Part shown: positions 1-64,000 of the stretch, in pieces | How the letters are laid out: each line of letters opens with the position of its first letter | Numbering within the stretch: the stretch's first letter is position 1 | Assembly: GCA_016791385.1 (NCBI GenBank) | Contig: JAEUMR010000022.1 | Coordinates: 31,980 to 95,979 of the forward strand | Direction: 5' to 3' | Source: Hyphomonadaceae bacterium | Lineage (GTDB): Bacteria; Pseudomonadota; Alphaproteobacteria; Caulobacterales; Aquidulcibacteraceae | Length of the DNA: 64,000 nt | Program-made: the position numbers and the translations under genes | Notes under the pieces: generated by a model | The model's input: the letters and a program-made list of their open reading frames with translations, nothing else | The model's database searches: none | What the model was told of the DNA's origin: nothing

Positions 1-947
1 TGCGCTATACGGAAGAGGAGAAGGAATACTTCCGCACCACCTCAACGTTCTCGACTTTCCCGGGCCTCACTCTGAATCCGGCGTTCGCGTTCACGATCAA
101 CGAAACCTGGACCGACACCTCACCGATGGTGTCGCTCGACTATCAAGCGATGGACAACGTGCTGCTCTATGCGCGCGTCGCCCGCGGCTTTAAGTCGGGT
201 GGCTTCAACGGCCGCGCCAACAATCCGGGCGAGCAGGCGCCGTACCAGCCCGAGACGATGACGTCCTACGAAGTCGGCGTGAAGTCAGACTGGTTCGACA
301 ACACGCTGCGCGCCAACCTCGCGCTGTTCTACAACGACTACCAGGACTTCCAGGCGCGCGTGTCTGGCCTCGTGATCGACCCGGGCACGGGCCTGCCGAG
401 CCCCGAACTTTCGGTGCTCAATGCCGGCAAGCTCGAAATCTCGGGCGTCGATCTCGAACTCAGCTACTCGCCGATCGATGCGCTGACGCTCGATGCGCAA
501 GTGGGCTATCTGGATGCGGCCTACGGCGAGTTCGCCGATTCGCGCTTCGCGGCATTCGGCGGCAGCCGGGCCTTCCAAGAGCCGGCCTTCTCGCCGGATT
601 GGACGGCCCGCTTCGGCGCCCGCTACGTGTTCGACCTCGGCGATCATGGCGATCTCGAACTCAACGGTTCGGCGCGCTTCCGCTCGCGCATGGCGCTGGC
701 GGTCGACAACACGCTCACGAACTCGGCAACCGAGATCCCGGGCCTGTTCCAGGACGATTACTGGCTCTACGACGCCAACATCACCTGGCGCCCGACCGAC
801 GTGTTCAGCGTCGCTCTCGTCGGCCGCAATCTGAGCGATGAAGTGTACCGCACCGACGGCCAGGAATTCTCCTCGGTCGGCAACATCCGCACCGTCTATT
901 ATGGCGCTCCGCGGACGGTGAGCGTGGTCTTCACGGCGCGCTACTAA
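1..947 (+). CDS. TonB-dependent receptor, C-terminal part (5' truncated by window edge)
   Basis: The frame is open from the first bases and ends at a TAA. The product is the last ~315 residues of an outer-membrane TonB-dependent receptor. Visible hallmarks are alternating amphipathic beta-strands, the barrel motif ARGFKSGGFNGR, the segment YEVGVKSDWFDNTLRANLALFYNDYQ split across strand and turn, NLSDEVYR near the end, and a terminal aromatic residue (VFTARY), typical of outer-membrane barrels recognised by the BAM machinery. The plug domain and TonB box lie outside the window, so the substrate cannot be named. The wording resembles the large receptor families of oligotrophic Caulobacterales and Sphingomonadales, which import siderophores, vitamins or glycans. 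A strong hairpin terminator follows directly. Confidence 0.93.
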   Translation, partial: RYTEEEKEYFRTTSTFSTFPGLTLNPAFAFTINETWTDTSPMVSLDYQAMDNVLLYARVARGFKSGGFNGRANNPGEQAPYQPETMTSYEVGVKSDWFDNTLRANLALFYNDYQDFQARVSGLVIDPGTGLPSPELSVLNAGKLEISGVDLELSYSPIDALTLDAQVGYLDAAYGEFADSRFAAFGGSRAFQEPAFSPDWTARFGARYVFDLGDHGDLELNGSARFRSRMALAVDNTLTNSATEIPGLFQDDYWLYDANITWRPTDVFSVALVGRNLSDEVYRTDGQEFSSVGNIRTVYYGAPRTVSVVFTARY

Positions 948-954
948 GAACGAT

Positions 955-993
955 CGGCGCGGAACCCAGCTGAGTTCCGCGCCGTTTTCTTTT
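955..993 (+). terminator. Rho-independent terminator after TonB-dependent receptor
   Basis: A perfect 11-bp stem (cggcgcggaac / gttccgcgccg) encloses an 8-nt loop and is followed by a T-rich run, ttttctttt. It starts 8 nt after the receptor stop codon and separates it from the acyl-CoA ligase operon. Confidence 0.9.
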
Positions 994-1018
994 CATTTCT
1001 GGCATTTGGAGGCGACGC

Positions 1019-2554
1019 ATGCATGCGCATGAGCCTCTCTTGGCTGACGTCATCAGTCTCAACGGCCGCTGGCGCGGCGGTTCCTTGGCGCTTGTCACTG
1101 AGACCGAGCAACTCAATTGGCGCACGCTCGATGCGCGGGCCAATCAGGTCGCGAACGGGCTGATCGACGCCGGTTGCGGCAAGGGCGAGCGCGTTGGCAT
1201 CGTTATGGCCAATGGCGCGCCGATGGTCGAGGTGATGCTCGGCGCCATCAAAGCCGGCGCCATCGTTACACCGCTCAATACCTCGATCGCCGACGAGGCG
1301 ATCGCGGCGATGCTCGACGATGCAGGCGTCAAGGCGCTGTTCGCGACGTTCGGCTACGCGGGCCGGGTCAGCGGCATGGCGGGGTGCGCAACGCTGCGCG
1401 TTTGCGCAGGTGAGGCGAGCGGCTGGATCGACTACGCGGGGTGGCGCGACGCCCAGAGTGACGCCGAGCCGAACGTCGACATTGCGCCCGGCGACGTCTG
1501 CAACATCATCTACTCTTCAGGCACGACCGGCCTGCCTAAGGGCATCGTCCATACGCATGCGTGTCGTTTCAATACCGCGCACGATTTCGCGCACACGCTG
1601 CGCTATCATTGCGGCGCGCGCACGCTGATCGTCACGGGGCTGTTTTCGAACATCTCTTGGGCCAGCATGCTGCCCACCGTTCTGAACGGGGGCACGCTGT
1701 TTGTGCGGGCGGGGTTCGATCCACATGATGTGCTGGAGACGATCGAGCGCGAGCGCATTACGCACATCTCGATGGTGCCGGTGCAATATCAGCGTTTGCT
1801 TGAGCACCCCGATTTCGAGCGTTTCGACCGCTCCAGCATGCAGGCGATGATGTGCTGCGGCGCGCCGCTGCCGATCGCGGTCAAAGAGCGCGTGTTCGAA
1901 ACCTTCCGCTGCGGCCTGATCGAACTCTATGGCTCGACCGAGGGCATCATCACGACACTGGCGCCGGAAGAAGCGCCGGGAAGAATGGCCTCGGTCGGCA
2001 AGCCGCTGCCGGGCGAGGACATCGCCATCCTCAGCGACGACAACCGCGTCCTGCCGTGCGGCGAGACGGGCGAGGTAATCGGGCTCAGCCGCATCGTTAT
2101 GCAGGGCTACTGGAACAAGCCCGAGGCGACGGCGGAAGCGATGTGGATCGACGAGCGTGGCCGCGCGTGGCTGCGTTCGGGCGATATCGGCCGCATCGAC
2201 GAGGAGGGTTACCTCTTCATCACCGACCGCAAGAAGGACATGATCATCTCCGGCGGTCAGAACATCTATCCCGCCGATCTCGAAGCTGTATTGATGCGCC
2301 ATCCGGCCGTGGCGGATTGCGCCGTGTTCGGTATTCCCAGCGAAAAATGGGGTGAGACGCCGTTGGCGATCGTGGTGCTACGCGAGGGTGCGTGCGCGAA
2401 GGGCGATGATGTCCGCAGCTGGGCCAATTCCCTGCTCGGCAAGCAGCAGCGCATCCATGCGGTGGAGCTGCGGGACTCGCTTCCGCGCAACGCCAATGGC
2501 AAATTGTTGAAGCGCGAGCTGCGCGCGCCGTATTGGCCGGGGAAGCAGGCATGA
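1019..2554 (+). CDS. AMP-dependent acyl-CoA synthetase/ligase
   Basis: A 511-residue class I adenylate-forming enzyme, which would activate a carboxylic acid to an acyl-AMP and then an acyl-CoA. The P-loop-like signature SSGTTGLPKG is at about residues 166-175. The core motif ELYGSTEG follows near residue 300, then the hinge region WLRSGDIGRIDEEGYLFITD, and a C-terminal NANGKLLKREL carries the catalytic lysine. The start is ATG 1019, 6 nt after a good ggagg ribosome-binding site. The stop overlaps the next gene (ATGA), so the two are translationally coupled. Substrate is not determinable: long-chain fatty acids, aryl acids or cyclohexyl carboxylates are all possible for this branch. The coupled hydrolase suggests a small catabolic unit. 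Confidence 0.9.
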   Translation: MHAHEPLLADVISLNGRWRGGSLALVTETEQLNWRTLDARANQVANGLIDAGCGKGERVGIVMANGAPMVEVMLGAIKAGAIVTPLNTSIADEAIAAMLDDAGVKALFATFGYAGRVSGMAGCATLRVCAGEASGWIDYAGWRDAQSDAEPNVDIAPGDVCNIIYSSGTTGLPKGIVHTHACRFNTAHDFAHTLRYHCGARTLIVTGLFSNISWASMLPTVLNGGTLFVRAGFDPHDVLETIERERITHISMVPVQYQRLLEHPDFERFDRSSMQAMMCCGAPLPIAVKERVFETFRCGLIELYGSTEGIITTLAPEEAPGRMASVGKPLPGEDIAILSDDNRVLPCGETGEVIGLSRIVMQGYWNKPEATAEAMWIDERGRAWLRSGDIGRIDEEGYLFITDRKKDMIISGGQNIYPADLEAVLMRHPAVADCAVFGIPSEKWGETPLAIVVLREGACAKGDDVRSWANSLLGKQQRIHAVELRDSLPRNANGKLLKRELRAPYWPGKQA

Positions 2555-3417
2555 CGGGATTTGTCGAGACCTTGTTCGCAACCGCCGACGGCCCGCGCCT
2601 CGAGGTGCGGGATTATGCGCCGGCAGGCGCGGTTTCGGGCGCGCCAGTGCTGTGCCTGCACGGATTGACGCGCAATGTGCGCGACTTCGACGAGCTTGCG
2701 CCGCGTATCGCCGGGCTCGGGCGGCGGGTGATCGTGGCGTCGCAGCGCGGCCGCGGCGGTTCGGACCGCGATCCGATGCCGGCCCGCTACAATCCGGCGA
2801 TCTATGCCGGCGACATGCTGGCGCTGCTCGATCAGCTTAGCGTCGAGCGAGCGGTGTATGTCGGCACATCGATGGGCGGGCTGATGACGATGATCACCGC
2901 CGCGATCGCGCCGCAGCGCATCGCGGCGGCGGTGCTGAACGACATTGGTCCGGAGATCGACCCGGCCGGCCTGGCGCGCATTCAGAGTTATGTCGGCAAG
3001 ACCAAGCCGGTTGAGACTTGGGCCGATGCAATCGCATCGACGCGCATACTGCAGAGCGTCGCGTTTCCGAAGGAAACCAGCGACGCATTTTGGGAGGCAT
3101 TCGCCCGCCGCGCCTACCGTGAGGAGCCGGATGGGCGGGTCGTGCTGGATTACGATCCCGCGATCGCCCAAGCGTTCCAGCCCGCGCCGGACGCGCCGGC
3201 GGCCGATCTGTGGCCCTTGTTCGAGGCGTTGAAGCCTGTGCCGGTATTGCTCGTTCGCGGCGGCATCAGCGATCTGCTGAGCGCAGCGACGGTCGAGGAG
3301 ATGCGCCGCCGCAAGCCGGACCTCAAAGCAGTGAGCGTGCCCGATGTCGGACACGCTCCCTACATGACTGAGCCTGCCGCCTGGGCGGCGATCGAGGATT
3401 TCCTGCGCAGCCTTTAG
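2551..3417 (+). CDS. Alpha/beta-fold hydrolase
   Basis: A 288-residue alpha/beta hydrolase. The oxyanion/His-Gly motif LCLHGLTRN is near residue 35, the nucleophile elbow GTSMGG has Ser at about 107, and the C-terminal catalytic His lies in DVGHAPYM. The start is taken as ATG 2551, which overlaps the ligase stop codon as ATGA; an ATG at 2533 would create a longer overlap and is less likely. Tight coupling to the acyl-CoA ligase suggests the two act on the same pathway, for example ester or lactone hydrolysis before CoA activation, but that is inference. It ends convergently, overlapping the end of the fixK-like gene by 4 bp. Confidence 0.88.
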   Translation: MTGFVETLFATADGPRLEVRDYAPAGAVSGAPVLCLHGLTRNVRDFDELAPRIAGLGRRVIVASQRGRGGSDRDPMPARYNPAIYAGDMLALLDQLSVERAVYVGTSMGGLMTMITAAIAPQRIAAAVLNDIGPEIDPAGLARIQSYVGKTKPVETWADAIASTRILQSVAFPKETSDAFWEAFARRAYREEPDGRVVLDYDPAIAQAFQPAPDAPAADLWPLFEALKPVPVLLVRGGISDLLSAATVEEMRRRKPDLKAVSVPDVGHAPYMTEPAAWAAIEDFLRSL

Positions 3418-4082
3418 GCTGCCTGCAGCTGCTCCAGCGCCGAGCGGCTACGCACCACGACGTGGCGTGAAGTCGGCAAAGCGATGGCGTGGTCGCGTTC
3501 CATTTGCGTGAAGGCGCGCGAGACGGTCTCGATCGTCAGCGCCAGATAATCGGCGATGTCGGCGCGCGACATCGGCAGGTCGAGTTCTTTGTCGGTGCGA
3601 TTGCGCTCGGCGAGGCTGAGCAAGAAAGCGGCGACCCGCTCGCCAGCCCCTTTGCGGCCCAGCACGAGGGCATGTTCGCGCGCGTCATGAAGTTCGTCGC
3701 TGGCCAGCTGCAACAGCGCGCGGGCGACATCGAGGCTTTCGGTGGCCGCCTTTTCGATCAAGGAGCGGCGCACTAGCACCAGTTCGCAATCGGCAATAGC
3801 CTCGGCGCTGAAGCCGTGCGCGGCGCCGAGCTCGAAACCGAAGAGGTCGCCCGGGAGATGGAAGGCGACGATCTGGCGGCGGCCGTCGCTGGTGAAGCGG
3901 ATCGTACGGACCGCTCCGGAAACGACCCGGTAGACGTGGTTCACAGGCTCGCTTTCGCCGAAAACCTCTTCGTTGCGGGCAAAGCGCATGCGCGTGCCCG
4001 GAAACGCCTTGGGGCCGATGCTGATCGCGTCGTCGTGGCGGGAAACAGGGCCGCCGCACAGTTCAGTTTGAAGGTCACGCAT
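3414..4082 (-). CDS. fixK: FixK-type Crp/Fnr family transcriptional regulator
   Basis: A 222-residue regulator with an N-terminal cyclic-nucleotide-binding fold (VSGAVRTIRFTSDGRRQIV, then HLPGDLFGFE) and a C-terminal winged helix. The recognition region MSRADIADYLALTIETVSR is the typical FixK/FnrN/Aadr sequence, which binds TTGAT-N4-ATCAA-like boxes. It lacks the N-terminal four-cysteine cluster of oxygen-sensing Fnr (only one Cys, near residue 9), so it should not sense oxygen itself and would depend on FixJ for expression. That fits its divergent placement next to fixLJ. The start ATG 4082 is preceded by a purine-rich ggagag. Family assignment is strong; exact orthology to fixK is inferred from context. 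Confidence 0.88.
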   Translation of the reverse strand: MRDLQTELCGGPVSRHDDAISIGPKAFPGTRMRFARNEEVFGESEPVNHVYRVVSGAVRTIRFTSDGRRQIVAFHLPGDLFGFELGAAHGFSAEAIADCELVLVRRSLIEKAATESLDVARALLQLASDELHDAREHALVLGRKGAGERVAAFLLSLAERNRTDKELDLPMSRADIADYLALTIETVSRAFTQMERDHAIALPTSRHVVVRSRSALEQLQAA

Positions 4083-4224
4083 CGCTCGCTCTCCTCAGGT
4101 TGAGGAGAGGAGTACGTGAGGCCGGGGGCGCGAGAAATTCGGGATGAACGCTTAGGGGGTTTCCCGTAGTCTGCCCCTGAAATAATCTACGCCAATTACG
4201 GTCCGCCGTTCTGATCCTGCTCAA
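4083..4224. promoter_or_regulatory. Divergent fixK / fixL control region
   Basis: This 142-bp intergenic region serves both divergent genes. It holds a 9-bp inverted repeat, ctctcctca-ggt-tgaggagag, that overlaps the fixK ribosome-binding site. It also holds a degenerate Fnr/FixK-like half-palindrome, CTGAT-cctg-CTCAA (4211-4224), matching 8 of the 10 conserved positions. In Caulobacter and rhizobia FixJ~P activates fixK from such a region; no FixJ consensus was convincingly identified here. Confidence 0.35.
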
Positions 4225-5781
4225 TTGGTCGTATTGGCCGCAGGGGGCGCTCCAGCCTACAAGCGCGGGGTGAACGAGGCCTCGATCAACCCTGCCCCGG
4301 GCGGCGCCCAGGAGACGCTGGCGGCGCTGGTGCGGCGGCTGCTGCGCGAGCGCGACGCCAATATCTACCTGGCGACCATCGCCGCCTGCATCGTCGTGGG
4401 TCTCATCAATGTGGGCTTGCGGGCCTTGGCCCCCGACACGTCCGTGTACATGGTCTATGTGCCCGTTGTGGTTGCGGCGGCCCTACTCGGCGGCTTCTGG
4501 CCGGGCTTGCTGGCGACCGTTTTTGGGCTCCTCGTATCAATGTCGCTCGACCCGTCGGGGTTGGCGACGCCCTGGGTGTTCACAGCGATTTCCGTGGCGG
4601 CGTCTTTCGGCGGCGACTGGGCCTACCGGGCGCGCCGGCGCGGAGACGAGGCCGCGCGCGTATTGGCCGAGCGCGAGGCGCATTTGCGCTCGATTTTCGA
4701 CAGCGCCCCGGACGCCATGATCGTCGTCGACGAGCGCGGCGTCATTCAAACATACAGCGCTGCGGCGCAGCGCATGTTTGGCTGGACCGCCGCCGAGATT
4801 TTGGGGCGCAACGTCTCGACGCTGATGCCTAAACCTTACCGGACCGAGCACGACGCCTACATGCAGCGCTATCTCGACACCGGCGAGAAGCGCATCATCG
4901 GCATCGGCCGCATCGTCGTCGGCGAACGCAAGGATGGCTCCACGTTCCCGCTGGAACTCGCCGTCGGCGAGTTGCGCTCGCCGCAGGCGCGCTACTTCAC
5001 CGGCTTCGTGCGCGATCTGACTGAGCGCCAGCAGGCGGAAGACCGGCTGCAGGAATTGCAGGCGGAGCTGGTGCATATCTCGCGCGTGAGCGCGATGGGC
5101 GAGATGGCCTCGTCACTGGCGCACGAGCTGAACCAGCCGCTGAGCGCGGTGGCGAACTACATGAATGGCGCGCGCCGCCTGTTGGGACAGGCCGGCGATG
5201 CCGACAAGCGCGTGCTCGATGCGATCACCAAAGCCGGCGAGCAGACGCTGCGCGCCGGGGACATCATTCGCCGCCTGCGCGACTTCCTCGCTCGCGGCGA
5301 AGGCGAACGCACGATCGAGCCGCTGACCAAGCTGGTGCAAGAGGCGTGCGCGCTGGCGCTGGTCGGCGCGCGCGACCAGTCCGTCCGAGTGCAATACCGC
5401 TTGTCGGCGACGCCGATGCTGGTCCTGGTCGACCGCGTGCAAATCCAACAGGTCATTCTCAATTTCGTGCGCAACGCGATGGACGCGATGGAGGGCCAGC
5501 CGCGGCGCGAGCTCACCGTCGCGACCGAGGCGGGCCCAGGTGATATGGCGCTGGTGAGCGTCATCGATACCGGGCCAGGGCTCGACCCCAGCGTGGCTGA
5601 GCGCCTGTTCCAACCTTTTGTCACCACCAAGGCGCAGGGCATGGGCGTCGGCCTGTCGATCTCACGCACAATCGTGGAAGCCCATGGCGGGCGAATCTGG
5701 ACCGAAGCTAACCCAGGCGGCGGCGCCATCTTCCACTTCACCGTGCCACTCGCTACGCCTGACGCCGAGACCGATGAATGA
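4225..5781 (+). CDS. fixL: Heme-PAS oxygen-sensing histidine kinase FixL
   Basis: About 518 residues. Two to three membrane segments lie at ~46-135, a PAS domain at ~150-268, then HisKA and HATPase. The PAS sequence carries the FixL heme-pocket signature: [13 protein letters not shown] with the proximal heme ligand His209, then IIGIGRIV containing the conserved distal-side Arg229, and [11 protein letters not shown]. The phospho-accepting His300 is in LAHELNQPL, the N box is [10 protein letters not shown] and the G boxes are DTGPGL and GMGVGLSI. Known FixL proteins autophosphorylate when heme is oxygen-free and pass phosphate to FixJ. The start is uncertain: TTG 4225 or GTG 4270 (VNEAS), neither with a strong ribosome-binding site. 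The stop overlaps fixJ. Confidence 0.92.
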
Positions 5782-6392
5782 ATGACGCTGGCGATACCGT
5801 GCATGTCGTCGACGACGACGCGGCGATCCGTGAGTCGCTGAGCTTTCTGCTCGACACTGCGGGGCTGAAGGCGTGCCTCTATGAGTCCGGGCACGCGCTG
5901 CTCGCGCGCACTGGGGCGCTTGAGCCGGGCTGCATCATCACCGATGTTCGCATGCCGGAGATGAACGGCCTGGAACTGGTGGAGCGGCTCAAGGAAAGCG
6001 GTGTTCGCTTGCCTGTGATCGTGCTGACCGGACATGCGGACGTCGCCATGGCGGTCGAGGCGATGAAGGCGGGCGTCATCGAGTTTCTCGAAAAGCCCTT
6101 TTCCGACGACGCGCTGCTGCGGGCGGTCGACACTGCGATGGCGGTCGGCAAGCAAGCGCAGGGGCGTGATGCCGAGCGCGCAGAATTGCAGCGGCGTCTG
6201 GCCGAATTGACGGCGCGCGAGCGGGAAGTCTTTGACGCCATCGTCGCCGGCGATTCCAACAAAGCGGCGGGCCTGAAGCTCGGCATCAGCCCGCGTACGG
6301 TAGAGATCTATCGCGCCAACGTGATGACGAAGATGCAGGCGCACAGCCTCTCGGAACTGGTGCGTATGGCGCTCGCGCTCGAGCGCGCCTAG
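5778..6392 (+). CDS. fixJ: Response regulator FixJ (receiver + LuxR-type HTH)
   Basis: A 204-residue two-domain regulator. The receiver has the acidic pair in VVDDD (residues ~12-14), phospho-acceptor Asp56 in TDVRMP, Thr84 in LTGHADV and Lys106 in EKPF. A linker leads to the [18 protein letters not shown] followed by [16 protein letters not shown]. This layout and wording match FixJ of rhizobia and Caulobacter. Its ATG overlaps the fixL stop by four bases (ATGA), the usual coupling of a sensor and regulator. It should activate fixK under low oxygen. Confidence 0.92.
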
Positions 6393-6464
6393 CGCCGTTG
6401 CGCCAAATCAAGACCGCGGACTGGGGATCGGTCATTCTTTCAAGATAGACTGACCGGAGTTCGG

Positions 6465-6836
6465 GTGCTCGACCGCACATCTCCCACTGTCCTGCTTGTT
6501 GACGACGACGCGGATTTGCGCGCCGCGCTTACGTTCCTGTTCGAGACCGAAGGCTATGCCGTACACGCCTTCGCCAGCGCCGAGGCGGCGCTGGAGTCTG
6601 ATGAATCGAGCGCCGCCTGCCTGGTGCTCGACCAGCGCTTGCCCGGCCTCTCGGGCCTGGACCTGTTGGAGCGCATGCGCGCTCAAGGGTTTTCCGCGCC
6701 CGCAATCCTGATCACGACGCATCCATCGGGCCGTGAGCGCGCGCGTGCGCGCGCCGCCAAGGCGCAGGTCCTGGAAAAGCCGCTGCTTGGCGACGAGCTG
6801 GCGAAGCTGGTTGGCGGCGCGTCCAGGGCGGGCTAG
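6465..6836 (+). CDS. Single-domain response regulator (receiver only)
   Basis: A 123-residue protein that is only a CheY-like receiver: acidic cluster VDDDADLR, phospho-acceptor in LVLDQRLPGLSG, ITTHPSG at the Thr position and LEKPL with the conserved Lys. There is no output domain. The start is GTG 6465 after a ggag site 5 nt upstream. It lies 72 bp after fixJ on the same strand, so it probably belongs to the oxygen-sensing module. Known small receivers beside FixLJ (FixT-like) repress FixL or act as phosphate sinks; FixT of Caulobacter is reported to use an iron-sulfur cluster, whereas this protein has a single Cys, so a direct FixT equivalence is doubtful. Confidence 0.8.
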   Translation: MLDRTSPTVLLVDDDADLRAALTFLFETEGYAVHAFASAEAALESDESSAACLVLDQRLPGLSGLDLLERMRAQGFSAPAILITTHPSGRERARARAAKAQVLEKPLLGDELAKLVGGASRAG

Positions 6837-7417
6837 GCGCCCTTGATCCCGAGGTCGCGGACTTGGCGCAGCCAGCGCGCTGCCACGTTGGGCTGGCCCG
6901 CGCCGCCAAACAGGGTGAGCCGGACAGGATCGACGCCGGCAAAGCCGAGGACGCTACGCGCGATGCTCTTGACGCCGAAGGCGCCGAACATCAGCCGGTA
7001 CATGATCGCCGGCATGCCCATCGTCGCAATCAGGCGCGCGCTCTTGCCCTTGAGCTTCATCGCCCAGCCGCGCTCTGAGACACGGGCGAGGAAGTTGGCG
7101 CGTGCGACCTGTTCCAGGAACGCGCGCAGATAGGCGGGCGCGCTGCCAAGCCAGATCGGGAAGATGATGACGATATGCGTCGCCCACTCGATATCAGCGC
7201 GCGCGCTTAAGATCGCAGGCGATTGTGGCGCTTGATCGAACTCCGCCGCTGTCCGCAAGAACGAAATTTCGGTTTCGGCGAGCGTAATCATGCGGGTCTG
7301 GAAACCCGCCTCGTGCGCGCCTTCGACATAGGCTTGGGCAAGCGCGTGCGTGAGCCGGGCGCGGTCTGGGTCCGGCTGGCCGTCGATCACGAGCACGTGG
7401 CGCTCGGCGGTCGTCAT
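6833..7417 (-). CDS. Flavodoxin-fold NAD(P)H-dependent oxidoreductase
   Basis: A 194-residue protein of the flavodoxin-like/NAD(P)H:quinone reductase family. An N-terminal beta-strand leads to an FMN-loop-like DGQPDPDRARLTHALA, with HIVIIFPIWLGSAPAYLRAFLEQV typical of the family at ~80-105 and LIATMGMPA ahead of a C-terminal segment. These enzymes are soluble FMN/FAD proteins that reduce quinones or electrophiles by two electrons. It is convergent with the receiver gene (4-bp overlap) and divergent from the universal stress gene. Placement in an oxygen/redox cluster supports a redox role; the substrate is unknown. Confidence 0.82.
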   Translation of the reverse strand: MTTAERHVLVIDGQPDPDRARLTHALAQAYVEGAHEAGFQTRMITLAETEISFLRTAAEFDQAPQSPAILSARADIEWATHIVIIFPIWLGSAPAYLRAFLEQVARANFLARVSERGWAMKLKGKSARLIATMGMPAIMYRLMFGAFGVKSIARSVLGFAGVDPVRLTLFGGAGQPNVAARWLRQVRDLGIKGA

Positions 7418-7452
7418 GAGAAAATCACTCTCGCGGTCGCTTGGCGCTTGCC

Positions 7453-7466
7453 TTGCGCTCGCTCAA
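7453..7466 (+). promoter_or_regulatory. Candidate FixK/Fnr box upstream of uspA-like genes
   Basis: TTGCGCTCGCTCAA fits the relaxed FixK pattern TTG(A/C)-N6-(T/G)CAA. Its centre lies about 57 bp before the ATG of the universal stress gene, so a class II promoter would start about 16 bp before that ATG. It is only weakly palindromic, so this is a context-supported guess. Confidence 0.35.
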
Positions 7467-7516
7467 AGGCTGCAAGTGGCCTGCGTGCGATTTTGAAATT
7501 GCGTGGAGTTCCGTAG

Positions 7517-8365
7517 ATGGCGCTGAAGTCCTTGCTGCTCGCCGCCTCATGCGCTGAGGATGACGCGGCCGTGTTCAATGCTGCAGCTGCGCTAGCGCGC
7601 CGGTTCAGCGCGCATGTCGAAGCCATCCCGGCATTCTCCGATCCGGCGGCGGATTATGTCTCGTATGGCGCGGCCATGCGCCCGGCGAGCGCCCGGACAC
7701 TTGAGCGGGTGCGCGAGGCGGAAGCGAGCGAAATGGCGCTGCTGCAGCGACTCGCGAAGGACGCGGTCCAGCGCCAGGGCCTAACGGTCGGCGGCGGCGC
7801 CGACATCGTCGTACGCGAGCGCGCGCTCCAGCCAGCGGCCGCCCTCGCTCACGCGAGCGTTCTAGCCGATCTGGTGCTGTTCGGCGCCGCTTCGGTGCGG
7901 AAGGGAGCGGCGCTTGGCGCGCTGTTCGCGGAGACGCTGCTGACGACGCGCGCGCCGAGCCTTCTTGTTGGCGCCGGCGCGCCGGCCTTCGAACGCATCG
8001 CCATCGCATGGGACGGCAGCGCTCAGGCCGGACGCGCTGTCCGCGCCGCCTTGCCGCTCCTGCAGGCGGCAAAGCACGTTGCGGTGCTCACCAATGTCGA
8101 CGAGGCGCCGGCAGGCGAACAAGCGCCGGGCGCCGAGCCGCTGCTGGCGCACCTTGGACGCCATGGTGTGGCGTCGATCGAGACGCGGGCCATCCACGGG
8201 GGCGACGTCGCCGCGTCTCTGCTCAGCGCGGCAGCTGAGGCCAAATGCGATACCTTGGTGGTGGGCGCGTATGGGCGGCCGCGGCTGTACGAGTTAGTGC
8301 TCGGCGGCACCACGCGCGCCCTTGTGCATGCCGCCAATGCGCCGCATCTTCTGATGGCGCACTGA
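7517..8365 (+). CDS. Universal stress protein, tandem UspA domains
   Basis: A 282-residue cytoplasmic protein with two UspA domains. The second, at ~150-282, starts FERIAIAWDGSAQAGRAVRAAL and ends with the nucleotide-binding region VVGAYGRPRLYELVLGGTTR. The first domain is more divergent. The start is ATG 7517 preceded by ggag. Proteins of this form are induced under low oxygen and stasis in alphaproteobacteria, often under FixK/Fnr control; the FixK-like box upstream agrees. It is followed 11 bp later by a second usp gene, probably as one transcript. Confidence 0.88.
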   Translation: MALKSLLLAASCAEDDAAVFNAAAALARRFSAHVEAIPAFSDPAADYVSYGAAMRPASARTLERVREAEASEMALLQRLAKDAVQRQGLTVGGGADIVVRERALQPAAALAHASVLADLVLFGAASVRKGAALGALFAETLLTTRAPSLLVGAGAPAFERIAIAWDGSAQAGRAVRAALPLLQAAKHVAVLTNVDEAPAGEQAPGAEPLLAHLGRHGVASIETRAIHGGDVAASLLSAAAEAKCDTLVVGAYGRPRLYELVLGGTTRALVHAANAPHLLMAH

Positions 8366-8376
8366 AGGTTTCGCCG

Positions 8377-9210
8377 ATGGACGTGAAGGACGTACTCGCG
8401 ATCGTGCTCGACCCGGTTGAGGACGAGGCCACGATCGCCATGGCCGAATCCATCGTCGCGGCGTCGGAGGCGCGCGCCGCGGCATTGATCGTGTCGATCC
8501 AGCTGGGATCTTCGTTCGCCGAGCCGGCCGCGCTGTCGCGCGTGCTTGAGGATATCGCCAAAGGCCCGAAGGCGGCCGCCGCCGTGACCCGCGAGAAGAT
8601 CGCCGAGCGTTTGCGCGACAGCGCCGCCAAGTTCGAGCTACGCGACGTTGTCGCTGAATCGGCGCTGTGGGACCGGGCCGTCATCGCCCATGCGCAACTT
8701 TCTGACGTGATTGTTCTGCGCCGCGCTTCAGAGACTGAGCACACCCGTCGCGCGCTCGCCGAAGCGGTGCTGATGCAGTCCGGCCGGCCGGTGTTGCTAA
8801 CGCCGCCGGGCTGGAAGCGCGAGCAATCGTGGGAACGCGTGGTCGTCGCCTGGAACGCCAAGCGCGAAGCGGTGCGCGCGGTCAACGACGCAATGCCGTT
8901 CTTGAAGGCGGCCAAGAAGGTTTCGGTGGTGACGATCGATGCGCTGCCGACGCCATCTGGCCATGGCCAGGCGCCGGGCCGCGATCTCGCCGCTTCGCTG
9001 GCGCATCGCGGCGTTGAGGTCGAGCTGCGCAATGTCGATGGGCTCGGCCGCTCAGAAGCGCGGGCGCTGCTCGACGAAGCGATCGCGGTGAATGCGGGCA
9101 TGATCGTCATGGGCGGCTATGGCCACGCGCGCGCGGCGGAATTTGCCTTCGGCGGCGTTACGCGTGAGCTGATGCTGGGCTCGCCGATCCCGCTCTTGCT
9201 CTCGCACTAA
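8377..9210 (+). CDS. Universal stress protein (second copy)
   Basis: A 277-residue UspA-family protein. The start is ATG 8377 (MDVKDVLAIVLD), 11 bp after the preceding usp stop; longer in-frame extensions overlap that gene and are not credible. The C-terminal domain shows ERVVVAWNAKREAVRAVNDAMPFLKAA and ends MIVMGGYGHARAAEFAFGG with VTRELM, the adenine-nucleotide-binding signature region. It is diverged from its neighbour, so the two are old paralogues rather than a recent duplication. Convergent with the next hydrolase gene (4-bp overlap). Confidence 0.88.
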   Translation: MDVKDVLAIVLDPVEDEATIAMAESIVAASEARAAALIVSIQLGSSFAEPAALSRVLEDIAKGPKAAAAVTREKIAERLRDSAAKFELRDVVAESALWDRAVIAHAQLSDVIVLRRASETEHTRRALAEAVLMQSGRPVLLTPPGWKREQSWERVVVAWNAKREAVRAVNDAMPFLKAAKKVSVVTIDALPTPSGHGQAPGRDLAASLAHRGVEVELRNVDGLGRSEARALLDEAIAVNAGMIVMGGYGHARAAEFAFGGVTRELMLGSPIPLLLSH

Positions 9211-9998
9211 CGCGCGGCCCGGCGCACGAGCTGGGCCAGCCGTTCACACATGGCCGAATGCGGATCGGTTAGAGGCGCGATCACGGTGAAATGGTTGGCG
9301 CCGTCGATTTCCTCATAGCGCGTCTCGACGCCATCCTCGCCCCAGACGCGCACGATCTCGGCGCTTTGGCGCAGGAATTCGCCCGATTCAGCGCCGCCGA
9401 CGACGGCGTCGAGCGTTTTACCTTCGGGCGCGGGCCAGAACAGGGGGCTGAGCGCGCGCGCTTCTTCGGCGCCGAGCCCGATCTTGTCGTTGATGCTGGT
9501 CGCGATCAGCGGTTCGAGTTCGAACAGGCCTGAGATTGCATATGCGGACGGCACGTGCGCCTCCGTTGCCAGCAGGCAGGCGGCGAGATGGCCTCCGGCC
9601 GAATGACCGCTGACGACCACAGGCGCATTGATCAGGCGCGCAAGCGTGGCGCAGGCCGTGCGGACCTGTTGGACGATGTCGCCAATGAGCACTGCAGGGC
9701 ACAGATCGTAGCTCGGCACGGCGACGGTGACGCCAGTCTCGTTCAGTCCGCGCGCGTGGATGCTGTGAAAGCTCTTGTCGGCGGCCTGCCAATAGCCGCC
9801 GTGGATGTACATTACCGCCGGTCCGGAGCCCGCCTCGAAGAGATCGAGGCGGTGGCGCTCGCCCGCGCCGTAAGCGATTTCGCGCGGCGGCTTCGCCACG
9901 CGATAGGCAGCGCTATCGCTGGCCCAGCCGGCCATGATCGCCGCGCTGTCGGGTACCCGCGTGCGATTGTTGTAGGCGGCTTCGAGGTCGCGCTTCAT
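9207..9998 (-). CDS. Alpha/beta hydrolase, kynurenine-formamidase-like
   Basis: A 263-residue hydrolase. The N-terminal AAYNNRTRVPD segment, the oxyanion motif HGGYW (residues ~66-70) and the nucleophile elbow GHSAGGH (Ser ~133) resemble the HGGXW-type formamidase/esterase family. The catalytic His is probably in GANHFTV near residue 240. The start ATG 9998 overlaps the stop of the upstream Lrp-domain gene as ATGA; longer starts read into that gene. No tryptophan-catabolism genes are nearby, so formamidase activity is only a family-level guess. Confidence 0.8.
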   Translation of the reverse strand: MKRDLEAAYNNRTRVPDSAAIMAGWASDSAAYRVAKPPREIAYGAGERHRLDLFEAGSGPAVMYIHGGYWQAADKSFHSIHARGLNETGVTVAVPSYDLCPAVLIGDIVQQVRTACATLARLINAPVVVSGHSAGGHLAACLLATEAHVPSAYAISGLFELEPLIATSINDKIGLGAEEARALSPLFWPAPEGKTLDAVVGGAESGEFLRQSAEIVRVWGEDGVETRYEEIDGANHFTVIAPLTDPHSAMCERLAQLVRRAAR

Positions 9999-10279
9999 TC
10001 TTCGTCGGGGAAATCGAAGCCCGGCCATTTCGAGCCGTAGAGCTGATAGCCGAGGATGGTGTAGGTTTGCGCCACATTGGGGTTGGAGCGGATCTTTTCG
10101 GTCACGACCTTCTGGATGGTGTTGAGGTCTGGGTGCTCGATCCGCACCAGGAGGTCCCACTCGCCCATGGTCGAGTAGATGTCCATGATCTCGCCGATGG
10201 AGTCGCGCAGCGTGTTGCCGACGCTCTCGGGCGTTGCGCCATGCACGCGCACGAAGATGAAAAGACTGTGGTCAGCCAT
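9995..10279 (-). CDS. Stand-alone Lrp/AsnC effector-binding (RAM) domain protein
   Basis: A 94-residue protein corresponding to the C-terminal ligand-binding domain of Lrp/AsnC regulators: IFVRVHGATPESVG, the GEWDLLVRIEHPD strand and VTEKIRSNPNVAQTYT. There is no helix-turn-helix, so it cannot bind DNA by itself. Known single-domain RAM proteins form decamers or octamers and bind small molecules such as amino acids. It starts 4 bp into an overlap with the formamidase-like hydrolase, implying a shared metabolite, possibly an amino-acid derivative (inference). Confidence 0.85.
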   Translation of the reverse strand: MADHSLFIFVRVHGATPESVGNTLRDSIGEIMDIYSTMGEWDLLVRIEHPDLNTIQKVVTEKIRSNPNVAQTYTILGYQLYGSKWPGFDFPDEE

Positions 10280-10327
10280 TGAAGCTCTCCCGTTGGCGAC
10301 GGGATAGCAGATCGGAGGGGGCGCTCG

Positions 10328-13300
10328 CTACTCCGCCGGCGTGCGGATTGGCTCCGGCGCCTCCGGCGCGTGGGGCTTCGGCAGGAAGCCGCGCACCCAG
10401 CGCTCCAGCCGGTCGATCAGCACGAACATGGCCGGCACAAACACGAGGCTCAGCAGCGTCGACAGCATCAGGCCGCCGATGACGGCCGCGCCCATACCTT
10501 GGCGCAGCGTGCCGTCGACGCCCCAGCCGGCGGCGGCGGGGATCATGCCGCCGGACATCGCGAAGGTCGTCATGATGATCGGCCGCGCGCGTTTCATGCC
10601 GGCTTCGAGCAGCGCTTCGTTGCGGCTCATGCCCGCGTGCATGCGCTCGACCGCGAAATCGACCAGCAGGATCGAGTTCTTGGTGACAAGGCCCATCAGC
10701 ATCAGCAAGCCGATGAAGGCGAACAAGGACAGCGGCTGGTCGGCGACGATGAGGCCGACAAACGCGCCGCCGAGCGAAAGCGGCAACGCCATCATGATCG
10801 TGACCGGCTGGAAGAAGTCGCGGAACAGCAGCACCAGCACGATGTAAATCAGGATGACGCCCCAGATCATCGCCGTGCCGAAGGCGGCGGTCATCTCGGC
10901 GAAGTCTTCGGTTTGGCCGCCGGTGGCGAGGTGCGCGCCGGGTTGGTTCTGCGCCTCGGGCAGGGAGAACACACGCTGCTGCGCCACGCTGAGCTGGGTG
11001 CCGGGCACGACATTGGCGCCGACGGTCACGGCGCGCTCGCGGTCACGCCGTTCGATCGCCGCTTCCCCGAGCGAGAAGCGGACCTCCGCCACCGAGTCGA
11101 TGCGCACAGGCGCGCCCGTCGCCGATTGCACCGGCAGGGCGCGGATCGCGTCGAGATCTTCGCGCGAGTCCGGGCGTAGCGTGACGCGGATGGGGATTTG
11201 CCGGTCGGCGAGATTGTAGCGCGCCAGGTTTTGCTCGGCGTCGCCGCTGGTGGCGATGCGCACGGCGGCGGCGAGGCTCGCGGAGGTGACGCCGAGGCGC
11301 GCCATGTCTTCTTGGCGCGGTTGGATCTGGATCTCCGGACGGCGCAGCGACGAAGACGAGCGCACGTCGGCGAGTTCGGGCATGCGGCCCATGGCGGCGG
11401 CGAGCCGTTCGGCGGCGGCGTTCACCGCACTTGGGTCTTCGCCGACGAATTGCACCGTGATGTCAGAACCGGATTGGCCGCCCTGGTCCTGTACGAAGGC
11501 AGCGCGATAATCCGGAAACGCAGCCAGAATCGGCCGCATCACCTGCTGGATGGCGTATGAGGAGCGGCCGCGTTCCTTGCGCGGTGTCAGCTGGATGTAG
11601 ACATTGGCGTCGGGCGCCGAGCCGTCGGCGCCCGAGAGCGAGGTGAATACGCCTTCCACCTCCGGCACTTCGGCCCGGATGCGCGCGCCCATCTCCTGCA
11701 GCACGCGGTCGGCTTGCAACACAGGCGTACCCGGCGGGATTTCGACACGCACCTGCACCATGCCGTTGTCGAAGCGCGGGATGACCACCGACGGGACCGA
11801 CATGGCGAGCGCGAGCGAGGCGATGAAGACGCCGATGCCGACGCCGACCGTCTTCCACGGATGGCGGATCGACCAATTGAGGATGTCGCGATAGGCCAGC
11901 GTCAGCGTGCCGGGCGGCTTCTCTTCGTCGTGTCCTTTCGCGGACAGGAAGAATGCCGACATCAGCGGCGTGATCAGGCGCGCGACGACGAGCGAGAAGA
12001 ATGCCGCAATGGCGACGGTCAAACCGAACTCGCGGAAGAACTGGCCCATGCCGCCGGTCATGAAGCTCACCGGCACGAACACGGCGATGATCGATGCAGT
12101 GGTGGCGACGACGGCGAGGCCAATTTCGTCGGCCGCTTCGAGTGCGGCCTGATAGGCGGATTTCCCCAGCCGCATGTGCCTGACAATGTTCTCGATCTCG
12201 ACGATGGCGTCATCGACCAAGACGCCTGTGACCAGCGCCAACGCGATCAGCGTCACCATGTTGAGGGTGAAGCCGAGTACTTCCATGCCCGCGAAGGTGG
12301 GCATGATCGAAAGCGGGATGGCGGCGGCGGCGATGAGCGTGGCGCGCCAGTCGCCGAGGATGAGGAACACGACGATGCACGCCAGGATCGCGCCTTCGAT
12401 CAGGGCGTGGATCGAGCTTTCGTGCATGCCGCGGATGAATTCGACCGTCGAGGCGATCTCACGGATTTGCAGGCCTGGACGCTCGCGCTCGATCTGACGC
12501 AAGCGCGCGTCCATGCGGTCGAACACCTGCACTTCGGAGGCGCCGCGCGTGCGCAGCACCATGAAGCCGACGACGGGCTGGCCGTTATAGCGCGAGATCG
12601 CCTGCATATCGCTGGCGGCGTCCGTCACCGTGCCGAGATCGGCGAGGCGGACGCTGCCGCCGCTCGATGTGGCGATGCGGAGGTTCTGCAGCTCTTCGAT
12701 CGAGGTGGCGCTGCCCAGCGTGCGGATCGACTGGGCTTGGCCGCCGACTTCAGCTTGGCCGCCGGGGAGGTCGATATTCAGCGCCCGTAATTGCGAGCTG
12801 ATCTGATCGGCGCTGACGCCATAGGCGAGCATGCGGGCCGGATCGAGTTCGACGCGCACTTCGCGGTTTACTCCGCCGAGGCGCTGCACTTGCGCAACGC
12901 CGGGAACGGCAAGCAATTCGCGTTGCAGGTCGTTGTCGATGAACCAGGAAATGTCCTGGGGCGACATGCCTTGGCCTTCGACAGCGTAATAACCGATCGG
13001 TTGGCTTGCCGCTTCGATGCGCGTGATGACCGGCTCGCTGATGTCGGCGGGCAGGTCGGCGCGAATGCGGTTCATCGCGTCGCGCGCTTCATCAACGGCG
13101 CGGCCGAGATCAGAATTGCTTTCCATCTCAACGCGCGTGACCGACACCCCGGGCGAGATGGTCGATGTCGTGCGTTTGACGCCTTCGACCGCCGTCAGCG
13201 CGGCTTCCACGCGCTGGGTGATCTGTGTTTCCATTTCCGCGGGCGCTGCGCCCATTTGCGCGACCGTGACCGTGAAGCCGCCGAACTCGACGTTCGGCAG

Positions 13301-13414
13301 CTGGTTGATCGGCAAGCGGCCATACGCGGTCCAGCCCGCAAACAGCAGCGCCAGGATAAGCAGGATTGGCGGGATCGGGTTGCGGATCGCGCCGGCGGAA
13401 ATGTTCCAGGCCAT
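10328..13414 (-). CDS. RND-family multidrug efflux inner-membrane transporter
   Basis: A 1028-residue AcrB/MexF-type HAE-1 pump: 12 predicted membrane helices, two large periplasmic loops, and the proton-relay aspartates in [14 protein letters not shown] in TM4. The start is ATG 13414 ([16 protein letters not shown]), directly preceding the first helix; longer in-frame starts read back through the adaptor gene. It is the third gene of a tetR-adaptor-pump unit with 4 bp between adaptor stop and pump start. The pump would export lipophilic toxins or antibiotics from periplasm/inner membrane through the adaptor to the divergently encoded outer-membrane factor. Substrate unknown. Confidence 0.95.
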
Positions 13415-13418
13415 CGGA

Positions 13419-14705
13419 TCAGCCCTCGCGGCCGCGCAGATTCGCCTCGGGCCCGGCGGCCGGCGCAGCCTGCGCTTGCAGCGGCTGCACGCGGTCGCCG
13501 TTTTGCAGGAACGCCGCGCCCGCGCCAACGATACGCTGATTGAGTTCGAGGCCTGAAACGATCTCGACGAAATCGCCGTCGCGCGCGCCGAGCGCGACAT
13601 TCACGCGCTGCGCGTGGTTCTGCGCGTCGATCGCGTACACGTAGGCTTGGCCGTTATCGTAGAGCACCGAGCTTTGCGGCACGGCGAGCACGTCGCGCGC
13701 CGGCAATTGCGCTTCGCCGCGCAGATACATGCCCGCGCGCACGCGCGAGCCACCCGGTAAGGAAAACAGTGCTTCGCCGGTGCGGGTGCGGCTGTCGATC
13801 GAGCCGGGCAGGCGGCGCAGGCGCGCGTCTATGGTCGAGCCATCGACAAGCGTGAACACGGCGGGCTGGCCCACTTGGAGCGCGAGCGCTTCCGCTTCCG
13901 CCACTTGAGCAGACACTTCGAGCTGGTTGCCGGCGGCGATGCGGAACAGCACTTGGCCGTCGACATTGCGCCCGACTTCCGCCGTGCGGCGAATGACAAG
14001 GCCACTGGCCGGCGCACGCACGTAACCCCCGCCGAGGCGGGCGTTGACTTCAGCCAGTTGCGCGCGCGCAGCAGCGAGTTGCGCGTCAGCCGCGATAGCG
14101 GCGGCGTGGCGCGCTTCAATTGCTTCGGTCGAAAGCGCGCCGGAATCGCGGATGCTCTCGGCGCGATCGTACTCGCCGCGCGCACGCACGGCGGCGGATT
14201 GCGCCTGCGCTACGCTAGCTTGGGCGGCGCGGATTTGCGCTTGCGCGACATTGGTGTCGAGCCGGGCCATGGCTTGGCCTTGGCGCACGCTATCGCCTTC
14301 ATCGACGAGAATTTCGAGGATGCGCACGCCGCTCGCGGGCGCAGTCACCTGGATGTCGCGCACCGGACGCGCCTCGCCGTTCAGCGCGATGGTCGGCTGG
14401 ATGCTGCGCGTGGAGGTGTTGACCACCGTCACCGCCAGCGCTGTGTCTATTGGCGTGTGCGTCGCGTTCTCGCCCCCGAGGCGGCTCACTATGAAGAGGA
14501 CTGCGACAAGGATGGCGATGCCGCCGCCGAGCAGCATGAGCACGCGGCGGCGCCGGCCTTCCTCGGTGGGGGCGTCGGTAGCGCGCTTCCAAGCGCCTTC
14601 GCTGGCGCCGCGGGCAGTCCTGTACACGCGGCCGCCAGCGTCAGCGGCGCGCCTGAACAAGCCGCTGGCGCGGGAAAACATCTCGGGGCGTTCAGGCTTG
14701 TTCAT
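13419..14705 (-). CDS. RND efflux periplasmic adaptor (membrane fusion protein)
   Basis: A 428-residue HlyD/AcrA-type adaptor. It has one N-terminal membrane helix (VLMLLGGGIAILVAVLFIV, ~54-72) rather than a lipobox, a biotinyl-lipoyl half motif ASGVRILEILVDEGDSVRQG, an alanine-rich alpha-hairpin at ~155-215 and the second lipoyl half RAPASGLVIRRTAEVGRNV. A basic cytoplasmic N-terminus of about 50 residues is longer than usual. It starts within the tetR gene (14-bp overlap), so repressor, adaptor and pump are co-translated. Confidence 0.93.
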   Translation of the reverse strand: MNKPERPEMFSRASGLFRRAADAGGRVYRTARGASEGAWKRATDAPTEEGRRRRVLMLLGGGIAILVAVLFIVSRLGGENATHTPIDTALAVTVVNTSTRSIQPTIALNGEARPVRDIQVTAPASGVRILEILVDEGDSVRQGQAMARLDTNVAQAQIRAAQASVAQAQSAAVRARGEYDRAESIRDSGALSTEAIEARHAAAIAADAQLAAARAQLAEVNARLGGGYVRAPASGLVIRRTAEVGRNVDGQVLFRIAAGNQLEVSAQVAEAEALALQVGQPAVFTLVDGSTIDARLRRLPGSIDSRTRTGEALFSLPGGSRVRAGMYLRGEAQLPARDVLAVPQSSVLYDNGQAYVYAIDAQNHAQRVNVALGARDGDFVEIVSGLELNQRIVGAGAAFLQNGDRVQPLQAQAAPAAGPEANLRGREG

Positions 14706-15357
14706 GGACAGGCCTCAAATATCGTTCGGCTAGAGTTCGGAATTGAGCGACGGCTTCTTCGGCCGCGGTGGTACGTTGAAACGCCCTCCGCAGACCTATG
14801 CCTTCGATCGCGGCAAACAAGGTCTCGGCTGAAATCGTTGGGTCGAGTGTCGAATCGACCTCACCCCGCCGCTGCGCGGCCTTGATGGCCTCAACCATCA
14901 CCACCACGCTGCGCTGGTCGATTTGCTTCAATTGTTCTCCGATGGCGTCGTCCCGGATGCCCTCCGAGATGATCTCCGCAATCAGGGCGCTATCGCCTTC
15001 GGCGATCTTGTCGAAGAATCCGCGGGCGGAGCGGACCAGCGCTTCAATCAGGCCCTCGCGCTCGGCCGCACGCGCGAACGTGGCGTCGCCCTCGTCTCGT
15101 TTGTCTTCGGCGATAGCGGCGATGATTTCGGTTTTGGAGCCGAAATAACGATAGAGCGCGCCCGCGCTGATGTCGGCCTCGGCGCAGATTTCGGCCATCG
15201 TCGCCTGGTGGAAACCCCGGCGACGGAAGCATGCCACGGCGGCGTCCATGATCTGCCGGCGGCGCCGCTCGGCCAGAAGGGGATCGGGTAGTCGCGCCAA
15301 GACCAGAAACCTCGCTCGCCCAGGCCTAGCCTCTTGCCGGCCTGCGCTGCGCTGCAT
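14692..15357 (-). CDS. TetR/AcrR family regulator of the efflux genes
   Basis: A 221-residue regulator. The HTH is at ~35-80 (AERRRRQIMDAAVACFRRRGFHQATMAEICAEADISAGALYRYFGSK, given here only to mark extent) and a helical ligand domain follows. The start is ATG 15357, immediately beside the palindromic operator; a start further in near residue 25 is also possible. It is the first gene of the tetR-adaptor-pump operon, so it most likely autoregulates the operon and the divergent outer-membrane factor, with derepression by an efflux substrate. Confidence 0.9.
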   Translation of the reverse strand: MQRSAGRQEARPGRARFLVLARLPDPLLAERRRRQIMDAAVACFRRRGFHQATMAEICAEADISAGALYRYFGSKTEIIAAIAEDKRDEGDATFARAAEREGLIEALVRSARGFFDKIAEGDSALIAEIISEGIRDDAIGEQLKQIDQRSVVVMVEAIKAAQRRGEVDSTLDPTISAETLFAAIEGIGLRRAFQRTTAAEEAVAQFRTLAERYLRPVHEQA

Positions 15358-15358
15358 A

Positions 15359-15380
15359 TAAAGCGAACGTTCGTTCTTTA
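15359..15380. promoter_or_regulatory. Palindromic TetR-type operator in the divergent efflux promoter
   Basis: A perfect 10-bp palindrome, cgaacgttcg (15364-15373), has flanking arms taaag and cttta offset by two bases, directly before the tetR start and within the 106-bp region shared with the divergent outer-membrane factor. Position and symmetry are those of an autoregulatory TetR operator. Confidence 0.65.
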
Positions 15381-15463
15381 AATCTTAAGGCGAGCGAGTC
15401 AACTGAAATTCCGGTAGCCGCGTATCCGGGATTTCTCCGGCCTCAGGACCTAAATAGCAGCCA

Positions 15464-16900
15464 ATGCTAAGAAATAGCTCTCCAGCCGGCCGCCTTGGCC
15501 TTGCGCTGATGTCGGCCCTCGCGCTCGGCGCCTGCTCGACCATGCCGCGGGAACGGCCTACCGCACCTGCGCTGCCAACGGTTTGGCAGGACGCGCCTCA
15601 GGGGGCGGAAACGCCGGTGAGCGACTGGTGGCGCAGCTTCAACGACCCGACGCTCGATGCCCTTGTCGCCGAAGCGCTGAGCAACGGGCCGTCGGTGCGC
15701 ATCGCTCTGGCGCGCGTACGCGAGGCCCGGGCGCTGTCGCGAACCACCATCGCGCAATATCTGCCCGAGCTGCAGGCGACGGGGCGGGGCCAGTACACCC
15801 GCGCGGTCGATGGCGACATCGCTTCGTCGACTGAACGCGAGCAAATGACGGGCACGTACGGCGCGCAGGTTTCGTGGGAAGTTCCGCTGTTTGCGCGCAT
15901 CGAAGCCGCCGTCCTTGGCGGGCGCGCCACCACCCAGGGCGCTGTTGCCGACGTGCGCGCCGCGCAAGTCGCGCTCGCTGCCGATATCGCGCAAGCCTAT
16001 GTCGACCTGCGCGCTGCGCAGCAAAGCCGCGCCGCGCTTGAGCGCGCCGTGCAAACGGCCGACGAACTCGCCCGCATCCTCGCCATCAGCGCGCAGGCCG
16101 GCATTACCTCCGAAGCAGACGCTGCCGATGCGCGCCGTCTGGCTGAAAGCACGCGCGTGCGCCTGCCGGGACTCGTGATCGAGCAGCGCCGCGCCGAGAA
16201 CGTGCTGGCTGTGCTGCGCGGTCTGGCCCCAGGAACGGAGGCGGAGGCGACGCGTGCGGCGCTCAGCGCGTCTGCGGCTGTGCCGTTCGTTGACCTTACA
16301 TCGGCGCCTGCCGCACCGGCGGATCTACTGCGCTTGCGTCCCGATATCGCGCGCGCCGAAGCGCAAGCGCTGTTGGCGGCGACGAATGTCGCCGACGCGC
16401 GCGCCAACCTGTTGCCGCGCTTGAACCTCACGGGCTTGATCACCTCATCCGAAGCGATCATCGGCAATCCGACCGGCGCCGGCTCCACGTTGATCAACGC
16501 AACGCCAGTGATCTCGATTCCGCTGTTCGATTGGGGTTCGCGCCTTGCGCAGGTGCGTCAGCGAAACGCGCAGTTCGATCAATCGCTGATCCAATACCAG
16601 CAGACGGTGACGCAAGCGGTGGCGGAGGCGTCCAACGCACTGGTCGGCCTCGATCAGGGGCGGCTGCGGCTGCAATCGGCGCGCGTCGCCGAACAGGCGG
16701 CGGAGACCACCGCGCGTGGCTCACGCGCCGCCTATGGCGCCGGCATCCAGAGCTTGGCTGATCGGCTACGCTCGGAACAGCAATTGATCGACGCGAATCT
16801 CACGCGCATCGACGCCGAAGCCCAACTGGCGCGTTCGACGATCGCGACCTATCGCGCCTTCGGCGGCGGGCCGGCGGTGGAGGCGGCGCAGCCGCGCTAG
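15464..16900 (+). CDS. RND efflux outer-membrane lipoprotein (TolC/NodT family)
   Basis: A 478-residue outer-membrane factor. The signal peptide ends in a lipobox (ALALGAC, Cys ~24), so it should be a lipidated OprM/NodT-type channel. Two repeated halves of the alpha-barrel are visible, each with the WWRSFNDPTLDALVAEAL-like start and long alanine/arginine helices. It is divergent from tetR across a shared operator, completing a tripartite pump with the minus-strand adaptor and transporter. Confidence 0.93.
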   Translation: MLRNSSPAGRLGLALMSALALGACSTMPRERPTAPALPTVWQDAPQGAETPVSDWWRSFNDPTLDALVAEALSNGPSVRIALARVREARALSRTTIAQYLPELQATGRGQYTRAVDGDIASSTEREQMTGTYGAQVSWEVPLFARIEAAVLGGRATTQGAVADVRAAQVALAADIAQAYVDLRAAQQSRAALERAVQTADELARILAISAQAGITSEADAADARRLAESTRVRLPGLVIEQRRAENVLAVLRGLAPGTEAEATRAALSASAAVPFVDLTSAPAAPADLLRLRPDIARAEAQALLAATNVADARANLLPRLNLTGLITSSEAIIGNPTGAGSTLINATPVISIPLFDWGSRLAQVRQRNAQFDQSLIQYQQTVTQAVAEASNALVGLDQGRLRLQSARVAEQAAETTARGSRAAYGAGIQSLADRLRSEQQLIDANLTRIDAEAQLARSTIATYRAFGGGPAVEAAQPR

Positions 16901-16931
16901 ACAGCTCTCTTGGCAATGCTAGCGTGCCTCC

Positions 16932-19205
16932 ATGAGTGGGGGACAATCCGAGCCGCAGGGCCTGCGTGCGGCGCCGTGGGCGCTGGCGCCGATCGCGTTG
17001 GTCTTTTTCGCGTTGATGTACGCGGGGATGTTGATCCAGCCGCCGCCAGTGCGTGCGCACAACGCGGCCGATCAATTCGACGCGGCAGCGGCGCGCGAAC
17101 GGCTTGAGCGCATCATCGGCGCGGGCGCCCCTCATCCCATCGACAGCGCGGCGCAGGACGAGGTGCGTGGGCGCCTGTTGCATGAGATCGAAGCGCTCGG
17201 CCTTCGACCCGAAGTGCATGAACGTTTTGCCTGCCGGCCGCAGCCGCGCGCGCCGCTGATCGATTGCGGCTATGTGCGCAACATCGTCTTCAGCGTAGGC
17301 CCGGCGCAGGGCCCGGCCGTCTTGGTGGCCAGCCATTACGATTCGGTGCCCGCCGGGCCCGGCGTCAGCGACGACGGCGTGGGCGTGGCTGCGTCGCTTG
17401 AAATCGCGCGCCTGCTGATGCGTGAGGACTTGCAGCGCCGCGTCATCTTCCTGATCAGCGATGGTGAAGAGCAAGCGCTGCTCGGGGCCTATGATTTCGC
17501 CCAGCACGACCCACTGATGGCGGATGTCGAAGCGCTGGTGAACCTCGAAGCGCGTGGCACGCGCGGGCCTGCCATGTTCTTCGAGACCAACCAGCCGAAC
17601 GGCGACGCCTTCATCGCATTTTCTGGCGCACCGCGCCCTGTCGCCAATTCGGTGATGGCGGACATCTATGCGCTGATGCCGAACTCGACTGACGTCAGCG
17701 TGCTGACGCGCCCGGGTCTCGATGTCATCAATCTCGCGTTGCTCGACGGCTTCGAAAACTATCATACGCCGCAGGACTCGCTGGCTTCGTTCAACACGGC
17801 CAGCCTGCAGCACATGGGCGATACCGGCCTGCATGCGGTGCGCAACTTCGCACGCGCGCCCGATCTCGGTTCAAGCACGCGCTTCGTTTACAGCGACATC
17901 GCCTCTCGCGTGACGATTTCCGCGCCCAGCTGGGCGGGACAGGCGGCATTGGCATTCTGCGTGCTCATCGCTCTTGCAGCCTTCTGGCGCGGCGGCGCGG
18001 AGCGGCGCTGGCGGACATTGGCCCTGCCGCTCCTCGCGCTCGTGTTCGCGGCCGCGCTCGCCTTTGCCGCGGGGCTCGGCCTGAGCCTGCTGCGTCCAGG
18101 AGAGCAATATTGGTTCGCGCACCCAGAGTTCACGCGCGCATGGTGCGCGCTCTCGGGGCTGCTGGGACTGGTGTTGTCATTCGCGGTGTTGCGCGCTGGC
18201 GATGCGGTTCGCGTGAGCGCCGCAGGGTTTTTCTGGTTCTCCCTGGTTGGGCTGGCGGGTTCGTTCTTCCTCAGCGGCGTTTCGATCCTATTTGCGGCGC
18301 CGGCGGTGATCTTCGCGCTCGGCGCGCTCGGGGCTCTTATCTGGCGGCCAGCGTTGGGCCTCGGCGCTGCTGTGGCGGCCCTCTTGTCGCTCCTGATCTT
18401 TGCGCCGCTATTCTCGCTGGTCGAGCTTGCGCTTGGCTATGACTTGCCGCTCGCCTTTGGCGTCCTTGCCGCCTTGCTTGGCTGGGCCTGGGCGGGCGTG
18501 ATCGCGGCCGCGCAAGGCCGAGCAGGCTGGCGCGCGACAGCGCTTGTGCTGACAGTCGCGTGGCTCGCCGCAATTGCCGGTGCAGCACAAGCGCCGGCCG
18601 CTTCGGCGGCGCGCCCGGCGCCGCTCAACCTCACCTACTTTGTCGACATCACCGCTGCTCAGGCGCGCGTCGTGGCCGGCCAATCCCGCCGCGCGTTGCC
18701 TCCCGCATTGCGCAATGCGCACGCGTTCGCGGCTGAAACCATTCTGCCTGGCGACCGCTACCCATCGTGGGCGACCCCCGCTGCAACGCAGCCCGCGCCC
18801 GCGCCGGCTTTGCTCGACCTCGCGGTTGCCGAGGCAGCGGGCGAGCGCACGGTGCGCGCCCGGCTCGTCAGCAATGGCGCGTATCGGGTGATCCTGCGCC
18901 TGCCGCGTAGCGCTGGGCCGTTGCGCGCCGCGATCAACGGCGCTGGTGTTGCGTTCTCCGATGCCGGCAGCGCCGACAGCGACTTCGTCAACCTGGCGTG
19001 CCAGGGCAGGGCCTGCGATGGCGCGCTTGTGGAGATCGTGCTGGCCGCTGATGGCGCTGCAGGCGAGTGGTACCTGATTGGCCAGACGCCAGGCTTCCTC
19101 CCCGAAGCGGCCGCGGCCGTTCGCGCCGCCCGGCCGGTGACTAACACCGCGATCCAGTCCGGCGATGGGACGGTCACGCTGTCGCGCCTTGCCCCCATCG
19201 GCTGA
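16932..19205 (+). CDS. Membrane-anchored M28 family zinc peptidase
   Basis: A 757-residue protein. One N-terminal helix (~17-35) leads to an M28 aminopeptidase domain at ~55-300. Metal ligands are visible: His135 in ASHYDSVPAG, Asp147 in GVSDDGVG, the Glu pair at 179-180 in SDGEEQALLG and a late His in NYHTPQDS. Then come eight or so hydrophobic segments (~335-545) and a ~200-residue C-terminal domain that is probably periplasmic. This organisation resembles the Fxna/ER-aminopeptidase-like bacterial M28 proteins. ATG 16932 follows a weak site. A 7-bp hairpin (19220-19242) without a T-run lies after the stop. Substrate unknown. Confidence 0.88.
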   Translation: MSGGQSEPQGLRAAPWALAPIALVFFALMYAGMLIQPPPVRAHNAADQFDAAAARERLERIIGAGAPHPIDSAAQDEVRGRLLHEIEALGLRPEVHERFACRPQPRAPLIDCGYVRNIVFSVGPAQGPAVLVASHYDSVPAGPGVSDDGVGVAASLEIARLLMREDLQRRVIFLISDGEEQALLGAYDFAQHDPLMADVEALVNLEARGTRGPAMFFETNQPNGDAFIAFSGAPRPVANSVMADIYALMPNSTDVSVLTRPGLDVINLALLDGFENYHTPQDSLASFNTASLQHMGDTGLHAVRNFARAPDLGSSTRFVYSDIASRVTISAPSWAGQAALAFCVLIALAAFWRGGAERRWRTLALPLLALVFAAALAFAAGLGLSLLRPGEQYWFAHPEFTRAWCALSGLLGLVLSFAVLRAGDAVRVSAAGFFWFSLVGLAGSFFLSGVSILFAAPAVIFALGALGALIWRPALGLGAAVAALLSLLIFAPLFSLVELALGYDLPLAFGVLAALLGWAWAGVIAAAQGRAGWRATALVLTVAWLAAIAGAAQAPAASAARPAPLNLTYFVDITAAQARVVAGQSRRALPPALRNAHAFAAETILPGDRYPSWATPAATQPAPAPALLDLAVAEAAGERTVRARLVSNGAYRVILRLPRSAGPLRAAINGAGVAFSDAGSADSDFVNLACQGRACDGALVEIVLAADGAAGEWYLIGQTPGFLPEAAAAVRAARPVTNTAIQSGDGTVTLSRLAPIG

Positions 19206-19273
19206 AATCCGGGGCCCGGACTTGCAGGGAATGCTTGCAAGTGCCCGCAAGCCTCGCCATTAAGCGGGCCTCC

Positions 19274-19363
<90 letters not shown>

Positions 19364-19418
19364 GTTCCCTGACGGACGCATGGATCTTGCAGAGTTGAAC
19401 GGGCGTGCGGTCGGGCGC

Positions 19419-20462
19419 TCAGCGCGCGCGTGCGCGTAACCGTCCAAGTTCGTAGAGGTCGTTGCGGGTGAGGCCAAGGCGCGAGCTGACGGCGGCGGTG
19501 ACGGCCCGGCCCAGTTGGCGTTCGAGCCGATCCAGTGCGCCGATTTTCTCACGCACGCCGGCGCCAAGCGCGGCCTGCCCTCCATCGTGCGTGGAGAGCA
19601 TCAATTCTTCGGCGCGAAGGACGAGTTCGAGCTTCAATTCCACATAGGCGAAGACTTGGCCGGCGTCGGCGTTGCGAAGCGCGGCGAGGTCTGCGCGCAA
19701 GGCTTGGCCCTGTTCTCCTGCCCAAAAGCGCCCGGCGCGAATATCTTCAAGCAAGACCCGGTGCGCCGCAGCATCGGAGGCGAGCCAGACGCGTGTAGCG
19801 CGCTCGCTTTGGGCCAAGGTGGAGAAGAGGATGAGGGGGGCGAGGAACGCGGTGGCGACCATCGCCATCAGCGGCTGCCCCGGGAAGTGATTGAACAGCG
19901 AATGGCACGCCATCGCCACCGCAAGGCCGGGCGCAAACGGGATCGGATCGAAGTGATACTGCGCGGCGGGCGCTGCGGCCTGCTTTTCCAGCATCTCATG
20001 CGAGATGACGGCGAACAGCGCGCTCGCGGCGCCATGCATGATCGCGGTGCCGAAGCCGCGCACGAGCCAATCGGTGGCATTGGTTCCCGAAAGCGTGGTG
20101 AGATACCAGAGGTTCTCCGCCACCGAAAAACCGGCGCCGACAGCAAAGCCGGCGATCGCCGCTTCGATTTTGAAGCCAAGCCGATTTCTGGCGTACAGCG
20201 CGATCAGGGGCGCGGCTTTGAGACTCTCTTCGATGATGGGCGAGACATAGCGCGTGAACGCGCTCCAGCCGATTGGAAAGCCGTCCAGAACGCGCCAGTT
20301 GGCGATGAAGCTCAGCAGCGCCAGCGCTGCGCCCGTCGCCAGCAGCGCGCCGATCTCGCGCATCGGGATGAGGTCGAACACATCGAGCCGGTCGAACACG
20401 AACAGCAGGATGAGAACCGGCGCAATGGCGATCGCCGCCTTGAGCAGGAGATCCGCAGGCAT
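19419..20462 (-). CDS. PrsW-type intramembrane metalloprotease
   Basis: A 347-residue polytopic protein with about seven or eight membrane helices in the first 240 residues. All PrsW motifs are present: EESLK (~78-82), GAGFSVAEN (~110-117), MHG (~142-144) and CHSLFNH (~185). These residues form the zinc/catalytic site in the PrsW/CPBP (Abi-like) superfamily. A ~110-residue cytoplasmic tail, rich in Leu/Arg/Glu and probably coiled-coil, follows. ATG 20462 overlaps the upstream peptidase stop (TGATG); a GTG three bases earlier is also possible. PrsW of Bacillus cleaves an anti-sigma factor; the target here is unknown. Confidence 0.85.
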   Translation of the reverse strand: MPADLLLKAAIAIAPVLILLFVFDRLDVFDLIPMREIGALLATGAALALLSFIANWRVLDGFPIGWSAFTRYVSPIIEESLKAAPLIALYARNRLGFKIEAAIAGFAVGAGFSVAENLWYLTTLSGTNATDWLVRGFGTAIMHGAASALFAVISHEMLEKQAAAPAAQYHFDPIPFAPGLAVAMACHSLFNHFPGQPLMAMVATAFLAPLILFSTLAQSERATRVWLASDAAAHRVLLEDIRAGRFWAGEQGQALRADLAALRNADAGQVFAYVELKLELVLRAEELMLSTHDGGQAALGAGVREKIGALDRLERQLGRAVTAAVSSRLGLTRNDLYELGRLRARAR

Positions 20463-23400
20463 CACATGATCTTCAAAGAGAGCAGCACTTCATCGCCGCG
20501 CCGTTGCCCATCCTCAAAGCCGCGGGCGTAGCCGAGCGACAGCACCATGGGCAGGCGGTGGGCGGCAGTGAAATTCCAGTCCATTTGCACCCCGGCGGTC
20601 TGCAGCGAGCGGCGCGCACCGGTCGCGCTTTCCACTTCAAGGCCGCCGGCGAACAGCGCGGTTCGGAGTGAGCTGAGATAGAGCGCGGCGACGCCCACAT
20701 CTTCGAAGCGGACAGGCGGTAGGTTGAGTTCACCCACGGCGCGGACGAACCGACGCGCGCCGATTTCGTCGATGTCGAAGCCGGGGAAGCTATCGTAGTG
20801 GCGGTAGCGCTTGATCTCGCGATCATCGACGTAATTGTTGCCGAAGGCGCCGATATAGAAGCTTGAGAGCGGGCTTGTCTCGTCGCCTTCGATGGCGCCG
20901 GCGGCTGTGTAGATCCAGGCCGATGAATTGTTCAACGGCAGCGGCACGCCAACATCGAGGCCCGCGCGCAGGCTTGGAAACACATCGCCGTTGGCGTGGT
21001 CGGCGCCCGCAGCGAGTGTCCAGGCCCAGCCGCGCTCGTGATCAACGGCGCCGAGGGAGCGGGTTTCGTTGCTGTAGTGGAGTTCAGCGTTCAGCGTGGC
21101 GAGCGTATCGAACTGGCTTGAAGCCACCTCTTGTGCAGCCGGAAGCGTATCGAGACCGGTGTAATAGGCGCCGGTGATGTCGAGGTCGAGCTGCCGGGGC
21201 GGATCGTAGATGAAGGAGCGGCGATAGCCGGCGATCAGCGCATCGCCGGCGCGCGCGCGCTCGGTTGGGCCGAAGAGATCGTAGAAATCTGCGTCATTGT
21301 GCCAATAGCGCAGCCGCCAGCGCAGCGTTCTGTACTCGATGTCGAAATGCCAGTCTTGATCTTCGAACTGGGAATTGACCGTGCGCGAGAGTGTGGCGTT
21401 GAGTTGATTGAATTGCAGCGGATCTTCGTAGGTGACGTGATAGCCAAGCGCTACGCGATTGCGATATCCCTCGATCACTGGATAGGCTGCGCCGAGGCGC
21501 ATCTCTTCGCGCGGACGATAACGCCCCTGGGCTGTGATCATGGTCTCGAACGGGACCGAAGCGGGCGAACCGACGGTCCAGCTTTGCACGATGGGGTGTT
21601 CGCGCGCGATCTCGGCGCCGAGGAAGCGGACCGTCCCCAAATCCTGCAGGGGGGTGGGTTCAATGACGACGGGCTGAAAGCCGGCGCCGGTATATTCGTA
21701 GACGACCAGCGTCCCGTCCGGGCGCGGAATGGGTCTGAAGAAGCCGGTTTCGGCGTTGCTGACCGCTTCGATCTGCTGTGTCGCGAGCTCGAAGCGGAAG
21801 ATGTTGGACACGCCGGTGTAATAGGCGCTGCCATAAAGGTAACGTCCGTCGGGCGAGAAGACGAAGCCCTCGGGTGTCGATGCGCCGAGGGTGAAGCGGG
21901 TGGTTGGTTCGGCGCTGCCGGCAAGCAGATCCTGCGTGTTGAACACTTCCACGGCCTGCTCGCCATTGATCTCGCCGACCGAGGCTGAGAGCAGCGCCCC
22001 GTCCGGTGAAATGTCGAGGTCGAACGCGGTGCGGCCGAACGGGAATGTGTGCACCTGGTTCCAGCTGGAATAGGGCGGCGGGATGCGCACCAGGGTGACG
22101 TAGCCGTTGAGGTGGCGCAGGCCCCACAGCGAGCGATCCTGAGGATTGAAGACGATGTCGCCGATGCGCCCGTCGCGTAGCACCATGTACTGGCGCCCGG
22201 TGGCGACATCGATTTCCATGATGTCGCGATACGCGTAGTTGTCCGTGGTGTACCAGGCCGTGTTGGACTGTGGGTCATAGGCAAGTGAAGTGACGCGGTA
22301 GAGCATCGCGCCCTTGATGTCGGCGAGGCGGCGAATGGCGCCGGTCTGCGGGCTGAGCACGCCGACATGGGCGATGACGCCCGGATAACGGAAGGCGCCG
22401 ACCAGCGCGCCGGTGCGCGGGTCGATGAAGCTGCGGGAAATCGATCCTAGCGCGCGGGGCGCCAGCGGCTGGCCTTGAGTGAGCGGATAGGCATTGAGCG
22501 CGTCAAGATTGGCGCGCTGGAAGCGGTGCTCCCAGTCGATCCAATCGGCCCAAGCTTGCGGCAGGCGAACGCCGAAGACGCGGGCGAATTGATCCTGGTA
22601 ATAGGCCGCGCTCTCTTCATCGCGCCGCAACCATTGGATCACCTGCTCTGGCGAGTATTGCATCGCCAGATAGCTGAAGAAGCGCGTGCCATAGAGATAG
22701 TCATTCACCCCGACTTGGAAGTCGGTGAAGATGCCTTCCGATTCCAATCCCACGGGGGAATAGAAGTGCGCATCGTCACGCACCATTGAGCGGAACACCA
22801 TTTCGTCATAGGCGCCTTGCGCGCGCCCGAAGCCGCCCGCCATCCAGGTTTCCATGAAGACGGCGCTGCCCTCCAGATACCAGCGCGGCACGTTCACGCG
22901 TGGTGTCGTCAGATAATTGTAGAGAATAGTCTCCGGGTGCGCCTCCACCGGCATCGGCTTGCCGAAGAAGAGGCGCCGCCATCGCGCATCGTCGCTGTTC
23001 CAGACATCCATCAGCGCCACGTGCGTGAGTTCATGGTCGGTGAGAGTGAAGAAGCGCTCGCCCGGACTGAATGTGTCGAAAGCCAAGCTCAAGGGGGCAA
23101 CGTCGATCAGCATCGCGTTGTTGGGCGAGGCGCGTGCAGCCGCATTGCCGTAGTCAGAAAAATCCTTGAGCAGGAGCGTTGTCTGCTCCCAGGGCCGCCA
23201 GCCGAACATGCGCTGCTCGTAGGCCATCGCGTTTTCGAAGCTGCGGCCGAGGTATGGCGTGAGGTAGGTTTCGGCTGGATCGAAATAGAGCAGGCGCAGT
23301 CGCTCTGTTTCGATCTGCGCCAGATCGATCAAGGGGATGTCGTCGGGGGCCCGGCTCGGCGGCGGCTGCGTTGAGGGAGCAGGCTCAACGACGGGTGGGG

Positions 23401-23521
23401 CCGGGACGCTAGTTTCTGGCGCAGAGGCAGGCGCCGGCGTCTGTTCGCTCGTTTGCGCATGCGCCGGCGAAAGCTGCGCAAGCAACAAGACGGCGAGACA
23501 TATCCCCCAGCGCACTCTCAC
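20462..23521 (-). CDS. Exported gluzincin peptidase / beta-propeller / putative outer-membrane barrel protein
   Basis: A 1019-residue multidomain protein. Residues 1-22 are a cleavable signal peptide ending AHA, and 23-60 a Pro-rich linker. A thermolysin-like domain follows with HELTH (163-167) and the downstream Glu217 in WYLEGSAVFME, the HExxH...E arrangement of gluzincins. Residues ~350-640 show repeated strand blocks with SPDGRYLYGSAYY and SPDGALL, a TolB/YncE-like propeller. The last ~340 residues are alternating beta-strands with many aromatic residues, resembling an outer-membrane barrel, ending in LSLKIM. The start ATG 23521 begins the signal peptide. It sits between the repeat protein and prsW genes. 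Confidence 0.78.
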   Translation of the reverse strand: MRVRWGICLAVLLLAQLSPAHAQTSEQTPAPASAPETSVPAPPVVEPAPSTQPPPSRAPDDIPLIDLAQIETERLRLLYFDPAETYLTPYLGRSFENAMAYEQRMFGWRPWEQTTLLLKDFSDYGNAAARASPNNAMLIDVAPLSLAFDTFSPGERFFTLTDHELTHVALMDVWNSDDARWRRLFFGKPMPVEAHPETILYNYLTTPRVNVPRWYLEGSAVFMETWMAGGFGRAQGAYDEMVFRSMVRDDAHFYSPVGLESEGIFTDFQVGVNDYLYGTRFFSYLAMQYSPEQVIQWLRRDEESAAYYQDQFARVFGVRLPQAWADWIDWEHRFQRANLDALNAYPLTQGQPLAPRALGSISRSFIDPRTGALVGAFRYPGVIAHVGVLSPQTGAIRRLADIKGAMLYRVTSLAYDPQSNTAWYTTDNYAYRDIMEIDVATGRQYMVLRDGRIGDIVFNPQDRSLWGLRHLNGYVTLVRIPPPYSSWNQVHTFPFGRTAFDLDISPDGALLSASVGEINGEQAVEVFNTQDLLAGSAEPTTRFTLGASTPEGFVFSPDGRYLYGSAYYTGVSNIFRFELATQQIEAVSNAETGFFRPIPRPDGTLVVYEYTGAGFQPVVIEPTPLQDLGTVRFLGAEIAREHPIVQSWTVGSPASVPFETMITAQGRYRPREEMRLGAAYPVIEGYRNRVALGYHVTYEDPLQFNQLNATLSRTVNSQFEDQDWHFDIEYRTLRWRLRYWHNDADFYDLFGPTERARAGDALIAGYRRSFIYDPPRQLDLDITGAYYTGLDTLPAAQEVASSQFDTLATLNAELHYSNETRSLGAVDHERGWAWTLAAGADHANGDVFPSLRAGLDVGVPLPLNNSSAWIYTAAGAIEGDETSPLSSFYIGAFGNNYVDDREIKRYRHYDSFPGFDIDEIGARRFVRAVGELNLPPVRFEDVGVAALYLSSLRTALFAGGLEVESATGARRSLQTAGVQMDWNFTAAHRLPMVLSLGYARGFEDGQRRGDEVLLSLKIM

Positions 23522-23590
23522 GCCTTGGACGCTAGCACGGGCGAGAGCGCAGCGATGGCCGCCATCTCCCGCCCGGCGCGAAAGTGCCCG

Positions 23591-25315
23591 TCAATTCGCC
23601 CGAATGGCGTTGGCGAAGCTGGCATCGCGCGCCATCGCCGCGAAGGCGGGCTCACGCGCCAGCGCAGCAAAGGCGGGCTGACGTGCGAGCGCGGTGAACG
23701 CCTGCGCATTGGCGGCGAGCGCCTGCAGCGCCTGAGGATTGCGCGCCATCGCCGCGAACGCCTGCGGGTTCTGCGCCATCGCCGCAAACGCTTGCGGATG
23801 TTGCGCCATCAATTGGAAGGCTTGCGCATTAAGTCCCTGTGCGGCGCGGGCTGCGCCAGCCTGCGCTTGGAATGCCTGCGCATTGCGCGCCATGGCGGCG
23901 AGGGCGGCGCTGTTTTGCGACAGCGCCTGGAACGCCTGCGCGTTGGCCGCCATCGCCTGGAACGCCTGTGCGCTTGCGCTGAGCGTGCTGAGCGCCTGCG
24001 CGTCCCGCGCCAGCGATTGGAACGCCTGAGCGTTGGCGCCGAGCGCCTGGAACGCTTGTGCATCAGCGGCGAGAGCGCTCATGGCTTGTGCATCGCGCCC
24101 CAGCGCCTGGAAGGCCTGGGCGTCCTGGGCCATCGCCACGTTGGCGGCGGGGTTGCGTGCGGCGGCGGCGAAATTGGCGCCGCGTGCGAAGCTGGCGAAG
24201 GCGGCAGGATTGGCGGCCATGGCCGCGAACGCTTGCGGATGGCGGGCGAGCGCGGCGAAGGCTTGCGGGTGCTGCGCCATGGCGGCGAAAGCTTGCGGCG
24301 CACGCGCCATCGCCGCGAACGCTTGGGCGTTGGCGGCGAACGCCGCAGCGGCGCCCGCATCGAAGGCGCGTGCGGTTTGCGCTTGAGACTGGAACGCCTG
24401 GGCGCTCTGCGCCATCGCCGAGAGCGCTTGGCTATTGCGGGCAAGCGCTGCGAACGCTTCGGCGTTGGCGGCCATCGCTTCGAATGCGGCGCTGTTGGCG
24501 GCGAGCGCGCTAAAGGCCTGGGCGTCGCTCGCGAGCGCCTGGAACGCCTGCGCATTGGCGGCCAGCGCCTGGAACGCTTGTGCGTCAGCGGCGAGCGCGC
24601 TCATGGCCTGCGCGTCAGCGCCAAGCGCCTGGAACGCTTGTGCATCGCGCGCCATGGCTTGTTGGGCCTGCGGATTGGCGACGGCTGCAGCGAAATTGGC
24701 GTTGCGTGCGAACGCGCCGAAAGCTTGAGGATTGCGCGCCATTGCGGCGAAGGCTTGAGGGTGTCGCGCCAGCGCCGCAAAGGCTTGGGGATGTTGCGCC
24801 ATCGCCGCAAACGCTTGCGGCTGGCGCGCCATGGCGGAGAACGCGGCGGCGTGCTGGGACATAGCTGCGAACGCTTCGGCGTTCGCAGCTTGTGCGCTCA
24901 TGGACTGGGCGGCGCCCGCCTCAGCCGAACGGGCGAGCAGTGCGAACGCTTGAGGATCGCGCGCGAGCGCTGTGAAGGCCTGCGCATCCTGCGCCATGGC
25001 CAGCAGCGCCTGTGGATTTTGTGCGAGCGCGGCAAAACCCGGATCAGAGGCGAGCGCTCTGAAGGAGGGGTCGCGCACCATGAGTTCGAACGCGTCGGTC
25101 TGCATCAGCAGCGGGACTGCATCGTCGCCGAGGCGCACATCGCTGTCGCTGACCTGCGCAGAGCGATAGCGCTCAGCCGGCGCGATGGTGCCGCTCATCT
25201 GCGCGCCGCCCGGGGGCGAGACGGTGCCGATCGCAAGAGCTGCAAAGGCGGCGATGCCGAGGCCCGCCGTGGCCGCAGCGCCAAGCTTGACGCTGTTGGA
25301 GAGCGTGGTGCGCAT
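23591..25315 (-). CDS. Secreted or anchored alanine-rich decapeptide-repeat protein
   Basis: A 574-residue protein. The start is ATG 25315 after a strong aggaggagga ribosome-binding site; earlier in-frame codons lack one. Residues ~10-30 (LGAAATAGLGIAAFAALAIG) form a signal peptide or anchor. From ~75 to 570 the sequence is about 50 tandem units of ten residues, consensus QAFxA(M/L)Axx(P/A), in which position 9 is often N, D or H. No other domain, catalytic motif or Cys cluster is visible. Units are themselves arranged in two ~170-residue super-repeats plus a third partial one. I do not recognise the family; the NP-and-Phe pattern distantly recalls STI1-like helical repeats. Same strand, 69 bp upstream of the peptidase/barrel gene. 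Confidence 0.85.
   Translation of the reverse strand: MRTTLSNSVKLGAAATAGLGIAAFAALAIGTVSPPGGAQMSGTIAPAERYRSAQVSDSDVRLGDDAVPLLMQTDAFELMVRDPSFRALASDPGFAALAQNPQALLAMAQDAQAFTALARDPQAFALLARSAEAGAAQSMSAQAANAEAFAAMSQHAAAFSAMARQPQAFAAMAQHPQAFAALARHPQAFAAMARNPQAFGAFARNANFAAAVANPQAQQAMARDAQAFQALGADAQAMSALAADAQAFQALAANAQAFQALASDAQAFSALAANSAAFEAMAANAEAFAALARNSQALSAMAQSAQAFQSQAQTARAFDAGAAAAFAANAQAFAAMARAPQAFAAMAQHPQAFAALARHPQAFAAMAANPAAFASFARGANFAAAARNPAANVAMAQDAQAFQALGRDAQAMSALAADAQAFQALGANAQAFQSLARDAQALSTLSASAQAFQAMAANAQAFQALSQNSAALAAMARNAQAFQAQAGAARAAQGLNAQAFQLMAQHPQAFAAMAQNPQAFAAMARNPQALQALAANAQAFTALARQPAFAALAREPAFAAMARDASFANAIRAN
23795..24817 (-). repeat. Two large super-repeats inside the decapeptide-repeat gene
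   Basis: Residues 167-340 and 341-507 align almost end to end. Both start QAFAAMAQHPQAFAALARHP, both contain the off-register insert (NANFAAAVANP versus GANFAAAARNP), both then have DAQAFQALG and DAQAMSALAADAQAFQAL. The period is 174 residues (522 bp) and 167 residues for the second copy. A third, shorter copy starts at about residue 508. This indicates segmental duplication on top of the ten-residue unit. Confidence 0.85.
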
Positions 25316-25521
25316 GTCGATCCTCCTCCTCGCGCCGTTAGCGTGCGGCCAAACATTACCTTCCGTCAACGATTGTTTGAGGCCGGAGCCTGCGACCTGC
25401 CTTTGCGAGGCAAGCCGTGCATGAGCGGAGACCGACGACGAGTGTAAGCGTCATTTCGGCTGGAGCGCTTGCCCCGTAGCCGGCGGCGGCATGCCGATGG
25501 ACGCCGTGGTTGCCCGCATCT
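25316..25521. other. Upstream region of the repeat-protein gene
   Basis: This 206-bp gap holds the repeat gene's ribosome-binding site at its left end and separates it from the end of the LuxR-type gene. No convincing terminator, promoter box or ORF was seen; a weak TTGC-gag-GCAA hairpin lies near 25403. Confidence 0.4.
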
Positions 25522-26235
25522 TTATTTCACAGCCAGCTGGTGCAGCAGGGCGGCGGCTTCGATCTGAGATTTGACGCCGAGCTTTGCGAACAGCGATTTG
25601 AGCTGCGCGCGAATGGTGTGTTCCGATACGCTGCGTGCAAGTGCGATCTCGCGCACCCGGCGCCCTTGGCGAAGCATGCCGGCGACCGCCGCCTCTGAAG
25701 GCGTCAGGCGAAAATCGCGAAGCAAGTGTTCTTGGTTCTCGCGCTCGCTCGCCGCGGAGTCCGTTTCAGTGAATGTCACGCAGACGACGGACCGTTCCGC
25801 CGCTGCATCGCCGGCTGCAGGCAGCGGCGAGGCCCGGATGCGTCTGAGAACGCCATCGCCCAACGCCACCAAGCCTTCATGCTCGGTGTTCGATGCGCGT
25901 GCGGCGTCGATTATGGAGGCGACGGCGCGGTCGTTGACAAGCAGTTCGCGGTCAACGATCGCCAGCGTCTCGCCGTGCCCGGTAAGACGGCGCGCGGCTT
26001 CATTGGCAGCGACGATCTTGTTCTCGGCGGTCAGCAACAGAACCGCATCGCGCAGAGCCTCGAAAGCAAGGGCGTACAGACAGGACGGGACCGTCCCAAC
26101 GCCGTCATGTGCGCATGAGTAGGGCGATTTGACCGCTTGGCGCGTTCGGCGCGGCGCCCCCTCAGCGCCGCCAGGCACGCCGCCCGCCGCGCCAATTCCC
26201 TCTCCGACGATCGAGTCTGTCTTTGGAAAGTCCAT
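25522..26235 (-). CDS. PAS-like domain LuxR-family transcriptional regulator
   Basis: A 237-residue protein. The middle part (~50-150: YALAFEALRDAVLLLTAENKI then AANEAARRLTGHGE) looks like a PAS sensor. The C-terminus is a GerE/LuxR helix-turn-helix with LTPSEAAVAGMLRQG and SVSEHTIRAQLKSLFAKLGV. No receiver domain is present. The first ~45 residues are low-complexity, so the true start could be internal; ATG 26235 has aaggggg upstream. It lies just upstream of the repeat-protein operon on the same strand and may control it, but nothing in the sequence proves this. Confidence 0.82.
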   Translation of the reverse strand: MDFPKTDSIVGEGIGAAGGVPGGAEGAPRRTRQAVKSPYSCAHDGVGTVPSCLYALAFEALRDAVLLLTAENKIVAANEAARRLTGHGETLAIVDRELLVNDRAVASIIDAARASNTEHEGLVALGDGVLRRIRASPLPAAGDAAAERSVVCVTFTETDSAASERENQEHLLRDFRLTPSEAAVAGMLRQGRRVREIALARSVSEHTIRAQLKSLFAKLGVKSQIEAAALLHQLAVK

Positions 26236-26256
26236 CCGGGCGAGCCCCCTTCACCT

Positions 26257-26312
26257 CAGATTTGAGGCTGCCTAGGTTGCCACCTGCGGTAGATTTTGCC
26301 GCCGCAAATCTG
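26257..26312. promoter_or_regulatory. Inverted repeat in the LuxR/LysR divergent region
   Basis: Cagatttg (26257-26264) and caaatctg (26305-26312) form an 8-bp inverted repeat separated by 40 bp, with a tighter cctca-gatt-tgagg palindrome overlapping the first arm. The 88-bp region separates the divergent LuxR-type and LysR-type genes, where LysR proteins usually bind. Confidence 0.4.
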
Positions 26313-26323
26313 GGAACGGGGTA

Positions 26324-27295
26324 TTGCCTAAATCGAAGCACCGGGAGAAGCGGCCCAGCGCCCGGCTGGACTGGGACGACATTCGCATCTTCGCCGCCGT
26401 AGCGGCGGCGGGGAGCGTGAACAAGGCCGCGGTGGAGCTCAAGGTCCAGCCATCCAGCGTGAGCCGCCGTATCGGCGACCTCGAGAAGCGGATGGAAGCC
26501 AAGCTGTTGCTGCGAACGCGCACCGGCGTGTCGCTGACGGCGGCAGGCGAAGACCTGCTCGACCGCGCCCAATCCATGCAGCGTATCGCAGACGATATTG
26601 AACGTGCGGTGCGTGCGCGTGACAAGCGGGACGAGGGCGGTGTGACGATCGCCGCGCCGGATGGGGTGGGCGCGCTCTGGTTGGCGCCGCGCATCCCGGA
26701 TTTCCTCGATCGGTATCCTCAGATCCAATTGGCGTTGAATTGTATCCAGGACGGAGCGGCGCCTGACCTCGTGCGTCGCCCAGATATCAGCATTTCGGTG
26801 GACAAGTCGCTCGCAGATATTGGCGATGACGCCTCCGAGCTTGCGACCATGCACTACGTCTTCGCAGCCTCACCGGCGTATTTGAAAGCGCACGGAACGC
26901 CCAATTCTCTAGCCAGCGCGGCGGTTGATCACCGCGCCCTTAAGCATACCGGTCAGGTGATGCAGCGTGATAACCGGACTTCGCGCGCCTATGCCGCCGC
27001 AGCGCTTGCGTCCTTTTCGCTGGAGTCGAACTCGAGTTCCGCTGTTGTCGCTGCGCTCAGGGCGGGCGCTGGAATTGCCACTGTTCCCACCTATTTGCTG
27101 ACTCTCGCGCCTGAACTCGTGGTGATTGGCGGCGAGCAGAGCGTGCCGATCAAGCTGTGGCTGATCGTGCACAAGCAATCGCGTCACGCTGCGCGCGTCG
27201 CGCGGGCCGCTGATTGGCTCAGGTCTGTATTCGATGGCAAAACGAACCCGTGGTTCCGGGCCGAATACGTCCCTCCCGACGAGTTCGAGACCTAG
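26324..27295 (+). CDS. LysR-family transcriptional regulator
   Basis: A 323-residue LysR regulator. The HTH is near residues 17-75 (LDWDDIRIFAAVAAAGSVNKAA then SSVSRRIGDLEKRM) and the periplasmic-binding-like effector domain spans ~100-300. The start is TTG 26324 preceded by a gggaacgggg purine stretch; no ATG is available nearby. It is divergent from the PAS-LuxR gene, so its first target may be that gene. Effector unknown. Confidence 0.88.
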   Translation: MPKSKHREKRPSARLDWDDIRIFAAVAAAGSVNKAAVELKVQPSSVSRRIGDLEKRMEAKLLLRTRTGVSLTAAGEDLLDRAQSMQRIADDIERAVRARDKRDEGGVTIAAPDGVGALWLAPRIPDFLDRYPQIQLALNCIQDGAAPDLVRRPDISISVDKSLADIGDDASELATMHYVFAASPAYLKAHGTPNSLASAAVDHRALKHTGQVMQRDNRTSRAYAAAALASFSLESNSSSAVVAALRAGAGIATVPTYLLTLAPELVVIGGEQSVPIKLWLIVHKQSRHAARVARAADWLRSVFDGKTNPWFRAEYVPPDEFET

Positions 27296-27378
27296 CACTT
27301 AGCTGCTCAGCCGGCGGCGCGCGGCGTCGACGTGCGGCCCAACGAGCTGCTCCACAATGCGTTGGCTGAGCCAGCACC

Positions 27379-27792
27379 TTAGCTGCGCTGTTTCAACAGG
27401 TCCCGGATTTCGCCGAGCAGTTTGATGTCCTCGGGCTTCTCGGGCGCGCTTGCTGGCGCTTGTTCCTGCTTGCGCTTCATCTGGTTGATGCCCTTCACGA
27501 ACAGGAAGATCACCCAGGCAACAATGACGAAGCTGATCAGGGTGGTGATGAACTTGCCGTAGTTGATCGTCACCAGCTCAGCGTCCGGCGGCGCCATTGG
27601 CGAGCGCGGCAGCGTGATGGCGAGGTCGGAGAAGTCGAGGCCGCCTGTCAGCCAGCCAATCGGCGGCATGACCAGGTCATTCACCAGCGATTGCACGATG
27701 CCGTTGAAGGCCGCGCCGATGATCACGCCGACGGCGAGATCGACGACGTTGCCCTTGAGCGCGAACTCGCGAAACTCTTTGACGATGGACAT
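27379..27792 (-). CDS. mscL: Large-conductance mechanosensitive channel
   Basis: A 137-residue inner-membrane channel that opens under membrane tension to release osmolytes on hypo-osmotic shock. The start at ATG 27792 gives the canonical [27 protein letters not shown]-terminus and first pore helix. The loop contains [10 protein letters not shown]2 is [23 protein letters not shown], and the C-terminal bundle ends [14 protein letters not shown]. Length and motifs are normal for MscL. Confidence 0.97.
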
Positions 27793-27907
27793 GGGCTCGG
27801 TCTCCCAGACTAGGCCTGTGGGCAAGATACCCCTGATTTGCGGGCGTCGTGCAAGACCGACAGATTTGCGCTGGGCGCAGGCTGACGTGCGTCAATCCGG
27901 CGGACGC

Positions 27908-28198
27908 TTACGGCTCTTCGCCGCCATTGACCTTCAGCCGCAATTCTTTGCCCGGCTTGAAGAAAGGAACACGTTTGGCGGAGACCTTGACGGTCTGACC
28001 CGTGCGCGGATTGCGGCCGGTGCGGGCCTCGCGCTCGCGCACCGAAAAGGCGCCAAAGCCGCGCAGTTCGACGCGGCCGCCCTGCGCCAGCGCCTCACCG
28101 ACCTCGTCGAGGACGATGTCGACGGCGTGCTCGATTTCCGACGCCTTCAGGGGCGCCATCTCTTCCTGCAGCTTCGCGACCAGTTCAGAGCGCAGCAT
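27908..28198 (-). CDS. ihfB: Integration host factor subunit beta
   Basis: A 96-residue DNA-bending HU/IHF-family protein. ATG 28198 gives MLRSELVAKLQEEM. The beta-arm motif GRNPRTGQTVKVSAKRVPFFKPGKELR is clear, and RVELRGFGAFSV distinguishes an IHF-beta type. It lies downstream of rpsA in the conserved cmk-rpsA-ihfB order. Two hairpin terminators in the 178-bp gap suggest partial uncoupling from rpsA. IHF supports sigma-54 flagellar promoters in Caulobacter, relevant to the flagellar genes further along. Confidence 0.93.
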   Translation of the reverse strand: MLRSELVAKLQEEMAPLKASEIEHAVDIVLDEVGEALAQGGRVELRGFGAFSVREREARTGRNPRTGQTVKVSAKRVPFFKPGKELRLKVNGGEEP

Positions 28199-28280
28199 TG
28201 GCCGGGTCCCCAACATTCCCGGCGCATCAAGCCCTGGGGGCGGACCGGCGTCAACCGTGCAGATGCTTGAACTCACGTAA

Positions 28281-28304
28281 GAAAAAGGCCTCGCGGGGGC
28301 GAGG
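28281..28304 (-). terminator. Second hairpin downstream of rpsA
   Basis: CCTCGC-gggg-GCGAGG is a perfect 6-bp stem followed, on the minus strand, by CCTTTTTC. It is a backup terminator or attenuator between rpsA and ihfB. Confidence 0.6.
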
Positions 28305-28309
28305 GCGCG

Positions 28310-28354
28310 CAAAAATGAAAAGGCCCGGCGCACCTTGGCGGGCGCGCCGGGCCT
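28310..28354 (-). terminator. Rho-independent terminator of rpsA
   Basis: A perfect 11-bp stem, AGGCCCGGCGC / GCGCCGGGCCT, encloses a 12-nt loop and on the minus strand runs into TTTTCATTTTTG. It starts 23 bp after the rpsA stop. Confidence 0.85.
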
Positions 28355-28376
28355 GATCGCAGCGAAGGGTCTTCGC

Positions 28377-30074
28377 TTATTGCTTGGTGCGGTCCTTCAG
28401 GGCCGCGCCGAGGATGTCGCCCAGCGAGGCGCCGCTGTCGGACGAGCCGAACTGCGCGATCGCTTCCTTCTCGTCGGCGAGTTCCATCGCCTTGACAGAG
28501 AGCGAAACGCGGCGGCTCGACTTGTCAAAGCCGGTCACCATCGCGTCGAGGCGGTCGCCGACCGAGAAGCGGTCAGCGCGCTGCTCTTGGCGGTCGCGCG
28601 AGAGGTCGCTCTTGCGGATGAACGAACGCAGCGCATTGCCTTCGCCGAACGAAACCTCGATGCCGCCGGAAGCGACGTCGACAACTTCGACGGTGAGAAT
28701 CTGGCCCTTGCGATAATCGGCGTCGGCCATCGGGTCGGACGCGACTTGCTTGATGCCAAGCGAGATGCGTTCCTTCTCGACGTCGACGTCGAGAACCTTG
28801 GCCTTCACCACATCGCCCTTGTTGTAGCGGGCGAGGGCTTCCTCGCCTTGGGCGTCCCAGGCGATATCGGAGAGGTGGACCATGCCGTCGAGTTCGGCAT
28901 TGAGGCCGACGAACAGACCGAATTCGGTGATGTTCTTGATCTCGCCTTCGATGACCGAGCCAACCGGGTGCTGCTGCAGGAAGGATTCCCACGGATTCTG
29001 CTGCACTTGCTTGATGCCAAGCGAGATGCGGCGCTTGTCGCCGTCCACGTCGAGCACTTGCACGTCGACTTCCTGGCTGGTGCTCAGGATCTTCGAGGGA
29101 TGCAGGTTCTTCTTCGTCCAGCTCATTTCCGAGACGTGGACGAGGCCTTCGACGCCCGGTTCGAGTTCAACGAACGCGCCGTAGTCGGTGATGTTGGTCA
29201 CGCGGCCCTTGAACACGCCGTTGGCCGGGTACTTGGCTTCGACGCCATCCCACGGGTCGCTCATCAGCTGCTTCATGCCGAGGCTGATGCGCTGGGTGTC
29301 CGGATTGATCTTGACGATCTGGACCTTCACCGTGTCGCCGACATTGAGCACTTGGCTCGGATGCGACACGCGCTTCCAGCTCATGTCGGTGACGTGCAGC
29401 AGGCCGTCGATGCCGCCGAGGTCAACGAACGCGCCGTAATCGGTGATGTTCTTGACCACGCCTTCGCGGACTTCGCCTTCACGCAGCTGACCGACGATCT
29501 CGGCGCGTTCGGAGGCGCGGCTCTCTTCGAGCACGGCGCGGCGCGAGACGACGATATTGCCGCGCTGGCGGTCCATTTTCAGGATCGCGAACGGCTGCAC
29601 GATGTTCATCAGCGGGCCGACGTCGCGCACCGGGCGGATGTCCACTTGGCTGCCCGGCAGGAACGCGTTAGCGCCGCCGAGGTCGACGGTGAAGCCGCCC
29701 TTCACGCGGCCGACGATCGCGCCGTTCACCGCTTCTTGCGCGGCGAAGCTCTTTTCCAGACGCGTCCAGGCTTCTTCGCGGCGCGCCTTTTCGCGGCTGA
29801 CGACAGCGTCGCCGAGCGCGTTTTCGATACGGTCGAGATAGACTTCGACAATGTCGCCGGCCTTCGGTTGGCCCGCGCCGTCGTCGACGAGGAATTCACG
29901 CAGAGGGATGCGGCCTTCGGTCTTGAGGCCGATATCGACAACGACGAAATCGTTTTCGATTGCGACGACGGTTGCCGGGATCACCCGGCCTTCGACCATG
30001 CCGCGAGAGCCGAGGCTCTCACTGAGAAGCGCGGCGAAATCGTCGCGCGTGGGGGAAAGGGCTTGTGCCGCCAT
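28377..30074 (-). CDS. rpsA: 30S ribosomal protein S1
   Basis: A 565-residue protein with six S1/OB-fold repeats, each showing the V-x-G-x-V and GxxGLxHxSxxxW pattern, for example DGLLHVTDMSWKRVSHP and EGLVHVSEMSWTKKNLHP. S1 unfolds mRNA and delivers it to the 30S subunit. The start is ATG 30074 (MAAQALSPTRDDFAAL) after a ggag site; a longer reading frame upstream has no site and would overlap the cmk terminator-like hairpin. Downstream of cmk, as in most alphaproteobacteria. Confidence 0.97.
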   Translation of the reverse strand: MAAQALSPTRDDFAALLSESLGSRGMVEGRVIPATVVAIENDFVVVDIGLKTEGRIPLREFLVDDGAGQPKAGDIVEVYLDRIENALGDAVVSREKARREEAWTRLEKSFAAQEAVNGAIVGRVKGGFTVDLGGANAFLPGSQVDIRPVRDVGPLMNIVQPFAILKMDRQRGNIVVSRRAVLEESRASERAEIVGQLREGEVREGVVKNITDYGAFVDLGGIDGLLHVTDMSWKRVSHPSQVLNVGDTVKVQIVKINPDTQRISLGMKQLMSDPWDGVEAKYPANGVFKGRVTNITDYGAFVELEPGVEGLVHVSEMSWTKKNLHPSKILSTSQEVDVQVLDVDGDKRRISLGIKQVQQNPWESFLQQHPVGSVIEGEIKNITEFGLFVGLNAELDGMVHLSDIAWDAQGEEALARYNKGDVVKAKVLDVDVEKERISLGIKQVASDPMADADYRKGQILTVEVVDVASGGIEVSFGEGNALRSFIRKSDLSRDRQEQRADRFSVGDRLDAMVTGFDKSSRRVSLSVKAMELADEKEAIAQFGSSDSGASLGDILGAALKDRTKQ

Positions 30075-30191
30075 ACTTAGTTCAACTCCAGTTCGCTTAA
30101 GGGCCGGCCGGTTGTCTCCGGCGGTCTCGGCCGCACCATGCGACCGTCCTTCGTCTCGATTGCTTCCCCGACGGGGAAGTTTGGGAGGAAA

Positions 30192-30231
30192 CAGAAAACG
30201 CCCCGCGGACCTCAGGTCCCGGGACGCGCCA
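30192..30231 (-). terminator. Terminator-like hairpin at the cmk stop codon
   Basis: On the minus strand gggacc-tga-ggtcc, extended imperfectly by cgtcc/gggcg, overlaps the cmk stop and is followed by TTTTCTGTTT. It may attenuate read-through into rpsA, which needs much higher expression than cmk. Confidence 0.45.
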
Positions 30232-30847
30232 GCGCCGCGTCGATAATCCGACACGCGGCCTCCACGGACGCCTCTATAGAAAGATGAGTGGTGTCCAGCA
30301 AGTGCGCATCGGGGGCCTGCCTCAGCGGGGAATCCGCCCGGGTCATGTCCCTCTCATCGCGTTCGGCAATCTGGGCCTTCAGGGCGTCAAATTCGATGCT
30401 TTCGCCGCGGCCCCGAAGCTCCTTCAGCCGCCGCTCGGTGCGGACCTTGAGGTCCGCCGTCACGAACAGCTTCACCTCGGCGTCCGGGCAGATGACGGTG
30501 GCGATGTCGCGGCCGTCCAGGACCGCTCCAGCCGGGTCGGCGGCGAAGGCGCGTTGGGCCTTGCGCAGAACCGCCCGCACGGCGGGGATGGCGGCCACCT
30601 TCGAGGCGGCCAAGCCGGCCGCGCTGGAGCGGATGCGCCGCTCGTCGATCGCGCCAAGGTCCAGCGTCTCAGCCGCGGCGACCCCGGCCGCCGGGTCTGC
30701 CGGATCGCCGCCGGCGTCGAGCACGGCTAGTCCCACGGCGCGATAAAGCGCGCCCGTGTCGAGCCGTTTCAGGCCGTAATGCTTGGCGACCCCCGCCGCG
30801 ACCGTGCCTTTGCCGGATGCGGTGGGGCCGTCGATGGCGATGATCAT
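30212..30847 (-). CDS. cmk: Cytidylate kinase
   Basis: A 211-residue nucleotide kinase that converts CMP/dCMP to the diphosphate. The P-loop GPTASGKGT is at residues 7-15, LDTGALYRAVG follows at ~30-40, and the DGRDIATVICPDAEVKLFVTA and lid-arginine regions are normal. The start ATG 30847 begins MIIAIDGP. It precedes rpsA on the same strand. Its usual upstream neighbour aroA is 2.9 kb away, separated by two plus-strand genes. Confidence 0.96.
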   Translation of the reverse strand: MIIAIDGPTASGKGTVAAGVAKHYGLKRLDTGALYRAVGLAVLDAGGDPADPAAGVAAAETLDLGAIDERRIRSSAAGLAASKVAAIPAVRAVLRKAQRAFAADPAGAVLDGRDIATVICPDAEVKLFVTADLKVRTERRLKELRGRGESIEFDALKAQIAERDERDMTRADSPLRQAPDAHLLDTTHLSIEASVEAACRIIDAALARPGT

Positions 30848-30944
30848 GGCCGGGCGCTTAGCAGGAGAGGGGCGCGAAGGCGAGCACGCCCCCTGCCGCT
30901 AAGGGACGCTTGACAGAAGTCATGCCGTCGCGCCGGAGTTGAGC

Positions 30945-32450
30945 ATGCAAACCGAGACCTTCGACGTCATCGTGGTCGGCGCCGGCCTGTCGGGCATTGG
31001 CGCGGGCTACCATCTGCAGAACCGCTGTCCGGACAAGAGCTACGCCATCCTCGAAGCGCGCGAGGCGATCGGCGGCACCTGGGACTTGTTCCGCTATCCC
31101 GGCATCCGCTCGGACAGCGACATGTACACGCTGGGCTACAATTTCAAACCGTGGACCGAGCAGAAGGCGATCGCCGATGGCCCCTCGATCCGCAAGTACG
31201 TGAACGAGACCGCCAAAGAGTACGGCATCGATCAGCACATCCGCTTCAAACACAAGGTGACGCGCGCCGATTGGTCCTCGAGCGAAGCGCGCTGGACCGT
31301 CACGGCGGAAACGCCGGAGGGCGTAAAGCGCTTCAAGACGCCGTTCCTGCTGATGTGCGCGGGCTATTATCGCTACGACCAGGGCTATCTGCCCGAGTTC
31401 AAAGGCACGGAGCGCTTCAAAGGTCAGCTCATTCATCCTCAGCACTGGCCGGAAAATCTCGACTATGCCGGCAAGCGCGTTGTCGTGATCGGGTCCGGCG
31501 CAACGGCGGTGACGCTGGTGCCATCGATGACCGACAAGGCCGCGCACGTCACCATGCTGCAGCGCTCGCCGACCTACATGATCTCGATGCCGGCGGAAGA
31601 TGCGCAGGCCAATTGGCTGCGCCGCCATTTGCCCGCGAAACTGGCCTACGATCTGACCCGCCTGCGCAAGGTGCTGTTCCAGCAATTCTTCTTCCGGCTG
31701 GCGCGATCGAGCCCGCAGAAGACGAAGGAGCGTTTACTCGGTTTGCTGCGCGAGCAGCTCGGGCCCGACTACGATCTCGATACCCATTTCACCCCGCGCT
31801 ATAATCCATGGGAAGAGCGGCTCTGCCTCGTTCCCGACAACGACATGTTCATCGCCATCCGCGAAGGCAAAGCGTCGGTGGTCACCGATCACATCGACGA
31901 GTTCACCGAGAAGGGCATCAAGCTCAAATCCGGCAAGGAACTCGAAGCCGACATCGTCATCACGGCCACGGGCCTCAATCTGCAGGTGCTTGGCGGCACG
32001 GAGGTCTATGTCGACGGCGAGAAGGTCGATACGGGCAAGTCATTTGCTTACAAAGGCGCGATGCTGTCGGACGTGCCGAACCTGGCGTTCGTGTTCGGCT
32101 ACACCAACGCCTCGTGGACGCTGCGCGCCGATTTGATCTGCGAATACGCCTGCCGGCTCGTCAACTATCTCAGCGAGTACGGACTGGCCTCGGCCACGCC
32201 GCGCATGCGCCAACACTTGGATGAAAAGCCGTTCGTCGATTTTTCGTCCGGCTATTTCCAGCGCGCTAAGAACATCCTGCCGAAGCAGACCGCGATGGCG
32301 CCTTGGAAGCAGAACCAGAGCTATGCGCACGATCTGATGGATCTGCGCTTCGGCGCTCTGGAAGACGGCGTGCTCGAGTTCAAGCGTGCGCCGGAAGCGC
32401 CGGCGCAAGGCCAGGCGCAGCCCGCTCGGCAGGCGGCGCTGGCGAAGTAA
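30945..32450 (+). CDS. Flavin-containing (Baeyer-Villiger type) monooxygenase
   Basis: A 501-residue FAD/NADPH enzyme. The first Rossmann motif is VVGAGLSGIGAGYHL. The Baeyer-Villiger fingerprint FxGxxxHxxxW(P/D) is exact: FKGQLIHPQHWP. The second nucleotide motif VVVIGSGATAV follows at once. These define a class B monooxygenase that oxidises ketones to esters or lactones, or heteroatoms. ATG 30945 is 6 nt after ggag; a TTG two codons earlier is not needed. The two genes 30945-33763 interrupt the aroA-cmk order on the opposite strand. Substrate unknown. Confidence 0.92.
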   Translation: MQTETFDVIVVGAGLSGIGAGYHLQNRCPDKSYAILEAREAIGGTWDLFRYPGIRSDSDMYTLGYNFKPWTEQKAIADGPSIRKYVNETAKEYGIDQHIRFKHKVTRADWSSSEARWTVTAETPEGVKRFKTPFLLMCAGYYRYDQGYLPEFKGTERFKGQLIHPQHWPENLDYAGKRVVVIGSGATAVTLVPSMTDKAAHVTMLQRSPTYMISMPAEDAQANWLRRHLPAKLAYDLTRLRKVLFQQFFFRLARSSPQKTKERLLGLLREQLGPDYDLDTHFTPRYNPWEERLCLVPDNDMFIAIREGKASVVTDHIDEFTEKGIKLKSGKELEADIVITATGLNLQVLGGTEVYVDGEKVDTGKSFAYKGAMLSDVPNLAFVFGYTNASWTLRADLICEYACRLVNYLSEYGLASATPRMRQHLDEKPFVDFSSGYFQRAKNILPKQTAMAPWKQNQSYAHDLMDLRFGALEDGVLEFKRAPEAPAQGQAQPARQAALAK

Positions 32451-32512
32451 ACCGCCTCTGGCGTGGCGCGTGCTCCTCGTTTACCACCGCGTAAGCTGAA
32501 GGGGCGCGCCGC

Positions 32513-33763
32513 GTGAAGATCATCAGTTTCATCGTTCTGCTGGCGCTCGTCGCCGGCATTGTCGCGGGCGCGCTGATCCGCACCGAGGCGCCCGCGCTCA
32601 CCGGCGCGGCTAATGTCATGGAAGCGTTCGGCGGGCTTTGGCTGAATGCGCTCAGGATGACGGTGGTGCCGTTGATCGTGGCGCTGATCGTTACCGGCAT
32701 CGCTTCCGTGGCGGACGCGGCGCAAACCGGCGGCCTTGTTGCGCGCGCGGCGCTTCTGTTCACCGTGCTGATCTTCTTGGCGGCGATCTACACCACGATC
32801 GCGACCACCGCCTTCCTCAATGCCTGGCCGCTCGACCCTGAAGCCGCGCGGGCGTTCGTCGCCAGCATCGGCGCAGACGCGCCCCACATCACCGAGGCGC
32901 CGACTTTTACGAGCTGGTTGCAGAGCCTTGCGCCCGGCAATCCGGTGGCGGCGGCCGCCAATGACAATATCCTTTCGCTTGTGGTGTTTTCGATCTTCTT
33001 CGGCTTCGCCGCGACGCGGCTGGAACCCGGCCTGCGCCAGCACATTATCGGCTTTTTCCGCGCCGTTTCCGAAGCGATGATCGTGATCGTGCATTGGGTG
33101 CTGCTGGCGGGCCCAATCGGCGTGTTCGGGTTGGCGCTGGGCGTGGGCCTGCGCGCGGGCTTCGGCGCGGCGGGTACGCTGACGCAGTACGTCGTCATCG
33201 TCACCAGCGTGACGGCCGGCAGCACTCTGATCGCCTGGCTCATCGGCATCATCTTCGGCCGCCAACAGATTGGCCGTTTCACCGCTGCGTGCGCGCCGGT
33301 CTGGGCGGTCGCCGCTTCAACGCAATCTTCGCTCGCCTCTCTGCCGGCGATGTTGGAAGCGTCGCTTAGCAGCTTGCGTTTGCCAGCGCGCGTGGCGGAC
33401 GTCGTATTGCCGCTGGCGGTCGCTGTGTTTCGTTTCACCTCGCCAGTGGCCAATCTTGCCGTGGTCTATTTCGTGGCGCGTCTGTACGGGTTGGACCCAA
33501 GCATGATGCAAATCGGCAGCGCCATCGTGGTCGCCTACGCCGTCAGCATCGCCGCGGTGGGTTTGCCTGGGCAGGTCTCGTACATCGCCTCGATCGCGCC
33601 GATCTGCATCACCATGGGCGTGCCAACTGAAGTGCTCGGCGTGCTGATCGCGGTTGAAGTGATCCCTGACATTTTCCGCACGCTCGGCAACGTCACCGCT
33701 GACGTGGCGGCCACGGCGATCCTTGCCGGCGGCAAGACCGAAGCGCGTGCAGACGCCGGCTAG
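32513..33763 (+). CDS. Dicarboxylate/amino acid:cation symporter (DAACS family)
   Basis: A 416-residue inner-membrane transporter of the GltP/DctA family. About eight transmembrane helices plus two re-entrant loops are expected. Conserved pieces include the N-terminal LRMTVVPLIVALIVTGIASV, the NDNILSLVVFSIFFGFA loop, the serine-rich re-entrant STQSSLASLPAML, and the TM7/TM8 region TSPVANLAVVYFVARLYG and GLPGQVSYIASIAPI. The start GTG 32513 has gaaggggcg upstream. It would import C4-dicarboxylates or acidic amino acids with Na+ or H+. Convergent with aroA (4-bp overlap). Confidence 0.9.
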   Translation: MKIISFIVLLALVAGIVAGALIRTEAPALTGAANVMEAFGGLWLNALRMTVVPLIVALIVTGIASVADAAQTGGLVARAALLFTVLIFLAAIYTTIATTAFLNAWPLDPEAARAFVASIGADAPHITEAPTFTSWLQSLAPGNPVAAAANDNILSLVVFSIFFGFAATRLEPGLRQHIIGFFRAVSEAMIVIVHWVLLAGPIGVFGLALGVGLRAGFGAAGTLTQYVVIVTSVTAGSTLIAWLIGIIFGRQQIGRFTAACAPVWAVAASTQSSLASLPAMLEASLSSLRLPARVADVVLPLAVAVFRFTSPVANLAVVYFVARLYGLDPSMMQIGSAIVVAYAVSIAAVGLPGQVSYIASIAPICITMGVPTEVLGVLIAVEVIPDIFRTLGNVTADVAATAILAGGKTEARADAG

Positions 33764-35070
33764 ACCACTTCGCTGATGTCGGCGCCAAGCGCGGCCATGC
33801 AGCGGGCAAAGCCAGGGAAGGAGGTGTTGATCATCTCCGCTTCATCGACGATCACGGGCTCCTTGGCCGCCAGGCCTAGCACCAGGAACGACATCGCTAC
33901 GCGGTGATCGCCCATAGTGCGGATCGTGGCGCCGCCGCGCACGCTCTTGCGCCCATTACCGCGCACAATCAGCCCGTCCGGCAGCTCCTCAGCGTCGACG
34001 CCACACGCTTTGAGGCCATCCACCATCAGCGTGATGCGGTCGCTTTCCTTCACGCGCAGCTCAGCAGCGCCGACGACGCGCGTTTCGCCTTGCGCAAAGG
34101 CGGCGGTGACGGCGAGGATCGGGAATTCGTCGATCATCGAAGGCGCGCGCCGCGGCGGCGGGGCGACCCCGATCAGATCGCTGGTGCTGGCGATGATGTT
34201 GGCGATCGGCTCGCCGATCGGGTCGCGACGTTCTTCGTAGCGGAGCTTTGCTCCCATCTCGAGCAACGTCTCGAAGAAGCCGAGACGCAGCGGATTGACC
34301 AGCACGTCCTCGACGCAGACTTCCGAGTTCTTGGTGATGAGCGCCGCTGCGATCAAGAACGCGGCGGAGGAGGGATCGGCGGGCACATAGACGCGCGCGC
34401 CGGTCAATGTGCTTGGCCGCACACGCGGATGCAGTGCGCCGTCGATTTCGACCTGGTCGCAATGTGCGCCGAACACCTTGAGCATGCGCTCGGTGTGATC
34501 GCGAGAGCGCTCCGGCTCGATCAGCACGGTTTCACCTTCGGCCTGGAGGCCGGCGAGCAACACCGCCGACTTCACCTGCGCCGATGAGACGGGCGAGCGG
34601 TAGACGATGCCCTTCAAGCCGCCGCCATGCACGATCAGCGGCAGTTTGCTTTGCGGGGCGTCGAAGCGCGCGCCCATCTGTGAAAGCGGGGCGATGACGC
34701 GGTTCATGGGCCGCTTGCGCAGCGACTTGTCGCCATCAAAGCGGGCGCTCAGCTTGTAGCCGCTGGCCGCCCCGATCAGCAGGCGGGCGGCGGTTCCGGA
34801 ATTGCCGCACTCGATGGTCTCGCCAGGCTGTTTGAACCCGCCCGCGCCCTCCACGCGCCAGGCGCTTTCGCCGGTCTTTTCGACGATCGCCCCAAACTGA
34901 CGCGCCGCGGCGGCGGTGCAGAGCACGTCGTCCGCTTCGAGCAGGCCCTCGACCTCGGTCCGGCCCCGGGCCAGCGCGCCCATGATCAGGGCGCGGTGGG
35001 AGATCGACTTGTCGCCGGGCGGCCGGGCGCGGCCCTTCAAAGACCCGATGGGGCGCGCCCTGAGACGCAT
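33760..35070 (-). CDS. aroA: 3-phosphoshikimate 1-carboxyvinyltransferase (EPSP synthase)
   Basis: A 436-residue cytoplasmic enzyme of aromatic amino-acid synthesis that joins shikimate-3-phosphate and PEP. The N-terminal PGDKSISHRALIMGALA, the ECGNSGTAARLLIGAASG loop, GDKSLRKRPMNRVI, and late RVKESDRITLMVDGLKACG and MGDHRVAMSFLVLGL are all present and catalytic residues appear intact. The start ATG 35070 is MRLRARPIG. It is divergent from the FYDL gene across a 129-bp promoter region. Confidence 0.97.
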   Translation of the reverse strand: MRLRARPIGSLKGRARPPGDKSISHRALIMGALARGRTEVEGLLEADDVLCTAAAARQFGAIVEKTGESAWRVEGAGGFKQPGETIECGNSGTAARLLIGAASGYKLSARFDGDKSLRKRPMNRVIAPLSQMGARFDAPQSKLPLIVHGGGLKGIVYRSPVSSAQVKSAVLLAGLQAEGETVLIEPERSRDHTERMLKVFGAHCDQVEIDGALHPRVRPSTLTGARVYVPADPSSAAFLIAAALITKNSEVCVEDVLVNPLRLGFFETLLEMGAKLRYEERRDPIGEPIANIIASTSDLIGVAPPPRRAPSMIDEFPILAVTAAFAQGETRVVGAAELRVKESDRITLMVDGLKACGVDAEELPDGLIVRGNGRKSVRGGATIRTMGDHRVAMSFLVLGLAAKEPVIVDEAEMINTSFPGFARCMAALGADISEVV

Positions 35071-35199
35071 GGAAACACCTTATCTGATGGTCGCCCGAGG
35101 AGGAGGCGACAAAGCTTTTGACAGCCGCGTCCGATGGTGGCAAGCGAGCGCCCCGCGCAGCCGAGGCGACTCTGTGGCGCGGCAGCGAAGGAGAGCGGC

Positions 35200-35685
35200 T
35201 TGGTCAGAGCTGACCTGGGTGATAAGCAGATTTGCCCGAATTGCGGGGCAAAGTTCTACGACCTGCGTCGCCGCCCCGCGGTGTGCCCCAAATGCACAAC
35301 CAGTTTCGACCCCGCCGAGGAGGGCGTCCGCGCCCGCCGCGGCCGTGCTCGCGTCACTGCCCACGATCCTGCGTACGAGGACGAAGAGGAAGAAGTCGAG
35401 GCCCCCGCCCGTAAGACCGGCGACGAGGACGAAGACGAAGAAGCCGAGGTCACCCCCGAGGTCGACAGCGAGGCCGAAGCCGAGCCATTGCTGGCCGAGG
35501 AGGACGAGGATGCCGCAGCGCCCAGCGGCGACGACATCCCGGAGGGCTTCTCCGAGGACGAAGGCGATCTGGCCGGCGAAGGCGCCGACGACGACGTACC
35601 GCTGCTCGTCGACGAGGAAGAATTCAACGAGGACGAACTCGGCGATTTGCCGGGCGATGACGAGGACGACGATAGCAGCCGCTGA
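35200..35685 (+). CDS. FYDL acidic zinc-ribbon protein (TIGR02300-like)
   Basis: A 161-residue protein of the alphaproteobacterial family found divergent from aroA. The first ~30 residues are a complete CxxC...CxxC zinc ribbon: ICPNCGAKFYDL then CPKC. The remainder is about half Asp and Glu, likely disordered. The start is TTG 35200 (LVRADLGDKQ), 6 nt after aaggag; longer starts lack a site. Function is unknown. Compared with family members I recall, this one keeps both cysteine pairs, suggesting real zinc binding. Confidence 0.85.
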   Translation: MVRADLGDKQICPNCGAKFYDLRRRPAVCPKCTTSFDPAEEGVRARRGRARVTAHDPAYEDEEEEVEAPARKTGDEDEDEEAEVTPEVDSEAEAEPLLAEEDEDAAAPSGDDIPEGFSEDEGDLAGEGADDDVPLLVDEEEFNEDELGDLPGDDEDDDSSR

Positions 35686-35771
35686 GATTGCGGCTTTAGC
35701 GGCTTGAACCGCACCCGCGCGAAGCTTAGGTTCCGCGCGTCCCATTTCCGGCGCAGCTTCGGCGGCGCTAC

Positions 35772-35847
35772 GGGCCCATAGCTCAGCTGGGAGAGCGCCT
35801 GCATGGCATGCAGGAGGTCAGCGGTTCGATCCCGCTTGGGTCCACCA
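35772..35847 (+). tRNA. tRNA-Ala (anticodon GGC)
   Basis: A 76-nt cloverleaf. The acceptor GGGCCCA pairs with TGGGTCC (one G-U), discriminator A and encoded CCA follow, the D-arm is GCTCAGCTGGGAGAGC, the anticodon stem CCTGC/GCAGG encloses loop ATGGCAT with GGC at 35805-35807, and the T-arm has GGTTCGATCCC. Confidence 0.97.
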
Positions 35848-35932
35848 TCTCAGCGGAACGTTGTACAAGCCGCGCCGCTCGCAATGACATTGTAGGGCCC
35901 TGTCGCGCCCACCATTTCGTCGTTGCGCGGCG

Positions 35933-36150
35933 CTACCAGATGATCGGCTCGTTGGCGCCGCCGCCATGCACATAGCGCCGCTGCAACGCGCCCGCGCCAT
36001 TGTACTCCGCCGCCAGCCGGGTCGCCGTCATAGAGAAACTGCGTGACCGTCGCCCCCGCACTCGTCTGCCGCAGCCGGCCGAGATGACGCTGCCCTGGCG
36101 ATCGGCGATCAGCTGACGGCGAGAACGCACCAAAGTCGCTGCGCCAATTT
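35933..36150 (-). pseudogene. RHS/YD-repeat gene remnant with frameshifts
   Basis: The minus strand carries core RHS-repeat sequence split between frames. LIADRQGSVIS is in one frame, GRLRQTSAGATVTQFLYDGD in another, and RLAAEYNGAGALQRRYVHGG with ANEPIIW returns to the first; a TAG stop follows at 35933. An intact RHS protein would read these as one passage (the YDGDRLVAEY-type and RRYVHGPG-type motifs). Two compensating indels and the loss of all upstream and downstream sequence mark it as a decayed fragment. It lies 85 bp from tRNA-Ala and just downstream of dnaE2. Nothing else was seen in the 365-bp gap from 35848 to 36212. Confidence 0.65.
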
Positions 36151-36212
36151 TGCCCCCAAGCGTCGGAAGGTTGCGCGTCCTGCTGTCGCGGAGGGCTCTC
36201 TCCGGTTGGGAT

Positions 36213-39200
36213 TTAATGGAAATTCCGGCCCTTCGGCATGACCTTCTGCGCAGCGGCGGAAAGATCATGACGCACATTGCGCGGATGTGTGCGTGAATCA
36301 GCGCCTGGTCTGCGCACTTCATCGGCGGGTGTTGGTGGCGTATTGAGCGGATCGGCGGAAAGCTCGGCCAGCAGTGAGCTATAATCGTAAAGTCTCTCGG
36401 CCACGATATGGATCACGCCGCGCTCGCTTTGCACCACGCCATCGACGGCGCAAAGCCGCGCGCCCAACACCTCTGGACGAAAGCGCTCAAACACGCGCGG
36501 CCACACCACGATATTGGCGATATGGTTTTCGTCCTCCAGCGTCATGAAGATGACGCCGGAGGCCGTGCCTGGGCGTTGGCGAACTAGGACAAGTCCAGCC
36601 ACGCGTACGCGCGTTCCGTTGCGCACAGTACTCAGCTCATCGTTCGGCAAAATCCCGCGCGCGCCGAGCGAAGTGCGCAACAAGGCGGTGGGATGTGCTT
36701 TCAGCGATAGACCGAGCGTCCGATAATCCTCGACGACATGCTCGCCAACCGCCATGGAAGGCAATACAAAGTCGCGCTCGGCGGAGAGATCAGATCCAGC
36801 AGCGAAGAGTGGCAAATCTTCTTGCCCGCCGACGCGGTTAAGTGCGCGCGTTGCCCAGAGCGCGTCACGCCGATCAAGACCTAACGAGCGAAACCCGTCG
36901 GCGTCCGCCAGCTTTTCGATCGCGGAGAGTGAAAGCCCGCCTCGCAGCCAAACATCGCGTACGGAGTCAAAGCCTCGCCCGCGTGCTGCGACCAGCGTTT
37001 TCACGTCATCTTCGCTCAGTCCGTTGATTTGCCTGAATCCAAGCCGCACTGCTTTTTTCGTCCGCACATCGTCTTTCATCTCGCGGTGGCGATGAGCGAG
37101 ACGCTGCGCGGCGGCGGGGCCGGGTTCAAGCTGATTGTCCCAATCAGAGTGATTCACATCCGGCGCGCGCGTTTCGACGCCATGCTCTTCTGCGTCGCGC
37201 ACGATTTGCGCTGGCGCATAAAAGCCCATGGGCTGAGCATTCAGAAGCGCCGCAGCGAACACATCTGGATAATGGCATTTGAGCCAGGATGAGGCATAGA
37301 CGAGGAGCGCAAAACTCGCGGCATGGCTTTCAGGAAAGCCATATTCGCCAAAGCCCTCGATTTGCGAGAAGGCGCGTTCGGCGAAATCCTTTGCATAATT
37401 ATTGGCGACCATGCCGGAGATGAACTTATCTCTCAGCGTTCCGATTGTACCGACCCGCCGGAATGTCGCCATGGCGCGGCGCAGCTTATCGGCCTCTGGC
37501 GGCGTAAATCCCGCCGCGACGATGGCGATCTGCATGGCCTGCTCTTGAAACAGCGGCACGCCTAATGTGCGCTTCAAGACACCTTCTAATTCTTTGGAAG
37601 GATAGGTGACATCCTCCAAGCCCTGCTTGCGCTTCAAATAAGGATGCACCATCCCGCCTTGGATTGGGCCAGGGCGTACGATCGCGACTTCAATCACAAG
37701 ATCATAAAATTTATCAGGCCTAAGGCGTGGCAGCATCGACATCTGCGCGCGGCTCTCGACCTGAAACACACCGATAGAATCGGCGCGCTGCAGCATGGCG
37801 TAAACGCGAGGATCTTCTTTCGGCAATGTGCTGAGGTCGAGCTTCTGCGCTGCGCTTGTCCAGTCTGGATAATGCGTTTCGACCATGTCGAACGCCTTTC
37901 GCAAACAAGTGAGCATGCCCAGACCTAGAATGTCGACCTTAAGGATTTTCAGCTCTTCGAGGTCGTCCTTATCCCACTCAATGACGGTGCGGTCGTCCAT
38001 CGCAGCGTTCTGAATCGGTACGATGTCGTCCAGCCGATCCCGCGTGATGACGAAGCCGCCGACATGCTGCGAAAGATGGCGCGGGAAGCCAGTGAGCTCG
38101 CGCGCCAAACGGATGCAGATCATCAGCCGTTTATCGCCTGGATCGAGGCCAAGCCCTTGCAAATCGTCTGGGGTGACGCCGCTTGACCACCATTGTTGCG
38201 TCTTGGAAAGCGCGGAGATTCTGTCTTCTGAAAATCCAAATGTTTTTCCAACTTCGCGAATAGCGCTACGTCCGCGATAACAAATCAGCGTCGCGGCCAG
38301 TGCAGCGCGTTCGCGGCCATATTTATCATAGACATATTGAATGGCTTCCTCGCGCCGCTCATGCTCGAAATCCACATCGATATCCGGCGGCTCATTGCGT
38401 TCGGTCGAAACAAATCGATCAAACAGAAGCGTGTTTTGCGTCGGATCGACGGAAGTGACGCCAAGGCAATAGCAGATGGTTGAATTGGCCGCCGAGCCAC
38501 GCCCTTGGCAGAGAATGCCGCGCTCTTCGCGCGCATATCGTACGATGTCAGCGACGGTGAGAAAATAGGGCGCGTAATTGAGCTGTTTGACGATATTTAA
38601 TTCGCGCGTCAGCGAGGCGCTTACTGTCTCTGGAATGCCATCGGGATAGCGCTTGGATGCCCCTTTCCAAGATAAATCCTCTAAGGCGGTTTGCGCATCG
38701 GGATAACCGGCAATGGTTTCCTCCGGATATTGGTAGGAAAGCTCATCGAGCGAAAAGCGCGCTCCATCGAGGAAACGCAACGTTTCCGCCACGGCCTCAG
38801 GTTCATCCTGATAAAGCCGCGCGATTTCTTCTGGCGGTTTGAGGTGACGCTCTGCATTGGCCGCGAGCAGGCGGCCGGCGGCATCGAGCGTTGTTTTCTC
38901 ACGAATGCAGGTCAGCACATCGAGCAGAGCGCGGCGCTCAGGACAATGTTGCAAGGGCTCGGTGGTGGCGAGAAGATGCGCGCCTGTCTTCTCCGCAAAC
39001 GCTTTCAAAATCCGCAACCGGCGGCGGTCCTCGCCGTCAAAAACGAAACGCGCTGCAAGCCAAACGTGTCCGCATGCTTCACGCACTTTGCGAAGAGCGT
39101 TTTCGAGTGTTGCATCCGGCGCCGCGCCCACTGCGAGCGTAGGCGCAATAATCGCCTGCTGGCCTTCGGCGTGGGCGAGGAAATCCTCTAAATCCAGCCA

Positions 39201-39527
39201 GCATTCGCCTTTTGGCGCACGGCGATTGCCGATGGTCAGCAGCCGCGTCAGGCGCGCATAGGCGGGCCGGTTTTGCGGATAGACAAAAATATCCGGCGTT
39301 CCGTCGCGAAGCACCAGCCGCGCGCCGACAGCTAGACGCACCTCCGCTTCCTTCGCCGCCGCATGCGCGCGCACCACGCCGGCCAGTGAATTGCGGTCCG
39401 CGACGCCTAGGCCGGCAAGGCCGAGCGCTTTTGCCTGAAACGCTAATTCCTCGGGATGAGATGCGCCGCGCAGGAAGGAAAAATTCGTTGTAACGCAAAG
39501 CTCGGCGAAGTTTGGCGGCATGCTCAT
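36213..39527 (-). CDS. dnaE2: Error-prone DNA polymerase III alpha subunit DnaE2 (ImuC)
   Basis: A 1104-residue C-family polymerase used for SOS mutagenesis. The PHP domain is at the N-terminus (FAELCVTTNFSFLRGASHPEEL), the catalytic acidic motif PDIDVDFEHERREE at ~400, an intact YDKYGRERAA segment after it, an HhH region, and an OB fold near the C-terminus (TRVRVAGLVLVRQRPGTASG). The start ATG 39527 overlaps the imuB stop as ATGA. It is the last gene of the imuA-imuB-dnaE2 operon. A replicative DnaE would be longer and has a different C-terminus. Confidence 0.95.
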   Translation of the reverse strand: MSMPPNFAELCVTTNFSFLRGASHPEELAFQAKALGLAGLGVADRNSLAGVVRAHAAAKEAEVRLAVGARLVLRDGTPDIFVYPQNRPAYARLTRLLTIGNRRAPKGECWLDLEDFLAHAEGQQAIIAPTLAVGAAPDATLENALRKVREACGHVWLAARFVFDGEDRRRLRILKAFAEKTGAHLLATTEPLQHCPERRALLDVLTCIREKTTLDAAGRLLAANAERHLKPPEEIARLYQDEPEAVAETLRFLDGARFSLDELSYQYPEETIAGYPDAQTALEDLSWKGASKRYPDGIPETVSASLTRELNIVKQLNYAPYFLTVADIVRYAREERGILCQGRGSAANSTICYCLGVTSVDPTQNTLLFDRFVSTERNEPPDIDVDFEHERREEAIQYVYDKYGRERAALAATLICYRGRSAIREVGKTFGFSEDRISALSKTQQWWSSGVTPDDLQGLGLDPGDKRLMICIRLARELTGFPRHLSQHVGGFVITRDRLDDIVPIQNAAMDDRTVIEWDKDDLEELKILKVDILGLGMLTCLRKAFDMVETHYPDWTSAAQKLDLSTLPKEDPRVYAMLQRADSIGVFQVESRAQMSMLPRLRPDKFYDLVIEVAIVRPGPIQGGMVHPYLKRKQGLEDVTYPSKELEGVLKRTLGVPLFQEQAMQIAIVAAGFTPPEADKLRRAMATFRRVGTIGTLRDKFISGMVANNYAKDFAERAFSQIEGFGEYGFPESHAASFALLVYASSWLKCHYPDVFAAALLNAQPMGFYAPAQIVRDAEEHGVETRAPDVNHSDWDNQLEPGPAAAQRLAHRHREMKDDVRTKKAVRLGFRQINGLSEDDVKTLVAARGRGFDSVRDVWLRGGLSLSAIEKLADADGFRSLGLDRRDALWATRALNRVGGQEDLPLFAAGSDLSAERDFVLPSMAVGEHVVEDYRTLGLSLKAHPTALLRTSLGARGILPNDELSTVRNGTRVRVAGLVLVRQRPGTASGVIFMTLEDENHIANIVVWPRVFERFRPEVLGARLCAVDGVVQSERGVIHIVAERLYDYSSLLAELSADPLNTPPTPADEVRRPGADSRTHPRNVRHDLSAAAQKVMPKGRNFH

Positions 39528-41038
39528 GCGAACAGCCCATGCAGAAACCAGCGCGGCGCCTCCGCTGCGCCATAAAAGCCATCGCGATAAAGCCAATAGC
39601 GTTGGCCTTGTTCATCCTCGACGCGATAATAATCACGCGTGCGCGCATCATCGGCTCGCAGCCAATTGGGCGCGATGCGTTCGGGACCTTCGGCGCGGAC
39701 GATGGTGCGCAAAACACGGCGCCAGCGAAATTTGAGCGGCGGCCCGTCCGGCACGGTGGCGATAGCTTCGATTGGTTGGGCGCGTGGAAACAACGTTAAA
39801 GGACGGCGCATGACGCTATCGTCGGGCATCTGCGTGGAAACATCGGGCGCCATGGTCCATGTGCTTGCGCGTTCCGGAGCGTGAACACTACAAACGCTAA
39901 GCTTGCCGACGCGGCCGGATCCAAGCCTTGCGGTGACCGTATCAACCAGGCGTACTTCGGCTTCCGTATCATAAAGCGCAGCGGCGGGCGCCAGGTCCGT
40001 GGGCTGTAAAGACCATGGCGCAATCTCCAACGCATCGAGCCGCATAGCTTCAAAGCCAAACTCGGCGTTGAGGCGCTCAGCTGCGCGCTCAAGCTTTTCA
40101 CGGAAAAGGCGATGCAATGTTTGCACCGAACGTTCGCTGCGCGACAAGCTCAAGCCCACGCGCCGTACTTTGCCATCAAGTCCGAACGCCGAAAGCATCA
40201 GGCGGCGGGCGCCCATGCCTTTGCCGTCAAGCGCGGCGCAGAGGTCGGCGCATAAATCTGCCGTCACCAGCAAAAGCGCATCGAGCGTGATGATTGGTTC
40301 AGCCAGTTTACGCAGTGCAAACAGCGGCGGCGGCGGGCGGCGGGGGCTTAGGGCTTCGGGCGCGCTGCCCAATGCTTGGTCCAGCCGCAATATTGCATTC
40401 TGGCCGGCGCGTGCGGTGAAAGCGGCGCGCGGGGCATTGAAAAGCTGCCCGATACGTTTGAGACCAAGCCGTCTGAGCAAGGCCGCAGCATTGTCTTCAA
40501 GCTGCAGGGCTGAAACAGGTAAGGACGAAAGCGCGTTTTCGATTTCGCTTTGTTCAACTCGTTCAATGTCGCCATGGCGCGATAAAGCCCAGGCGGCGCC
40601 TGGCGTGGGTGCAATGGCTACGCGATTGGCGAAGCCCTGCGACTTTAATCGCGTCCTTGCATCGTTCAGCAGCGCATGCTCGCCGCCATAAAGATGCGCA
40701 CAGCCGGTAATGTCGAGCAGGAGGCCATGCGGTGCATCCAGCACCACAACCGGGGTATAGCGTTCGCACCAAGCGGCGATGGCGTTGAGTGCGCGAGTAT
40801 CCGCTTCTGGCTCGGCTTCGCGCGCGTCGAGCGCAGGGCAAATAGCGCGCGAGTCGGCAAGTGCCATGCCCTCATGCAAGCCTAGATGCGCAGCGCGCGC
40901 GTCGACGGCGATCAGTGCAAATGCATTGCCGCGTTTGGTGTAAAGCGCGAGCGGACGGTCAGACGGCGCGGCGGCGATGCGGCGCAACCTGTCGGTTGAC
41001 AGCCGAGGCAGCCAAATCGCCATCCAACGCGCGCTCAT
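39524..41038 (-). CDS. imuB: ImuB, catalytically inactive Y-family polymerase-like protein
   Basis: About 504 residues from ATG 41038 (MSARWMAIWLPRL); an ATG at 41080 would add 14 residues. It has the fold of Y-family polymerases, with DAPHGLLLDITGCAHLYGGE and FNAPRAAFTARAGQ, but the N-terminal metal-binding DxDxFF motif is replaced by WLPRLSTDRL, as expected of ImuB, which acts as a scaffold between DnaE2 and the beta clamp. It overlaps imuA by ~80 bp and dnaE2 by 4 bp, so the three are strictly coupled. Confidence 0.9.
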   Translation of the reverse strand: MSARWMAIWLPRLSTDRLRRIAAAPSDRPLALYTKRGNAFALIAVDARAAHLGLHEGMALADSRAICPALDAREAEPEADTRALNAIAAWCERYTPVVVLDAPHGLLLDITGCAHLYGGEHALLNDARTRLKSQGFANRVAIAPTPGAAWALSRHGDIERVEQSEIENALSSLPVSALQLEDNAAALLRRLGLKRIGQLFNAPRAAFTARAGQNAILRLDQALGSAPEALSPRRPPPPLFALRKLAEPIITLDALLLVTADLCADLCAALDGKGMGARRLMLSAFGLDGKVRRVGLSLSRSERSVQTLHRLFREKLERAAERLNAEFGFEAMRLDALEIAPWSLQPTDLAPAAALYDTEAEVRLVDTVTARLGSGRVGKLSVCSVHAPERASTWTMAPDVSTQMPDDSVMRRPLTLFPRAQPIEAIATVPDGPPLKFRWRRVLRTIVRAEGPERIAPNWLRADDARTRDYYRVEDEQGQRYWLYRDGFYGAAEAPRWFLHGLFA

Positions 41039-41696
41039 CGTCTCTTTGGCTTGAAGAGATGAAAGCATGGGTTTGTGCATTCCAAATCAAGCGCCAGGAT
41101 TGTCCGGCAGGGCCGCTCCGATTGCGCGTTAGCAGAACGTCAAACGCCGGCGCGCCGAGTTCGCGGGCTTCGGCTTGGCTTGGCGCGCTCTGCACGCTGA
41201 ACCGGACCCAGGCTGCGCTGGCGGAGGGCTCATCGAACCGCACCAGCACGCAGCGGCTTCGATGTTTTTCAGTTAGCAGAATGAGGCGGCGTGAAGCGGT
41301 AAGACTCATCCCCTTCGGCGAAGAGGAGATGGTGCAAATCGCGACCGCCCCTGGAATGGCTAAGGCTTGCTCAATCGCCCAAACCGCATCCGTCTGGTTG
41401 GCCGCGCGTACGAAAACAAGGCGCTCAAGCGGCGCGCCGAATTGCGCCAGGCCCTCGGCATAAAGCGCGCCATGTTCATTTTCGAGATGCTCTGGAAACG
41501 CCCATAAAAGTAGGCCATTGGCCTGCGCAAGCGCCCAGGCGAGGGCAAAGCCGATAGCGGCGGGGGCGTTCCAGGGCGTGGCGGAGCAAACCTCAGTCAG
41601 CGGTGAATGGATCGGTAGACTGGAAGCGCAATCTGCCGCTTTCCATGCGCCTTTAAGGATGGGCGGAGGCCGGGGAAAATGATTTCGCTTGGGCAC
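40959..41696 (-). CDS. imuA: ImuA, RecA-like SOS mutagenesis protein
   Basis: About 245 residues. The body resembles a RecA/SulA-like fold: AIGFALAWALAQANGLLLWAF, LERLVFVRAANQTDAVWAIEQAL and CVLVRFDEPSASAAWVRFSVQS. Its N-terminus is short and only TTG 41699 or GTG 41696 is available; neither has a ribosome-binding site, so translation may be leaderless. It is the first gene of the imuA-imuB-dnaE2 set and follows a LexA box by 12 bp. Similarity is weaker than for the other two, and the identification leans on position. Confidence 0.78.
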   Translation of the reverse strand: MPKRNHFPRPPPILKGAWKAADCASSLPIHSPLTEVCSATPWNAPAAIGFALAWALAQANGLLLWAFPEHLENEHGALYAEGLAQFGAPLERLVFVRAANQTDAVWAIEQALAIPGAVAICTISSSPKGMSLTASRRLILLTEKHRSRCVLVRFDEPSASAAWVRFSVQSAPSQAEARELGAPAFDVLLTRNRSGPAGQSWRLIWNAQTHAFISSSQRDDERALDGDLAASAVNRQVAPHRRRAV

Positions 41697-41708
41697 CAAA
41701 AAGAGTTA

Positions 41709-41723
41709 GAACAAAAATAGAAC
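41709..41723 (-). promoter_or_regulatory. LexA (SOS) box upstream of imuA
   Basis: GAACAAAAATAGAAC is two GAAC half-sites with 7-bp spacing; on the imuA strand it reads GTTC-N7-GTTC, the established alphaproteobacterial LexA box. It sits 12 bp before the likely GTG start of imuA, so the operator would cover the core promoter. Confidence 0.85.
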
Positions 41724-41868
41724 ATTCGCAAGCGTCACCTGCGAGACGCTCTGCAATCGAGAAGATTGAAGAAACGCCCATCTGCATCGGTCTCAGGTAA
41801 GGGCGATGGTCGTGCGCGCGCGACCCCGGCGCCTTGCGTTAGTGTGCCGGCGTGTGAGGAGGGACGAG

Positions 41869-43515
41869 ATGCGCATTAACCGCCGCGACGCATTGCTGGG
41901 CGCTCTGGCGCTCTCGGGCTGTGCACACGCGCAGCCACAACAGGACCTGCTGATCCATGGCGGCGCGATCTACACGGGACGCACCGATGCGCCGCGTGTT
42001 GACGCGGTGCGCATCCGCAATGGCCGCTTCGTCGCCGCCGGCGCGCTAGGCGAAGCGCGCGCTGGCGGGCCTGCGCGCGAGATCAATCTTCGCGGCGCGG
42101 CTGCGTTCCCGGGCTTCACCGATGCGCACGTGCATCTGACCGGCGTCGGCATGGCGGCGATGGTGCTCGACTTGGTCGGTGTTGAATCGATCGCGGCGCT
42201 GCAGCAGCGGCTGGCGGAGTACGCACGCGCGCATCCGGAAGGGGCCATCTATGGCCGCGGTTGGATCGAAACGCATTGGCCAGAGCGCCGCTTCCCCAAT
42301 CGTGCCGATCTCGACGCGGCCGTCAGCGGGCGGCCGGTATTCCTTGAGCGTATCGATGGACATGCAGCCGTCGTGAACGCTGCGGGACTGGCGCTCGGAG
42401 GCATCGATGCCAGCACGCCGAATCCTGAGGGCGGCCGTATTGAGCGCGATGCGTCCGGCGCTGCGACTGGCATGCTGATCGACAACGCGATGGGCATCGT
42501 GCAATCGCGTTTGCCGGCGCCGACGCCGGCGATGCTCCGCCAGGCGCTGGCGCAGGGCGCGCGCATCTATGCCGAACGCGGTTGGGCAGGCGTGCACAAT
42601 ATGAGCACGAGCCTTGCCGAAGCACTGCTGTTCGAAGAGTTGGCGCGGGCCGGGGAATTGCCGCTGCACGCCGATCTCTATTTGACGCCGGAGGATTCCG
42701 GCGCCGTCTTGCAGCGCGGTCCCTACGGGCAGGGCGCGGTGCGCGTGCGCGGCGTGAAATTCTACATGGATGGCGCGCTCGGTTCGCGTGGCGCGGCGCT
42801 GCTCGCGCCCTACAGCGATGCTGATAGCGAAGGGCTCTTGCTGACGCCGCCTGAGCAGCTTCGCGCCATGTACGCAGAGGCGCGCCGGCGCGGGGTGCAA
42901 GTGACTACCCACGCGATCGGCGACCGCGGCAACCGGCTGGTGCTGGACGCCTATCGCGATGTGTTCGCCGGCGATCCGGCGGCTCTGCGCGCCGCGCGCT
43001 GGCGAATCGAGCACGCGCAAGTGCTTGCGCCAGACGATTTGCCGCGCTTCGCAGCGATGGGCGTGATCGCCTCGATGCAGCCTTCGCATGCGATCAGCGA
43101 CCTGCATTTCGCGCCGGCGCGATTGGGCGACGCGCGCCTTGGCGGCGCTTATGCGTGGAAAGCGCTGCTTGATTCGGGCGCGAGCGTGTGTGGCGGCAGC
43201 GATGCGCCGGTCGAACGCGGCGATCCGCTGATCGAGTTTTACGCAGCGGCGTACCGGCACGACCTTTCCGGCTTTGCGGGGCCGAACTGGCATCTGGAAG
43301 AAGCGGTGTCGCGCAGCCAGGCGCTGGCGATGTTCACCAGCGCCGCCGCGTATGCCGCATTTTCGGAAAGTGAGCGCGGCGTGATCGCGGTGGGTCAGCG
43401 CGCCGACCTTTCCGCGTTCTCGGCTGACCTGATGACCTGTGCGCCGCCGGACATCCCGCGCGCCCGGGCGGTGCTCACCATTTCCGATGGCCGCGTCACG
43501 CACGAAGCGCTCTGA
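41869..43515 (+). CDS. Exported amidohydrolase family protein (YtcJ-like)
   Basis: A 548-residue metal-dependent hydrolase. The start ATG 41869 follows ggaggga and gives a Tat-like leader (MRINRRDALLGALALSGC) with a lipobox Cys, implying an exported lipoprotein. Domain features are the first metal motif TDAHVHLTG (~80-90), the large insertion domain, FYMDGALGSRGAALLAPYSD, HAIGDRGN, and a C-terminal GQRADLSAFSADL. YtcJ-like enzymes hydrolyse formamides and related C-N bonds. It is convergent with ctrA. Substrate unknown. Confidence 0.88.
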   Translation: MRINRRDALLGALALSGCAHAQPQQDLLIHGGAIYTGRTDAPRVDAVRIRNGRFVAAGALGEARAGGPAREINLRGAAAFPGFTDAHVHLTGVGMAAMVLDLVGVESIAALQQRLAEYARAHPEGAIYGRGWIETHWPERRFPNRADLDAAVSGRPVFLERIDGHAAVVNAAGLALGGIDASTPNPEGGRIERDASGAATGMLIDNAMGIVQSRLPAPTPAMLRQALAQGARIYAERGWAGVHNMSTSLAEALLFEELARAGELPLHADLYLTPEDSGAVLQRGPYGQGAVRVRGVKFYMDGALGSRGAALLAPYSDADSEGLLLTPPEQLRAMYAEARRRGVQVTTHAIGDRGNRLVLDAYRDVFAGDPAALRAARWRIEHAQVLAPDDLPRFAAMGVIASMQPSHAISDLHFAPARLGDARLGGAYAWKALLDSGASVCGGSDAPVERGDPLIEFYAAAYRHDLSGFAGPNWHLEEAVSRSQALAMFTSAAAYAAFSESERGVIAVGQRADLSAFSADLMTCAPPDIPRARAVLTISDGRVTHEAL

Positions 43516-43524
43516 GCAAAAGCA

Positions 43525-43553
43525 ATCACCCCGGTGCAGGGCGCCGGGGTGAT
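43525..43553. terminator. Bidirectional terminator between amidohydrolase and ctrA
   Basis: A perfect 10-bp stem ATCACCCCGG / CCGGGGTGAT with a 9-nt loop lies between convergent genes. On the minus strand it runs into TGCTTTTGC, so it should mainly end ctrA transcripts. Confidence 0.8.
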
Positions 43554-43578
43554 CAATTCCGTCGGGAAGAGGGGTGGC

Positions 43579-44298
43579 TTAAGCCGCGACGCCGCTGGTC
43601 GGGGTCGCAGTCGCGCCGAGTTCCTGCGGATCGCGCAGCACATAGCCGCGGCCCCACACCGTCTCGATGTAGTGCTCGCCGCCGGTCGCGGCCGCCAGCT
43701 TCTTGCGCAGCTTGCAGATGAAGACGTCGATGATCTTCAGTTCCGGCTCGTCCATGCCGCCATAGAGATGGTTGAGGAACATCTCTTTCGTCAGCGTCGT
43801 GCCTTTGCGCAGCGAAAGCAGCTCCAGCATCTGATATTCTTTGCCGGTCAGGTGAACGCGCTGGCCGGAAACCTCGACCGTCTTGGCGTCCAGATTGACG
43901 ACGACATCGCCTGTTTTGATAACGGAATGAGCATGCCCCTTCGAGCGGCGGACGATGGCGTTGATCCGCGCGATCAGTTCGTCCTTGTTAAAGGGCTTGG
44001 TCATGTAATCGTCGGCGCCGTAGCCGAGGCCGCGGACCTTGGTGTCGATATCGGCGGTGCCGGAGAGGATCAGGATCGGCGTGTTCACGCGCGCAACGCG
44101 CAGCTGCTTCAGCACGTCGAAGCCGTTCATGTCTGGCAGCGTCAGGTCGAGTACGATGATGTCGTAATCGTAGAGCTTGCCGAGATCGATGCCTTCCTCG
44201 CCGAGGTCGGTCGAATAGATGTTGAACCCTTCGGACTTGAGCATCAATTCGATGCCCTGCGCCGTCGCGCTATCGTCCTCGATTAAAAGAACTCGCAT
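43579..44298 (-). CDS. ctrA: Cell-cycle master response regulator CtrA
   Basis: A 239-residue OmpR-type regulator. The receiver has acidic residues in IEDDSAT, phospho-acceptor Asp51 in [11 protein letters not shown] and Lys in [13 protein letters not shown]. The winged helix contains [18 protein letters not shown] and [15 protein letters not shown]. CtrA binds TTAA-N7-TTAA sites, blocks replication initiation and turns on early flagellar genes. The last residues GVAA end in Ala-Ala, the known ClpXP degradation signal of CtrA. The start is ATG 44298 after gagaggg; an in-frame ATG 8 codons earlier is not needed. Candidate CtrA sites lie upstream, between ctrA and fliI. Confidence 0.97.
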
Positions 44299-44448
44299 TG
44301 AGAACCCTCTCCACGACGGCAAGCGCCGCTGCCCCTGGCCCGGTTAATTCACAGATTCGCATCCTTACTCTTTAAGAAAGGTAAATGTGCGAAAAGTGAA
44401 CCTCGTCGAACTTGCAAAGAAGGTTCTGAATCTATTCGACTCAATGCG

Positions 44449-44463
44449 TCAAGCACTCGTTAA
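44449..44463. promoter_or_regulatory. Candidate CtrA box between ctrA and fliI
   Basis: TCAA-gcactcg-TTAA differs from TTAA-N7-TTAA at one base. It lies 151 bp before ctrA and ~105 bp before fliI and could support CtrA autoregulation. Confidence 0.45.
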
Positions 44464-44524
44464 GCATACTAGTGCTGGTAGCTGGTGAGATTCCGGAAGC
44501 GGAATCAAGTTCATGGTCACGCCT

Positions 44525-44539
44525 GTAAATCCGCATTAA
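44525..44539. promoter_or_regulatory. CtrA box of the fliI promoter
   Basis: GTAA-atccgca-TTAA followed by C matches the CtrA consensus except for the first base. Its centre lies ~36 bp before ATG 44568, where a CtrA-dependent -35 element would be, so transcription may start close to the fliI start codon. Confidence 0.6.
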
Positions 44540-44567
44540 CCCGCAGCGCCGCATGCGTGGTGCGCGC

Positions 44568-45887
44568 ATGACATCTTTGCTCACACGATTGGCCGCCGAA
44601 ATCGACGCGATCGATCCGCGCCGCTTTGAGGGTCGCGTGACCGGTCTCTCGGGCTCGCTGGTTGAGGTGACTGGCCCGTTCGAAGCGTTGGCGTTGGGCG
44701 CGCGCGGCACGATCCAGGGCCACCGCGTCGCCCGCGGCGAGATTGTCGGCTTTCGCGGCGACCGCGCCTTGCTGGCGCCGTATGACTCGATCGAAGCCAT
44801 TCGTCCTGGCGCGCGCGTGACGCTGGAGGGCGATGCGCCGCTGGTGCGCCCTTCGCAGGCTTGGCTCGGACGCGTCATCGATTGCTTCGGCGCCCCGGTG
44901 GATGGGCAAGGGCCGCTCGTTTCTGGTTTGAAGCCGCGCCTCGTTCGCGCGCCGCCGCCTTCGGCGCATGACCGGGCGCGCGTTGGCGGACGGCTCGATG
45001 TGGGCGTGCGCGCCATCAACATCTTCTCCGCGCTCTGCCGTGGCCAGCGCATGGGCGTGTTCGCGGGCTCCGGCGTCGGCAAGTCCGTGTTGATGTCGAT
45101 GCTCGCGCGCGGCGCGGCGGCGGATGTGATCGTCATCGGCCTTGCCGGCGAACGCGGCCGTGAGGTGAAGGAATTCATCGAAGACACGCTGGGCGAAGAG
45201 GGGCGCCGGCGTTCCGTTGTCGTTGTCGCCACCTCCGACGAGAGCGCTGCGCGCCGCCGGCTGGCGCCGCATATGGCGTGTGCTGTCGCCGAGCATTTCC
45301 GCGACGAAGGTCTCGATGTGCTGTTGTTGATCGACAGCGTCACGCGCTTTGCCATGGCGCAGCGCGAGATTGGGCTTTCCGTTGGCGAGCCGCCAACGAC
45401 GAAGGGTTATACGCCGTCCGTGTTCGCGGAATTGCCGAAGCTGCTTGAGCGCGCCGGCCCCGGCCACGAAGGCCAGGCCGGCTCAATCACGGCCCTGTTC
45501 ACGGTGTTGGTCGATGGCGATGACCACAACGAACCGATCGCCGACGCCGTGCGCGGCATCCTCGACGGCCATATCGTGATGGAACGCGCGATCGCAGAGC
45601 GCGGCCGCTATCCCGCGATCAATGTGCTGAAGTCGATCTCGCGCCTGATGCCGATGTGCCATACGGGCGAGGAGAACGTGCTGGTGGGCCGCGCGCGCGA
45701 GGCGCTCAGCCTCTACACAGAAATGGAAGAGCTGATCCGCATTGGCGCCTACAAGCCCGGCGCCGACGCCTCGGTTGACGAAGCGGTGCGCGTCCGCCCG
45801 GCGCTCGAGCGCGTGCTAATGCAATCGCGCGACGAGCAATGTTCGATCGACGAGAGTTTTGCCCTTCTCGCTGAGGCGTTGGCATGA
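44568..45887 (+). CDS. fliI: Flagellar export ATPase FliI
   Basis: A 439-residue F1-beta-like ATPase that drives flagellar type III export. Walker A is in [11 protein letters not shown] (~166-173), Walker B is [21 protein letters not shown] and the family signature [25 protein letters not shown] is complete. The start is ATG 44568 ([13 protein letters not shown]), placed after the CtrA site; ATG 44553 is an alternative five codons earlier. It overlaps fliJ by four bases. Adjacent divergent ctrA is unusual but fits a class II flagellar promoter. Confidence 0.95.
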
Positions 45888-46303
45888 AGTCTTTCCGCAC
45901 TCTGATGAAGATCGCCAATCGCGAGCTCGAAACGCTGCGCCGCGCGCTGGCGGACCAGATCGCGCGGGACGCAGCGGTTGCGCAGCGCATTGCTGGTCAC
46001 GATCAGACCATCCGCGCCGAGCAGGCGATTGCGCAGCGCGACTATGAATCGGCGCGGGCTTATGGCGGTTACGCAGCCGCCGCACTGGCCGTGCGCAAGG
46101 CGCTCGAAGCCGAGCGCGTTCTGATCAATCAAGAGGCCGAGCGCCTGCGTGCGCTGATCACCGAGGCGCACGTTGAAGTGCGCAAATTTGAGCGTCTGAT
46201 CGAACTGGAAGAGGCGCGCGAGAAGGCCAAGCGCGAGAAGCGTGAGAACGCCGAACTCGATGAATTCGCGACCATGCGCGCAGCGCGCGCTATCCCGCGT
46301 TAA
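45884..46303 (+). CDS. fliJ: Flagellar export chaperone FliJ
   Basis: A 139-residue almost entirely helical protein rich in Ala, Glu and Arg with heptad patterning, the antiparallel coiled coil of FliJ, the gamma-subunit-like stalk of the export ATPase. Identification rests on the ATGA overlap with fliI, its length and its composition, as FliJ sequences diverge quickly. Convergent with flhG (14-bp overlap). Confidence 0.88.
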
Positions 46304-47093
46304 GCGTCTCGACGATCCGGATGATGTCTTCGTAGGCTTGGCTCTGCGGATGCCGCACGGGCAACGGCGTCTGCGCGCGGATCGAGTCCGGCACGCGCGG
46401 ATCGCGGCTGATGGCGCCGGCGAAGCGCGGCTTGAAGCCGAGATACTCGTTACAGGCCATCGCGAATTGGTCGAATACCTTGCGTCCTTTGACGCGGTTC
46501 TCGGCCATGTTGACGATCACCCACGGCACGACGGACGAGCCCTGCAGCCGCAGCAGCTTCACCATTGCATAGGCATCGGTGAGTGCGGTTGGTTCTTCGG
46601 TCGTCACCAGGATCAGCCGCTCGGCGGCGCGGGCGAAGCGCAGCACGGTCGGGTCGATGCCGGCGGCCAGATCGAGGATCACGCGATCATAGTGCGGTGT
46701 CAGCTTGTTGAGCCCGTTGGCGATGCGCGCCACTTCCTCAAGCTTGACAGCGCCGAGCGCGCCGGAGCCTGAATGGCCGGCGATGAGGTCGAAGCCGCCA
46801 TTGCGGCCCGGTCCGCCCATGATGGGCGTCACGGCGGATTCAAGTTCCAGAAAGCCGCGCACGACCGAGTGCACGTCCGCCTGCGGCCGCACCCCGAGCT
46901 GCACATCGACATTGGCGAGCCCGAGATCGCAATCGACCAATAGCGCGCGCTGGCCGGCGCGGCCGAACGCGGTCGAGAGCATGGTCGAAATCCAGGTCTT
47001 GCCGACGCCGCCCTTGCCGGACGCAACCGCATAGATCGGCGCCGCGCGGGTGCGCGGGACGGGCGGCTCGGGCAGGGCGTGTGCGCCTGACAT
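46290..47093 (-). CDS. flhG: MinD/ParA-type ATPase FlhG (YlxH/MotR-like)
   Basis: A 267-residue ATPase of the MinD family. The deviant Walker A ASGKGGVGKTW is at ~24-34, switch I is VDCDLGLANVDVQLG and switch II is DRVILDLAAGIDP. FlhG-type proteins control flagellar number and placement. No flhF is visible next to it. It lies between fliJ and flhA, and a CtrA-like site lies 58 bp upstream. Chromosome-partitioning ParA is excluded because no parB or parS neighbour exists and the wording is that of FlhG. Confidence 0.85.
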   Translation of the reverse strand: MSGAHALPEPPVPRTRAAPIYAVASGKGGVGKTWISTMLSTAFGRAGQRALLVDCDLGLANVDVQLGVRPQADVHSVVRGFLELESAVTPIMGGPGRNGGFDLIAGHSGSGALGAVKLEEVARIANGLNKLTPHYDRVILDLAAGIDPTVLRFARAAERLILVTTEEPTALTDAYAMVKLLRLQGSSVVPWVIVNMAENRVKGRKVFDQFAMACNEYLGFKPRFAGAISRDPRVPDSIRAQTPLPVRHPQSQAYEDIIRIVETLNAG

Positions 47094-47150
47094 AGCCGAG
47101 ATATGCGCGCCGAGTCGTTGCGGCGGGGTTAGCGGCGCGAGCGCTTTGCG

Positions 47151-47165
47151 TAAACCAGCGCTTAA
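47151..47165. promoter_or_regulatory. Candidate CtrA box upstream of flhG and a small ORF
   Basis: TAAA-ccagcgc-TTAA is one base off the consensus and continues TTAATTA. It lies 58 bp before flhG on one side and 227 bp before the small plus-strand ORF on the other. No other element was recognised in the 298 bp from 47094 to 47391. Confidence 0.45.
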
Positions 47166-47391
47166 TTACCGCGAATTCGGGTATCCAAACGCTAACGAGT
47201 GTGACGCTCAGGTGCAGGGCGTCTCAGCGGCTCCGTCGCCGGAAGTTTATGTAAGTCCGCTGGTTCATTTCGCAGGCAAATGGTTCGTCCCGTTGTCAAT
47301 TCGAGCGGGTGGCGGCGGCGCGTTGGAAGAACGAGCCGCAAGCGCCGTTCCAGAGATCGTGTGCATGGGGATTGCTCGAAAGGAGCGAACC

Positions 47392-47532
47392 ATGTGTGTG
47401 CTCGAAGTGTCGGAACTCGTGTTGTTCATTGGGTCTGGGGTGTGGATTGTTCCGTTGCCGAGCCTCGGCTCGAAGCCTCATCGCAAGGTACGGCGCCTCA
47501 TCAGAAGACTAATGCGGAAGCGCAGGTCATGA
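47392..47532 (+). CDS. Small hydrophobic-basic protein, 46 residues
   Basis: The ORF encodes MCVLEVSELVLFIGSGVWIV at its start, then PLPSLGSKPHRK and an arginine-rich tail (RRLIRRLMRKRRS). It could be a short membrane-associated segment with a cationic C-terminus. The ATG follows a strong aaaggagcgaacc ribosome-binding site. It is not a shadow of a longer gene: it occupies the gap between the divergently placed flhG and the end of flhA. Family not recognised, and codon support in 46 codons is limited. Confidence 0.5.
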   Translation: MCVLEVSELVLFIGSGVWIVPLPSLGSKPHRKVRRLIRRLMRKRRS

Positions 47533-47566
47533 GCCGGTGACGCTTGCGCCACAAGCGCGCTCTTGC

Positions 47567-49657
47567 TTAGACCTGCCCCAACGCCTTGAGGCGCACCTTT
47601 GCGTGCACTTCCGACTGGCTCATCACCACGCTTGAGGGCCGGAACCGCTCGATCAGCGAGCGCACGAAGGGGCGGACGGAGGGCGAGGTGAGCAGCACGG
47701 GCGTTTCGCCGGCCTTGGCCGCGCGCTCGAACGCGGCGCGCACGTCGGCCACGAACTCGTGCAGCTTCGAGGGCGCGAGGGCCAGCTGGCGATGCTGACC
47801 TTCGCCGACCAAGGCCTCGGCAAACGCTTGTTCCCAAACCGGCGAGAGCGTGAGGATCGGCAATGCGCCATCGGGATTGCGGTGCTGGTAGCAGATCTGC
47901 CGCGCCAGGCGGGCGCGGACGTGCTCGGTGATGAGCACAAGGTCGTGCATGGCCGGCGCCGCTTCCGCGATCGCTTCGACGATGGCGCCGAGGTCGCGGA
48001 TCGAGACGCGCTCCTTCAGGAGGTTCTGCAGGATGCGCTGCACGCCCGACCAGGAGATGTGCGCCGGCGCGACATCATCGAGCAGCGTCTGCGTATCTTT
48101 CGGCAGGTCTTTGATCAGCTTCTTCACCTCGGAGAAGGTGAGCAGCTCGCTCATATGCTCCTTGATCACCTCGGTGAGGTGGGTCGCGAGCACGGTGGCG
48201 GGATCGACAACTGTATAGCCGCGGAAGCTTGCCTCCTCGCGGGCGCGCTCGTCGATCCATTTGGCGTCGAGGCCGAATGCGGGCTCCTTCACCGCCTCGC
48301 CGGGCAGGGCGACGCCGGCGCCGGTGGGGTCCATCGCCATGAGCGCGCCGAGTTTTAGCTTGCCTTCGCCAGCCTCCATCTCGCGCACGCGGATCTGGTA
48401 GGCGTCGGCAGGGATCTGCACATTGTCGAGGATGCGCACGCTCGGCATCACGAAGCCGAAATCCTGCGCCAGCGATTTGCGCAGCGCTTTGATCTGGTCG
48501 GTGAGGCGCCGGCCTTGCACGTCATTGATCAGCGGCAGCAACGAGAAACCGAGTTCGATGCGCACATCGTCCATCGCCAGCGACGCGGCGGGCGTTTCCT
48601 CGACAGGCGCAGCTTCGGGCGGCGCGGTCGCCGCCGTCTCAGCGGCAATGCGGCCGGACTCGCGCAGGCGCCAAGCAAGCAAGCCCGCCGCGCCCGCCAG
48701 CGTCCAGAACGGAATGATCGGCATGCCGGGCAGAATGCCGACGCCGAAGGCGCAGGCGGCGACGACACCGAGCGCGACGGGGTAGGAGGCGAGCTGCTTG
48801 GCCAGCGCCTTGTCCGCCGCGCCGTCGATGCCGGCCTTGGTCACCAGCAAGCCCGCTGCGACCGAGATGATCAGCGCCGGAATCTGCGTGACGAGACCAT
48901 CGCCAACGGTCAGTAGCGTGTAGGTGCGGCCGGCTTCGCTGAAGTCGAGGCCGTGCGAAACGACGCCGATGACGATGCCGCCGATGATGTTGATGAAGAC
49001 GATCAGCAGGCCGGCGATAGCGTCGCCGCGCACGAATTTGCTGGCGCCGTCCATGGCCCCGAAGAAGGCGCTTTCGTCTTCAAGCGCACGGCGTCGCTCG
49101 CGCGCTTGCTGTTCGTTGATAAGGCCCGCCGAGAGATCGGCGTCGATCGCCATCTGCTTGCCCGGCATTGCGTCCAAGGTGAAGCGCGCCGCAACCTCGG
49201 CGATCCGGGTCGAGCCGCGGGTGATGACGACGAAGTTCACGATCACTAGGATCGCGAACACGATGACGCCGATGACGAAATCGCCGCCCATCACGAATTG
49301 GGCGAACGCGGCGATCACTTGCCCGGCCGCGTGCTCGCCGGATTGGCCATTGCCGAGAATGAGGCGCGTCGAAGCGATGTTGAGCGCCAGCCGCAGCAGC
49401 GTCGTCAGCAGCAGCACGGAAGGAAAGGCGGTGAACTCGAGCGGCCGCTTGATCATCAGCGCCGTCATCAGCACCAGGATCGAGGAGACGATCGAGATCG
49501 CCAGCAGGAAGTCGAGCAGCACCGCCGGCAGCGGCACCAGCATGATCGCCAGGATGCCGAGCACGCCGACCGCCAGCGCGATTTCGCCGCGCATGACGAA
49601 CCCGCGCAGGATGTCGAAGGTGAGGGCTGAGCCCTGTGGTTGTGCGGCGTCGGTCAT
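47567..49657 (-). CDS. flhA: Flagellar export gate protein FlhA
   Basis: A 696-residue protein with eight membrane helices in the first ~320 residues and a cytoplasmic ring-forming domain. The FHIPEP signature is in RFTLDAMPGKQMAIDADLSAGL, followed by EQQARERRRALEDESAFFGAMDGASKFVRGDA. The C-terminal half includes EVKKLIKDLPKDTQTLLDDV. FlhA forms the nonameric export gate and receives chaperone-substrate complexes. It is the last gene downstream of flbD, 10 bp apart. Confidence 0.97.
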   Translation of the reverse strand: MTDAAQPQGSALTFDILRGFVMRGEIALAVGVLGILAIMLVPLPAVLLDFLLAISIVSSILVLMTALMIKRPLEFTAFPSVLLLTTLLRLALNIASTRLILGNGQSGEHAAGQVIAAFAQFVMGGDFVIGVIVFAILVIVNFVVITRGSTRIAEVAARFTLDAMPGKQMAIDADLSAGLINEQQARERRRALEDESAFFGAMDGASKFVRGDAIAGLLIVFINIIGGIVIGVVSHGLDFSEAGRTYTLLTVGDGLVTQIPALIISVAAGLLVTKAGIDGAADKALAKQLASYPVALGVVAACAFGVGILPGMPIIPFWTLAGAAGLLAWRLRESGRIAAETAATAPPEAAPVEETPAASLAMDDVRIELGFSLLPLINDVQGRRLTDQIKALRKSLAQDFGFVMPSVRILDNVQIPADAYQIRVREMEAGEGKLKLGALMAMDPTGAGVALPGEAVKEPAFGLDAKWIDERAREEASFRGYTVVDPATVLATHLTEVIKEHMSELLTFSEVKKLIKDLPKDTQTLLDDVAPAHISWSGVQRILQNLLKERVSIRDLGAIVEAIAEAAPAMHDLVLITEHVRARLARQICYQHRNPDGALPILTLSPVWEQAFAEALVGEGQHRQLALAPSKLHEFVADVRAAFERAAKAGETPVLLTSPSVRPFVRSLIERFRPSSVVMSQSEVHAKVRLKALGQV

Positions 49658-49667
49658 GGCTTAGCGG

Positions 49668-51020
49668 CTACGCGGCCTGTCCGGTGGGCGGGGGCGGCAC
49701 GCGCAGGCCTTCGTCCGAATATTGCTTCAGCTTGTTGCGCAGCGTCCGGATCGAGATGCCGAGAATATGCGCGGCGTGCGTGCGGTTGCCGAGGCAATGG
49801 GTCAGGGTTTCGAGAATGAGGTTCTGCTCGACCTCGGCCACGGTGCGGCCGACGAGGTTTCGCGCTGCATTTTGCGCCGCTTCTATCGCCTCGCCGGTGA
49901 AATCGCGTTGCCCGACCGGTGCGCCGTCCGGCGCGCGGATCGCATCCGCGCCCACGTCTTCGCCGTTGGCGAGCAGAACCGCGCGGTGCATGGCGTTTTC
50001 GAGTTCACGCACGTTGCCTGGCCAGCCGTGGGCGAACACTTGCGCCAAGCCTTCCTGCGAAAGCTTGCGGGCGGGGCGGCCGTTCGCGCGGGCGTACTTG
50101 TCGATGAAGAACTGCGATAGCGCGGCGAGGTCGTCCTTGCGTTCGCGTAGCGGTGGGATGCGCAGATTGACGACGTTTAGACGGTAGAGCAGGTCCTCGC
50201 GGAACTCGCCGGCGCGGACCAGCGTGGAGAGATCGCGGTTCGAGGTCGCCAGAACGCGGATGTTCACGGGCACTGGCTTTGATCCGCCAACACGATCGAT
50301 CACACGCTCTTGCAGCGCTCGCAACAGCTTCGACTGCAGCCGCAAATCCATTTCCGAAATTTCGTCGAGCAACAGCGTGCCGCCGTCAGCTTCCTCGAAC
50401 TTGCCGATGCGGCGGGCGATCGCCCCGGTGAACGCGCCTTTCTCGTGCCCGAACAGCTCGCTTTCCAGTAGGCTCTCGGGGATCGCCGCGCAATTGACGG
50501 CGATGAACGGCTTGTCCTTGCGCTTCGACTTCTTGTGCACGTAGCGCGCCAGCACTTCCTTGCCGACGCCGCTTTCACCGGTGATCATGATGGAAGCGTC
50601 CGAGCCGGCGATCTGATCGGCGAGCGTGATCACTTGCTTCATCGCGGCGTCGGCGGCGATCATCGGACGCTCGTCGTCACAGACAGCGGCGAGAACGGCG
50701 GCGATCAGCTCTGGTTCAGGCGGTAGCGAGATGTACTCGCGCGCGCCGGCGCGGATCGATCTTGCGGCCATGCTGGGGTCGACGCCGACGCCGGCGGCCA
50801 CCACCGGCACAACGATGTGCTCGGCTTCGTTGGCCGCAATCAGCGCTGCGATATCGAGCCGGCAATCGACCATCAGAAGGTCGGCGCCGCGGCCGGCGCG
50901 CAGGGCGGTGGTCGCTTGTTCGATGGTGTCGACATGCGCGACCTTCGCGCCGTGCTCCATCGCGATCTTGGTCGCGGCCGAAATCTGTCCACCGAGCGGG
51001 CCAACGATAAGCAGGCGCAT
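49668..51020 (-). CDS. flbD: Sigma-54 activator FlbD
   Basis: A 450-residue NtrC-type activator. The receiver at 1-115 is degenerate: the usual N-terminal acidic pair is replaced by IVGPLGG and the Lys loop is ISLPPEP, while VDCRLD keeps an Asp. The AAA+ domain has Walker A GESGVGKEVLAR, the sigma-54-contact GAFTGA and R-finger LRVLATSNRDL. The C-terminal Fis-like HTH is HCLGNRTHAAHILGISIRTLRNKL. In Caulobacter FlbD turns on late hook/filament genes and represses fliF. It is the fifth gene from fliF. Confidence 0.93.
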   Translation of the reverse strand: MRLLIVGPLGGQISAATKIAMEHGAKVAHVDTIEQATTALRAGRGADLLMVDCRLDIAALIAANEAEHIVVPVVAAGVGVDPSMAARSIRAGAREYISLPPEPELIAAVLAAVCDDERPMIAADAAMKQVITLADQIAGSDASIMITGESGVGKEVLARYVHKKSKRKDKPFIAVNCAAIPESLLESELFGHEKGAFTGAIARRIGKFEEADGGTLLLDEISEMDLRLQSKLLRALQERVIDRVGGSKPVPVNIRVLATSNRDLSTLVRAGEFREDLLYRLNVVNLRIPPLRERKDDLAALSQFFIDKYARANGRPARKLSQEGLAQVFAHGWPGNVRELENAMHRAVLLANGEDVGADAIRAPDGAPVGQRDFTGEAIEAAQNAARNLVGRTVAEVEQNLILETLTHCLGNRTHAAHILGISIRTLRNKLKQYSDEGLRVPPPPTGQAA

Positions 51021-51039
51021 TCTGTTCTCCTTCGCCGGC

Positions 51040-51366
51040 TTAGACGGCGTCGCCGTCCTTGATGATTTCTGTCATGGTCACGCCCAGGCGCTCGTCGACG
51101 ACGACGACTTCACCCCGCGCCACCAGCCGGTTGTTCACGTAGATATCGATCGCTTCGCCAACCTTGCGGTCGAGTTCGATCACCGAGCCGCGTGAGAGCC
51201 GCAGCAGCGAGGCGACCTCGAGATTCGCGTGACCGAGCACGGCCTGGATGTTGACTGGCACGTCGTACACAGCCGCCAGGTCGGCGGCGCTGCGTTCACT
51301 GACCTCAAGCGACCCCGAATCGAGCGGGGTCGGCGTGAACTCGTCGAGCTTCATGTCGGAACTCAT
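51040..51366 (-). CDS. fliN: Flagellar motor switch protein FliN
   Basis: A 108-residue SpoA-domain protein: VYDVPVNIQAVLGHANLEVASLLRLSRGSVIELDRKVGEAIDIYVNNRLVA is the C-ring fold. With FliG and FliM it forms the switch complex; fliM is not in this window. Its start overlaps the fliH stop by one base, and it lies 20 bp before flbD. Confidence 0.95.
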   Translation of the reverse strand: MSSDMKLDEFTPTPLDSGSLEVSERSAADLAAVYDVPVNIQAVLGHANLEVASLLRLSRGSVIELDRKVGEAIDIYVNNRLVARGEVVVVDERLGVTMTEIIKDGDAV

Positions 51367-51980
51367 CAGATCGCCTCGTTTGTGTTCGGCGCGGCAAGCG
51401 CGGCCTCAACCAGCGCGTCGATGCGCTGCGCAGTCTCTTTCGGGTCCATATGGATGACGCCGTCGGACCAATCGATCACGACCTCGCCGGCGCGCAAGCC
51501 GGGCTGCGGACGCACAAGGATGGCGCCGGCATAAGCGTGCGTATCGCTCATCTGCTGGATGCGCGGCTGCAGCCTCTCGGCGGCTTCCGGCGTGAGTTTC
51601 ACGACCAGGCGCGGCTGGTGACGCAGCATGTCAAGCGTTGCTTCGATCGCGGCGGCGATGCGCTCCTCGCCATATGCGTCAAGCGCAGCGCCGGCGACCT
51701 TCCGAGCGGCGGCGAGAGCGAGGCGCGCCGCTTCCTCACGCATGGCGCGGCTTTCGGCGTCGAGGCGGTGCAGGATGGCGGAGGCGGCGTCCGCCAACGC
51801 TTGCAGCGCGGCGGCGGTTTCGCGCTCGGCTTTCGCGGTCGCATCGTCGGCGCCGCGCTTGTAGGCGAGCGCGCGCTCGGCCTCGACTTCTTTCTCTTCG
51901 TATTTCTTCGGCGCATCCTTGAGGATCGCGCCGTCCGGCGCGAACTCGATGTCGAAGGCGTATCGGCGGATCTGACTCAT
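51366..51980 (-). CDS. fliH: Flagellar assembly protein FliH (FlbE)
   Basis: A 204-residue protein, with a helical alanine-rich middle (~40-130) and the C-terminal FliH/HrpE-like domain LVVKLTPEAAERLQPRIQQM then GEVVIDWSDG. FliH tethers and inhibits the FliI ATPase. The Caulobacter gene at this site is called flbE. It shares the fliF-fliG-flbE-fliN-flbD order and overlaps both neighbours by one base. Confidence 0.88.
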   Translation of the reverse strand: MSQIRRYAFDIEFAPDGAILKDAPKKYEEKEVEAERALAYKRGADDATAKAERETAAALQALADAASAILHRLDAESRAMREEAARLALAAARKVAGAALDAYGEERIAAAIEATLDMLRHQPRLVVKLTPEAAERLQPRIQQMSDTHAYAGAILVRPQPGLRAGEVVIDWSDGVIHMDPKETAQRIDALVEAALAAPNTNEAI

Positions 51981-53068
51981 CAGTAGATCAGCTCGTCTTC
52001 GGCCTTGCCGTCGGACAGCACGATCTCGCCGCGCGCCGCGAGTTCCTTCGCGTTCGCCACCATGCGCGCCTGCGCCGCGTCAACGTCTTTGAGACGGACA
52101 GGCCCCATCGCCTGCATTTCTTCCTTGAGCAGCTTGCCGCCGCGTTCGGACATGTTGGAGAAGAAGAGCTGGCGCAGCGAGTCCGAGGCGCCTTTGAGGG
52201 CGAGGGCGAGGTCGGTCTTGTCGACGGCGCGAAGCAGCGTCTGCACGCCGCCGGAATCCAGCTTGCCCAAGTCCTCGAAGACGAACATCAGCGCGCGGAT
52301 GCGGTCGGCCGCGTCGCGGTTCTTCTCTTCGAGCGAGCCGATGAAGCGGGCCTCGGTCTGACGATCGAAATTGTTGAAGATTTCCGCCATCAATTCATGG
52401 CTGTCGCGCTTGGAGGTGCGCGCGAGGTTCGACATGAACTCCGTGCGCAAGGTCATCTCGATCTTTTCTAAAATGTCGCGCTGCACAGGCTCCATGGCCA
52501 GCATGCGGTTCACGCACTCGGTGGCGAAATCCTCAGGCAGCTCGGCCAACACCTTGGCGGCGTGTTCGGGGCGCACCTTTGCCAGCACCACGGCGACCGT
52601 CTGCGGGTATTCGTTCTTCAGATAGCTGGCGAGCACGGTTTCGTTGACGTTGGCGAGCTTGTCCCAGATGTTACGGCCGGCCGGACCGCGGATTTCCTCC
52701 ATCAGCGTCTCGACCTTCTCCTTCGGGAGAATTTGCGAGAGCATGCGCTGGGTTTGCTCGTACGAGCCCATGATCGCGCCCGAGCCGGACATCTTCGTCA
52801 CGAACTCGATCACGAGCGCTTCGACGGTCGCTGCCGGGACAAGGCCCAGCGAGGACATGGATTGAGAGATCTCCTTGATCTCTTCCTCGTCGAGCAGGCC
52901 CCACAGCTTTTTGGCCTCCTCGCCAAGGCACATGAGGATGATCGCGGCTTTTTCCACGCCGGTATAGCGGGAAGTGTCGGCGCTTCCCGGCGCAGTCGCC
53001 GCGGCGGCGGGGACGGCGGGGGCGGTTTCTTGCGCCTTGGGTTTGACCACTGCGTTCATGGGCGTCAC
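51980..53068 (-). CDS. fliG: Flagellar motor switch protein FliG
   Basis: A 362-residue switch protein with the three ARM-like domains: [17 protein letters not shown] at the N-terminus, the EHPQT-type [25 protein letters not shown] in the middle, and the torque-generating C-terminal domain with [31 protein letters not shown] 53068 overlaps the fliF stop; ATG 53059 is another possible start. The first ~30 residues are an extra Ala/Pro-rich extension. Confidence 0.96.
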
Positions 53069-54684
53069 AACGCGTTATTGAGCCAACCCCGGATGATCTG
53101 GATCGATTCATCAGGGTGTTTTTCGACGACTTCAGCGACTTTCTTGACCGACGAGGCGCGCACCCGGCCTTGGATCTGCGCGATGTCGATGCTGGCGGGT
53201 TCAATTTCATCGATCGGCATGGCCGCCGCCGCGCCCGCAGGGCCGGGCAGGGCTGGCACAGGCGATGCGCCTGCGGGCAGGGCGCCGGCGGTTGCGTTGC
53301 CGCCGCGCACCAAGCTGCCCACCAGCGGCCGCAACACGAAGAACACGAATGCGAGCGAGGAAATCAGTGCGGCGAGGATTTCGACGATGCGCATTACGTC
53401 GAGATTGCCGAGGAAGGCGAACATGCCCGGGTCAGGCGCCGCCTCGGCGGTTGGTGCGCGCGCGAACTGGGTATTGACGACCTCGACAACGTCGCCGCGT
53501 TCCTGATTGTAACCGACGGCCGAGCGCACCAGCGCTGTCAGGCGCTGCATCTCTTCTGCACTACGCGGCTGGTATAGTGGTTGCGCGTTGGCGCCTTGGG
53601 CTGGGGCCGTGACGCCGTCCACAGCAACCGCGACCGACAAGCGCCGCACGCGGCCGCCTTCGCTCACTTCGGTGCGGGTGGTGCGTGAGATTTCGTAATT
53701 GACGGTTTCTTGGCTGGTGTTGTTCTGGCTTTGCGTGCCGTTGCCGGAGCCGCCATTACCGGTGTCGGGGATGTTTGTCGCTGCTGTTGCGCCTTGAGGG
53801 CGCTGCGAATTGCTGGCGGTTCCTTCGGACGTCGAGGTCGACCGCACCACCCGGCCTTCCGGGTCGAACCGTTCGGATGTCTCGCTGACGCGATTGAAGT
53901 CCATCTCCGCGGTCACCTGAACCCGCGCATTGCCCTGGCCGACCACGCCTTCGACGATGTCAGTCACGGTGCGGCGGATGCGTTCCTCGACCGCGACCTG
54001 GCGGGAATCAATGCCCTCGGCCACTTCGCCTTCTTCCGTCTGCGCCGCAGCGAGCAGGCGCCCCGCCTCATCGACGATGGTGACGCGGCCAGTGGTCAGG
54101 CCCGGCGTTGCGCTGGCGACGAGATTGCGGATCGCACGCACCTGGCTGGGCGAGAGCTCGTCGCGGCGCAGGCGCAGAACGATCGAGGCGGACGGCTGTT
54201 CGGTGTCGCGCGAGAACAACTGCCGTTCCGGCAGCACAAGGTGCACGCGCGCCGAGGCGATGCCGTCGAGCGAACCGATGGTGCGGGCAAGCTCGCCTTC
54301 CAGCGCACGCAGCCGGTTGATGTTCTGTTGGAACTGGGTTTGCCCGAGCGCGTCTGGCTGGTCGAAGATCTCGTAGCCGATCGAGCCGCGCGAGGGCAGG
54401 CCGTCGGCCGAGAGCATCATCCGCGCTTCGAGCACGCGCGAGCGCGCCACGAAGATGGACGAGCCATCGCCGCGCAACTCGTAGGGAATGTCGGCTTGCT
54501 CAAGGCGCTGGGTGATTTCGCCGGCCTCACGCATGTCCACATCGGCGAACAGCAGCGACTTGGGCTCCGAGCCCAGATTGAGCATGAGGGCGAACAGGGC
54601 CGCTGCGGCGACGGCGGTGATGCCAAGCGCCGCGAACAAACGCGCCGGTCCTGCCTTCAGCAACAGATCGGTGATGCCGTTCAC
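53065..54684 (-). CDS. fliF: Flagellar MS-ring protein FliF
   Basis: A 539-residue inner-membrane protein. Two membrane helices (~18-38 and ~435-455) flank the periplasmic ring domains, with [15 protein letters not shown], the [20 protein letters not shown] region and [28 protein letters not shown]. The C-terminal tail ([26 protein letters not shown]) binds FliG. It starts the fliF-fliG-fliH-fliN-flbD-flhA run. A TTAACCAT motif 87 bp upstream suggests CtrA control. Confidence 0.96.
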
Positions 54685-54770
54685 ACCCAGCCTCTGCTCA
54701 TACGGCGTCGCCCAGAGGTGCTGGGCAAATCTCGCCGGTCGGCAGAAATTGCCTATGAGGGCATGAAGGG

Positions 54771-54778
54771 ATGGTTAA
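54771..54778 (-). promoter_or_regulatory. TTAACCAT motif upstream of fliF
   Basis: TTAACCAT on the fliF strand is a reported alternative CtrA-associated motif in Caulobacter. It lies 87 bp before the fliF start and just past the sciP terminator. Confidence 0.4.
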
Positions 54779-54793
54779 ACACGCCGAACGCGC

Positions 54794-54822
54794 AAAAGCC
54801 CCCGCGGGGAGGCGCGAGGGCT
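54794..54822 (-). terminator. Terminator after sciP
   Basis: On the minus strand aagccc(t)cgcg pairs with cgcg(g)gggctt around a cctccc loop and continues TTTGCGCG. One bulge per arm. It separates sciP from fliF. Confidence 0.6.
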
Positions 54823-54869
54823 TCTGGGGGTAACTTCAGTCGACGCGGGGCGCTCGACGGCGCGGCCTG

Positions 54870-55151
54870 TTAGAGGCCGGCGCCGCGATAATGCTGGATG
54901 CGCGTCGTGCGCAGGCCGGGCAGGCCGTGCTTTTCGATCGACTTACGCCAGCCGTCGAATTCTTCTTCAGACAGGCCGTAGCGCGCGCACGCATCTTCAA
55001 GCGTCAGCAGTCCGCCGCGCACAGCAGCGACCACTTCGGCCTTGCGCCGGATCACCCAGCGCGTCGTGCCCGCAGGCGGAAGGTCGTCCAGCGTGAGGGG
55101 ATTCCCGTCGGGACCCATCACCACCCCATCATAGCGGCGTTGCTTCTGCAT
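54870..55151 (-). CDS. sciP: SciP, CtrA antagonist (DUF1153 family)
   Basis: A 93-residue helix-turn-helix protein. The conserved core TRWVIRRKAEVVAAVRGGLL with DACARYGLSEEEFDGW is the DUF1153/SciP signature. SciP of Caulobacter binds CtrA at promoters and blocks recruitment of RNA polymerase in swarmer cells. The start ATG 55151 has gaggag upstream. Here it sits between flgE and fliF, both likely CtrA-regulated. An imperfect CTAA-N6-TTAA lies upstream, but its 6-bp spacing is wrong for CtrA. Confidence 0.93.
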   Translation of the reverse strand: MQKQRRYDGVVMGPDGNPLTLDDLPPAGTTRWVIRRKAEVVAAVRGGLLTLEDACARYGLSEEEFDGWRKSIEKHGLPGLRTTRIQHYRGAGL

Positions 55152-55295
55152 GCGCCTTTCTCCTCGTTCTTGAGCTGTCGACTATAAATCGAACGGCTAA
55201 AGAAACGACTAAGACCAGGAGTTAATCCTGATTAGGCGCTTGTATCGAATTAGAACACAGCACTCCTTACTCATTTCTTGACGCCATCAAGTTTC

Positions 55296-56603
55296 CTAGC
55301 GCTTAATCTGCAGCAATTCTTCGAGCATCTGGTCGGCTGTAGTGATGATGCGCGAAGCGGCCGAGTAGGCGCGCTGCGTCGTGATCAGATTCGTGAACTC
55401 CGCCGCGAGATCGACATTCGACGCTTCGAGCGCGCCAGAGACGATGCGGCCCGCGCCGCCCGCGTTCGACGAGTTGATGTTGTAGAGGCCCGATTCCAGC
55501 GTGGTGCGGAATGCGCCGCCCTGATCAGGGGCAAGGCCGTTCGGGTTGAGGAACGTCGCCAGCGGGACTTGATAGAGCGCGCGGGCGCGGCCGTTGGAGA
55601 ATTGCGCGGTCAGGAAGCCGTCACCCTCGAGAATGAGGCCGACGAGATCGCCTGGCGGCACGCCGTCGGCGGTCACGCTGGTAACGCCGAAGCTTTTGGC
55701 GAACTGCGTCATGCCGGTCGTGAGGTCGAGATCGATGTCCTGCGGGGCAGCGCCGGTGGAGGCGGCCCAGGGAATGGTGAAGGTCGAGCCGATCGTGCCG
55801 GTGACCGAGTTCACCGTGCCGTCGGCATTGAAGTTGAGCGATCCGGTCGCCAACAGGCCGCCGGTGCCGGCGCCGCCGGTGATGTTGGTGTTCGGGCGGG
55901 CGTAGGCCTCGACCTGCCAAGTGTTGGGACCAGTCTTCAAGAAGCCGAACGCGATCGTGCGCGGCGCGCCCAAGCTGTCGAATACTTCAAGCGAGCTTTC
56001 GAAATGCGGCGAGACCGTGCCGTCGGCCATGTCGCCGGCCGCATAGACGCCCGCGTAGTTTGCTTGGTCGGAATTGAGGTTGGCGTTGATGCCGACACTC
56101 TCGGTAGGCTCGGCAAGGCCGCCGACGCCGGAGATGTTCACCGGCTCGATGGCTGACAGCGAGGTCGGCGAAGAGACAACGCTGCCGTCGCTGTTCACGG
56201 GCCAGCCCTGCAAGAAGAGGCCCTGCGCGTTGACCATGTAGCCATTGGCGTCGATCGTGAACGAGCCCGCGCGCGTGAACAGCACCGAGCCTCCGTTCGA
56301 GAGCTGCTGATTGCTCGGCGAGACGATGAAGAAACCGTCGCCGGAGATCGCCAAGTCCGTTGGCGAACGCGATTGCTCAAGCGAGCCCTGCAATGAGATT
56401 TGCTGACGCGTCAGCGGCAGCACGCCGCCGGCGTTGTAGGTTGTGTTCGAGTTCTGCGCGTTCACGAGCGCGCTGAAATCGACGCCCGAGCGCTTGTAAC
56501 CAACCGTGTTCACGTTAGCGATGTTGTCGGAAATGACGGCGAGCGCGCTTGAGTTGGCGGTGAGGCCAGAGACGCCCGCGCGCAGGGCGGTGTAGATCGA
56601 CAT
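55296..56603 (-). CDS. flgE: Flagellar hook protein FlgE
   Basis: A 435-residue axial protein. ATG 56603 gives MSIYTALRAGVSGLTANSSALAVISDNIANVNTVGYKR, whose helical D0 part is typical of hook/rod proteins. The middle includes LFLQGWPVNSDG and a variable region; the C-terminus DLAAEFTNLITTQRAYSAASR and TADQMLEELLQI is the matching D0 helix. The gene follows flgD in fliK-flgD-flgE. Length agrees with FlgE rather than FlgF/G. Confidence 0.92.
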   Translation of the reverse strand: MSIYTALRAGVSGLTANSSALAVISDNIANVNTVGYKRSGVDFSALVNAQNSNTTYNAGGVLPLTRQQISLQGSLEQSRSPTDLAISGDGFFIVSPSNQQLSNGGSVLFTRAGSFTIDANGYMVNAQGLFLQGWPVNSDGSVVSSPTSLSAIEPVNISGVGGLAEPTESVGINANLNSDQANYAGVYAAGDMADGTVSPHFESSLEVFDSLGAPRTIAFGFLKTGPNTWQVEAYARPNTNITGGAGTGGLLATGSLNFNADGTVNSVTGTIGSTFTIPWAASTGAAPQDIDLDLTTGMTQFAKSFGVTSVTADGVPPGDLVGLILEGDGFLTAQFSNGRARALYQVPLATFLNPNGLAPDQGGAFRTTLESGLYNINSSNAGGAGRIVSGALEASNVDLAAEFTNLITTQRAYSAASRIITTADQMLEELLQIKR

Positions 56604-56680
56604 AATCCAGCTCCATCGCCGCGTGCGTCCCCGCAAGCGGCAGCTCAAACTCTGCAATGGAGCGCTTCTGCGCGTGAGGC

Positions 56681-56701
56681 GCGCCGGCGTTCGGCCGGCG
56701 C
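56681..56701. other. Perfect hairpin between flgD and flgE
   Basis: GCGCCGGC-gttcg-GCCGGCGC is an 8-bp perfect stem. No T-run follows on either strand, so it may be a pause, processing or mRNA-stability element rather than a terminator. Confidence 0.5.
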
Positions 56702-56705
56702 TCGT

Positions 56706-57371
56706 TTAGTTGCGATCGAGCACGGAGCGGATCGTATCCAATCCACGTGTGCCCGAAGGCGTGATGACCACAGGCGAGGTTCCGGAGAAATCTACGCCCA
56801 TAATGGTTTCGCGAACCGTTACGGTCGGCGTCATTGCGTTGCCATCCGCGCCGGTTGGTTTGACTTCGATTGTGTAGACGCCGTTCGGCGCGCTTGCGCC
56901 TGCCGAGGTCTTGCCGTCCCACGTAAACAAGTGCTCGCCCGCTGAGCGCACAGCTGTGTCGGTGGTGTAAACGGTGCGGCCGCTCGAATCTTTCACGTTG
57001 ATCGTGAGGCTGGTCGCCGACGTTGGCAGACGATAGGCCCAGTTGGCTTGTCCGCCCGCAAGCGTCGTCGTGTTCGACTGGATGATGGCGTCCTTGCCAA
57101 GATAGGAGAGCGCCGCGCCAGCCGAGGCTGCCTGGTACTGCGTGACCAGCCCTTCAAGCTGCTCGTTCGTGCGGATCTGTTGTTCGACCTGGCTGAATTG
57201 CACCAGCTGCTGCGTGAATTGCGTCGAATCCATCGGCGCCAGCGGATCCTGGTTCTGGAGCTGCGAGGTCAGCAGAACGAGAAACGTGTCGTAATTGTCC
57301 GACAGACGCGTGCGATCGCCGGTCGCTTGCGACTGCGCCGCCGTGGGATCGGTGACTGATGTAACCGTCAT
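56706..57371 (-). CDS. flgD: Flagellar hook assembly (capping) protein FlgD
   Basis: A 221-residue protein. The N-terminal DNYDTFLVLLTSQLQNQDPLAPMDSTQFTQQLVQFSQVEQQI is the FlgD signature, and the C-terminal Tudor/fibronectin-like part has WDGKTSAGASAPNGVYTIEV. FlgD caps the growing hook so that FlgE polymerises. It is 10 bp after fliK. Confidence 0.95.
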   Translation of the reverse strand: MTVTSVTDPTAAQSQATGDRTRLSDNYDTFLVLLTSQLQNQDPLAPMDSTQFTQQLVQFSQVEQQIRTNEQLEGLVTQYQAASAGAALSYLGKDAIIQSNTTTLAGGQANWAYRLPTSATSLTINVKDSSGRTVYTTDTAVRSAGEHLFTWDGKTSAGASAPNGVYTIEVKPTGADGNAMTPTVTVRETIMGVDFSGTSPVVITPSGTRGLDTIRSVLDRN

Positions 57372-57381
57372 CGCTTCGTCC

Positions 57382-58743
57382 TCACACCATCATGTCCACG
57401 CGTACGCCGCGCCAGCGCTCGTAACCGAGCGGACGGGCAGGCGTTGCAATTTCTGCTTCGCTTTGATCTGCACTGAGCGAACCGCTCGTGTTGTCGCCGC
57501 TATTGTCCGCCGTCTCGCCGCGAGAGGGCTCACGCCGCAAATCGAACGAAAGCCCGTTGTCGTTAAGCTGCAGTCCCGCCGATTGCAGCGTCTGCTCAAG
57601 CTCGCGCGCGTGCCGCACCAGTTCGGTCAGTGCTTGCGGAGAGTCCGCAGCGACCACGGCGCTGACGCGATGATCGCGCGAGACCTCGAGTCTTACCTCG
57701 ACACGGCCAAGCTCCGGCGGATCGAGCCGCAGTTCGAAGCGTGTGTTCTGGCCATCAAAGCGGCGGATGATCTCGCGGCCGACCTGTGCGGCGGCGGGAG
57801 CGGCTTGCGTGCTGGCTTGGCTTGCCACCGCCACACTCGCCTGAGCCGCTGGTGCCGCCGATGCCGGCAGAATGCTTGCGGTGGCGGAGGGGGCTTGGGT
57901 GTTCTGCACTGGTTGCGGCGCAGCAGTGTCGGGCGCGGCCGCCGCCGCGAAATAATCGGCGCGCGATTTCGCAGCGCCCGATGGCTTCTCTTCGGACTGC
58001 GGCGCGCGCGGCGCAGCATCGACAGCGATCTCCGGCTCTTCGGTGACGGTCTGCTTCGGCGCGGCGGTTTGCTCCGCCTTCGCCATGCGCGGCGCTGTGG
58101 GCGCGCTTTGCGTGGCGGAGGGCGTAACCGGCTTCTCTTCGGGCTCGGTCTGGAGCGCGGCAAGAGCGGCGGCGGCCTCATCCGGGATCGGGGTGACGGC
58201 TGCTTTCGTTGGCTGTTGAGTCTGTTGAACCTGCTCCGCCTGCTGCGGCTGCGCTGATTGAGGTGCAGCGTCGGCATTTTGCACGGGCGCCGGTGGCGCT
58301 GCTGCGATCGGCGCGTCCGCCGTGTCCACTGTGTTGGTCGCCGGCGCCGCGCTCGCTGCGTCAGTCTCTGCCGCCTGCGGCGCTGCGGGCATGACCGGCG
58401 CCGGCGGCGTATCAGATGCGGCGCTGATCGCTTCAGGTTCAGGCATTGCATCTGCTTGGGCTTGCTCGGCGCCCAGCAATTGCGCGAGCACCGGCGTCAT
58501 CGCTGGCTGCTGCGGCGCTGGCTGTTGCGCTTGCACCTGCGTGTCAGCGCTCGCGTCCTTGTCCTTCGGCTCATCCTTGGCGTTTGACTTCGCTTCGACG
58601 GGCGAGGCGTCGTCCTTTTCGTCACTGGCTTGGACGGCATCGAGATGGGCGTCGAAATCGGACGCATCGTCAGCGCCGCGCGCAGCCGGCCGCGCCGGCG
58701 GCGGTGCGATCGCATCGGCAATGGCGTCCGCCGCAAAGTCCAT
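57382..58743 (-). CDS. fliK: Flagellar hook-length control protein FliK
   Basis: A 453-residue secreted ruler. The first ~300 residues are low-complexity Ala/Pro/Gln (AQQPAPQQPAMTP and similar). The C-terminal Flg_hook domain is recognisable: TRFELRLDPPELGRVEVRLEVSRDHRVSAVVAADS and then LVRHARELEQTLQSAGLQL. It measures hook length and switches export specificity. First gene of fliK-flgD-flgE. Confidence 0.88.
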   Translation of the reverse strand: MDFAADAIADAIAPPPARPAARGADDASDFDAHLDAVQASDEKDDASPVEAKSNAKDEPKDKDASADTQVQAQQPAPQQPAMTPVLAQLLGAEQAQADAMPEPEAISAASDTPPAPVMPAAPQAAETDAASAAPATNTVDTADAPIAAAPPAPVQNADAAPQSAQPQQAEQVQQTQQPTKAAVTPIPDEAAAALAALQTEPEEKPVTPSATQSAPTAPRMAKAEQTAAPKQTVTEEPEIAVDAAPRAPQSEEKPSGAAKSRADYFAAAAAPDTAAPQPVQNTQAPSATASILPASAAPAAQASVAVASQASTQAAPAAAQVGREIIRRFDGQNTRFELRLDPPELGRVEVRLEVSRDHRVSAVVAADSPQALTELVRHARELEQTLQSAGLQLNDNGLSFDLRREPSRGETADNSGDNTSGSLSADQSEAEIATPARPLGYERWRGVRVDMMV

Positions 58744-59096
58744 TCAGGTCCCCCAATCGCCGCGCGCACGGCGGCTCGGACCTGAGAGCAAGGGCCGGGC
58801 CAGTCGGTAACCATGAAAAAATGCAATGAAATCAATGATTGATGTGAAAGCGGCGCGCGTCTCTTAGGCAAGAGGCGCCGGGCGGGCGGCAATTTCTTCC
58901 CTCCGCTTAACCATGGCCCCGCCCTTGCGAGGGAAAGGTCCAGAGCAGGCGCGAAGGCCCTCCGCCAAACGCCTGCGCGCGGAGGAAAAGACGTGTGTTA
59001 TCATAGTCTTGCCCGTTTCGTCGCGGCCCACCGCGGCGTCTCCGCTGCCCGGCAGATTTGGCCGGGCGCCCGGCGCCTTTTGCCGGGAGCGCGCGC
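58744..59096. promoter_or_regulatory. Divergent fliK / flgK control region
   Basis: This 353-bp region separates fliK (minus) and flgK (plus). It contains a TTAACCAT motif (58907-58914) whose end overlaps the -24 element of a sigma-54 promoter reading toward flgK. No ORF of note lies in it. Confidence 0.6.
58914..58928 (+). promoter_or_regulatory. Sigma-54 promoter of flgK-flgL
   Basis: TGGCCCCGCCCTTGC has the invariant -24 GG and -12 GC exactly 10 bp apart and matches TGGC-N7-TTGC. It fits a FlbD/IHF-dependent class III flagellar promoter upstream of flgK. Confidence 0.75.
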
Positions 59097-61250
59097 ATGA
59101 GCATCAGCCAAGTCCTGCTCTCGGGCCTCAGCGGCCTGCGCGCCTCGCAGACGAGCATCGGCGTCATCTCGAACAACATTTCGAACGCCAACACGCCTGG
59201 CTATGTCCGCACCGACGTCACGCTTTCGCCGGTCACTTATTTGGGCGCGGGCGGGGGTGTGCAGGTCGAGAGCGTCAAACGCGCTGCGGATCGCTTCCTC
59301 GCTACTGCAAGCTATATCGCCGAGGCGAACCGCGGCGCTTCGGCAGTGCGCAACGACATTCTTGCGCGCGCGCAATCGAGCTTCGGCGATCCCGCCAGCC
59401 AAACCTCGATGTTCGCCATGCTCGACGATTTCTGGTCGGCGCTGACCGAGATCGGCGTCGATCCATCTTCCGCGCTGCGCCGGGGCGATGCGGTAAGCGC
59501 CTTGCAGTCGATGTTCACCGAAGTGCAGCGCATCGGCGAGTCGATTCAGGATCTGACCGGCGAGGCCGACCAGCGCATTTCCGACAGCGTCGACGAAGCG
59601 CAAAGCCTGATGGATCGGATCGCGCAGCTGAACAGCGAAATCCAGCTCAATAAGCGCACCGGCGCCGACGCGAGCGGAGCGGAAAACGCGCAATCGGCGC
59701 TGATCGACCAATTGTCCTCGCTTATCGACGTTCGTGTCAGCCAGCTGCCGGAAGGGGGCGTGCATGTGCGCACCAGCGGCGGCGCGCTGCTCGTCGGTTA
59801 TGAGGCGTCGCAGCTCAGCTACACGCCGAACACCGCGCCGTTCACCTCGCACGGCGTGATCAAGATCAACGAGCAGCTAGGCACGCAGTCGAACCTTGAG
59901 CCAATGCTGATGGGCGGCGAGCTCAAAGGCTTGCTTGATGTGCGCGACCGCGATCTGACCGCGCTTGCCGATGCGCTGGGCGGCTTCTCCGGCGCACTCG
60001 CTGACGCGCTCAATCAAGTGCACAATGAGAACGCATCGTCACCGGCTGTCTCGCAGATGACGGGGCGGCAGACGGGGCTGCTTGCGACCGACGCGATCGG
60101 ATTCACGGGCGAGGCGACGATCGGCGTCGTCGATTACAACGGCGCGCTGCGCCAGCGCCTCAGCATTGATTTCGATGCGCAGACCATCACAGGCGAAGCG
60201 CCTGCCGCGACGTACAGCTTTGCTGGCGGCACTGTCGGCGCCTTCACGACGGCGCTGAATAACGCGCTGGCTGCCGGCACGCCGGCGGGCTCTGCCTCGT
60301 TCGCGAACGGCGTGTTGTCGATGAATGTCGGCGCCGGCGGGGGTCTCGTCGTCCAGCAGGACAGCGCCGATCCGGCCGATCGCGCAGGCCGCGGCTTTTC
60401 GCATTTCTTCGGCCTCAACGATCTCGTCTCGCGCCCGACGCCGCTCTTCTTTGAAAGCGGCGTGCAGGGCAGCGACGTGCATGGCTTCAATGCAGGCGGT
60501 TCGCTTACCTATCAGGTTCGCGACACTGCGGGCCGCCTCATTGGCTCGCGTACCGTGACCATCAGCGGCGCGCTTGCTGCGCCCGGCGCCGATTGGGACG
60601 ATCTCCTCTCCGCGCTCAACGCAACCGGCACGGGGCTGGGCGATTTCGGCGCGTTCTCGCTGGATTCCACCACAGGGCGGGTGACCTTCGCCGCCAATCC
60701 GACCTTCAATGTCACGCTGGTCTCCGACAGCACATCGCGCGGTGGTACAGGCGTTTCTTTCACCGCTCTCAATGGGTTGTCGCAAGCTGCAACCGCCGGA
60801 CGGGCGCTCGAGCTCGACGTTAACAGCGCCATCGCATCCGATCCTGCGCGTCTGGCCGTCGGACGTCCCGATCTGAGCAGCGCGCTCGGCCAGCGCATCG
60901 TCGAAGGAGGCGACAATCGCGGCGCCGCGGCGCTGCTTGCCGCGCGCGATGCAACACGCAGCTTTCCTGCCTCGGGCGTGCTGACCGCGCAATCCACGAC
61001 CCTTGCGGTCTATGCGGCTCGTCTCGGCGGCGAAGCGGGGCGTCTTGCCGCCGATGCGCAGCGCTCCGCAGATGGCTCACAGGCGGTCGCCACCGCTGCT
61101 GCGGATCGTCGCGCTCAAATCGAAGGCGTTAGCCTGGACGATGAACTGATGAAGATGACGGTCTATCAGAACTCTTACGCTGCCGCCGCGCGCGTAATCC
61201 AGGCCGCAACGGACATGCTCGATATTCTCATGTCGATCGGATATCGCTGA
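59097..61250 (+). CDS. flgK: Flagellar hook-associated protein 1, FlgK
   Basis: A 717-residue axial protein joining hook and filament. ATG 59097 (MSISQVLLSGLSGLRASQTS) starts the N-terminal helix and NISNANTPGYVRTDVTL; a GGAG site lies upstream. The C-terminal SLDDELMKMTVYQNSYAAAARVIQAATDMLDILMSIG is the matching D0 helix. The long middle (~300-600) is a variable domain. It overlaps flgL as TGATG. Confidence 0.95.
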   Translation: MSISQVLLSGLSGLRASQTSIGVISNNISNANTPGYVRTDVTLSPVTYLGAGGGVQVESVKRAADRFLATASYIAEANRGASAVRNDILARAQSSFGDPASQTSMFAMLDDFWSALTEIGVDPSSALRRGDAVSALQSMFTEVQRIGESIQDLTGEADQRISDSVDEAQSLMDRIAQLNSEIQLNKRTGADASGAENAQSALIDQLSSLIDVRVSQLPEGGVHVRTSGGALLVGYEASQLSYTPNTAPFTSHGVIKINEQLGTQSNLEPMLMGGELKGLLDVRDRDLTALADALGGFSGALADALNQVHNENASSPAVSQMTGRQTGLLATDAIGFTGEATIGVVDYNGALRQRLSIDFDAQTITGEAPAATYSFAGGTVGAFTTALNNALAAGTPAGSASFANGVLSMNVGAGGGLVVQQDSADPADRAGRGFSHFFGLNDLVSRPTPLFFESGVQGSDVHGFNAGGSLTYQVRDTAGRLIGSRTVTISGALAAPGADWDDLLSALNATGTGLGDFGAFSLDSTTGRVTFAANPTFNVTLVSDSTSRGGTGVSFTALNGLSQAATAGRALELDVNSAIASDPARLAVGRPDLSSALGQRIVEGGDNRGAAALLAARDATRSFPASGVLTAQSTTLAVYAARLGGEAGRLAADAQRSADGSQAVATAAADRRAQIEGVSLDDELMKMTVYQNSYAAAARVIQAATDMLDILMSIGYR

Positions 61251-62173
61251 TGAGCGGGCCTCTTACTCTCCGCTTCACGACGCAGGCGCAGCTCGACATC
61301 CGCCGCATCACCAGCGACTTGTCAGAGTTGCAGGGCCAAGTCGCGTCCGGCGCCGCGGCGAAGGACTTGCAGGGCTTTGGCGGCGCCTCCTCGCGCCTGC
61401 TCAACGCGCAAACGCTGAAAGCCAACGCCGATTCCCGCGCATCCTTGATCAATCAGCTGCAGGCGCGCTTTGGCGTGCAGGGCGCAGCCCTTGGCCAGGT
61501 CGCCGAGGCGTCCAACCTGCTGGCGCAATCGATCCGCGAAGCGATCAGCGCCAACGACGGCCGCGGCATCGCTACCGAACTTGACCTCTCATTCGCCAGC
61601 ATCGTCTCGGCCCTCAACGAAACCTGGAACGGCCAGCCGCTGTTTGCCGGCGAACGGCAGGGCGCTGGGCCGATCAAGGTCAAGACACTTGATGACCTCG
61701 TCGCGGCGGTTGGCCCGCAGGACATCTTCGATGAAGCGACGCGCCACCAGGTCGCCGATCTTGGCGCAGGCGATCCCATCGTGGTGTCAGCGAAGGCCTC
61801 GGAGCTTTCCCAGGGCGTGTTCGACGCGCTCAAGGATCTGAAGCTGATGATCAATGGCGCTGGCGGCACCATCGGCCAGCCGATCACGGCGACGCAGGTC
61901 GCCCAGCTGCAGAATATCGCTGACCGACTCGACATTCAGGCGAACAATTTCACCAATGAGGAAGGCCGCGCCGGCCAGCTGCAGAAGCGCTTCGAGACCG
62001 AGCGTGCGCGCCTCAACGAGCGCTCGAACTTGCTCTTGAAGGAGATCGGCGAGCAGGCCGACGCTGACGTCGCCGCCATCTCGATCAAGCTCAGCAGCCT
62101 GATGACGCAGTACCAAGCTGCGGCCAAAACCTTCTCCGAGCTTTCAAAGCTCACCTTGCTCGACTATCTGTAG
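61250..62173 (+). CDS. flgL: Flagellar hook-associated protein 3, FlgL
   Basis: A 307-residue flagellin-like junction protein. N-terminal helices (RITSDLSELQGQVASGAAAKDLQGFGG) and C-terminal helices (AAISIKLSSLMTQYQAAAKTFSELSKLTLLDYL) follow the flagellin D0/D1 pattern. It is translationally coupled to flgK, the standard FlgK-FlgL pair. It is too short to be flagellin, which is not in this window. Confidence 0.93.
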   Translation: MSGPLTLRFTTQAQLDIRRITSDLSELQGQVASGAAAKDLQGFGGASSRLLNAQTLKANADSRASLINQLQARFGVQGAALGQVAEASNLLAQSIREAISANDGRGIATELDLSFASIVSALNETWNGQPLFAGERQGAGPIKVKTLDDLVAAVGPQDIFDEATRHQVADLGAGDPIVVSAKASELSQGVFDALKDLKLMINGAGGTIGQPITATQVAQLQNIADRLDIQANNFTNEEGRAGQLQKRFETERARLNERSNLLLKEIGEQADADVAAISIKLSSLMTQYQAAAKTFSELSKLTLLDYL

Positions 62174-62180
62174 GCCTTCG

Positions 62181-62201
62181 CCCTGGGCCTTGACCCCAGG
62201 G
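62181..62201 (+). other. Hairpin just before mnmA
   Basis: CCCTGGG-ccttgac-CCCAGGG is a perfect 7-bp stem with no T-run, and its right arm touches the ggggagga ribosome-binding site of mnmA. It could affect mnmA translation or end flgL transcripts weakly. Confidence 0.4.
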
Positions 62202-62211
62202 GGAGGACAAG

Positions 62212-63372
62212 ATGACCGAAACCGCACTCGCCGCGCCGCCTGACCGCGCGCGCACCCTCAATTCCCTCGGCTTCGCCAAGCCCCCGCGCGAGACGCGCGT
62301 CGTCGCCGCCATGTCCGGCGGCGTCGATTCCTCCGTCGTCGCGGCGATGCTGAAGCGCGAGGGCTATGACGTCGTCGGTGTGACGCTGCAGCTCTATGAT
62401 CATGGCGCGGCCGTGAACAAGCCGGGCGCATGCTGCGCCGGGCAGGACATCCACGACGCGCGCCGTGTCGCCGATTCCTGCGGCTTCCCGCACTACGTGC
62501 TCGACTACGAAAGCCGCTTCCGCAACGCGGTGATGGAAGATTTCGCCGACACCTATCTCGCGGGCGCAACGCCAATCCCGTGCGTGCGCTGCAATCAGAC
62601 TGTGAAGTTCAAGGATCTGAAGCGCGTAGCGGAAGATCTCGGGGCCGACTGCCTCGTCACCGGCCATTACGTGCAACGTATCGACGGTCCGCACGGACCC
62701 GAATTGCACCGCGCCGCCGACGCCAGCCGCGACCAGACCTATTTCCTGTTCGCCACGACGCGCGATCAGCTCGCCTATCTGCGCTTTCCGCTTGGCGGCA
62801 TGCCGAAGGCGAAAGTACGCGCGCTGGCCGACGAACTCGGCCTGCGCGTCGCCGCCAAACCGGACAGCCAGGACATCTGCTTCGTGCCGAACGGCAAGTA
62901 CCAAGCCGTCGTCGAAAAACTGCGTCCCGGCGCCTTCGAGCCCGGCGAGATCGTGCATATCGATGGCCGCGTCATGGGCGCTCATAACGGCGTCATCAAT
63001 TTCACCGTCGGCCAGCGCCGCGGGCTCGGCATCGCCACCGGCGAGCCCTTGTTCGTGGTGAAGCTCGACGCAGCGAACAAGCGCGTCATCGTCGGCCCGC
63101 GCGAAGCGCTGGGCGTTAGCCGCATCGCGTTGAAGGACGTGAACTGGATTGGCGGGCCTGTCGTCAGCGAAGATGAACTCGATGGCCGCGATATTCTCGT
63201 GCGCGTACGCTCGACGCGCCCGCCCGTGCCGGGCAGGCTCGGCATCGGCGCGGGCTGGTCGGTCTTGCTTGACGCGCCGGAAGAGGGCGTAGCGCCAGGA
63301 CAAGCCGCCGTCTTCTATGACCCGCATTCCACGCGCGTTCTCGGCGGCGGCTGGATCGTGGCGACCGAATGA
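62212..63372 (+). CDS. mnmA: tRNA-specific 2-thiouridylase MnmA
   Basis: A 386-residue enzyme that installs the 2-thio group on U34 of Lys, Glu and Gln tRNAs. The PP-loop [16 protein letters not shown] is at ~31-46, the nucleophile Cys is in [13 protein letters not shown], and the second Cys is in [13 protein letters not shown]. The start ATG 62212 follows gggaggacaag. It overlaps the next hydrolase by 4 bp. Not flagellar; it simply borders the island. Confidence 0.97.
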
Positions 63373-64000
63373 GCATCGACGAACAAGCCCGCGCGTTGCT
63401 GGATGAAGTGATGACGCCGAAGCGCCGCGCGCGCCCGCGCATCGCCGAGCCGCTGCGCAACGCGCAAGACTTCGAAATCGATACGCCGACCGGAAAGGTG
63501 GCCGCGTGGCGCTTGGGCGAGGGCCCTGCGGTTCTGTGCGTGCACGGGTGGCAGGATGACAATTCGCTGTGGAGCCCGCTGATCCAGTCGCTGAGCGACA
63601 TGGGCATTGCCGCCGTGGCGTTCGACCTTCCCGGGCACGGCTATTCGCAGGGCGATCGCTGCTCGCCAGCTGCTGCGGCGGCCGCAATCGACGCCGTCAC
63701 GCGAGCGCTTGGCCCGATCGAGGCGGTCGTCACCCATTCCTTCGGCGGCCCCGCGACCGGGCTGGCGCTGATGAATGGCTTCAGCGTGCGCCGCGCCGTG
63801 CTGATCGCCGCGCCGCGCGGGCGCAACAAGCGCTGGTTTCACCTCGCCGAGGAGCGCGGCCTGCCGGAGGAGATCGTGCATCGCGCACGTGAACTCTACG
63901 CCGCTGACGTGGGGCCGGCGCTTGCCAGCTTCGACCTCGCCGCGGTTGCGCCTTCGGTGGAGACGCTCGTCATCCATTCCATGGATGATGACGCGGTTGA
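63369..64000 (+). CDS. Alpha/beta hydrolase, N-terminal part (3' truncated by window edge)
   Basis: About 210 residues are visible. The start ATG overlaps the mnmA stop (ATGA). [14 protein letters not shown] is the oxyanion motif, [11 protein letters not shown] follows, and [13 protein letters not shown] is the nucleophile elbow with Ser. The frame is open to the end of the window, so the catalytic His is probably beyond it (the last residues [10 protein letters not shown] look like the strand before the acid residue). Substrate unknown; it may be a general esterase. Confidence 0.88.

Follow-up and report, generated by a model that had tools for sequence, protein, structure and literature searches.

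What a long tandem-repeat protein of no recognised family does for its bacterium is the question raised by the frame at positions 23591..25315 of the window, the 64,000-nucleotide stretch of DNA analysed here. This frame, gene 1, is read from the minus strand, with its ATG at 25315 and the end of its stop at 23591, and encodes a tagged decapeptide-repeat protein of 574 aa with a predicted membrane anchor. A purine-rich, ribosome-binding-like stretch (AGGAGGAGGA, 25321..25330, minus strand, read directly) is found 5 nt before the ATG. An overlapping open frame of 664 aa on the plus strand (23453..25447) is read as an antisense by-product. The original prediction, drawn from the letters of the window, did not recognise the family, and indeed the window protein has no informative curated family in Pfam or NCBIfam.

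Repeat architecture of gene 1

The repeat body comprises residues 77-574 (23594..25087, minus strand). Its tandem decapeptide character, proposed at the outset, is real: after residue 70, self-identity amounts to 0.46 at an offset of 10 and 0.45 at an offset of 20, far above the maximum of 0.27 reached by 200 residue shuffles at any offset from 1 to 59. The proposed number of about 50 units is also about right, with 46 helices modelled from residue 74 onward, four of them long, and a pattern count of 48 decapeptides that includes some out-of-phase matches. Of all offsets, self-identity is highest at 174 (54%) and is also high at 341 (37%), the sum of 174 and 167; since both offsets are strong, the super-repeats of 174 and 167 residues claimed previously are exact. 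They cover residues 145-318 (24362..24883) and 319-485 (23861..24361), followed by a likewise predicted partial third at residues 486-574 (23594..23860; all minus strand), which agrees with super-repeat 1 at 51% of positions over a stretch of 80 residues. Super-repeats 1 and 2 are identical at 75% of protein and 70% of DNA positions; the DNA value rises to 82% for codon positions 1+2 and falls to 45% for position 3. This resemblance in protein, set against 45% at position 3, speaks for an old duplication kept by selection and not for an assembly echo. Strong purifying selection acts on the repeat within the genus (dN/dS of gene 1 of 0.044-0.119 in six pairs of close relatives).

In the AlphaFold2 model (37 sequences; mean pLDDT 75.5, pTM 0.61), gene 1 is all-helical and each decapeptide is predicted to form one helix of 8-9 residues, in agreement with the short stacking helices first envisaged. 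Taken by tens of residues, pLDDT is 80-96 for residues 141-470, 47-78 for residues 71-140 and 471-574, and mostly below 50 for residues 1-64. A fold search with gene 1 against the PDB and viral models yielded no match at E 0.001; as long proteins search poorly, this is not proof of a new fold.

Homology to phage tail fibres was considered and rejected. Of the 37 gene 1 members, 32 match phrog_7809, and the profile reaches PDB entry 7qlr at 4.5e-13. The repeat of L041, the one member tested, matches the tail-fibre family at 2.6e-25 in forward and almost equally, at 1.1e-23, in reversed orientation. For L041 the match is thus independent of direction, and it reflects period and composition. With residues 76-574 as the query, tblastn gave no hit in phages, a weak result with the low-complexity filter on.

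A putative membrane anchor and an invariant tag

The repeat body is preceded by a putative hydrophobic anchor at residues 11-29 (25229..25285, minus strand), placed by an AlphaFold helix at residues 7-31 (low confidence) and by the hydropathy of homologues. Across 43 homologues other than the window protein, the N-terminal stretch reaches a best Kyte-Doolittle mean over 19 residues of 1.3-2.5. The N-terminal side of the anchor is never net negative in these sequences, being positive or neutral, and several of the neutral cases are ones in which the chosen start truncates the segment before the anchor. Since inspection by eye revealed no recurrent A-x-A site in the gene 1 N-termini, the segment is read as an N-in/C-out anchor; as it looks like an anchor, the secretion named in the original prediction is putative.

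Behind the anchor follows the tag, residues 42-76 (25088..25192, minus strand), with the pattern GTxxPxxRYxxxQxxxxDVxxGDxxxxxxMQTDxF. Over 37 members, the invariant columns of gene 1 are G42, T43, R49, Q54, D59, G63, L70, M71, Q72, T73, D74, F76, and F94, and 12 of these 13 fall within residues 42-76. This clustering identifies the segment behind the anchor, and not the repeat, as the conserved heart of the protein. Eleven positions (G42, T43, R49, Q54, D59, G63, M71, Q72, T73, D74, and F76) stay invariant across four repeat types (QAF, SNAA, SQAA, and DSAAKAAA; 31 N-termini). The tag alignment holds 31 of 44 N-termini, with G875 and G881 outside; the 13 N-termini outside it keep the invariant tag positions as well. 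The genomes in which the tag was found carry a single copy each; these are 12 of 96 in the family to which G064 belongs, and 15 of 61 (the window's own and 60 relatives). In G013, the 16th of these 61 with gene 1, the gene is cut by a contig end. The tag region is modelled at low confidence, in line with a flexible ligand or cut site.

A conserved three-gene cassette

A scan of a genome collection (MAGs and isolates) gave 38 loci with gene 1 homologues. Their labels are Hyphomonadaceae, Caulobacteraceae, Caulobacter, Phenylobacterium, Sphingomonas, Sphingomicrobium, Croceicoccus, Wenzhouxiangella, Alphaproteobacteria, Proteobacteria, and the like, and the carriers include the species-named isolates Sphingomonas rhizophila, S. 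alba, and S. edaphi. The aligned homologues are 39-82% identical, with lengths of 217-597 residues in the 37 aligned members; L045 and L065, in which gene 1 is cut by a contig end, were left out of this alignment.

Gene 1 heads a cassette of three genes. Gene 2 (20462..23521, minus strand, 1019 aa) begins 69 nt after gene 1, and a homologue of it lies downstream of gene 1 on the same strand in all 35 loci whose contig continues; in the remaining three (L045, L065, and L067), the contig ends within gene 1 or about 100 nt past it. The gap between the two genes, as called, is below 160 nt or negative in 34 of the 35 loci and about 840 nt in L062; the negative values come from frames taken from the first possible start. 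Gene 3 (19419..20465, minus strand, 348 aa), whose start abuts or overlaps the stop of gene 2, comes directly after gene 2 or overlaps it in all 30 loci that have at least 700 nt remaining, and five further loci (L036, L047, L056, L063, and L070) have 0-185 nt beyond gene 2. Outside the three-gene span, nothing is recurrent in at least six of the 38 loci. When the three genes were searched singly in the 61 genomes, each was found in the same 16, and 45 had none (Fisher p 5e-15, relatedness ignored). Each carrier has one locus with the genes neighbouring by coordinates, several search rows being fragments or antisense echoes of a single locus; gene 1 in G017 and gene 2 in G024 are split over contigs. 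Genes 1-3 are therefore an obligate partnership, a conserved three-gene cassette.

Over wider samples, gene 2 occurs in five of 385 genomes of the class, and the repeat profile detects gene 1 in four of these, the fifth being G064. In the family of G064, gene 2 and the tag are present in 12 of 96 genomes each, 11 of them common to both; of the other two, G841 has gene 2 and G876 has gene 1. The phylum sample (398 genomes) returned the window's own genome and three partial matches to the peptidase region of gene 2, from one genus (G542, G653, and G683); a tag protein was not noticed among ORFs of at least 150 aa, viewed over their first 100 and last 40 residues, and one locus, L111, has 101 bases upstream. 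A match of G268 to the repeat profile (8.6e-6) was dropped, as it contains four stops. Three further candidates were set aside: the upstream LuxR/PAS gene (25522-26235) as a part of the system, which has no homologue at E 1e-4 in the 38 loci; carriage of the cassette on plasmids, where a plasmid search gave no match to gene 2; and a tRNA-linked mobile island, as a neighbouring tRNA gene, present in the window and in four of 30 scanned loci, is not constant.

Gene 2 and gene 3

Gene 2 is predicted to consist of a signal peptide, an HExxH domain, a TolB-like propeller, and a 16-strand Omp85-like barrel. The putative metallopeptidase domain, delimited in the model, spans residues 65-345 (22487..23329, minus strand). 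Its HELTH motif (HExxH; residues 163-167, 23021..23035, minus strand) is invariant in all 32 aligned proteins, H163, E164, and H167 being accompanied in 32 of 32 by E217 (22871-22873, minus strand), the putative third ligand of an HExxH/gluzincin metallopeptidase. The alignment leaves out L036, L047, L063, and L070 (incomplete) and L045, L065, and L067 (no gene 2). PF13485 Peptidase_MA_2 was matched by one of the 32 (E 0.0082), and the best hit of the peptidase region among PDB sequences had an E of only 0.66 (24 of 32 rows aligned, eight left out). The modelled propeller (residues 346-624, 21650..22486, minus strand) is followed by the C-terminal barrel (residues 664-1019, 20465..21532, minus strand), with 16 main strands in the model by our own count. 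The barrel matches BamA (8xnb) at E 2.1e-6, rank 23, and PF19143 Omp85_2 is weakly matched by five of the 32 proteins (best E 0.0042). A partner barrel, one of the possible binding partners originally suggested for gene 1, is thus encoded by the next gene. No POTRA is among the 22 Pfam families matched by the 32 members at E up to 1; the residues before the barrel are modelled as the HExxH domain and the propeller. To our knowledge, no Omp85 protein with such an N-terminus is known to translocate. A WD40-Omp85 subfamily, in which a TolB-resembling propeller is joined to an Omp85 barrel, and POTRA-less Omp85 subfamilies have been described (Heinz and Lithgow, 2014, PMC4104836). Gene 2 resembles the former in its propeller and Omp85-like barrel and differs from it in the HExxH domain and in the fixed partners; the part of that paper concerned with the subfamily names no partners of this kind (PMC4104836).

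Gene 3 encodes a PrsW-family intramembrane protease (PF13367 PrsW-protease, 53.9 bits vs a cutoff of 23.5). Against NF033739, the NCBIfam equivalog for the glutamic-type intramembrane protease PrsW, it scores 24.1 bits, far below the cutoff of 225, and is therefore regarded as a member of the PrsW family and not as an equivalog of the Bacillus enzyme. The motifs that define PrsW are given as EExxK, FxxxE, H, and HxxxD/N, and the changes E75A/E76A or H175A in the Bacillus protein point to functional importance (PMC12943098). Their counterparts in gene 3, E79-E80-x-x-K83, F113-x-x-x-E117, H144, and H188-x-x-x-N192, are invariant in 31 of 31 sequences (L042, cut by a contig end, is left out), and the catalytic motifs, judged from this alignment, are intact.

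Exchange of repeat types behind the tag

The tag is kept where relatives carry other repeats, namely SNAA, SQAA, DSAAKAAA, AAEGLAAQGR, or EALGH. Among the 12 tag genomes, QAFxALA decapeptide bodies are found in G874, G876, G877, and G878, an SNAA/QNAA body in G813, SQAA bodies in G064 and G854, and DSAAKAAA bodies in G826, G827, and G843. The AAEGLAAQGR repeats of G875 and the EALGH repeats of G881 each occupy the middle of the protein; both mosaics have QAF-type decapeptides at either end, and their C-terminal cap resembles the one seen in the window protein. Judged by eye, the SNAA, SQAA, and DSAAKAAA types differ at the far C-terminus and lack this cap. Upstream of gene 2, G064 encodes a protein of 435 residues that combines this anchor and tag with an SQAA-type body. 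Some contigs break near or in the gene: G876 has about 100 nt of contig remaining at gene 1; G875, G877, and G881 have gene 1 and gene 2 on separate contigs breaking in the repeat, with a matching gene 1 end just upstream of gene 2; and in G841, the 245 nt of contig upstream of gene 2 read GNA-GNA-GNA... to a stop, with no tag visible there, perhaps the end of yet another body type. The tag, the PrsW gene, and the exchange of repeat type in related cassettes were all absent from the original prediction.

Proposed release and export of a dedicated cargo

The reading favoured here, held tentatively and at somewhat below an even chance, is a three-gene processing/export cassette with gene 1 as its dedicated cargo, gene 3 releasing this cargo and gene 2 maturing or exporting it. 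The hydrophobic anchor would insert gene 1 in the inner membrane in N-in/C-out orientation, so that the membrane is immediately followed on its outer side by the flexible, invariant tag and then by the long repeat body. Cutting at or near the tag, the PrsW protease would set gene 1 free. Gene 2, held in the outer membrane by its Omp85-type barrel, would recognise the tag by its propeller and/or peptidase domain, and would trim the repeat body and/or pass it to the surface.

What the analysis shows is the cassette itself, the tag, the predicted folds, the intact catalytic motifs, and the exchange of repeat types. That the best-conserved 35 residues lie outside the anchor while the bodies behind them are exchanged argues for a cargo recognised by fixed machinery, and the fixed tag with swapped bodies, together with the action of Bacillus PrsW on an anchored target and the predicted anchor of gene 1, favours a dedicated release-and-export cassette. 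From this we infer the topology, cleavage, recognition, and export of gene 1, as well as its final surface role. Several observations count against the cargo reading. A single tag per genome is not what a general sorting tag would show; the QAF-type ends kept in G875 and G881 suggest a possible role for the far end, as a tether would require; the repeat is under strong purifying selection within the genus; and no POTRA was seen in gene 2. In a wider form, which we regard as doubtful, the cassette would represent an unrecognised envelope pathway: PrsW frees a tagged, anchored repeat fibre, and an Omp85-like barrel with a propeller and a zinc peptidase replacing POTRA processes and surface-displays it, tag and machinery being fixed and the repeat unit swapped between lineages.

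The principle of this proposal has parallels in the literature. PrsW cleaves the membrane-anchored anti-sigma factor RsiW in Bacillus (PMC12943098) and, for polymorphic toxins, a role in release/export was proposed computationally for this peptidase (PMC3482391). Myxosortase, a glutamic intramembrane protease, sorts surface proteins, and its relative MrtJ adjoins a single target, forming a two-gene protease/target pair (PMC11980579).

Alternative readings

The main alternative, though rather unlikely, is a trans-envelope tether resembling the links of TolA with TolB or TamB with TamA, in which the anchored body of gene 1 spans the periplasm and holds or regulates the outer-membrane enzyme of gene 2, and cleavage by PrsW switches the link off. 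It accounts for the partnership, the anchor, and the QAF-type ends kept in G875 and G881, yet the C-terminal cap is, by eye, missing from the SNAA, SQAA, and DSAAKAAA types, the length of gene 1 varies (217-597 aa in the aligned set), and, nothing outside the cassette being recurrent, no TolQR-like partner is linked to it.

Gene 1 could also be a periplasmic holdase, an STI1-like solenoid with a hydrophobic groove that hands clients to the barrel/peptidase of gene 2; this we consider improbable. Phe/Met/Leu occur once per turn in the decapeptide body, and of the 37 whole gene 1 proteins, 28 match STI1-HOP_DP and 26 match XPC-binding at E up to 1. L043 lies above both cutoffs (38.6 vs 29.1 and 42 vs 26.4 bits), and L042 and L056 are above that of XPC-binding. 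However, whole-repeat scores are inflated, since the unrelated families YlbE (L069), Cons_hypoth95 (L054), DUF447_N (L046), and Herpes_HEPA (L042) also pass their own cutoffs. In controls with the L041 repeat, column permutation reached Extensin at 5e-14, the reversed sequence matched other weak families without STI1, and a residue shuffle matched none. Because of these scores, the signal was re-tested in 10 of the 37 members on segments of 62-63 residues that follow the tag: STI1-HOP_DP matched 10 of 10 in forward orientation (E 2e-4 to 0.07, all under the cutoff) and 0 of 10 in reverse. Scored whole, one of 10 relatives (L043) passes the STI1-HOP_DP cutoff, and no single stretch does. The window protein reaches 18.6 bits on a segment and 11.5 as a whole against PF17830, under the cutoff of 29.1. 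The distant STI1 likeness noted originally thus holds for the forward-only segment matches but is weak, a likeness of the decapeptides rather than membership. Shared with the STI1/HOP DP, XPC-binding, and ubiquilin repeats are the short helices with N/D-P turns between them and the weak directional profile matches; unlike these, gene 1 has about 46-50 units, which relatives replace by non-hydrophobic ones. The SNAA, SQAA, and DSAAKAAA bodies are almost without Phe, Met, and Leu, which this reading does not fit, and the fold search of gene 1 found no PDB match at E 0.001. A regulated-proteolysis sensor of the RsiW/PrsW type, with cleavage of gene 1 signalling to the cytoplasm, is very improbable, for a PrsW gene and a predicted anchored target are present but only about 10 residues without an effector domain precede the anchor, and the upstream LuxR/PAS gene has no homologue in the 38 loci.

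Comparison with known systems

In two-partner secretion (type Vb, TpsA/TpsB), adjacent genes encode an Omp85-superfamily barrel and a repeat protein that is exported and has a variable body behind a conserved segment for recognition at its N-terminus. The cassette is similar in the conserved N-terminal tag and variable body of gene 1 and in the adjacent gene for an Omp85/TpsB-type barrel. It differs in that the repeats are helical and of the decapeptide type instead of a beta-helix, the tag of 35 residues is not a TPS domain (none is among the Pfam/NCBIfam matches listed for gene 1), the anchor lacks an evident signal-peptidase site, gene 2 has a peptidase and a propeller instead of POTRA, and an intramembrane protease is added. 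TolA consists of an inner-membrane anchor, an alanine-rich helix, and a C-terminal domain III, and works with TolQR; in TolA-TolB and TamB-TamA, as predicted for the cassette, an extended inner-membrane-anchored protein meets a propeller or an Omp85 partner on the outer-membrane side. Gene 1 has a predicted anchor and an alanine-rich body; no TolA or TamB family is among its listed Pfam matches, no further gene is linked to the cassette, and the three-gene set includes PrsW. RsiW is a single-pass membrane protein, and the PrsW/RsiW pair of Bacillus subtilis has in common with the cassette a PrsW protease and a putative single-pass target of matching predicted topology. Gene 1, however, has no anti-sigma domain, the triad includes an outer-membrane protein, and gene 3 has 348 aa, compared with 210 positions of the NCBIfam PrsW model. 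The pairs myxosortase/MYXO-CTERM and MrtJ/JDVT-CTERM, as far as they are portrayed in PMC11980579, likewise combine a glutamic intramembrane protease with a tagged putative surface protein; differences are that PrsW does not belong to the CPBP family, that the tag is located behind an N-terminal and not a C-terminal membrane segment, and that there is one target only.

Among the matches listed from the open-licence literature (titles and abstract openings), no description of the three-gene set was found, and the cassette looks like an undescribed bacterial way to release and export long repeat proteins. An orphan repeat protein thereby becomes a testable three-part system carried by species-named isolates, in which at least six different repeats behind one tag provide a natural experiment. 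Gene 1 would provide a PrsW protease with a likely substrate beyond the sigma-factor pathway, and genes 1 and 3 offer a partner set for a protein of the WD40-Omp85 type.

Distribution and genomic surroundings of the cassette

The cassette, consisting of the genes for the anchored, tagged decapeptide-repeat protein (gene 1), a protein with HExxH domain, TolB-like propeller and Omp85-like barrel (gene 2), and a PrsW-family protease (gene 3), is present in half of the sampled genomes of the same genus (15/30, G000-G029) and therefore seems to be gained or lost as one unit. A tRNA-Ser (CGA) gene (19274-19363, + strand) is located 55 nt past the end of gene 3 in the window. tRNA genes near the cassette were also detected at 4 of the 30 scanned loci, two of them (L046 and L057) again harboring tRNA-Ser (CGA), at most ~500 nt from gene 3, and two (L040 and L053) showing other tRNAs on the upstream side of gene 1. 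These positions hint at integration next to tRNA genes in some lineages. Immediately upstream of the cassette, the window genome encodes a regulator with a PAS domain and a LuxR-type HTH (25522-26235, - strand), for which no homologue was found in 38 other loci.

A distant relative of gene 2 (944-957 aa) is found in three small genomes of a single genus (L111 in G653, L112 in G542, L113 in G683), with a TolB-propeller score and a weak BamA score for the L111 protein. No tag protein was noticed with it at these three loci, and it is possibly a stand-alone sibling.

Variation of the gene 1 repeat body

An open frame of 664 residues runs antisense to gene 1 in the window (23453-25447, + strand) and could mislead gene callers. 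At locus L056 (5998-6648), gene 1 encompasses only 217 residues, with space for ~14 repeat units, and is still followed by a gene 2 of 989 aa; the super-repeats are thus dispensable for the cassette. Another, non-helical body type is possibly represented in G841, where the 245 nt preceding gene 2 (upstream end of L132) translate as GNA tripeptides until a stop, with no tag in view owing to the contig end. Two further genomes, whose assemblies are each broken within the gene 1 repeat, harbor mosaic proteins with QAF-type decapeptides at both ends and a middle part of AAEGLAAQGR repeats (G875, L156 and L128) or EALGH repeats (G881, L157 and L127). These mosaics are apparent intermediates of repeat replacement.
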